From Gammaproteobacteria bacterium (GTDB lineage: Bacteria; Pseudomonadota; Gammaproteobacteria; GCA-001735895), in the NCBI GenBank assembly GCA_024222685.1, contig JAAEOZ010000343.1:1-32864 (forward strand): 32,864 nt of DNA. The letters are read 5' to 3'. Below, piece after piece: positions 1 to 32,864 of the stretch. The translations under genes were made by a program, and so were the position numbers. Every line of letters begins with the position of its first letter. Position 1 is the first letter of the stretch. The notes under the pieces were generated by a model. The model did not search any database, had not been told where the DNA came from, and saw only the letters and a list, made by a program, of their open reading frames with translations.

Positions 1-65
1 ACAGCCAGTAGTATTGGTTATGATCGGACACTACTCACGGCAGGCTTGCTCGGGAGATTTTGACC

Positions 66-2177
66 ATGAATCAAGTTAAAACTTTAGGTAAACACTACGT
101 ATTGATGTTAGTCATTGTATTAATCACTGCCTGTGGTGGCGATGGTAACGAATACCAGGGATCAGCCCCGGGAGTTACCCTGAACACACCAAATAAATTT
201 ATGACGTTTTCAAATCCGCAGTTCGACCAAACCGAATATGCCACTGCGTACTACAAAGCAATTGACCCCTCAAGTGCACGCGACACACTGCAAAAATTTA
301 TCACCCTAAATGAATTTGACACATCGGGCCCCGATGCCCATGTCACTTTTCGCGACACCAAAGATCTAGGGTATGGCCGCAATATCTACATGCGTAGTTA
401 CCCAAATCCAAGTGCTTGCGGCGGTCAAATGCTCGCAATTTATGCACACAATTTTGTCGTCAAGTTTGGCGGTGGTCTGGCTTATGGACCGGTTAATCTT
501 GATGCTGTGGTGAATAATGACCAACAGCATCATTTCGGAACGAATGCTATAGAGTTTGGCTACGGCAATGCCAATGTTGGAGATACCTGTTCTGCCGAAC
601 CGCTATTAAAATTTTTTACTTACCGTGCGGATTACACAACTCCTGGTGCACCTCATCCCCGTCTTTTACGCGTCAATCTGGATGGTCGGGGCGAAAAAGC
701 TGCACCACAACCCTGCGTGAACTGCCACGGTGGCACATTACAGCCGCTGGATAGACATGGTCGGATGGTCACTATTCACGCAAACAATGCCAATGATCCC
801 GGTGTCCTCAGTGATGTCGGTAGCACCAAGGCAAGATTGAACGCCTTGGAGGTAGATACCTTCGAGTTTTCTGATAAAGCCGGGTTCCGACGTGTGGATT
901 TAGAAGAAGATTTCAGGAAAATCAATAACGCGATTTTTTGCAGTTATCCTGGAAGTGCCCCACCAACGACACCTGCATCGGTCTGTGCTGGATATGGTGG
1001 GGGTATCGATTCAAGCAACAGAGGAGAATGGAGTGGCGATTTGTCGCGCGATATGATCCTGGGATGGTACAGCAATACTTTGGAGACTGCCGGTTCCAGC
1101 TTTGATGGAAGTTATGTCCCGCCTGGCTGGAGACCGTCTGTGGGTGGCCCCCCAGTCGGCGCCGATACGTTATTTACCAGGGTAGTTGCTCCCAACTGTA
1201 CTACCCCCTGTCACGGCAAACGTGGAACCGGCCTCGGCAGTGATAGCGACCCGACTGCACAAGGCAAGGATCTCAACTTCAGTACCTGGGACAAGTTTAT
1301 CTCCTATGCGGATGAAATAGAACGCCGAGTGTACGACGAGGGCAACATGCCCTTTGGATTACCAAATTACCTTGGTTTTTGGGCAGACCCGGCAAAACCC
1401 GAGTTGCTAGCCAGTTTTATCGCTGTTCATGTTACCGACCCAACGAGTTTTAATGACCGGAGAATCGATGCACAGGGAAATATAATCCAACCAGGTCGGG
1501 TCATAACACGTGCCGGGCTCGATCGGGTAACAAAACCTGGTGCCTCGATTACGTTAAATGCTCAGGCAAGCCTGTTTGCAAACGACTTCAGCTGGCAATT
1601 ACTTTCTTCACCGCCTTTATCCAAGGTCTTAATTTCGACACCAGATGAAATTGCTACTGAATTTTCTGCGGATATCGAAGGTGAATATGTGGTTCGACTG
1701 ACTACCAAAAATACCTCTAATGGAACCAGTGGGTCAGATGAGATAACTGTTAGAGTAGATGCCACACTAGCAAAAGCTCCACGGGATCTCAAATTCTATG
1801 ACGATATAGTGACACGCCTGACAACCTGTGCAAATAATTGTCATTCCAGTGGCGGGGGGACTCATGGTGGAGTAGTTGACAATATTTCGACCTGGTATGT
1901 AGCTGATGCCCAACAACCATCTGGAATTCCTCTCTCTATCGCAGATCCACCAGCATTGGGATTATATGAAGGAATTTTAGCCAGGATAAATTTCGAGCGC
2001 ATTAAGGATAGCCTGATCCTACAAAATCCCTCAGGTTTGCACCATTATGGTGGAGCGAGGTCTGGCTTCGATACCAGTCTTGCAGTTGGCGTGGGGGGTA
2101 GATCAGACTATGATATGTTCGTCAACTGGATCGCCGAAGGGGTAATCTGTGGTGGGACCTCAGATGAGTGCCCGTAA
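66..2177 (+). CDS. Large c-type cytochrome lipoprotein with CXXCH and two CX3CH haem motifs
   Basis: Likely an exported, lipid-anchored electron-transfer protein. The N-terminus is a short signal peptide ending in a lipobox (LITAC, Cys23). Three haem-attachment motifs are visible: CVNCH (Cys217-His221), CTTPCH (Cys378-His383) and CANNCH (Cys588-His593). The last two have three residues between the cysteines, not two. Between haems two and three, about residues 480-565, is a beta-rich PKD/Ig-like stretch (ITLNAQASLF ... EYVVRLTTK). I place the start at ATG 66 because GGGAG at 52-56 lies 9 nt upstream; an in-frame TTG at 60 is too close to it. The gene stands alone on this strand and converges on cyaY. 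I do not recognise a named family, so substrate and partners are unknown. The cytochrome nature is well supported; whether both CX3CH sites bind haem is inference. Confidence 0.8.
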   Translation: MNQVKTLGKHYVLMLVIVLITACGGDGNEYQGSAPGVTLNTPNKFMTFSNPQFDQTEYATAYYKAIDPSSARDTLQKFITLNEFDTSGPDAHVTFRDTKDLGYGRNIYMRSYPNPSACGGQMLAIYAHNFVVKFGGGLAYGPVNLDAVVNNDQQHHFGTNAIEFGYGNANVGDTCSAEPLLKFFTYRADYTTPGAPHPRLLRVNLDGRGEKAAPQPCVNCHGGTLQPLDRHGRMVTIHANNANDPGVLSDVGSTKARLNALEVDTFEFSDKAGFRRVDLEEDFRKINNAIFCSYPGSAPPTTPASVCAGYGGGIDSSNRGEWSGDLSRDMILGWYSNTLETAGSSFDGSYVPPGWRPSVGGPPVGADTLFTRVVAPNCTTPCHGKRGTGLGSDSDPTAQGKDLNFSTWDKFISYADEIERRVYDEGNMPFGLPNYLGFWADPAKPELLASFIAVHVTDPTSFNDRRIDAQGNIIQPGRVITRAGLDRVTKPGASITLNAQASLFANDFSWQLLSSPPLSKVLISTPDEIATEFSADIEGEYVVRLTTKNTSNGTSGSDEITVRVDATLAKAPRDLKFYDDIVTRLTTCANNCHSSGGGTHGGVVDNISTWYVADAQQPSGIPLSIADPPALGLYEGILARINFERIKDSLILQNPSGLHHYGGARSGFDTSLAVGVGGRSDYDMFVNWIAEGVICGGTSDECP

Positions 2178-2263
2178 TATTCGATATAGTGTAATGGCAT
2201 CAGTATATGCTGAAATATTTTGCAAAAAGTGAGCACCTTGACCTCGAATATTGAGAACTGATT

Positions 2264-2593
2264 TCAGGATTCTCTCAGTTCAACAGCCTCATCCGCTTGC
2301 TCAGTACAGTAAACACCAAGTTGTGATAACAATTCTTTTTGGGGATCACTGTTCAGACACCAGAGCTTCCTCTCAGCATCATAGTTAAAGTGATATCCAC
2401 CGGAACGTGCGGCGACCCATATCTGACTTAGAGGCGTCTGTTTATTAATGATGATCTGACTACTATTTTCGAATTCGAGGGTGAGAATATCGCCGGCTGT
2501 ATCACAATCTATATCAACAGCTAACGATTCAACCGCATCTTCAATCTCCATCAATATTTGTTCGGCTAGCTGGTTAAACTCGGATTCATTCAA
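2264..2593 (-). CDS. cyaY: CyaY, frataxin-like iron-binding protein
   Basis: CyaY is the bacterial frataxin, a small cytosolic protein that binds iron and modulates iron-sulfur cluster assembly by the Isc machinery. The 109-residue length is normal. The N-terminal helix is acidic (residues about 2-30: E, E, E, D, E, D, D, D), followed by a beta sheet with the family hallmarks QIIINKQ-PLSQIWVAA, then GGYHF and a final strand-helix ending QKELLSQLG. It is the last gene of the minus-strand run that starts at smc, 3 nt after msrB, so it is probably cotranscribed with it. The more usual cyaY neighbourhood in gammaproteobacteria is beside lysA/dapF, so the pairing with msrB is a local arrangement. 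Confidence 0.93.
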   Translation of the reverse strand: MNESEFNQLAEQILMEIEDAVESLAVDIDCDTAGDILTLEFENSSQIIINKQTPLSQIWVAARSGGYHFNYDAERKLWCLNSDPQKELLSQLGVYCTEQADEAVELRES

Positions 2594-2596
2594 GAC

Positions 2597-2980
2597 TCAT
2601 TCCTCTTTAAAATCCAGCGACAACGAATTAACACAAAAGCGCTGCCCGGTAGTTTCCCGGGGACCGTCCTCGAAAACATGGCCCAGGTGGCAGCCACACT
2701 TATCGCACATCATTTCGATTCGTATCATACCGAGACTTTTGTCGTGCTGGTATCGAATGGCATCTTTATCAACGGGCCGATCAAAAGAAGGCCAGCCGGA
2801 CCCGGAGTCAAACTTTGATCGTGAATGAAAAAGTGCTTCGCCACAACACTTACAAAGGTAACGCCCGGTTTGTTTGTTATCACAATACTTACCAGTGAAT
2901 GGTTGCTCCGTGCCTTTTTGCCGACAAATTCGATATTCTTCAGCGGTGAGTTCATGCCTCCACTTGTCTTCATTCTTCAT
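2597..2980 (-). CDS. msrB: Peptide-methionine (R)-S-oxide reductase MsrB
   Basis: MsrB reduces the R epimer of methionine sulfoxide in oxidised proteins, using thioredoxin as electron donor. All family marks are present: two zinc CXXC pairs (CKCC and CDKC), the GSGWPSF substrate loop, CHLGHVF, and the catalytic cysteine in RFCVNS near the C-terminus. There is no signal peptide, so it should act in the cytosol. An open frame extends upstream to 3028, but starting there would overlap the preceding gene. I chose ATG 2980 (MKNEDKW, 127 residues) because an AGG lies 9 nt upstream and the protein then begins as MsrB proteins usually do. An ATG at 2986 is also possible. It lies 19 nt after the membrane-protein gene and 3 nt before cyaY. 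Confidence 0.93.
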   Translation of the reverse strand: MKNEDKWRHELTAEEYRICRQKGTEQPFTGKYCDNKQTGRYLCKCCGEALFHSRSKFDSGSGWPSFDRPVDKDAIRYQHDKSLGMIRIEMMCDKCGCHLGHVFEDGPRETTGQRFCVNSLSLDFKEE

Positions 2981-2999
2981 TGTCATGTACCTGTTAAAT

Positions 3000-3344
3000 C
3001 TAATTGTCGCGATACAGCTCTTTACCATCTACCAGGTAAACCCATCCTTTGGCAATTCGATATATTAACCAGATACTGACAAGGCCCAGTACGACATATC
3101 CTATTAGAATCGGGGTCGTCAGAGTTCCTAGAACAACCCACAATAAACCGAACCAGAAGGTATTTTTCTGCCAGTGGAAATGCGACTGCAACCAGCAGCC
3201 GGCAACATCGTCGTCTTTAATGTAGTTAATAATCAATCCGATAACCGCAGTGAATAAAACAAGGAATGACAAGGCCTGCAGTATATAAACTGCATAGGTA
3301 TATTTCTTCAGATTGGCGTCAACGTCAAAGGCATTCATAGGCAT
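3000..3344 (-). CDS. Small integral membrane protein, DUF4870-like
   Basis: A 114-residue inner-membrane protein with three or four predicted hydrophobic segments: about residues 17-40 (AVYILQALSFLVLFTAV...), 62-80 (FWFGLLWVVLG) and 78-95 (ILIGYVVLGLVSIWLIYRI). The polar loop DDDVAGCWLQSHFHWQ between the first two is characteristic of small DUF4870-type membrane proteins found near cell-envelope genes in gammaproteobacteria. No catalytic motif is visible and the function is unknown. It sits between ligA (35 nt upstream) and msrB (19 nt downstream) in the same orientation, so it is probably part of the smc-to-cyaY transcript. The family label rests on the hydrophobicity pattern and loop only. 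Confidence 0.75.
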   Translation of the reverse strand: MPMNAFDVDANLKKYTYAVYILQALSFLVLFTAVIGLIINYIKDDDVAGCWLQSHFHWQKNTFWFGLLWVVLGTLTTPILIGYVVLGLVSIWLIYRIAKGWVYLVDGKELYRDN

Positions 3345-3379
3345 ATTCTAAACCATTTGTTGCTACCTATAGGCACAAT

Positions 3380-6116
<2,737 letters not shown>

Positions 6117-6117
<1 letters not shown>

Positions 6118-6161
6118 TACGCTATACCCGGTATCCGCATTTTTCGACACCCCAATGACAT
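6117..6161 (-). other. Possible 14-codon leader frame coupled to zipA
   Basis: Just after the smc stop, GGAG (6169-6172) stands 7 nt upstream of ATG 6161. This frame reads MSLGCRKMRIPGIA and stops at TAA 6119-6117, sharing one base with the preferred zipA ATG (TAATG). It could be a translated leader that couples zipA to upstream translation. Alternatively the GGAG may serve the GTG zipA start at 6150, although the distance of 18 nt is too long for that. Short length makes chance possible. Confidence 0.35.
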
Positions 6162-6163
6162 AT

Positions 6164-9100
6164 TTAGACTCCGGTCATCTGCACGGCTTCACCAACATCT
6201 ACTGATACCAGCCGAGAAACACCCGGTTCGTGCATGGTCACACCGTTCAGAGTTTGCGCCATTTCCATTGTTATCTTGTTATGCGAAATCATAATAAACT
6301 GTACCTGCTCCGACATTTCCTCCACCATTGAACAGAATCGCCCCACATTAGCATCATCCAGTGGTGCATCGACCTCATCAAGCATACAGAAAGGCGATGG
6401 ATTAAGCTCAAATATAGCAAATATCAACGCTACCGCGGTCAAGGCCTTTTCACCGCCGGAAAGCAACTGCAAATTGGTAACTCGTTTACCAGGAGGTCGA
6501 GCCATGATAATAACACCGGTATTAAGTAAATCATCCTCAGTTAGTTCCAGATGCGCTTCGCCCCCCCCAAAAAGCTTGGGGAAACGCTCACCGATACGCT
6601 TGTTAACATGATCAAAAGTCTCTTTAAACCGCTCTCGGGTTTCCCTGTCTATTTTCTTTATTGCCGATTCCAGTGTCGCTAGTGCCGCCACTAAATCCTC
6701 ATTTTGAGTATCGAGATACTGCTTGCGCTCCGACTGCTCCCTGTATTCATCAATGGCCGCGAGATTAATCGGTCCTAATCTTTCAATGCGCTGAGTTATT
6801 GCTACCAGTTGTTGTTGCCATGGTTGTAACTCTGCCTGTGAATCTAGTTGCTCTGCAAGGTCACTCGCATCAAATCCGGTATTCTGTAACTGTTCTTCTA
6901 TAGTTTTGCTACGAATCTGTAGCTCCTGACATTGCATACGTTTCGATTCGAGCTTATTTCTGATCTCATCACTTTGCTGCTGCAACTGGTTACGTTGGCT
7001 TTCCTGTTGTCGCTGATTATTGTCCAGCTCGGTCACTTTTTCCTGTGACTGATTAAGCTCCTGTTGTTTATTATTGCGTGTTGCTAACAGTATCTGTAAA
7101 CCCGACTGTAATTCTTCGAGAGGAAGATCGGCATTTTCTACCGCCTCGTTCAACTCTGCAATCCGCCGATTAAACTGCTCACCCTGTTGTTGCATACGTC
7201 CTATATTGGCATCGGTAGCTTGTCGCTCGGATTCCTGAGCCTGCTGCTGTATCTGCAGTTGATGGAACTGCTCTCGTACCTGTCTTAAACGGTTACGCCC
7301 CTGATCAAGATGCTGCTGCAAATCCTGTTTACGCGACTGAAGGCTGGTTTCCTGCTCTGCCATTTGCTCAATTTGAGCAAGCATCTGGTTTCTCTTACTG
7401 CTATTGGTCTGTAGCTCAAGACTGTATTTATTCTGTAATTCATCGAGTTCTTTTAACTCTGACTCAATCTGCCGATAGCGATTACTGGCCTGTTCTACTT
7501 TAGCTCGGCGCTGACTTAACTGGTTACGAATTTCCGAAGTTTGCTGATGCAGCTGGCCCAGATTTTGCTGATCTTCATCACGTTGTTTTTCAGTAAATTG
7601 CAGGCGCTGCCGGTCACCATCGATTTGTGACTTTAGTTGCAATGCAGACTGAGTAATTTCATCGAGCTGTTTACGGATTTGTTTTATCTCCTGCTCCCGA
7701 GCAAGCATACCTGTGCGCTGATCTTCTTCACCAAGTTGTAATACCCAGTTTGCCCCTACCCAAAGACCCTGCGGTGTCACCAGGCTTTCGCCTGCTTTGA
7801 GCTGGATTCGACGCAATGCCAGTTCATGCATATCCTCGCAAACGTAAATCCCTGCAATCAACGGCGTCAGGTCAATATCACAATCGATTGAATCCAGCAG
7901 TCGGGGCCAGTCACGAGTGGGCTCCGACGATGTAACTCTCTGTCTATCAACCAGTGCCAGACCATGGCCTTCGATCAGACTGTCGGGAATAGCCTTGCCC
8001 GGTTCGACACAATATGCGCTCAGGAAGGGACCAAGTACTACTTCAACAGCCTGCTCAAGCTGATCTCGGACTTTTAATATCTCAGTTAATCGTTTTCCCG
8101 AATTAATCTGATGCCTTTCCAGCCAGTTTTTGACTTCGTCACTGGTTTCTGCCAATACGTGCTGCTGTAAAGCCTCGAGTGAACTCAGTCTGCCGCGCAA
8201 TGATTGCACCTGATTACGCTTTTCATCGAGCTGAGTCGATTGCTGATCAATACTATGTCGGAGACCAAGAATCTCCTCACTGGTACTTTCAAGTTGCTCG
8301 AGAATCGCCGCATGCTCCTGGGTTCTCGCCTCGGTGCTTTGTTCCAGCTCCAGTATTTCCTGTTCATGCCTGGAGGGATTCAATCCCTGCATTTCCTGCT
8401 GAAGGCGACTGCTTTGTTTATGAGCTTGCTGAACCTGCCGCTCGATATGCTCGATACCGCGATTTTCAATTTGTGCCGATTCATGCACACGATGAAATTC
8501 ACGTCTGAAAGCTTCCCACTGCTCCTGCCACGCAGACATTTCTGCTTCAACTTGCTGCTGCCTGGTTTCTTCAGTCTTCAACTGGTTCTGACCCGCTTCG
8601 AGCCTGGGGCTGTTTTCCGCCAATTCGACCTGCAATTTGTTTAACTTTATCTGATCGCTCTCAAGGATTTGTCGGGCATCCCGTAAAGACTGTTGAATAT
8701 TATCCAGCTCCTGAAGATTATGCTGACGGAGGTTTTTCTGGTGTTCGATAGCCTGTTCCTTTGTCGAAATATCGGAACCGAGTTGATAATACTGGCTTTG
8801 AATTTCATTGTGGTGATCTGTCGCCTGTATTAATTGCTGGCGACACTCCTCGATTTGCTTTTCGATCGCTCTGAACTGGGCAATCCGCTCCTGCATAGCA
8901 TTCTCGACACTGGCGAGTTGCCGAGCCTGGACCTCGACTTCACCATCATAAGCCAATTTTTGTAGCAACAGGCATTCGGCTTCAAGCTTACGCTGATCCT
9001 GCTTCAGGGTTTTGTATTTTTCGGCTGTTTTTGACTGTCGATCGAGCCTCGCGAGTTGTTTTTCGATTTCCTCAATCAAGTCGGTCAGTCGATCAAGGTT

Positions 9101-9667
9101 TTCGCGTGTATGGCGTATTCTAGTCTCGGTTTCACGACGTCTTTCCTTATACTTGGAAATGCCTGCTGCTTCTTCAAAATATACTCTTAAATCTTCGGGT
9201 CGGGCATCGATGACTCGACTCACCATACCCTGCTCTATAATCGAATAGCTTCTGGGCCCCAGGCCAGTGCCAAGGAATATATCTGCGATATCACGTCGTC
9301 GACAGCGTGTATTGTTGAGAAAATATTTCGACTGGCCTGCCCGCGTGGCAATACGCTTGACTGAAATTTCGTTATATTTGGCATATTCACCCTTAACACG
9401 CCCATCCGAATTATCAAAAATCAGTTCGACCGAGGCCTGTCCCACAGGTTTGCGGCCCGAGGAACCGCTGAAAATCACGTCCTCCATCGAGTCGCCGCGC
9501 AAGTTCTTTGCCGATGACTCACCCATAACCCAACGCACAGCGTCGATAACATTTGATTTACCACAGCCATTTGGTCCCACAATACCGGTAATACTGGCAG
9601 GAAAAACGATTTTTGTCGGATCCACAAAGGACTTAAAACCAGCTATTTTGATTTGGTTCAAACGCAT
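6164..9667 (-). CDS. smc: Chromosome segregation protein SMC
   Basis: SMC is the ATPase core of bacterial condensin and organises and segregates the chromosome with ScpA and ScpB. At 1167 residues it is full length. The N-terminal head starts MRLNQIKIAGFKSF and has Walker A GPNGCGKSN (about residues 32-40). Two long, strikingly glutamine-rich coiled coils (about 170-500 and 670-1000) flank a hinge near residues 510-640 containing the usual glycine turns. The C-terminal head carries the signature LLSGGEKAL, Walker B FCMLDEVDAPLDDANV and the D-loop. It is the first gene of the minus-strand run towards zipA and ligA. Most gammaproteobacteria outside the enteric group carry smc here, while enterics use MukBEF. 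The 203 nt upstream separates it from a divergent gene and should hold its promoter, which I cannot pinpoint. Confidence 0.97.
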   Translation of the reverse strand: MRLNQIKIAGFKSFVDPTKIVFPASITGIVGPNGCGKSNVIDAVRWVMGESSAKNLRGDSMEDVIFSGSSGRKPVGQASVELIFDNSDGRVKGEYAKYNEISVKRIATRAGQSKYFLNNTRCRRRDIADIFLGTGLGPRSYSIIEQGMVSRVIDARPEDLRVYFEEAAGISKYKERRRETETRIRHTRENLDRLTDLIEEIEKQLARLDRQSKTAEKYKTLKQDQRKLEAECLLLQKLAYDGEVEVQARQLASVENAMQERIAQFRAIEKQIEECRQQLIQATDHHNEIQSQYYQLGSDISTKEQAIEHQKNLRQHNLQELDNIQQSLRDARQILESDQIKLNKLQVELAENSPRLEAGQNQLKTEETRQQQVEAEMSAWQEQWEAFRREFHRVHESAQIENRGIEHIERQVQQAHKQSSRLQQEMQGLNPSRHEQEILELEQSTEARTQEHAAILEQLESTSEEILGLRHSIDQQSTQLDEKRNQVQSLRGRLSSLEALQQHVLAETSDEVKNWLERHQINSGKRLTEILKVRDQLEQAVEVVLGPFLSAYCVEPGKAIPDSLIEGHGLALVDRQRVTSSEPTRDWPRLLDSIDCDIDLTPLIAGIYVCEDMHELALRRIQLKAGESLVTPQGLWVGANWVLQLGEEDQRTGMLAREQEIKQIRKQLDEITQSALQLKSQIDGDRQRLQFTEKQRDEDQQNLGQLHQQTSEIRNQLSQRRAKVEQASNRYRQIESELKELDELQNKYSLELQTNSSKRNQMLAQIEQMAEQETSLQSRKQDLQQHLDQGRNRLRQVREQFHQLQIQQQAQESERQATDANIGRMQQQGEQFNRRIAELNEAVENADLPLEELQSGLQILLATRNNKQQELNQSQEKVTELDNNQRQQESQRNQLQQQSDEIRNKLESKRMQCQELQIRSKTIEEQLQNTGFDASDLAEQLDSQAELQPWQQQLVAITQRIERLGPINLAAIDEYREQSERKQYLDTQNEDLVAALATLESAIKKIDRETRERFKETFDHVNKRIGERFPKLFGGGEAHLELTEDDLLNTGVIIMARPPGKRVTNLQLLSGGEKALTAVALIFAIFELNPSPFCMLDEVDAPLDDANVGRFCSMVEEMSEQVQFIMISHNKITMEMAQTLNGVTMHEPGVSRLVSVDVGEAVQMTGV

Positions 9668-9870
9668 AAATCAGGGTGTTAAACGAGTTGGATATTTTTC
9701 GACCTGAGAGTATATCACCTGTGTTCTCATGCAACAGTAGTGCTTTTTAATTATTTGAGGTACTTGCCCGATAGATTCCCGTTCGGATCGGCTTATTCCT
9801 CTCTGGATATAGCAAGTTACCTGTTTCGATATATGCCTTCAAATACCTGGCCTGTTAGAATAGTAGGATT

Positions 9871-10368
9871 ATGTTGCGAACAAGTCTGACAAATCGCCTG
9901 CTTTTGGCAGTAATGATGGTTCTTACCTCTTACACAACGCTGGCAATCGACGAGGTATTACCGCGAATCGATATTGTATCTGTATCAGATTTCTCTCATC
10001 TTGCAAAGATTGCAAGAAATCAGCAAAAGCTGATTATGCTGGAAGTTTCAGCAAGTTATTGCAGTTACTGCACTAAACTTGAAGAGGAACTCATAAAACC
10101 GATGCTACGTAGTGGTGATTACGATAATGATGTACTGATTCGTAAAGTTGACATCGACAGTTATAAAAATCTGCGAGACTTCGACGGAAACACGATTCCC
10201 AGCTCCAGGCTGGCGCATCAGCTCGATATCAAGGTAACGCCCACATTAATTTTTCTCAATAGTCAAAATCAGGAAGTCAGCAAACGTATAATTGGTGTAA
10301 ACTCGCTCGATTATCTGGGCAGCTATGTCGATGCTGCCATCGAACATGGTTTGACCATTATTCGCTAA
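9871..10368 (+). CDS. Periplasmic thioredoxin-fold protein, SoxW-like
   Basis: A 165-residue exported thioredoxin-family protein. A signal peptide (RLLLAVMMVLTSYTTLA, about residues 9-25) precedes a thioredoxin fold with the redox pair CSYC (Cys64, Cys67) in the context EVSASYCSYCTKLEEE, and the cis-proline strand VTPTLIFLNSQ. The long insert after the active site (KPMLRSGDYDNDVLIRKVDIDSY) resembles SoxW and DsbD-dependent thioredoxins. The likely role is reducing disulfides in the periplasm, with electrons from a DsbD/CcdA-type donor; a link to the Sox pathway is inference, since soxB lies 3.3 kb away. The start is ATG 9871, with AGGA only 2 nt upstream. A TAGAAT at 9856-9861 might be part of its promoter, but this is weak. 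queF follows after 59 nt. Confidence 0.82.
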   Translation: MLRTSLTNRLLLAVMMVLTSYTTLAIDEVLPRIDIVSVSDFSHLAKIARNQQKLIMLEVSASYCSYCTKLEEELIKPMLRSGDYDNDVLIRKVDIDSYKNLRDFDGNTIPSSRLAHQLDIKVTPTLIFLNSQNQEVSKRIIGVNSLDYLGSYVDAAIEHGLTIIR

Positions 10369-10427
10369 GCAGATTTTCGATAATCCGTTAGTGATTAAAC
10401 AAGACCAACCCGAAGTGAGACCTCCTG

Positions 10428-10820
10428 ATGAGCACGCAAACTTCCAGATCACTGGAAACCTTTGATAATCCGCAACCCGATCGCGACTATACCATTCGAA
10501 TTGATACCCCAGAGTTTACCTGTCTTTGTCCGATTACAGGGCAACCCGATTTCGCCTCCATTCAGATCGAGTATATTGCGGACAGTTTATGTCTGGAACT
10601 CAAAGCGTTAAAACTTTATTTCTGGTCCTACCGTAATGAAGGTGCTTTTCACGAAGCAATTACCAATAAAATACTTTCCGACCTGGTCGAAGCAACCCAG
10701 CCCCGGTTTATGCGCGTCAGCGCTGAATTCAATGTTCGTGGTGGCGTTTATACCCGTGTCATCGCCGAGCACCGGGCCGATAACTGGATTGCACCGGAAC
10801 TGGTTATCCTGCCTGAATAA
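10428..10820 (+). CDS. queF: 7-cyano-7-deazaguanine reductase QueF (short form)
   Basis: QueF reduces preQ0 to preQ1 with NADPH, a step in making the tRNA wobble nucleoside queuosine. This is the single-domain type (130 residues), as in Bacillus, and not the fused two-domain form of E. coli. The catalytic cysteine is Cys34 in [12 protein letters not shown], with the partner aspartate at 41. The QueF NADPH motif is [14 protein letters not shown], followed by the substrate residues His75 and Glu76 in GAFHEA. It is a cytosolic enzyme with no signal peptide. It lies 14 nt before cysZ and is probably cotranscribed with it; the two share no obvious pathway. No other queuosine gene is in the window. 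Confidence 0.95.
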
Positions 10821-10822
10821 AC

Positions 10823-10826
10823 GAGG
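10823..10826 (+). promoter_or_regulatory. Shine-Dalgarno site deciding the TTG start of cysZ
   Basis: GAGG lies 8 nt before TTG 10835 and 23 nt before the first in-frame ATG (10850). The spacing favours the TTG start. Confidence 0.6.
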
Positions 10827-10834
10827 TTCTGATT

Positions 10835-11569
10835 TTGATTAGCGATATTATGACCGGTTGCTACATGCTCGCTCGAGGTTTAAAACTGATTCGAAAGCCT
10901 GGCATCCGACCTTATGTAATCATGCCACTATTAATCAATATCTGCCTGTTTGGGGGATTGATCTGGTTTGGTTATGCGCAATTCGCACCACTGGTTGAAT
11001 GGGCAATGAGCTGGATCCCTGATTTTCTTGATTTCCTCAGATGGATTATCTGGATATTGATTACTTCCATGACCGCCATCGTCGTGTTTTTCACATTCAC
11101 ACCGCTGGCAAATATAGTGGCTGCACCGTTTAACGCGCTCATGGCAGAAAAAATAGAAGAATTTATGACTGGAAATGAAGTCAACTCTGATACCAGTTTT
11201 ATGTCTCTGGTGTCCAGCAGTATTAGTTCCCAGCTGGGTAAACTGATTTATATCCTGCTCTGGAGCGCGGGTTTATTGCTGGTAAGCGTAATACCAGTAA
11301 TAAACCTTGTATCTCCCATTCTCTGGGTAGTATTCGGTTCCTGGTTATTATCGCTTGAATATCTCGATTACCCTATGGGAAACCATAATCTAACTTTTGC
11401 CAGTCAGAAAAAAACGCTCGCCAAAAGACGCGGCTTATCACTGGGATTTGGCGGCATGGTCATGGTATTAACCAGCATCCCTGTGGTGAATTTTTTCGTT
11501 ATGCCGATAGCCGTTGCGGGTGCCACGGCCATGTGGGTGGATCAATTATCTGCTTCCGCAGAACTATAA
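10835..11569 (+). CDS. cysZ: Sulfate transporter CysZ
   Basis: CysZ is an inner-membrane sulfate permease feeding assimilatory cysteine synthesis. The 244-residue length and order fit the family: a cytoplasmic start (GCYMLARGLKLIRKPGIRPYVIMPLLIN), membrane segments at about 29-50 and 68-95 (WIIWILITSMTAIVVFFTF), the conserved PLANIVAAPFNALMAEKIE stretch, a re-entrant hydrophobic region near 130-175, the conserved LEYLDYPMGNH and a final hydrophobic hairpin near 200-235. Translation most likely begins at TTG 10835. The stop codon runs 6 nt into the convergent metallophosphoesterase gene. Its presence 2 kb from soxB puts sulfate uptake and thiosulfate oxidation functions in one neighbourhood, although they are not in one operon. 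Confidence 0.93.
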   Translation: MISDIMTGCYMLARGLKLIRKPGIRPYVIMPLLINICLFGGLIWFGYAQFAPLVEWAMSWIPDFLDFLRWIIWILITSMTAIVVFFTFTPLANIVAAPFNALMAEKIEEFMTGNEVNSDTSFMSLVSSSISSQLGKLIYILLWSAGLLLVSVIPVINLVSPILWVVFGSWLLSLEYLDYPMGNHNLTFASQKKTLAKRRGLSLGFGGMVMVLTSIPVVNFFVMPIAVAGATAMWVDQLSASAEL

Positions 11570-12400
11570 AAGAGTCAAACATTGTAATTGTATCGGCTTA
11601 CCACGCTGACGCTTTTCCCATTGCGGCAATACATCTTCGCCTGGCCATAACCCGTCAACCAGCGCCTGACCGTATTCGATCATTCCTGCAGCCACCGTAG
11701 ATTGCCGACTAAGATCTGCTGCATAGCTAAGCCTGTGCCAGCAAGCACTAACGCCTTCCTGTTTGGCATCTAGTAACATATACCAGGTATCACAACAGCC
11801 ATCATTGGCCGGCATTCCGATGACGCCCGCATTTAACCAGTATCCCGCTTCCACTTTTTGACCAAATGGTATTCCTGAGTGACCACCGATGATGATATCT
11901 GTCTTTGCCTGACGAATCTGTTTGCTTTTTTCCATCAACGAATCTGATTCGAATATAAACTGGTTAATACTTGAGACCCCTGCATGAATTACCTGGCAGT
12001 TAAATCCAGAGTAAAGAAAACTTATTGAAGCCGGCAAATCTACCAGCCATTGGCGATGCTCTTTTTTGATCAACGCATTTGCGTAATCAAACCATTTATC
12101 CGACAAAATTGAACAGGAACTTCCTTCTTCAAAACCGCAGTCACAATCATCCGCCCCAGTTGCCAGCGATTTTTCACAGTTTCCCATAACAACAGGGATA
12201 TCCCAGTCACGAATGAGTTCGATGGTTTCGTTCGGTTCTCCACAATAGGCAACCAGATCCCCTGTACAGATTACATTGTTAGCTGGTACATCAAGTAACC
12301 TGGCCTGAGCATAAATCGCTCGTGTAGCTTCAAGATTACTATACGGCCCACCGAAAATAAGTATTCGACCTTCGATTTTCCCAAGATTAAGCGTATGCAT
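11564..12400 (-). CDS. Atypical calcineurin-like metallophosphoesterase
   Basis: A 278-residue cytosolic protein of the calcineurin-like phosphoesterase superfamily. Visible metal motifs are GDLVAY (Gly47-Asp48), GNCE (Gly73-Asn74-Cys75-Glu76, in place of GNHD/E), an isolated His139 (VIHAG) and GGHSGIPF (His174). The first motif, normally DxH, is replaced by GGPYSN (17-22), so one metal ligand pair is missing. A cysteine cluster Cys75-X10-Cys86-X-Cys88-X7-Cys96 follows GNCE. I recall close relatives that also have GGPYSN, so this seems to be a subfamily trait and not decay. Substrate is unknown. It lies 42 nt downstream of the HupE-like gene, probably in one operon, and its 3' end overlaps cysZ by 6 nt. 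Confidence 0.8.
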   Translation of the reverse strand: MHTLNLGKIEGRILIFGGPYSNLEATRAIYAQARLLDVPANNVICTGDLVAYCGEPNETIELIRDWDIPVVMGNCEKSLATGADDCDCGFEEGSSCSILSDKWFDYANALIKKEHRQWLVDLPASISFLYSGFNCQVIHAGVSSINQFIFESDSLMEKSKQIRQAKTDIIIGGHSGIPFGQKVEAGYWLNAGVIGMPANDGCCDTWYMLLDAKQEGVSACWHRLSYAADLSRQSTVAAGMIEYGQALVDGLWPGEDVLPQWEKRQRGKPIQLQCLTLL

Positions 12401-12442
12401 TCGGCGCCAGTTTGAGTAGTAGTATAGGAATCTCTATATTTG

Positions 12443-13666
12443 TCATATCGTAGCGAGGATACCAGCCCAGTCCAGTCTCTGCCAGAACCAGAACAAACCG
12501 GTTAGGGCAACGAGTAATGATGCAGGAATAACGAAATGTCGACGATAATCTTTCCATTCTCGGAGCCAGACTATAACTAACATCCAGAAGCCTAGCAGAA
12601 TTGCTACCTGCCCCAGTTCGACGCCGAGATTAAAACCGAACAGTGCCAGCAGAAAACTATCCTCTGGCAATCCGAACTCCTTTAGCATTGTTGCGAAACC
12701 AAGGCCGTGCAATAAACCGAAAATAAAGATAATACCGAGACGAGTGCGTTTTACGTCCTGCTGGATAATATTTTCCACTGCAATAAAAGCAATTGACAGT
12801 GCAATCAGAGGTTCAACCAGTAAGTCCGGCAAGGTAAATATACCCATTGTTGACAGGCTCAGGGTAATCGAATGCGCCAGCGTAAACATGGTTACCTGCC
12901 AGAGAAGAGGCCGCAAAGTTCGAGCCATCAAAAGTAAACCAAGCACAAACAAAATATGATCTGCGCCCATGGGCAGAATATGCAGGAAACCGGCTTCGAC
13001 ATAGGTATAAAGTACCGAATGCCAGGAGGGTTTAGCTGCCAGCCCCTGTAGCTGAAAAGGTTCTGATACTTTATCATGCCGAATCCATTGATACTCTGAC
13101 CAGTGCCAGAATTCCCTTTCTTCATCTACCAGTTTTACACGTACAGCATGATCCCCGAATTTGGACGGATAATACCACTGTAGATAGCGAGGGTTCCCTG
13201 TGATTTCAGCCCGCAGAAAAATAGCACTGGTCCGCGGTACTTTGGTATAGCCCGGTTCAGGAATTTCAATTGATTCGATTTCGACTGGAATGGTTTTATG
13301 CTCCAGCGTAAGAGCTACGCCTTCAACAAATCTACTATGAAATCTCTGGAAGGACTTTCCAAGCTCGTCGGCTGACTGGACTCTGAATTCATCGTACAAA
13401 TCAGCCGTTGGCGCATCCCGGGTATTACGGTATTGACCATCAATGCCACTTAACAATGCCTCCAGACTGGTACGTATCTCAATAATAATTCGACCGTCAG
13501 AATAAATAGCAATTTCAGTCAATGCAGGTTTGACAACATCGGCACTCGCTGTAAGAGGGTCTGCCAGAAACAAAATAACTGAGAGTATTCTGAGAACAGT
13601 GTGTGGGATTTTGGGATAGAAAATCAATGGAACAGGCTTAACCCAAAGGGCATATATTTCAGGCAA
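12443..13666 (-). CDS. HupE/UreJ-family membrane protein with large extracytoplasmic domain
   Basis: A 407-residue protein with a signal-like N-terminus (HTVLRILSVILFLADPLTASA), about 200 residues of predicted extracytoplasmic beta-rich sequence, and a C-terminal block of six or so membrane helices (about 215-405). The membrane part carries the HupE/UreJ_2 pattern GADHILFVLGLLL, TLAHSITLSLS, ENI and FGLLHGLGFA, with histidines well placed to bind metal. HupE/UreJ proteins are linked to nickel or cobalt uptake; this longer form is common in marine gammaproteobacteria, and its substrate has not been settled to my knowledge. It is divergent from soxB with only 36 nt between the start codons as drawn, and the metallophosphoesterase follows. 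The exact start is uncertain because no clear ribosome site is visible. Confidence 0.8.
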   Translation of the reverse strand: MPEIYALWVKPVPLIFYPKIPHTVLRILSVILFLADPLTASADVVKPALTEIAIYSDGRIIIEIRTSLEALLSGIDGQYRNTRDAPTADLYDEFRVQSADELGKSFQRFHSRFVEGVALTLEHKTIPVEIESIEIPEPGYTKVPRTSAIFLRAEITGNPRYLQWYYPSKFGDHAVRVKLVDEEREFWHWSEYQWIRHDKVSEPFQLQGLAAKPSWHSVLYTYVEAGFLHILPMGADHILFVLGLLLMARTLRPLLWQVTMFTLAHSITLSLSTMGIFTLPDLLVEPLIALSIAFIAVENIIQQDVKRTRLGIIFIFGLLHGLGFATMLKEFGLPEDSFLLALFGFNLGVELGQVAILLGFWMLVIVWLREWKDYRRHFVIPASLLVALTGLFWFWQRLDWAGILATI

Positions 13667-13676
13667 CTACGGTCGG

Positions 13677-13682
13677 TATAAT
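13677..13682 (+). promoter_or_regulatory. Candidate -10 box of soxB
   Basis: A perfect TATAAT, preceded by GG, lies 21 nt before the soxB ATG. The best -35 candidate, TATTTC at 13655-13660 with a 16-nt spacer, is poor and lies inside the divergent HupE-like gene. Activator dependence is possible. Confidence 0.4.
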
Positions 13683-13702
13683 AAATATGACAAGAATAGC
13701 GC

Positions 13703-15625
13703 ATGGGCAAACAGGTTATGACCGATTTATACAGGCGTCAACTGATCAAGTTGATGGGAGCCGGAGCAGCTGCTAGCACGCTTCCGGGGTGCTTTATCAA
13801 TTCCAGCCAGGCGGCTACGAAGCCCGTTGAATTCTATAAAATGGTTATGCAGGGTAATGCGCGAATTCTACATATTACCGATGTGCACGGACAGCTATTG
13901 CCGGTTTATTTTCGAGAACCGAATGTAAACCTGGGCATTGGAGAGGCCTATGGTCGACCACCTCACGTGGTCGGTAAAAAACTACTTAAGCATATGGGTC
14001 TGAAAGAAAATAGTGTTGAATCCTATGCTTATAGCTACCTGGAATTTGAGTCATCCGCAAAAAAATATGGCCGTACCGGTGGTTTTGCCCACCTGAAAAC
14101 CCTGCTCGATGATTTACGCGAGTCGGCAGGCGGTAAACAAAACACATTGACATTAGATGGTGGCGATTTATGGCAGGGCTCCGGTACCTCATTGTGGACT
14201 CGAGGCGTTGATATGGTCGAGGCATCTAATATTCTCGGTGTTGACGTCATGGTAGGGCACTGGGAATTTACTTATCGGGAAGACGAAGTACTCAGTAATG
14301 TGACTTTGTTTAAAGGCGATTTTATCGGACAGAATGTCCGGGTTAAAGAGGATGCACTTTTCGGCGATGATTATTTCGAAATGGTTGAAAAATATGATGG
14401 ACGAGGCCTGTTTGACGAGGATTCGGGCCATGCTTTTCGACCCTATGTGATTAAGAATTTCGGCGGCGCACGTGTTGCCGTAGTAGGCCAGGCATTTCCT
14501 AGAACAGCGAATGCCAATCCTCAGGAGTTCTTCCCGGACTGGTCATTCGGCCTACGAGAGGATGATATGATTGAGCTGGTTGAGGAAATCAAATCATCCG
14601 AGTCTCCAGATGCCATTGTACTTCTCTCGCACAATGGCATGGATGTCGATATAAAAATGGCTCAGAATATTCCAAACCTGGATGCGGTTTTTGGAGGCCA
14701 CACGCACGACGGTATGCCACAGCCGATAAAGGTCAATAATGCCGGCGGTGGAAAATGCTGGGTTACCAATGCAGGTTCCAACGGCAAGTATATCGGTGTA
14801 ATGGATTTTGATATTGCAGATAATGGCATTAAATCAATGCACTATAAAATGATGCCTATAATCACCGACTGGTTACCCGCCGATAAGGAAATGGATGCCT
14901 ATATCAAGCAGATGAGGTCAACAGTCTATTCCGATAAAATTATCGAATCTCGATCCAGCGAACTCGCTTTTAACCCCACACGGGTTGGTAAAACCTTCGA
15001 TGCTATCCTTACCGAAAAACTTGCCATTGCCGACCGCACTTTATACCGACGTGGGAACTTTATGGGAACCTGGGATCAGGTCATCTGCAATGCATTACGC
15101 CATGAATTCCAGGCTGATGTCGCACTCTCTCCTGGAGTACGCTGGGGTACCACTACTCCTGAGGGCGAGTGGATCACAATGGAAGATGTGATGAACCAGT
15201 GCTCAATGACTTACGCAGAAAGCTACGTTTCGGAAATGACCGGTGCTGCTCTATTAAATGTTCTCGAAGGTGTTGCTGATAACCTCTTCGACCCCGACCC
15301 TTATTTGCAATCTGGTGGCGACATGGTTAGAGTTGGTGGCATGGATTATACCATCGAACCCACCCAGGCTTATGGAAAACGTATTAGCAACGCAAGATTA
15401 GATAATGGTAATGCTATCGACGCCGATAAAACCTATCGTGTCACTGGATGGGCAACTGTTAATCGAACTCCTGATGGTCGTCTGGTGTGGGATATTGTTC
15501 GAGATTACATACTCGCAAAACGTGACGATAATAAGATTCTACGTCTTCCGAAAATAAACCATCCGACATTGGTCGGGGTTGGTGAAAACCCCGGAATTGC
15601 CGATTATCCCGGCATAATTATTTAA
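13703..15625 (+). CDS. soxB: Thiosulfohydrolase SoxB
   Basis: SoxB is a periplasmic dimanganese enzyme that hydrolyses the sulfonate from SoxY-bound S-thiosulfonate during thiosulfate oxidation. The 640-residue protein begins with a twin-arginine signal (YRRQLIK, Arg11-Arg12) and a hydrophobic stretch ending LPGC. The metallophosphoesterase-like core shows DVHGQ (Asp60, His62), GGDLWQGS (Asp155), the SoxB-type GHWEFTY (185-191), SHNGMD (His310) and GGHTHDG (His333, His335). The C-terminal 5'-nucleotidase-like domain has the SoxB stretch VICNALRHEFQADVALSPGVRWG split over two lines of conservation around residues 460-485. A second ATG at 13718 also keeps the Tat motif. No soxXYZACD gene is in the window. 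An M23 peptidase follows after 56 nt with its own -10 box. Confidence 0.93.
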   Translation: MGKQVMTDLYRRQLIKLMGAGAAASTLPGCFINSSQAATKPVEFYKMVMQGNARILHITDVHGQLLPVYFREPNVNLGIGEAYGRPPHVVGKKLLKHMGLKENSVESYAYSYLEFESSAKKYGRTGGFAHLKTLLDDLRESAGGKQNTLTLDGGDLWQGSGTSLWTRGVDMVEASNILGVDVMVGHWEFTYREDEVLSNVTLFKGDFIGQNVRVKEDALFGDDYFEMVEKYDGRGLFDEDSGHAFRPYVIKNFGGARVAVVGQAFPRTANANPQEFFPDWSFGLREDDMIELVEEIKSSESPDAIVLLSHNGMDVDIKMAQNIPNLDAVFGGHTHDGMPQPIKVNNAGGGKCWVTNAGSNGKYIGVMDFDIADNGIKSMHYKMMPIITDWLPADKEMDAYIKQMRSTVYSDKIIESRSSELAFNPTRVGKTFDAILTEKLAIADRTLYRRGNFMGTWDQVICNALRHEFQADVALSPGVRWGTTTPEGEWITMEDVMNQCSMTYAESYVSEMTGAALLNVLEGVADNLFDPDPYLQSGGDMVRVGGMDYTIEPTQAYGKRISNARLDNGNAIDADKTYRVTGWATVNRTPDGRLVWDIVRDYILAKRDDNKILRLPKINHPTLVGVGENPGIADYPGIII

Positions 15626-15654
15626 TTCATACGGAAGCGCAGGGCAAAGGCAGG

Positions 15655-15660
15655 TATAAT
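15655..15660 (+). promoter_or_regulatory. Candidate -10 box of the M23 peptidase gene
   Basis: A perfect TATAAT, in the same GGTATAAT context as the soxB box, lies 21 nt before ATG 15682. No good -35 hexamer is visible at the right distance. It implies that the peptidase gene may not rely only on soxB readthrough. Confidence 0.4.
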
Positions 15661-15663
15661 TTG

Positions 15664-15682
15664 TTCAGATTGACATTCTGAA
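15664..15682 (+). repeat. Inverted repeat at the M23 start codon
   Basis: TTCAGA and TCTGAA, separated by 7 nt, form a perfect 6-bp inverted repeat whose last base is the A of the start codon. In RNA it would place the ribosome entry region in a hairpin; as DNA it could be a protein site. No Shine-Dalgarno sequence is visible here. Confidence 0.35.
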
Positions 15683-16521
15683 TGGTCTATTCGATGCGCT
15701 TTATTACGCGGTTATGCTTATTTTACCTTTTCCTGTTGCAACCCCTCTCCAGCTACGCACTACCTCAGCATTCTCTCGTGCCAGGTGGAATAGCGGTTAT
15801 AAAACTGGATCGTAATGACAGCAGGCCTGAGTTTCGTTTTCGTGGAAAACCGATTTTAATCACTAACCATAAAAATCATTACATAGCAATAGTCGGGCTT
15901 CCCCTCAATCTGAAGCCAGGTGAATATTTTATTGAAGGCTATTGGGGCAAAGAATCAACATTGCAGAAGAAATTCTTTGTCGTCAAACAAAAAAACTATA
16001 CAACTCAGCATATCACTATAAAGGACAAGCGAAAGGTCAATCCCTATGCAAAGGACATGGAACGTATTCTTAAAGAAAAAAAACGAAAACAGAAAGCCCG
16101 CAAAACTTTCGATCGCCAACCTGCTGACCTCGATTTTGAACTACCTGTGGAGGGTATTAAAACGGGTAGTTTTGGAAAACGACGGGTATTTAATGGCCAG
16201 GCACGTCGACCTCACAGTGGTATGGACATTGCAGCCGATACTGGAACTCCTGTCAGAGCACCCGCTGCTGGCATTGTAATAGAAACTGGTGATTTTTTCT
16301 TTAGCGGCAACCTGATATACCTACATCATGGACAGGGGCTGATTACCCTGTTTGCCCATCTGGATCAGATTGATGTTACCATCGGTGACAAGGTCAAAAA
16401 AGGACAGGTTATTGGACGAGTAGGTGCTACTGGCCGTGTAACCGGCCCCCATTTGCATTGGAGCCTGGGATTAAACGGAACCTGGATTGATCCTGCCTTA
16501 TTTTTCCCGATAGGACCCTGA
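15682..16521 (+). CDS. M23-family peptidoglycan endopeptidase
   Basis: An exported zinc metallopeptidase of the LytM/lysostaphin type, which cuts peptide cross-links in murein or acts as an activator of amidases. The N-terminus is a signal peptide (RLCLFYLFLLQPLSSYALP). A small beta domain follows (about 27-115), then a basic linker (KEKKRKQKARK) and the M23 domain (about 150-279). The zinc and catalytic residues are intact: HSGMD (His and Asp), AHL and HLHW, together with the usual GTPVRAPAAGIV and GDKVKKGQVIG strands. Because the motifs are complete it should be a true enzyme, unlike the degenerate NlpD/EnvC activators. A second ATG at 15694 would also give a good signal peptide. It follows soxB on the same strand and abuts the convergent yfaZ gene with no gap. 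Confidence 0.9.
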   Translation: MVYSMRFITRLCLFYLFLLQPLSSYALPQHSLVPGGIAVIKLDRNDSRPEFRFRGKPILITNHKNHYIAIVGLPLNLKPGEYFIEGYWGKESTLQKKFFVVKQKNYTTQHITIKDKRKVNPYAKDMERILKEKKRKQKARKTFDRQPADLDFELPVEGIKTGSFGKRRVFNGQARRPHSGMDIAADTGTPVRAPAAGIVIETGDFFFSGNLIYLHHGQGLITLFAHLDQIDVTIGDKVKKGQVIGRVGATGRVTGPHLHWSLGLNGTWIDPALFFPIGP

Positions 16522-17097
16522 TTAGAATGTCAACCTGACACCGAAATGTAGATTATCGTCATCGATTTCATAATTCCTCAAATCTTCAGAATCAACTTCG
16601 ATATGCCTCATACCAACGAAAGCAGATGTTTGTGGCAGGACTTCTATCTGCAAACCTAACACATAGTCGCTGACTTCCTCTGTATCACCAAAGCTGGTTA
16701 TTTCCGGTGCGAAATAGCCACGTAAGTAAATAGACATCGGCATAACGCCAGCAAATGTATAACGAATTTCACCGCCAATACCCAGTGCAAAAATTTCATC
16801 CCCGGTCTCATCTATTCGACCAGCATAAGCTTTAACGCCAACACCTAAGGTTAAGGGCGCCCCACTCGAAGCCTGTCGTCTCGCAATTAACTCAACCTGG
16901 GCAACAAAATCACTTTCTTCATTGTAAAAAAGACCTAACCCCAGATCTGCACCACCCCAGCCAATAAGGCTCGAATCAGACCGGAATGTAAATTGTGCGG
17001 TTTCAGAGCTTAATGCTGCTTCAAAATCATTAGCATGTAGTTGAGCATTCACAGCTAAGCTGAACGTCAGTATCAGAAGTAAACGAAAAGGGTTCAT
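16522..17097 (-). CDS. YfaZ-like outer-membrane beta-barrel protein
   Basis: A 191-residue exported protein. A signal peptide (LLLILTFSLAVNAQLHA) is followed by alternating hydrophobic/polar strands typical of a small outer-membrane barrel, and the chain ends in phenylalanine (HFGVRLTF), as most barrel proteins do. The pattern GGADLGLGLFYNEE and the repeated glycine-rich strands (LGVGVKAYAGR, LGIGGEIRYTF) match the YfaZ family of predicted porins. Its function is unknown. Its stop codon directly abuts that of the convergent M23 gene. The 126 nt upstream, up to parA, is AT-rich and probably contains its promoter, but I could not pick hexamers with confidence. Confidence 0.75.
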   Translation of the reverse strand: MNPFRLLLILTFSLAVNAQLHANDFEAALSSETAQFTFRSDSSLIGWGGADLGLGLFYNEESDFVAQVELIARRQASSGAPLTLGVGVKAYAGRIDETGDEIFALGIGGEIRYTFAGVMPMSIYLRGYFAPEITSFGDTEEVSDYVLGLQIEVLPQTSAFVGMRHIEVDSEDLRNYEIDDDNLHFGVRLTF

Positions 17098-17223
17098 TTT
17101 TAAATTTGAGGGTCATAAAGTTGGCGCAATAATAACACAACGATCTCAAATTGCTGTGTGCAAATTTATGATAAAAGTTACTGTATTCGGTAGCAGGGCT
17201 TTCAGTTAAATTAAATTGAAAAG

Positions 17224-17931
17224 TTAATATTCCTGTTTAGAGAATAACGGTCTGACTTCGGCACTTGCACTTTCAATCGGTGTTTCAATCCACCGGATTA
17301 TCGGAGACCATTGTTCAAGATCAATTTTGTTTCTCGGAGAATTTAACTCCTGCACGCCTACACCTAGTTCGATGGCACGCGCATAGAGTTGAGTGTCTCT
17401 TAAACTGGAAATAAAAGGAATATTAAGACTGAACAGAAATCGTTCCAGCGCATGATACATGATGGTATTTTTTCGTACTCTGTTGGCAATCACCGCCAAC
17501 CGAACCATTCTTTTACGCGCTTTCCCGGTGGTTAGTAATTCCTTTATAAAATGCGCTGTAGCATGAATATCAATCGGTGATGGTAAAACCGGGATGAGTA
17601 CTGAGTCGTTTTGCTGAAACAACGAGGTCAACTCTGTGATTTCGACTCCGGCGGGTGTATCAATGACAGCAACATCTGTTTCTGGTGGAACGCGCAGCTG
17701 CCATGTACGCGTCATTCTGTGATCGCCATTTTTTGAAGCATCGACTCCATGAATTTCTTTTAGTCCCCCAGAACGACGATCAATCCATGCTAACGAAGAA
17801 CTCTGACTATCATGATCAAACAGTCGTACATTCAATCTCTGCTGTGCATAATGAGAAGCTATATTTGTTGCAATTGTAGTCTTACCACAGCCACCTTTTG
17901 CGTTGGTAATTAATATCCGTTGTAAAGCCAT
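17224..17931 (-). CDS. Orphan ParA/MinD-type ATPase
   Basis: A 235-residue P-loop ATPase of the ParA/MinD/Soj superfamily. It has the deviant Walker A motif KGGCGKTT (about residues 12-19) with the signature lysine, Asp-rich switch FDHDSQSSSLAW (Walker A'), and Walker B VAVIDTPAG. There is no helix-turn-helix N-terminal extension and no ParB gene beside it, so it is a small orphan type such as those that position protein clusters or flagellar, chemotactic or pilus machinery; the cargo is unknown. It lies between yfaZ and der in the same direction, with 126 and 164 nt on either side, so it is likely its own unit. Two 8-nt near-direct repeats sit 9 nt before its start. Confidence 0.85.
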   Translation of the reverse strand: MALQRILITNAKGGCGKTTIATNIASHYAQQRLNVRLFDHDSQSSSLAWIDRRSGGLKEIHGVDASKNGDHRMTRTWQLRVPPETDVAVIDTPAGVEITELTSLFQQNDSVLIPVLPSPIDIHATAHFIKELLTTGKARKRMVRLAVIANRVRKNTIMYHALERFLFSLNIPFISSLRDTQLYARAIELGVGVQELNSPRNKIDLEQWSPIIRWIETPIESASAEVRPLFSKQEY

Positions 17932-17940
17932 TTTAAAAGT

Positions 17941-17956
17941 CTATGCGCTAATGCGT
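17941..17956 (-). repeat. Two 8-nt near-repeats upstream of the parA-like gene
   Basis: Read on the minus strand, ACGCATTA is followed directly by GCGCATAG, sharing the core CGCAT. The pair ends 9 nt before the start codon, where a Shine-Dalgarno site would be expected but is absent. It may be an operator; chance cannot be excluded. Confidence 0.25.
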
Positions 17957-18000
17957 TAATTTCCAGTACTTACCTATCTAATAGTAGAAATTTCCACACT

Positions 18001-18020
18001 TGCCGCGATTTAAAGCGGCA
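18001..18020. repeat. GC-rich inverted repeat between der and the parA-like gene
   Basis: TGCCGC and GCGGCA flank an 8-nt AT-rich loop, giving a perfect 6-bp stem in otherwise AT-rich DNA 76 nt past the der stop. No T-run follows on either strand, so it is not a canonical intrinsic terminator; it may be an RNA end or a protein site. Confidence 0.35.
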
Positions 18021-18095
18021 TATTGTCGATTTGTGAAATTTATTAATGATTTTTCAGGGAAATTCAAACTTTTGCTAATAAACCTATGAAATCTT

Positions 18096-19469
18096 TCATG
18101 ATTTCTTTTTTTGTTTACCCCTGGAAAACCTGGTCGAATTCGAGTTGCCAGGATTCGATGCATAAGGATTTTTTCCGGACTTGAGTTCAATACGTAGAGG
18201 TGTTCCCCTGAGTTTTAAACGTTCTATAAAAAAGCCCATTAAGTAACGTTTATAGACATCAGGTAAATGTTCGGTTTTATTTCCATGTATCACAATAATA
18301 GGCGGATTACGGCCGCCCTGATGCGCATAACGCAGTTTGATACGTCGACCTTTGTGTAGTGGAGGATTGTGTTTAAAAACAGCTTCCTCGAGCAAATCAG
18401 TTAGATGGCGAGTATTAAATTCCCTGAATGCCGATATATACGCGCGATCAACCGATCCCATGAGTTCACCAACGCCAGTTCCATGCTGTGCAGAGATCGT
18501 ATGTTGTGCGGCAAACCCTGCAAATACCAGCCGCCTTTGTAATGCTTTACGGTTAAGGTCCTTCTGCTCCTGATCCAGGCCATCCCATTTATTAACCGCG
18601 ATGGTCAGTGCCCGACCACTATTTAGTGCATAACCCAGTAACGTCAGATCCTGATCGGTTAATCCATCACGTGCATCTATAACCAGAATCACCACATGTG
18701 CCTTTTCTATCGCTTCGAGTGCCTTGATTACACTGAACTTCTCGATCACTTCGTGTACTTTGCCACGCTTCCTGACACCGGCAGTATCGATCAATGTATA
18801 CTGTTTTCCTCGCCGTTCGAAAGGCACGGCTATAGTATCTCGGGTGGTGCCAGGCTGATCAAAAGCAACGACTCTTTCCTCTCCTGCAAGACGGTTAATA
18901 AGTGTCGATTTACCAACATTTGGACGGCCAATTACAGCAATTGATGGTCCACTGGTTGCAATCGATTCCTGCTGATTCTGAGGACAGGATTCCAGCAGCT
19001 CTTCCAGCAAAGGTTTAATTCCCTTTCGGTGAGCAGCAGAAATTACTCTGGTTTTATCAAAGCCAATCGCATAGAAATCAGCCTGAGCCTGGTCAGGATT
19101 TATGCCATCAACTTTATTCACAATGACAATTGCAGGCTTCCCTGACTTACGTACCAGTTCTGCTATCACCCTGTCGCCACTGGTTAGTCCATCCTGGGCA
19201 TCCACTATGAAAAGTACCTGATCAGCTTCGCCAAGCGCGAGTAACGTCTGACGGGCCATAAGATCATCCAGGCTCTGTTTTTCACCACTTAAACCACCGG
19301 TATCGATGACGATAAACTTGCGCCCCGAAAAGACACCTACACCATATTGCCTATCACGTGTTAGCCCGGGTTCATTGGCGACAATAGCATCACGACTTCT
19401 GGTAAGTACATTAAACAGTGTCGACTTACCCACATTTGGACGACCAATCAGCGCGATTACCGGGATCAT
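18096..19469 (-). CDS. der: GTPase Der (EngA), ribosome assembly
   Basis: Der is an essential GTPase with two tandem G domains that acts in maturation of the 50S ribosomal subunit. Both P-loops are intact: GRPNVGKSTLF near residue 9 and GRPNVGKSTLI near residue 185. Each domain has its DTGG/DTAGVRKRGK switch and NKxD specificity motif (NKVD, NKWD). A KH-like C-terminal domain (about 355-435) contains HKGRRIKLRYAHQGG and ends in a basic tail. The frame is open to 19535, but I chose ATG 19469 because Der proteins begin MIPVIALIGRPNVG and because it follows the bamB stop by 2 nt. Length is then 457 residues, normal for the family. It is the last gene of the rlmN-to-der run. Confidence 0.96.
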   Translation of the reverse strand: MIPVIALIGRPNVGKSTLFNVLTRSRDAIVANEPGLTRDRQYGVGVFSGRKFIVIDTGGLSGEKQSLDDLMARQTLLALGEADQVLFIVDAQDGLTSGDRVIAELVRKSGKPAIVIVNKVDGINPDQAQADFYAIGFDKTRVISAAHRKGIKPLLEELLESCPQNQQESIATSGPSIAVIGRPNVGKSTLINRLAGEERVVAFDQPGTTRDTIAVPFERRGKQYTLIDTAGVRKRGKVHEVIEKFSVIKALEAIEKAHVVILVIDARDGLTDQDLTLLGYALNSGRALTIAVNKWDGLDQEQKDLNRKALQRRLVFAGFAAQHTISAQHGTGVGELMGSVDRAYISAFREFNTRHLTDLLEEAVFKHNPPLHKGRRIKLRYAHQGGRNPPIIVIHGNKTEHLPDVYKRYLMGFFIERLKLRGTPLRIELKSGKNPYASNPGNSNSTRFSRGKQKKKS

Positions 19470-19471
19470 GC

Positions 19472-20620
19472 TTACTGTGTCGAAACTGAAGAAAGATGCC
19501 CGTTGCTGTCGTAGACGATTATGCTGTTCTGCCACCTGGTCGGTTGTGCTATAACACGCGAGTCAGAAACCTGCACTCGGCCCAGCAATGTGCCATCTGT
19601 CTTATTGAGCCAGTGAACGTAGCCTTCGAGGTCAGCCACGACTACTTTACTGTCGATCATCTGGGGTGCTGTAATTTTCCTTGCATGTAATTTTTCCTGC
19701 TTCCAGAATGCACTCCCTGTGCGTCGATCAATCGACCACAGATGGCTCATATCTCCACTGATATACAAAGCATCATCATCAGCCACAATTGACTGGTAAC
19801 TGGAAAATTTTCGTGTCCATAACACATTACCGTCAATTGACTGTAGAGCAGAAAGTTGCCCCTGATAGGTGCTGACATAAATAATGCCGTCTTTAAGCAA
19901 AAAATCCCCATCAATATCTACCAGACGCTGGATTTCTGTCCTACCACTAGCATGACTAATGACTCTTTCCCAGATCGTTTGGCCATTATTACGATCAAAT
20001 GCAGCTAGTTTTCCATCGTCAAATCCGACAATAATACGATCCTCGTCGATAATCGGTGAGCTATTTCCGGTCAGACTCAGCGCAGGAATTCGCCGTGAAA
20101 CAGTCCACTGAACACTGCCATCAATCAAAGATATTGTGCTAAGTTTTCCAGCAGTGGTACGCACGAAAATCTGATCACCATCGATTGCTGGAATGCTTCT
20201 AATTTCTCCGCTCAGACGAATTGACCAGCGACTTTCCAGGCCCTGCTCCTGCCGGTCATAGGCTACCAGATCTCCATCCGAAGAACTTACTACAATCACC
20301 TTGAGGTTACCGGCAAGCCCTGTTATAGCTGACAATTGGGTTTCATAATCCCAGTTTTTTCGACCACTAGTAGCATCCAGACTGACAATATTTCCTACAA
20401 TGTCTACCGTGAGTATCTGATTATCTACCAACAGGGGCCGCAGATTAAACGATGCATTGTTTGCTGCCGCATCAGTATCTGTTTCCCACAGGACTTTCAG
20501 TGGAATCGGGTTCTCAAGTTTGGTTAATAGCGCCGGGGGATCACTATTATCTTTTGAACTGCATCCTGTGAGTAATACAAAAAAACAAATCCATGTAATA
20601 ATGTGTATCAAACGAGTCAT
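19472..20620 (-). CDS. bamB: Outer-membrane assembly lipoprotein BamB
   Basis: BamB is a periplasm-facing lipoprotein of the BAM complex, which folds beta-barrel proteins into the outer membrane. The signal peptide ends in the lipobox LLTGC (Cys20). The remaining 360 residues form an eight-bladed PQQ-type propeller, seen as repeated strands ending in aspartate-glycine or tryptophan turns: TSGRKNWDYE, DGSVQWTVS, NGQTIWERV, DGNVLWTRK, TGSAFWKQE, DGTLLGRVQ. The length of 382 is usual. It lies between yfgM (3 nt upstream) and der (2 nt downstream), as in most gammaproteobacteria, and is surely cotranscribed with them. Confidence 0.95.
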   Translation of the reverse strand: MTRLIHIITWICFFVLLTGCSSKDNSDPPALLTKLENPIPLKVLWETDTDAAANNASFNLRPLLVDNQILTVDIVGNIVSLDATSGRKNWDYETQLSAITGLAGNLKVIVVSSSDGDLVAYDRQEQGLESRWSIRLSGEIRSIPAIDGDQIFVRTTAGKLSTISLIDGSVQWTVSRRIPALSLTGNSSPIIDEDRIIVGFDDGKLAAFDRNNGQTIWERVISHASGRTEIQRLVDIDGDFLLKDGIIYVSTYQGQLSALQSIDGNVLWTRKFSSYQSIVADDDALYISGDMSHLWSIDRRTGSAFWKQEKLHARKITAPQMIDSKVVVADLEGYVHWLNKTDGTLLGRVQVSDSRVIAQPTRWQNSIIVYDSNGHLSSVSTQ

Positions 20621-20623
20621 GAA

Positions 20624-21247
20624 TTATCCCGTCAGGCCTAAATCATCAAGTTTTTGCTGTAGAAACTGTCGATCGACTGGCCCTGGAGTTGCTCTCAAAG
20701 CCTTGCGATATGCCTCCCCTGCTTCATCAATATTACCCTGCTCAGAATATATATCACCCTTCAGTTCTTCTATGCCAGCACTGAACTCATCAGGAAAATC
20801 AATCGACAGGGTCGATAAAGCCTGATCTGGATTAGACATTTGCAATTGAACAGATGCCAGACGTTTACGCGCTAGATAACCTAGCGGTTGATTATCGACC
20901 GTACCAACGACCTGCTGCAATTGCTCACCGGCCTTACCAAAATCTCCAGCTTCGACATGAATACGAGCCAGTGCCAGTCGAGCCAGAGTGGCATAATCTG
21001 TATCAGCATATTCCGTCAGTAAACTCTCAGCATGGGTAATCGCTTTATCATTCCTGCTTGCTTCGAGAGCTTCCACCATATCATCAAAATGCTGAGAAGC
21101 CTGCTCAGCTAGCTGGTTCTGATAGTCCACCCAGTAGCGATAACCCAATAAACCGCCCACACCAATAATAACTCCGGCTACAACCGAGCGACCGTTCTCC
21201 TGCCACCACTTTTTTAGTTTCTCGACCTGTTCTTCATCTGTTTCCAT
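20624..21247 (-). CDS. yfgM: YfgM-family TPR membrane protein
   Basis: YfgM is an inner-membrane protein with a periplasmic tetratricopeptide domain that associates with the SecYEG translocon and the chaperone PpiD in E. coli. The 207 residues start with a short cytosolic segment that is typical of the family (TDEEQVEKLKKWWQENGR), one membrane helix (SVVAGVIIGVGGLLGYRYW, about 21-39) and four or so TPR-like helical pairs (for example YATLARLALARIHVEAGDFGKAGEQL and GDIYSEQGNIDEAGEAYRKAL, each broken over loops). It sits between hisS (28 nt upstream) and bamB (3 nt downstream), the conserved order. Confidence 0.92.
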   Translation of the reverse strand: METDEEQVEKLKKWWQENGRSVVAGVIIGVGGLLGYRYWVDYQNQLAEQASQHFDDMVEALEASRNDKAITHAESLLTEYADTDYATLARLALARIHVEAGDFGKAGEQLQQVVGTVDNQPLGYLARKRLASVQLQMSNPDQALSTLSIDFPDEFSAGIEELKGDIYSEQGNIDEAGEAYRKALRATPGPVDRQFLQQKLDDLGLTG

Positions 21248-21275
21248 TACTTTACATTTACCTCAAAAATTTAAT

Positions 21276-22547
21276 TTAGTTCAGCATCTGACATATCTGG
21301 CTAACCAGGTGTTCCTGTGATACTTCCTGCTGTGGCTTTTCTTCGCGTAGTGATTTTATACTCACAGTACCCGCTTTCAATTCAGACTCGCCGAGTATGA
21401 GGGCCAGTTTGGCACCCGATTTGTCGGCCCGACGCATCTGGCTTTTAAAACTGCCGCCTCCTGCCTGAGTCTGCAAGTTTAATCGTGGAATTTGATCGCG
21501 TAAGGATTCAGCCAGCCCTTGAGCAACCGCCTGTGTTTTTTCACCTCGCATGACAAGATATACATCACAGGCCGTAGCAGGCTTTACCTGTTCCTGATCT
21601 ATAATCATCGAAATCAGGCGCTCGCATCCCATTGCGAATCCGGCGGCGTAGCCAGGCTTACCCCCGAGTTGTTCGATCAGGCCATCGTAGCGACCTCCTG
21701 CGCAAACCGTTCCCTGCGCCCCCAGAGAATCAGTTACCCATTCGAAAACAGTATGGCTGTAGTAATCAAGCCCTCTTACCAGGCGGTGATTAACCTGATA
21801 GTCGACTCGACAAAGATCGAGAATCTCACATAGCTCAGAGAAATGATCACTCGAATCACTGTCCAGGCTGTCCGCCAGTTTTGGTGCCTGTTTTATCAGA
21901 TTCTGCATATGTGGATTTTTACTATCGAGTATACGCAGAGGATTCGTTTCCAGTCGGCGTTGGCTGTCTTCATCAAGACAGTCGTAATGATCTCTAAAAT
22001 AACTCACCAGTGTTTCTCGAAAACGACTACGACAGTCGCTACTGCCCAGCGAATTTATTTCCAGTTGAATGTTTTCCAGGCCGAGCCGTTTCCAGAATCG
22101 AGCTGCCAGCAATATCAGTTCCGCCTCGATAGCTGGCCCCTGCATGCCAATCGCTTCCGCACCTAGTTGGTGAAACTGACGGTAGCGACCCTTCTGCGGA
22201 CGTTCGTGTCTAAACATCGGGCCACAGTACCAAAGTCTGTGCTGTTGGTCGGCAATCAATCCATTCTCGAGTCCGGCTCTTACGACACTTGCAGTATTTT
22301 CAGGGCGTAAACTGAGACTTTCTCCATTTCGGTCGTCGAAGCTGTACATTTCCTTTTCGACTATATCGGTTACTTCTCCAATACCGCGATGAAACAAAGC
22401 TGTTTTTTCGACTATTGGTGTTCTAATCTGCCTGTACCCATAGGACTCGGCCAGAACGCGATAGATATCCTCCAGTTGATTCCATGCGGGCATGTCCGCA
22501 GGCAGAATGTCGTGCATTCCGCGAATTACCTGAACCTGATTTACCAC
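21276..22547 (-). CDS. hisS: Histidine-tRNA ligase HisRS
   Basis: HisS charges tRNA-His with histidine in the cytosol. It is a class II synthetase of 423 residues, the usual size. Motif 1 lies near residues 40-75, motif 2 is [13 protein letters not shown] (about 113-125), and motif 3 is [10 protein letters not shown] (about 301-310). Both histidine signatures are present: [13 protein letters not shown] and [14 protein letters not shown]. The C-terminal anticodon-binding domain runs from about 325. The start codon is GTG at 22547, and this G is also the last base of the rodZ stop codon (TAGTG), which suggests translational coupling. In many relatives ispG lies between rodZ and hisS; here it does not. 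Confidence 0.96.
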
Positions 22548-23626
22548 TAGTTCGTCCCTATCTTTAACCGTGCTGTATTGTCACTACGTATAAAACTTGC
22601 GACATCTACTTCCCTGTTATTGTACATCAGCTCCACGCCGTGACCATTACCAAAGAAGACAGTAAATGGTGCCTGACCATATAATGTCAATTCCAGGTCT
22701 GCACGGAGTAGATCGTAGGTCAGCCGATTCCCCTCAGCATCCTTTATATCAGCCCAGGTATCAGCGTGAATTATCAGCTTAATAACATCGGAATCACCTG
22801 CAGGTACTTCGACTACTTCAGATGGCTGGACTGTCTCAGATGGCTGTACTGTCTCAATTGTAGCCGTCTCGTCGTCCACAGAAACTTGGCTCGGAGTTTC
22901 GAGGCTTGCCTCTTCTACAACCGACATTTCCTGTGGTTCACTTACAGTTAGGGTATCATCGCTTTCACTTACTTCATCTGTTACTGCAATAACCTGGGCT
23001 TCATCCTGAGCCTCTGCCTGCTTCTCTACTAACTCAATCGCGGCCTCTGACTCTACTTTGCTGGCTTCAGGGTCTTCCACAATAGCATCCACATCTGGAT
23101 CACTAGCGGCTACAATCTCTAATTCGCTGGAACTGGTATTCGATTCTGCGATTTCTTCCTGTTTAATAGTTGTTTCATCCATATCAAGTGAAACAGTCTC
23201 ATCAGGTTTTTGATTATTACTCCACCACCAGGCCCCAAGTAGCCCACAAAGTATCAGTATTACTATGTAGGTTGTCCATTTGACCCGTACATCAGCTGAC
23301 GATATTTCAGGCGAAGTACTGCTGGTACTGGAAATCGGGGGATCTTCACCTGAATAAAACTCAACATATTGCTGAATCATATCCTCTTCGCTGAGCAACA
23401 CGATCCGCGCGTATGCCCGCAAATAGCCCTTAACGAAAATCGGAGCGGTGATATCCTCGAAATTATTTTCTTCGATTGATTCGAGAATACTAATGCTTAA
23501 ATGCATTTTATTTGCGATATCTTCAACCGACAGGCCCTGTTCGATTCGAGCTGCCTGTAATCTGTCGCCTGGCCCAATTCCTCCTGAGCGGGCTTCGTTG
23601 GGTGTATCACTTTTTGATGGCATCAT
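22547..23626 (-). CDS. rodZ: RodZ-like cytoskeletal protein
   Basis: RodZ links the MreB cytoskeleton to the inner membrane and cell-wall synthesis, helping to keep rod shape. The 359-residue protein has the expected order: a cytosolic helix-turn-helix of the Xre type ([19 protein letters not shown], about 22-85), one membrane segment ([18 protein letters not shown], about 116-133), a long acidic, Glu/Ser/Val-rich periplasmic linker (about 140-265) and a C-terminal beta domain of the DUF4115 type ([19 protein letters not shown]). The linker has a tandem hexapeptide TVQPSE. It starts 2 nt after pilF and shares one base with hisS. The linker is longer than the conserved domains require and is likely to vary fast between strains. 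Confidence 0.92.
22818..22853 (-). repeat. 18-bp tandem repeat in the rodZ linker
   Basis: Two adjacent 18-nt units differing at one base encode TVQPSE twice (residues near 257-268 of RodZ). The length keeps the frame, so copy number can vary without breaking the gene. Confidence 0.7.
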
Positions 23627-23628
23627 AA

Positions 23629-24372
23629 CTACTGTATTTTTAACCAGGATTTATATTCTTCTGAATCTGGGAAATTCGACTTCAGTTTTTGCGATAATTC
23701 AGTAACGTCTCGTTGGCTATCCATTTGTAATTCTGTCTGAATTGCTAGCCATAAACTGCTTGCTGTAGGTTTAGCTACTCGATGAAAGCGATCCAGATAT
23801 AGCTTTGAATTAGAAAAATTATTTCCCTCAAATTCCAGTTTTGCAAGAGATATTAGTGCGGTGGAAAAATTGCTTCGGGCAGCCAGCGCCTTGTGCAAAT
23901 ATTCCCTTGCTTTATTTTTTTGATCAATACGCATAAGACAGATAGCTGCGTTGGTATAAGCAAATTCGGGCGTTTTATACAGTGGATTCTCAAGTGCTTT
24001 TAGAAAGTATCCTTCAGAATCTGCTTCGCGTTTATTACGACACAGGAATGCACCATAGTTATTAGCCGCTTCTGAATTATCCGGATCAAGTTTGGTGGCG
24101 CGTTGATAATGGTATTCAGCTTTATCAGTTTGTAAAAGCCTCTCCTGTAAAATAGCAAATGCATTATGTGCTGCGGCTGAATCCGGATCCTGACTCAAGG
24201 CCTTGTTCAGTTTCTGATTGGCCAGTTCCAGATTATTCTGCTGTAAATACCCTATACCCAGCTGTACATTGATTGCACTTGCTTTTTTATTATCCGGAAC
24301 CCTTCCACCTTCGGTAACACAGGCTGACAATACCGCTAAAACGACTATCATGAAGACAATTCTAATGGGCAT
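23629..24372 (-). CDS. pilF: Type IV pilus pilotin PilF/PilW, TPR lipoprotein
   Basis: PilF (also called PilW) is an outer-membrane lipoprotein that helps the secretin PilQ insert and multimerise during type IV pilus assembly. The 247-residue protein has a signal peptide ending in the lipobox LSAC (Cys18), followed by about six TPR repeats, seen as AxxxYxxAL-type helices: LGIGYLQQNNLELANQKL, AHNAFAILQERLLQTDKAEY, NNYGAFLCRNKREADSEGY and AAICLMRIDQKNKAREYL. Position between rlmN (11-nt overlap) and rodZ (2-nt gap) is the conserved one. No other pilus gene is in the window, so whether pili are made cannot be judged here. Confidence 0.9.
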   Translation of the reverse strand: MPIRIVFMIVVLAVLSACVTEGGRVPDNKKASAINVQLGIGYLQQNNLELANQKLNKALSQDPDSAAAHNAFAILQERLLQTDKAEYHYQRATKLDPDNSEAANNYGAFLCRNKREADSEGYFLKALENPLYKTPEFAYTNAAICLMRIDQKNKAREYLHKALAARSNFSTALISLAKLEFEGNNFSNSKLYLDRFHRVAKPTASSLWLAIQTELQMDSQRDVTELSQKLKSNFPDSEEYKSWLKIQ

Positions 24373-25483
24373 GCGTTAAACCACCGACTTCCATTAATCC
24401 GAGCTGATATTTCTGCCGTCTACGACTCCGATCCCTGAATTGCCCTGCCAGTTGGCCACAGGCAGCATCGATGTCATCACCGCGTGCCCGACGGGTTACC
24501 GTAACAATCCCTCTGGACCCCATATATTCCCGAAATTGATCGATAGTCTCGGCATCAGAACATTTATAAATAGCATTAGGGTAGGGGTTAAAAGGGATTA
24601 GATTAAGTTTACAGGGTATGTTTCCAATCAGTTTCACCAATTGCCGAGCATGTATCAAGCTATCGTTAATATCTTTTAGCATGACATATTCGAAAGTTAT
24701 TTTTCGGCTTTTATATCCATCTACATAGGAATGACAGGCCTTCAGTAATTGCTCTAGAGGATATTTTCGATTGATAGGAAGTAGTTGATTTCTTAGCTGA
24801 TTGTCAGGTGCATGTAACGAAACTGCCAGTGCGACATCGGTCTCATTCACCAGTTTTTCGATTGCTGGCACAACGCCCGCTGTGCTGATAGTAACCCGGC
24901 GTTTACTCAACGCATAAGCATAGTCATCACACATCATGTCTACTGCAGCTATTACGGCATCAAAATTCAGTAAAGGTTCCCCCATACCCATCATCACCAC
25001 ATTGGTGACGCCCTGCTTATACCCCTCTTCCAGTAAACCGTGATGCGCAAGATGTAATTGTGCAATTATCTCTGCCGTAGTTAGATTTCGATTAAATCCC
25101 TGTTTCGCTGTAGAACAAAAGCTACAGTTTAAAGTACAGCCCACCTGGGATGATATGCAGAGTGTGTTACGAGATTTCTCGGGAATCAGTACTGACTCTA
25201 TTGCGTTCTCAACACCATCTACCTGAATTAGCCACTTTCGAGTTCCATCTGCAGATATCTGAGTATCTATCACATTGGGGAACTCGATACAGGTATGCTG
25301 TTGGAGAAAATCACGTAATGTCCGCGACATATCTGTCATTTCTGAGAAATCAGTGACTCCACGCTGATGTACCCACTGCATTAGCTGCCTGGCACGAAAA
25401 GCTTTCTCACCATTCGCGACAAAAAACGCCTGCAAACCTGCACGGTTTAAACTAAGCAAATTAATTTTGTCTATATTGACCAT
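24362..25483 (-). CDS. rlmN: Dual-specificity RNA methyltransferase RlmN
   Basis: RlmN is a radical SAM enzyme that methylates C2 of adenine 2503 in 23S rRNA and adenine 37 in some tRNAs. The 373-residue protein carries the CX3CX2C cluster motif CTLNCSFC (Cys116, 120, 123), the SAM-binding GMGEPLLNFD, and the catalytic C-terminal cysteine in DIDAACGQLAGQ. The N-terminal accessory domain (about 1-95) includes FRARQLMQWVHQRG. It is the first gene of the minus-strand run ending at der, and its last 11 nt overlap pilF. A divergent intergenic region of 267 nt separates it from thrC and holds promoters for both. Confidence 0.97.
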   Translation of the reverse strand: MVNIDKINLLSLNRAGLQAFFVANGEKAFRARQLMQWVHQRGVTDFSEMTDMSRTLRDFLQQHTCIEFPNVIDTQISADGTRKWLIQVDGVENAIESVLIPEKSRNTLCISSQVGCTLNCSFCSTAKQGFNRNLTTAEIIAQLHLAHHGLLEEGYKQGVTNVVMMGMGEPLLNFDAVIAAVDMMCDDYAYALSKRRVTISTAGVVPAIEKLVNETDVALAVSLHAPDNQLRNQLLPINRKYPLEQLLKACHSYVDGYKSRKITFEYVMLKDINDSLIHARQLVKLIGNIPCKLNLIPFNPYPNAIYKCSDAETIDQFREYMGSRGIVTVTRRARGDDIDAACGQLAGQFRDRSRRRQKYQLGLMEVGGLTHAH

Positions 25484-25514
25484 TTGGCCTCAGTTGAAAT
25501 TAAAACAATCCAGG

Positions 25515-25541
25515 ATTATGTCGCTAGAATAACCGCGGCAA
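25515..25541 (-). promoter_or_regulatory. Candidate sigma-70 promoter for rlmN
   Basis: On the minus strand TTGCCG (25541-25536) and CATAAT (25520-25515) are separated by 15 nt, about 30 nt before the rlmN start. The spacer is shorter than the ideal 17, so this is only a candidate. Confidence 0.35.
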
Positions 25542-25682
25542 GACCTGCTAAGCAGACCAGATACTAGAGACAGGGGAATTTCCCTTGCGGTCAAACGACG
25601 GATTTTACGCATATTTGCGGACAAGTAGAAGCGAATATGAGCAAGATACTGGTTTCTGTTGCATATATAGTGTCAAATCAAC

Positions 25683-25710
25683 TTGTTCGGGGCCTTCGCT
25701 AGGATATAAT
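25683..25710 (+). promoter_or_regulatory. Sigma-70 promoter for thrC
   Basis: TTGTTC (25683-25688) and a perfect TATAAT (25705-25710) are 16 nt apart. The predicted start of transcription is near 25717, giving a leader of about 34 nt before ATG 25751. No attenuator or leader peptide rich in Thr/Ile is visible. Confidence 0.6.
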
Positions 25711-25750
25711 TCGCGTTTTTCGATCTCCACTATCTCCGAGAGCCTTCTAC

Positions 25751-27235
25751 ATGCTTTTCACTGAAACCCGTGGCAACGACGGTATCCATGCGGGATCCGT
25801 TAGTTTTTCCGATGCTATTTTATCACCTGTAGCCTCATTTGGCGGCATTTACAGTCCACGGAATATACCATCAGTCGATACCCAATTCCTATCCTCTCAG
25901 ATAGACGCAAGCTACAAGGCCCTGTCTCTGGCATTATTGGAACTTTTTCAGGTCGACGTCGATACCGATATCCTGAAACAGGCGGTAGAACTGTATGATC
26001 GATTTGATAACCCTGACAATCCCGTGCCACTTGTCAAAATATCCGACAGGGTTTATATCAGCGAGCTTTATCATGGCCCTACACGGGCCTTTAAAGACAT
26101 GGCACTTCAACCCTTTGGCCTGATTCTGTCAGAATTAGCGCGGCAGCAGAACCAGCAATACCTGATTCTGACGGCAACAAGCGGTGATACCGGCCCCGCA
26201 GCCCTGGAAACTTTTCGTCAGCGCGATAATATTCGCGTTGCCTGTCTATACCCTTGCGGTGGCACGTCTGATGTACAGCGCTTACAGATGGTGACTGAGT
26301 CTGCCGACAATCTAAAAGTAATCGGTATTGACGGCAACTTCGATGATGCCCAGGCCGCTTTGAAATCACTTCTTGCCTCATCGTCCTTCAGCAAGGCTTT
26401 AAGTGCACATAATATTGCACTTTCTGCAGCAAACTCTGTCAATTTTGGTCGGATTATCTTTCAAATCATTTACCAGTTTCATTCATACCTGGAACTGCTG
26501 CGCCAGCAGAAAATTGAGGTTGGAGAAGAGGTCAATCTGCATATCCCAAGTGGAAACTTCGGTAACGCACTCGGCGCATTTTATGCAAAAAAAATGGGGT
26601 TGCCGGTAGCCAGAATATATATTGCATCAAATGTTAATAATGTACTCACCGAGTGGATTAACAGCGGAAAATATGACTTGTCGAGTCGCCGTTTAATCAC
26701 TACAAACTCACCCGCTATGGATATTCTGAAATCGTCGAATGTTGAGCGCATATTATTCGATTTATTCGGGCAGCAGCGCACACGGGACTTAATGAAACAA
26801 CTCGATGAAAATGGATTCTACCAGCTCAACAACGAGGAAACAGATCAGATTCAGGCGATATTTTCTGCGAGTTTTTGTAGTGATGAGGAAGGTCAACAAT
26901 ACATCAGTAAGCATTTCGGTCGGGGTTATTTAATGGACCCACACACTGCAACCTGCTTCAAGTCATGCGAATTGGCCGATGATCAGAAAATGAATATCGT
27001 TTACTCTACCGCCGAATGGACCAAGTTCGCACCGACTATCGACCTGGCGATCAATGGCAATCGATCTTCAGGTGATCTGGAATCACTGAACGCTATAGCC
27101 AGAACTGCAAACATCGACGTTCCCGATTTAATCGAAGAATTATTTAGCAAGCCTGTCTGTCATGACGGTATTGTCGACAAGGCGGATATCGAAGCACAGA
27201 TACTGGCCTTTGTCGACAAATCGGTTCAATCTTAA
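25751..27235 (+). CDS. thrC: Threonine synthase ThrC
   Basis: ThrC is a PLP enzyme that converts O-phosphohomoserine to threonine, the last step of the pathway. The 494-residue protein is of the shorter-domain bacterial/yeast type starting MLFTETRG. The PLP lysine is Lys115 in YHGPTRAFKDMALQ, followed by the phosphate-binding TATSGDTGPAAL and, further on, NSVNFGR and IPSGNFGNALGAFYAKKMG. The C-terminal segment includes MDPHTATCF. It has its own promoter. Its stop codon shares the sequence TTAA with the stop of the convergent exporter gene. Homoserine dehydrogenase lies about 1.7 kb further on, on the opposite strand; homoserine kinase is not in the window. Confidence 0.95.
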   Translation: MLFTETRGNDGIHAGSVSFSDAILSPVASFGGIYSPRNIPSVDTQFLSSQIDASYKALSLALLELFQVDVDTDILKQAVELYDRFDNPDNPVPLVKISDRVYISELYHGPTRAFKDMALQPFGLILSELARQQNQQYLILTATSGDTGPAALETFRQRDNIRVACLYPCGGTSDVQRLQMVTESADNLKVIGIDGNFDDAQAALKSLLASSSFSKALSAHNIALSAANSVNFGRIIFQIIYQFHSYLELLRQQKIEVGEEVNLHIPSGNFGNALGAFYAKKMGLPVARIYIASNVNNVLTEWINSGKYDLSSRRLITTNSPAMDILKSSNVERILFDLFGQQRTRDLMKQLDENGFYQLNNEETDQIQAIFSASFCSDEEGQQYISKHFGRGYLMDPHTATCFKSCELADDQKMNIVYSTAEWTKFAPTIDLAINGNRSSGDLESLNAIARTANIDVPDLIEELFSKPVCHDGIVDKADIEAQILAFVDKSVQS

Positions 27236-28458
27236 GCGCGCGCAAAAACTCGCTTTGCCTGTTTTTCTGTAAAATACATGGAAATCAGGCAGAGTAGACT
27301 TAAGCCTGCGAAGCCCGTGATGAGGGGGGTAACCGTACCATCGTAGGCATTGGCTATTATTGCCCCCAACACTACTGAAATCAGTGTCGATAGCGAACCG
27401 ACAAGCGCCGACCCTAGCCCGGCAATTTCACCGAGTGGCTCCATAGCAAGCGCATTGAGATTTCCAAATAAAATCCCAAAAAAGAAAAACACTGTCACCA
27501 GGTACCCCATTAGTAACATCAGAGGGGGGTGTCCGTTCAACGCAACTACCAGCCACAGGAACGGGGCCGACAACAACACAACCACCGACATCGCAATAAA
27601 CGACAATCGGCGCATTCCCAGGCGCATAACCAGATGCGCATTAACCAGGGCGGCAACACCGATAGACACCGCCAGTACTCCAAAATAAACCGCAAACAAC
27701 TGACCGAGTTGATACTGGTACTGAAAGATTTGCTGCGCACTGCTGAGATACCCCAGAAACCCACCAAAAAGTAACCCCATGGTCAGTGTATATCCACTGG
27801 TTACTGGAATTAACACAATGTATCTGGAATCCCGCGCTAGCTGTCGAAACGAAAAATGAATACGTTTATTCAGCGCCAGGGTTTCCGATTGCCTAATGCC
27901 AAACCAGCAAAGAATGATAAAACTCAATACCAGAAACATGGCGAAAATTGATCGCCAGTGACTAATATTGATTATTAACTGGCCCAGTGCTGGAGCGAAC
28001 ACCGGAACCAGAATAAAAATTGTCATCACAAACGACATCACCCGTGCCATTTCTCGCCCCTTAAAACAGTCACGCACCAGCGCGACAGAAACGATTCGAG
28101 GTCCCGCAGCACCGAGCCCCTGCAAAAAACGACCTAACATCATTTCCCACATCGAAAACGAGTAATACGACATCAGACTACCCAGTGCAAATATAACAAT
28201 GCCACCTATAATGGCTGGTTTTCTACCAATAGTATCTGACAATGGCCCAAAAAAGATCTGACCTAAAGCCATACCGAAAAACAGCATCGAAATGATAAAA
28301 TGACTATCATTCGGATCGCCAAAATTGAGGTCGCTGGCTATTTCCGGTAAAGCCGGCAGCATCGAATCAATCGCCAGTGCTACCAGTGAAATAATAAATG
28401 CAATGAGAGTAACGAATTCGACGAAAGCAGGCTTTTTCTTGCTAGGTAGAAAAATCAA
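27232..28458 (-). CDS. Bcr/CflA-family MFS drug exporter
   Basis: A 12-helix major facilitator of the Bcr/CflA drug:H+ antiporter group, 408 residues, in the inner membrane. The first helix has the family hallmark IDSMLPALPEIASDL. Motif A between helices 2 and 3 is GPLSDTIGRKPAIIGG, and the fourth helix region reads GRFLQGLGAAGPRIVSVALVRD, broken by the conserved glycines and arginines. The start codon appears to be TTG 28458, which overlaps the stop of the acetyltransferase gene by 4 nt (TTGA); no nearer ATG gives a full first helix. Substrate is not predictable from sequence. Overlap with the acetyltransferase suggests the two act on the same or related compounds. Confidence 0.9.
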   Translation of the reverse strand: MIFLPSKKKPAFVEFVTLIAFIISLVALAIDSMLPALPEIASDLNFGDPNDSHFIISMLFFGMALGQIFFGPLSDTIGRKPAIIGGIVIFALGSLMSYYSFSMWEMMLGRFLQGLGAAGPRIVSVALVRDCFKGREMARVMSFVMTIFILVPVFAPALGQLIINISHWRSIFAMFLVLSFIILCWFGIRQSETLALNKRIHFSFRQLARDSRYIVLIPVTSGYTLTMGLLFGGFLGYLSSAQQIFQYQYQLGQLFAVYFGVLAVSIGVAALVNAHLVMRLGMRRLSFIAMSVVVLLSAPFLWLVVALNGHPPLMLLMGYLVTVFFFFGILFGNLNALAMEPLGEIAGLGSALVGSLSTLISVVLGAIIANAYDGTVTPLITGFAGLSLLCLISMYFTEKQAKRVFARA

Positions 28459-28940
28459 AAATTATCTACCGGTAAGTGAAAAACCAGTGCATGTGCACTC
28501 GCCGGGCAGAGTGACTGACATTGTTCTGTCTGGTTGACTTCTACAGGTAACTTATCCCGGTCGATATCCAAATAACCCAGTTTGCGAAAAAAAGATTCCG
28601 CAGTCTCGGTTAACAGATAAAGCACTTCAATTCCTAGCTCCATAGCATTGCAATGCAGACGTTCAACAATCAAACCGGCTAGTCCCTGTCTCTGATAACC
28701 AGCCCGCACTGCCAGCGATCTTAACAATGCTGTTTTTCCCAGGAGTTCAAGGCCACCGATTGCGATTAATTCTTCACTGCAAAAAACACCCACAAAATTA
28801 CCGATATGATGACAACAATCCTTGTACGGCAATCCGTTATTCCGCAAAAGTGTTTCTACCGGAGTTAATTCTTCTGCACCCAGCTTAACAATATCGCTGC
28901 GCCGCCATTCCGGCATATTTCTTGATGAATTAATCGGCAT
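28455..28940 (-). CDS. GNAT acetyltransferase, ArsN2-like
   Basis: A 161-residue cytosolic N-acetyltransferase of the GNAT fold. The acetyl-CoA loop is RAGYQRQGLAGLIV (Q/RxxGxG/A). Three traits point to the ArsN2 group found in arsenic operons: the strand AIGGLELLGKTALLRSLAV, the segment YLLTETAESFFRKLGYLDIDRDKLP, and the C-terminal CQSLCPASA. Related enzymes (ArsN1, PAT) acetylate amino-acid analogues such as phosphinothricin and arsinothricin; what ArsN2 acetylates is unsettled as far as I know. No other arsenic gene is nearby. Its 5' end overlaps the hom stop by 11 nt and its 3' end overlaps the exporter by 4 nt. A second start, ATG 28916, would avoid the hom overlap. Confidence 0.82.
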   Translation of the reverse strand: MPINSSRNMPEWRRSDIVKLGAEELTPVETLLRNNGLPYKDCCHHIGNFVGVFCSEELIAIGGLELLGKTALLRSLAVRAGYQRQGLAGLIVERLHCNAMELGIEVLYLLTETAESFFRKLGYLDIDRDKLPVEVNQTEQCQSLCPASAHALVFHLPVDNF

Positions 28941-30246
28941 CCAGAGTTTCTACGCGAATACGATGTATATCTCCATGGACGGTTTCCAGCGCCGAAATAC
29001 TTTCAATCGCCCGGTTCATTTGCTTCTCAAAGATCTTCTGAGTAAGCATAATAATTGTTGCCTGGGTCACACCGATTTCAGGTTCCTTTTGCAGGATGGC
29101 TTCGATCGAAATCTGATTTTCACCCATAATACGTGTGATATCAGCCATAACACCTGGAATATCGTCGACACGCATTCGAATATAGTAAGCCGTATGGACT
29201 TCAGTAATAGGCACAATCGGCAGATCAACTATCTGGTCTGCCTGAAATGCCAGGTGAGGGACACGATTAAGCGGATCTGTAGTAATTGATCTGGCTACAT
29301 CAATAATATCGGCTATGACTGCCGATGCTGTCGGATCGGCCCCTGCCCCTGGCCCATAATATAGCGATGGGCCCAGCTTATCGGCTTTGATCAGTACCGC
29401 ATTCATCACACCGTCGACATTGGCTATGAGACGTTTTTCCGGTATTAAAGTTGGATGAACACGCATTTCGACGCCTTTCTCGCCATTTCTGGCGATGCCA
29501 AGGTGCTTGATACGATACCCCAGTTGAGCTGCATAAACGACATCGTCTGTCGATATTGCACTGATACCTTCGGTATAAACCGAGTCAAACTGTAGCGGAA
29601 TTCCAAACGCCAGTGACGATAATATACAGAGTTTATGTGCCGCATCGATACCTTCGACATCAAAAGTCGGGTCTGCTTCTGCATATCCCAATGCCTGCGC
29701 TTCACGTAATACCTCAGCAAAATCACGTCCCTTATCTCGCATTTCGGTAAGAATAAAATTCCCGGTGCCATTGATAATGCCTGCCAGCCACTCAATACGG
29801 TTTGCACTGAGGCCTTCACGGATCGATTTAATAATCGGGATGCCTCCTGCTACTGCTGCCTCAAAAGCTACTGTGACGCCTTTATCCTGGGCTGCTGCAA
29901 AGATCTCATTTCCATGTGAAGCGACTAATGCCTTGTTTGCTGTAACAACATACTTGCCATTTTCAATGGCCCTCATGACCAGTTGTAGCGCCGGATCATA
30001 GCCGCCGATCAACTCGATTACGACATCTACCTCCGGGTTATCGACTACTTCAAATGGATTATCAGTCAGTACGATATTCTCGTTGCCCTGCGGCATTCCC
30101 AGGTTAATATCCCGTCGCGATGCATGCACTATCTCAATTTCGCGTCCAGCTCGACGTGCAATTTCCAGGGCATTATTTTTCAGAACCCGTGCAGTACTAG
30201 CACCGACTGTTCCAACGCCAATCAAACCAAGCTTCACCGGTTTCAA
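28930..30246 (-). CDS. hom: Homoserine dehydrogenase Hom
   Basis: Hom reduces aspartate semialdehyde to homoserine with NAD(P)H, the branch point to threonine, methionine and isoleucine. It is monofunctional, not fused to aspartokinase. The Rossmann motif GVGTVG lies at the N-terminus, NKALVASHG marks the catalytic lysine region, GGIPIIKSIREGL and GIINGTGNFIL mark the active site, and a C-terminal ACT domain (about 350-430) with VDDIPGVMADITRIM gives threonine feedback control. The frame is open to an ATG at 30291, but I chose TTG 30246 (MKPVKLGLIG, 438 residues) because GGAG lies 7 nt upstream and Hom proteins begin this way. It leads an overlapping trio with the acetyltransferase and exporter. 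Confidence 0.95.
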   Translation of the reverse strand: MKPVKLGLIGVGTVGASTARVLKNNALEIARRAGREIEIVHASRRDINLGMPQGNENIVLTDNPFEVVDNPEVDVVIELIGGYDPALQLVMRAIENGKYVVTANKALVASHGNEIFAAAQDKGVTVAFEAAVAGGIPIIKSIREGLSANRIEWLAGIINGTGNFILTEMRDKGRDFAEVLREAQALGYAEADPTFDVEGIDAAHKLCILSSLAFGIPLQFDSVYTEGISAISTDDVVYAAQLGYRIKHLGIARNGEKGVEMRVHPTLIPEKRLIANVDGVMNAVLIKADKLGPSLYYGPGAGADPTASAVIADIIDVARSITTDPLNRVPHLAFQADQIVDLPIVPITEVHTAYYIRMRVDDIPGVMADITRIMGENQISIEAILQKEPEIGVTQATIIMLTQKIFEKQMNRAIESISALETVHGDIHRIRVETLDAD

Positions 30247-30253
30247 TTCAGGT

Positions 30254-30257
30254 CTCC
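30254..30257 (-). promoter_or_regulatory. Shine-Dalgarno site deciding the TTG start of hom
   Basis: GGAG on the minus strand lies 7 nt before TTG 30246, whereas ATG 30291 has no such site and would add 15 residues absent from typical homoserine dehydrogenases. Confidence 0.65.
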
Positions 30258-30343
30258 AGAATATTAAAAGAGGGAAATTTCGAACGCGCAACGATAAGTA
30301 ATGTATACCCGACTGTCAATCATAAGCGCTGTTATAGAGTCAT

Positions 30344-30372
30344 TTGATCGATTAAAAAAATTGCATTATGCT
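30344..30372 (+). promoter_or_regulatory. Candidate promoter of the Mth938-like gene
   Basis: TTGATC (30344-30349) and TATGCT (30367-30372) are 17 nt apart. The upstream ATG at 30368 lies inside the -10 box, and the predicted transcription start falls at about 30380, the base of the second in-frame ATG. If right, the mRNA is leaderless. Confidence 0.4.
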
Positions 30373-30379
30373 GCACCGC

Positions 30380-30769
30380 ATGCCGCTTACCGAAGACATC
30401 ATCAGTAGCCGATATCAAATAACCGGTTACCAGGCCGATGCCGTTATTATTAACGAGAAAGAATATCGCAGCAGTCTGATTCTATCCGCAGATACGCTTA
30501 CCTGCCCCTGGTCGGTTGAATCTGTAAACGATTTAAACAATGAGAATCTGCAGCCATTGTTTGAATTTAATGCTGATGTTGTATTACTCGGGACCGGACA
30601 GATCCAACAATTTCCCTCTGCTCAGATCATGGGGCTTTTCGGTCAACAGGGGACTGGCCTGGAAGTCATGGACAATGGCGCACTATGCCGTACGTTTAAT
30701 ATACTGGTTGCGGAAGACAGGGCGGTAGTGGCGGCGATTCTGCTGAATGGAGGTAGCCCATATCTCTAA
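30380..30769 (+). CDS. Mth938-like domain protein (DUF498)
   Basis: A small cytosolic protein of the Mth938/DUF498 family, whose human member NDUFAF3 assists assembly of respiratory complex I; the bacterial role is not established. Family traits are the central VVLLGTGQIQQFP, the GTGLEVMDNGALCRTFNILVAEDR segment (broken here by no indel) and the terminal hydrophobic strand VVAAILLNGG. I chose ATG 30380 (129 residues) over ATG 30368 because the latter sits within a likely -10 box. It is divergent from hom and converges on the AT-rich unknown gene with 9 nt between stops. Confidence 0.85.
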   Translation: MPLTEDIISSRYQITGYQADAVIINEKEYRSSLILSADTLTCPWSVESVNDLNNENLQPLFEFNADVVLLGTGQIQQFPSAQIMGLFGQQGTGLEVMDNGALCRTFNILVAEDRAVVAAILLNGGSPYL

Positions 30770-30778
30770 ACTATATTT

Positions 30779-32260
30779 TCACTTTAAAACGGTCAAAAAA
30801 TCTGAATCTGACAAATAGTCTTTAAAATCTGGGTCTTCCTTAAATTCTTCTACTTTTTTACCACTCAGCAGGGCGTATTTAGTAGCTAACAACAAGTTCC
30901 TTTTGTCATGTTCTATGGCATAGTATCCCGCCAGATTAAACAATAAGTATGAATGGTTTACTGTAGTCATATCAAAATCTCTCCCAAGAATTCTATCCTG
31001 AATCCTCTGGAAAATATCTTCTCTATTTTGATCTACAGCTAGAACCATAGCATTACTTGCTACGTCCAGGCTTTTCCGACTCAAACCAGCATAAGGAATT
31101 ACATTTTCGACATAGCTATTGAATATTTCTTCAGCCAGCACGTAATCACTCACTTTTAACCTACTTACTAGAAGTTTCGTCGTATAGTCGGCCATTTCAT
31201 ATTTAAATTCTCTGACTAAAGAATTGTTTATTACTTTCTTACTTAAAGATTCAAGAAAAGCTTTTACCCGATTTCTGTCAAGAAGAGCTTTTTCATAATT
31301 TTCACGGATACTTTCAATAAATTGATCATACCGAATAAATTCATTTTCTGGCTCAATAACATCTGTTTGAATTTGGTCTAGTTTGTTGCGCACTAGATAT
31401 AGTCCATTATTATTGTCATAGTTCATAGGATCCAAAATTCTTAACATTGCCAACTCTGAACCTTCACTAACTGGGGGGGAAAATACCTGTATGTAAGCCC
31501 AGTACTTACTAATTCTAAAAATGGCCTTTTCAGTTGTTAATCTAAATTTTAAAGTTTCATTCCTGTGTTTAAATGAAAAGTATCCTGTGCCCTCGTAATA
31601 AGTTGGAATCTGAGGTAGATAAACAGTTATATCAGAATGCGCTTCTCTTTTACTGAAATCGTCCAGCCTTACAATATTCCCTTTGTTCCGCCAGTCATAG
31701 CCGTATGATAGCTGCACTTCCCTGTGCCCTTTTAGAGCAACAAGATTCTCTTCTTTATTTTGGTGTGTGCCTGAAAACTTCTCTAATACATCTCTCTGTC
31801 CAAGAGCCGAGTTTACCCCAGAAATATCAGGATCGGATTCAACGAAAAACCACTTCCCTCTAGATTTAAAATAAAGCTCATGATGACAACCTTGGCCAAA
31901 ATCTTCAAAAAAACTAGACCTTTCATATAGAAGGTACAAATAATTATAAATTTCTTTCGAATTCATTTTTTGAGCGATGAACAGGTCTCTCAAGTTCTTA
32001 ACCCGTAGATTTTTTTCCTTTAATTGTCCGTTTTTCAACAAATCTCTTATATTGTCTGCACTGAAATACTCGGTTAGATTTCCATTCGAATCTATAGCGT
32101 AAGAGCTTCTAGAATTAGAAATTACAAACCGCCGTCTTTGCCTGTCCCATGCCAAATCACCCTCAAGACTGAAATTATTTTGCACAAGTTTGAGTAATTT
32201 GTAGTTCTCAGACGTAATTTCACCTTTTAAATCTTTGTATTGATCCATGTCAGCAGTCAA
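30779..32260 (-). CDS. AT-rich gene of unknown function, possible 3' part of a frameshifted gene
   Basis: I do not recognise this protein of about 490 residues. It is charged and rich in Asn, Lys, Tyr and Phe, with no clear signal peptide or membrane helix. The N-terminal 300 residues look like mixed alpha/beta; from about 310 on it seems all helical, and the end (NLAGYYAIEHDKRNLLLATKYALLSG ... DPDFKDYL) resembles TPR-like helices. Its codon use is visibly more AT-rich than its neighbours, suggesting acquisition. I chose TTG 32260 because GGGGAGG lies 5 nt upstream; ATG 32248 and GTG 32293 are alternatives. A different frame just upstream reads as plausible protein up to a T7 run and would join this one after a single-base shift. 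Confidence 0.7.
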   Translation of the reverse strand: MTADMDQYKDLKGEITSENYKLLKLVQNNFSLEGDLAWDRQRRRFVISNSRSSYAIDSNGNLTEYFSADNIRDLLKNGQLKEKNLRVKNLRDLFIAQKMNSKEIYNYLYLLYERSSFFEDFGQGCHHELYFKSRGKWFFVESDPDISGVNSALGQRDVLEKFSGTHQNKEENLVALKGHREVQLSYGYDWRNKGNIVRLDDFSKREAHSDITVYLPQIPTYYEGTGYFSFKHRNETLKFRLTTEKAIFRISKYWAYIQVFSPPVSEGSELAMLRILDPMNYDNNNGLYLVRNKLDQIQTDVIEPENEFIRYDQFIESIRENYEKALLDRNRVKAFLESLSKKVINNSLVREFKYEMADYTTKLLVSRLKVSDYVLAEEIFNSYVENVIPYAGLSRKSLDVASNAMVLAVDQNREDIFQRIQDRILGRDFDMTTVNHSYLLFNLAGYYAIEHDKRNLLLATKYALLSGKKVEEFKEDPDFKDYLSDSDFLTVLK

Positions 32261-32430
32261 ATGCGCCTCCCCAAAAAAACGTAATAAAAGCACCTTGCGT
32301 ACACATTCCCCTCCAGTCCTGGAAAATTAGCTGGATCAGTATAATCATCTTTCAGCTTAACGAGCACTTTTTGGATTTCCTGTCTTTGGTCGAACACCTG
32401 AATATGGTTGCAGCGTGCTTTGCCAGCAGT
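32257..32430 (-). pseudogene. Likely 5' coding segment of the unknown gene, out of frame
   Basis: This minus-strand frame is open from after TGA 32433-32431 to TGA 32259-32257. From GTG 32397 it reads 46 residues, including KLKDDYTDPANFPGLEG and NVYARCFYYVFLG, then stops just past a run of seven T (32279-32273). Adding one T to the run, or slipping back one base on T TTT TTG, carries the reading into the 490-residue frame as CFYYVFFGEAHLTADM. It is therefore either the true start of that gene split by an indel, a programmed frameshift, or a small coupled gene whose stop overlaps the next TTG start (TTGA). No good ribosome site precedes GTG 32397. Confidence 0.5.
32266..32272 (-). promoter_or_regulatory. 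Strong Shine-Dalgarno-like site
   Basis: GGGGAGG lies 5 nt before TTG 32260 and directly after the T7 run. It supports initiation at TTG 32260, 17 nt before the ATG at 32248. It may instead be just coding sequence if the frames are joined. Confidence 0.45.
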
Positions 32431-32574
32431 TCAATTTATTAATAATAAATTCGTACCGTTTATTAACTGAAATTGGACTTATGAGTTGAATTTTCAGTAG
32501 ATGACATTTATTTGTTTGTTGCAGTCTTTGTGTTAGTTTGCAAACGCCTGAACTTCGATAAATATATAACGGCA

Positions 32575-32864
32575 ATGTTGCAACATATTCTCAATAGCCT
32601 TTCATTGGGTCGGCAGGATGAAGGCGATAAAATCGATGAGAGCTGTTTATCGGTGGTGGGGAGTGGCTACTTACCTTCCTGTTTCGAGACAACTCGACTG
32701 GCAACCTGCTCAATCATGGCAGCGGCGATATCTCTTTCAAAATTATCTAAACTCTGTGAAAACGGATCGAGCGGGCAGATTCAGGTTAATCGAAGATTGG
32801 CGTCACTCTGGTTTGACCAGAGTATCGTACCCGATGGTTGGCAATTACCCCCAATGTGGGATGA
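32575..32864 (+). CDS. Family III CoA-transferase (CaiB/BaiF-like), N-terminal part
   Basis: An open frame from ATG 32575 runs off the window edge after 96 codons. Recognisable features are LPSCFETTRLATCSIMAAA near residue 33 and the segment VNRRLASLWFDQSIVPDGW-LPP-WD, which matches the N-terminal region of many family III CoA-transferases, ahead of the first large Rossmann-like domain. Such enzymes move CoA between carboxylic acids, often in fatty-acid, carnitine or steroid breakdown; the substrate cannot be told from this part. No good Shine-Dalgarno site is seen; TATATA at 32563-32568 is only 6 nt from the ATG, which would leave almost no leader. The 3' part lies outside the window. Confidence 0.7.
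   Translation, partial: MLQHILNSLSLGRQDEGDKIDESCLSVVGSGYLPSCFETTRLATCSIMAAAISLSKLSKLCENGSSGQIQVNRRLASLWFDQSIVPDGWQLPPMWD

Follow-up and report, generated by a model that had tools for sequence, protein, structure and literature searches.

A degenerate phosphoesterase gene and hupE face soxB

What does a metallophosphoesterase (MPE) with altered metal ligands do next to a HupE-type permease and soxB, and do the three genes belong together? In the window, a 32,864 nt stretch of gammaproteobacterial DNA that was analysed as a whole, the MPE gene and hupE lie on a common strand with 42 bp between them and are divergent from soxB. The original prediction regarded them as a pair tied to soxB, with a possible shared role in metal supply or sensing. 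The features of the locus are listed below.

9871..10368, + strand: secreted thioredoxin-like protein (CSYC), present at the MPE locus only alongside the hupE-soxB block
10835..11569, + strand: cysZ, which borders MPE in the ancestral order cysZ-MPE-M23, with a 6 bp overlap with the MPE end
11564..12400, − strand: degenerate MPE of the GGPYSN/GNCE/CGC..C/GHSG family (ORF, 278 aa; Metallophos_2, 31.7 bits)
11873..11881, − strand: MPE HSG, residues 174-176, with H174 retained and an invariant Gly for the second His of GHxH
12113..12145, − strand: MPE C86-x-C88-x7-C96 (alignment and Car1 literature)
12173..12184, − strand: MPE GNCE, residues 73-76 (alignment)
12335..12352, − strand: MPE GGPYSN, residues 17-22, at the SDxHxN position (alignment)
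12443..13666, − strand: HupE, with a predicted Ang-1-like domain for metal capture in the periplasm, followed by a HupE/UreJ-2 permease (ORF, 407 aa; PF13795)
12560..13003, − strand: HupE/UreJ-2 permease domain, residues 222-369, with invariant H229, D236, H237, H265 and H320
13037..13540, − strand: HupE Ang-1-like domain, residues ~43-210 (fold and profile match to 9gce)
13538..13540, − strand: HupE Asp43, predicted mature N-terminal residue (cleavage site predicted from an AxA motif)
13667..13702, no strand: divergent hupE/soxB start region, start codons ~36 bp apart (sequence)
13703..15625, + strand: SoxB, long (~640 aa) type (TIGR04486; metal motifs ITDVHG/GHWE/SHNG/GGHTH intact)
15682..16521, + strand: M23 peptidase gene, second flank of the ancestral locus (profile and gene order)

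The hupE ORF opens with TTG, and its actual start may be internal.

hupE is linked to one type of SoxB

SoxB thiosulfohydrolase is a di-manganese enzyme. The window protein, with its metal motifs intact, matched the TIGR04486 equivalog at about 714-715 bits (cut-off 550), and its length of ~640 aa sets it apart from the type found in most congeners (590 aa, 840-850 bits). Across the loci compared (L144-L146, which hold no SoxB, are outside the counts), hupE was located within 250 bp of soxB in 18/27 long-type SoxB loci versus 0/23 loci of other SoxB types (Fisher P = 4e-7, with relatedness ignored), and was missing from the stretch read in 7 of the 27 long-type loci. This coupling was seen across many families of the class, and the neighbours beyond hupE-soxB differed from locus to locus. 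A literature search for HupE together with soxB found no paper, and soxB is not mentioned in the main text of PMC12537917.

The MPE gene is not included in this linkage. It was present in 23 of 31 congeners, adjoined by hupE-soxB in three of these 23 and by neither gene in the remaining 20; the 99% complete congener G015 carries it without a SoxB match; and 29 of 148 Rhodobacterales genomes have it next to other genes. Conversely, MPE was missing from the stretch read at all 30 SoxB loci examined outside the genus. A reading in which HupE, MPE and SoxB constitute one metal supply or sensing module can draw on the same-strand, closely spaced gene order opposite soxB in the window, but the 20/23 congeners and the 30/30 other loci have already refuted it as a conserved module, and we consider it very improbable. 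Of the original prediction, the tie to soxB was thus retained for hupE, whereas the pairing of MPE with HupE was not. Measured against the refuting conditions that the prediction set itself, the MPE-HupE-SoxB triad fails, while the cysteines withstand theirs.

SoxB-linked HupE is an anglerase with an aspartate at the metal-capturing position

HupE matched PF13795 (HupE/UreJ_2) with an E-value of 2e-46 and 158 bits against a cut-off of 24.5. Its AF2 model had a pLDDT of 84.5, and the Ang-1-like domain matched 9gce both by fold (Foldseek E = 2.9e-9, TM 0.84 by target) and by sequence profile (E = 2.6e-12). By profile and model, HupE is an "anglerase", in which a predicted Ang-1 domain is joined to a HupE/UreJ-2 permease, in keeping with its initial assignment as a metal-uptake-type protein. 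It has a signal peptide, Ang-1 domain and HupE/UreJ-2 permease in common with RbAng-1a, the Ang-1 anglerase-HupE/UreJ-2 protein of PDB 9gce, and differs from it in its predicted mature N-terminal residue, Asp instead of His, and in having soxB as genetic partner.

In PMC12537917, the N-terminal His of Ang-1 after signal cleavage is stated to be 100% conserved, and RbAng-1a is described as binding Cu, then Ni, in thermal shift assays and as slightly destabilised by Mn. Alignment placed Asp43 at this metal-binding His position in all 23 SoxB-linked HupE proteins, while 10 of 13 readable non-sox homologues have His and three have Asp; L259, whose start is unclear, is outside the N-terminus count. 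This His-to-Asp swap suggests that SoxB-linked HupE handles a harder metal ion such as Mn(II). Alternatively, HupE could import Cu or Ni, as the thermal shift order of RbAng-1a would indicate, with the soxB adjacency having another cause such as metal supply to a cuproprotein of the sulfur pathway or haem protein maturation; however, the copper-binding His1 is Asp in every SoxB-linked copy and it is soxB to which hupE is linked, the genes farther out differing between loci, so that we regard Cu or Ni import as possible but rather unlikely. Counting against the Mn reading are the three Asp-bearing non-sox homologues, the slight destabilisation of the known Ang-1 by Mn and the seven long-type soxB loci lacking hupE.

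The MPE family has lost half of its metal site and carries four invariant cysteines

Profile matching, the AF2 model (pLDDT 96.9) and structure comparison placed MPE in the calcineurin-like superfamily fold. Over the whole domain, it resembled SapH (3qfm), PH1004 (2gju) and 3rqz (Z 25-26, rmsd 2.8-2.9, 215-243 residues aligned), but with 15-23% identity and without their two-metal motif set, and searching solved structures with the MPE sequence returned weak matches only. A genome-wide scan with the single MPE sequence found one locus only, and the 20 pattern matches in viral contigs included no relative.

In the alignment of 43 homologues, from which the split G029 gene product and the incomplete MPEs of G035 (C259) and G032 were omitted, canonical SDxHxN is represented by GGPYSN at residues 17-22 (G18 and N22 in 43/43, Y20 in 42/43), GNHD/E by GNCE at residues 73-76 and GHTH by GHSG at residues 173-176. 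The M1 ligands are lost, DxH having become GPY, and C75 sits at the catalytic His of GNHD/E, where ars-operon MPEs have Tyr. Out of the full canonical set of DxH, GD, GNHD/E, H and GHxH, the protein keeps GD, N, H139 and H174. Two points beyond the original prediction are the loss of the second His of GHxH and the retention of the M2-type ligands D48, N74, H139 and H174 in 43/43 sequences. The cysteines C75-x10-C86-x-C88-x7-C96 were likewise invariant in 43/43, whereas C135, C202, C203, C220 and C274 were not conserved, which argues that the four-cysteine spacing is not due to chance. ORF translation and alignment thus reproduced the GGPYSN and GNCE motifs and the CX10CXCX7C spacing first reported, and the altered ligands with conserved cysteines agree with the earlier proposal of a different metal or chemistry.

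MPE resembles Car1-type arsenate reductases

The arsenate reductase Car1 requires Cys74 and Cys76, according to PMC12124457, and C86/C88 of MPE align with these residues of the Car1-type ars-operon MPEs in 43/43 sequences. MPE and the Car1-type protein (Rufibacter tibetensis) belong to one fold family and share GNx-x10-C-G-C with identical spacing, an aromatic residue two positions past the second Cys in most members, I/V-N following the HG motif in several members, and an altered catalytic His, replaced by Tyr in Car1-type proteins and by Cys in MPE. Unlike the Car1-type proteins, whose dinuclear-site ligands are intact (alignment A6), the MPE family has lost DxH as well as the second GHxH histidine, possesses two extra invariant cysteines, C75 and C96, and in the window, congeners and Rhodobacterales is found outside ars operons.

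Profile-profile comparison scored MPE at 253 against ars-operon MPEs and 201 against canonical MPEs. Among the best 30 Car1-profile loci in 398 Pseudomonadota (one of them, L196, being unreadable there), CxC occurred in only three, all of them window-family MPEs. Kinship trees were built three ways, with four long-branch rows removed from the second and third; the second gave a support of 58/66, and without the motif columns the best tree separated the two groups, with an AU P of 0.109. An ancestor shared by MPE and the Car1-type proteins to the exclusion of canonical MPEs is neither supported nor contradicted by the trees, while the profile scores lean toward it.

Judged from these residues, MPE is probably a thiol-redox enzyme rather than a hydrolytic one. 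It may instead be a non-catalytic metal or metalloid binder, with the four cysteines holding Zn, an Fe-S cluster or As(III) and the fold acting as a sensor or chaperone scaffold, as the four invariant cysteines beside four invariant M2-type ligands and the lost M1 site would allow. Cyanobacterial CxC relatives adjoin GTP-binding, folE, hemB and hisI genes, which we take to be zinc-regulon paralogues, and by virtue of these zinc-type neighbours CxC may bind metal. Yet Car1, the sole CxC member with a biochemical description, is a reductase, and because C96 is absent from Car1-type MPEs, a four-cysteine site would be new; a binding role is therefore conceivable, though we doubt it.

Gene neighbourhoods of MPE and the arsenic link

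An SSF symporter overlaps or abuts MPE in G012, G015 and G035, lying in G012 between hupE and MPE. In Roseomonas, a Phn-like ABC importer operon is nearby, in a cluster that also holds a TIGR04282 glycosyltransferase, a radical SAM protein and DUF547; in G035, a true ArsS (466 bits) stands upstream of the MPE copy, and MerA-like/VTT and DUF547 genes occur there too. These two settings would fit an enzyme in the metabolism of arsenosugars or other organoarsenicals, its substrate being an imported arsenical in phosphorylated or oxidised form. However, ArsS is nearly universal in the window's genus and hence uninformative there, it was found in 0/148 Rhodobacterales genomes although 29 of these carry MPE, and the Roseomonas radical SAM protein scored 61 bits against an ArsS cut-off of 300, which leaves this reading improbable. 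Beyond G035 and Roseomonas, the arsenosugar pathway as a general MPE role was unsupported.

Arsenic genes neighbouring MPE were observed neither in the window nor in congeners. Co-occurrence with arsenic efflux was also rejected, ACR3 being not enriched with MPE in Rhodobacterales (16/29 versus 55/119, P = 0.41). One ACR3 lies ~4.5 kb from MPE in G498.

A proposed arrangement of two adjacent modules

To explain the locus, we propose two separate modules lying side by side, hupE-soxB for Mn-type anglerase import and MPE with a thiol-redox phosphoesterase fold, a reading to which we give about an even chance. In the first, the Ang-1 domain would stand in the periplasm in front of the HupE/UreJ-2 channel, where the N-terminal Asp, in place of the usual His, may capture the metal ion to be imported, with Mn(II) the most likely candidate; the imported metal would load SoxB, which would then exit the cytoplasm folded. 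Homology, fold match, gene neighbourhood and the His-to-Asp swap were observed, whereas we infer which metal is carried, which way it moves and that it reaches SoxB.

In the second, MPE would be a regular member of the cysZ-M23 locus, with a solute importer as its older partner. With the M1 half-site gone, a mononuclear M2-type site (D48, N74, H139, H174) would remain, and C86-x-C88 may serve as a redox pair assisted by C75 and C96, on an arsenate-like or organo-oxyanion substrate; both activity and substrate are proposed from the residue losses, the conservation and the Car1-type spacing. Gene order suggests that MPE and hupE-soxB touch because the hupE-soxB block entered beside MPE and the intervening symporter was lost. 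No symporter remnant was found in the MPE-HupE gap of L022, which reads as a small antitoxin/ParE-like pair. Taken jointly, that SoxB-linked HupE is an N-terminal-Asp manganese anglerase feeding SoxB and that MPE is, independently, a four-cysteine thiol oxidoreductase with half its metal centre dismantled, a step beyond Car1, is put forward only tentatively.

Because this permease accompanies one SoxB type and differs by a single residue at the known metal-capturing position, the question of how exported sulfur-oxidation enzymes obtain manganese can be put to a direct test on a small soluble domain. The MPE family, found in Rhodobacterales and other bacteria besides the window's genus, may be a second case of a hydrolase fold turned to redox chemistry.

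hupE, and not the MPE gene, is tied to soxB

ORF reading and profile matches confirmed the positions originally predicted for the genes of the degenerate metallophosphoesterase (MPE), the HupE permease and SoxB:

11564-12400, minus strand: MPE ORF, weak match to Metallophos_2 (31.7 bits)
12443-13666, minus strand: HupE ORF, match to PF13795 (158 bits)
13703-15625, plus strand: SoxB ORF, match to TIGR04486 (714 bits)

Searching 274 genomes of the class with the window SoxB gave matches in 104 at E ≤ 1e-100, and from those listed the stretches around 30 SoxB loci and 20 further loci of lower identity were read. Among 27 loci with SoxB at least 57% identical, hupE lay within 250 bp of soxB in 18 (14 divergent, 4 on the same strand). 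Two further loci had it at distances of 756 and 2281 bp, and in the other seven, some of which are near contig ends, it was not found within the stretch read. None of the three loci at 48-50% SoxB identity and none of 20 others at 40-53% had hupE. The proposed tie of HupE to SoxB was thus borne out (18/27 within 250 bp versus none in 23 lower-identity loci; Fisher p 4e-7, relatedness ignored). Two long-type soxB copies were seen in each of two genomes, with hupE at one copy in G050 (L142/L143) and at both in G032 (L147/L148).

The original prediction had also paired the MPE with HupE, possibly in a shared metal role, and this did not hold. The MPE was present in 23 of 31 same-genus genomes, and reading all 23 neighbourhoods gave a usual order of queF-cysZ-MPE-M23-yfaZ-parA, and in 20 of them neither hupE nor soxB stands between MPE and M23/yfaZ; the hupE-soxB block occurred there only in the window and genomes G011 and G012. 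Moreover, the MPE is kept in G015, which is 99% complete and lacks SoxB, and was found in none of the 30 SoxB loci outside the genus, within the stretch read. A sodium:solute symporter gene directly precedes MPE in G012 (hupE-SSF-MPE), and in G015 and G035 the same symporter is also adjacent to MPE or overlaps it; G000 lacks it. The older partner of the MPE thus looks like an importer, and the window arrangement fits hupE-soxB insertion plus symporter loss. The divergent symporters at the MPE gene in three genomes lie at L023:6020-7495, L042:10240-11670 and L041:5496-6881.

In G011, a small antitoxin and ParE-like toxin pair, read from the frames, lies between MPE and hupE (L022:10405-11062). 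A secreted thioredoxin-like protein with CSYC, which may be a SoxW-like partner, is encoded at 9871-10368 (plus strand) of the window; at the MPE locus this gene is limited to the window, L022 and L023, which are also the ones with the hupE-soxB block.

The MPE is a widely conserved family with a dismantled metal site

Beyond the genus, the MPE was found in 29 of 148 sampled Rhodobacterales genomes, mostly between CNNM/CorC-type and xerC-type genes near aroK-aroB (names read from translations), and in 6 of 398 genomes of a whole-phylum sample, the window's own included. In an alignment of 43 sequences, made up of the window MPE plus 42 taken from other loci (32-63% identity to it), G18, N22, D48, N74, C75, C86, C88, C96, H139, H174 and G176 were invariant, and Y20, C45 and C53 occurred in 42, 41 and 38, respectively; the remaining five cysteines were not conserved. 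The altered metal motifs and the four cysteines C75, C86, C88 and C96 noticed originally are therefore real. Aligned with canonical relatives, the MPE has GGPYSN for SDxHxN, GNCE for GNHD/E and GHSG for GHTH, replacements that in this superfamily take away the ligands of metal half-site M1 and the catalytic His and leave M2-type ligands. The AlphaFold2 model is a confident single domain (pLDDT 96.9, pTM 0.94), whose top structural matches were SapH, PH1004, 1nnw and 3rqz (Z 25-26, rmsd 2.8-2.9 over 215-243 residues), a shared fold that shows no function.

The MPE carries cysteines like those of the arsenate reductase Car1

A plasmid search with the MPE as query led to ars-operon MPEs in Bacteroidota, Rubrobacter and Paraclostridium. 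Arsenic genes lay beside the MPE in nine loci read (L174, L175, L176, L178, L179, L180, L181, L184, L195) and not in 13 other relatives read (L177, L182, L183, L185-L194). The Paraclostridium dentum protein is about 40% identical to Car1, the arsenate reductase of Rufibacter tibetensis, and carries its essential Cys74 and Cys76 (PMC12124457). Counted along the sequence of an Adhaeribacter homologue, the cysteines of CGC fall at positions 74 and 76, and they align with window C86 and C88; the window C75-x10-C86 spacing equals Y63-x10-C74. Eight ars-operon MPEs have GNYD with CGC exactly 11 residues past the Tyr and keep DxH and GHTH, whereas the window family has GGPYSN and GHSG instead. A Car1-type profile matched 79 of 398 Pseudomonadota genomes, and among its best 30 loci, one of them unreadable, CxC occurred in three window-family members only. 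CxC is also present, together with GCW, in MPEs of cyanobacterial plasmids.

The window family formed one clade (support 100/100), and its join to the Car1-type group was weak (58/66); without the motif columns a different placement was best, not significantly (AU p 0.109). Because several of the Car1 features compared are lacking, we do not claim Car1-type membership; from this analysis, a Car1-like mechanism is likely. The MPE was not associated with ACR3 in Rhodobacterales (16/29 with MPE versus 55/119 without, p 0.41), and ArsS was in none of the 148 genomes sampled there; in G498 alone an ACR3 gene lies near MPE, at a distance of about 4.5 kb, and this may be chance.

Several further arrangements were observed. 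In cyanobacterial plasmids, MPEs occur in tandem and adjoin GTP-binding, folE, hemB or hisI genes (L185:3001-4568, L186:3001-4618); the first copy has both GCW and CxC, and the second is without standard motifs. In Pedobacter/Mucilaginibacter ars operons, one tandem MPE has GNY and CGC and the next GNH without CGC (L180:2224-3735, L195:2501-3993). High scores with the Car1-type profile were also given by proteins ~510-620 aa long in which one half is a canonical MPE domain (family f58; L197, L200, L201, L209 and similar). In the window's genus, 30 of the 31 genomes, all but G020, had an ArsS (TIGR04167) match above the cut-off, which at the level of profile matches suggests that arsenosugar synthesis is common there.

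The soxB-linked HupE is an anglerase permease with Asp in place of His

A HupE structure model built from 23 SoxB-linked HupEs (pLDDT 84.5) had a single solved-structure match below E 0.001. This was 9gce, the structure of an Ang-1 domain from a HupE/UreJ-2 protein with copper bound (E 2.9e-9, TM 0.84 normalised to the target length), and a HupE profile search recovered the same chain (E 2.6e-12). Anglerases join a periplasmic domain to a HupE/UreJ-2 permease, with metal capture and import proposed; the mature N-terminal His1, stated to be 100% conserved, binds Cu together with Asn41, and RbAng-1a is slightly destabilised by Mn (PMC12537917). Its main text makes no mention of soxB.

At the position of this metal-binding His1, the SoxB-linked HupEs have Asp43 instead (23/23, preceded by Ala in 22). 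Fourteen HupE/UreJ-2 homologues on contigs other than the soxB ones had His in 10 and Asp in 3, one being unreadable; L249, L251 and L252, without a soxB link, have Asp in ADE[YF]RPA.

The observations of the original prediction thus stand and its interpretation does so in part: the MPE family is widely conserved, its metal site is dismantled and its cysteines are Car1-like, and it is unrelated to the soxB-linked HupE, which is a conserved anglerase permease with Asp replacing the metal-binding His. As a ligand, Asp at the N-terminus is the harder one, SoxB belongs to the dinuclear Mn enzymes, and its leader here is by inspection of twin-arginine type (RRQLIK). Despite the slight destabilisation of RbAng-1a by Mn, these points together make it a sensible reading that HupE would import Mn and that this Mn would be loaded onto SoxB in the cytoplasm.
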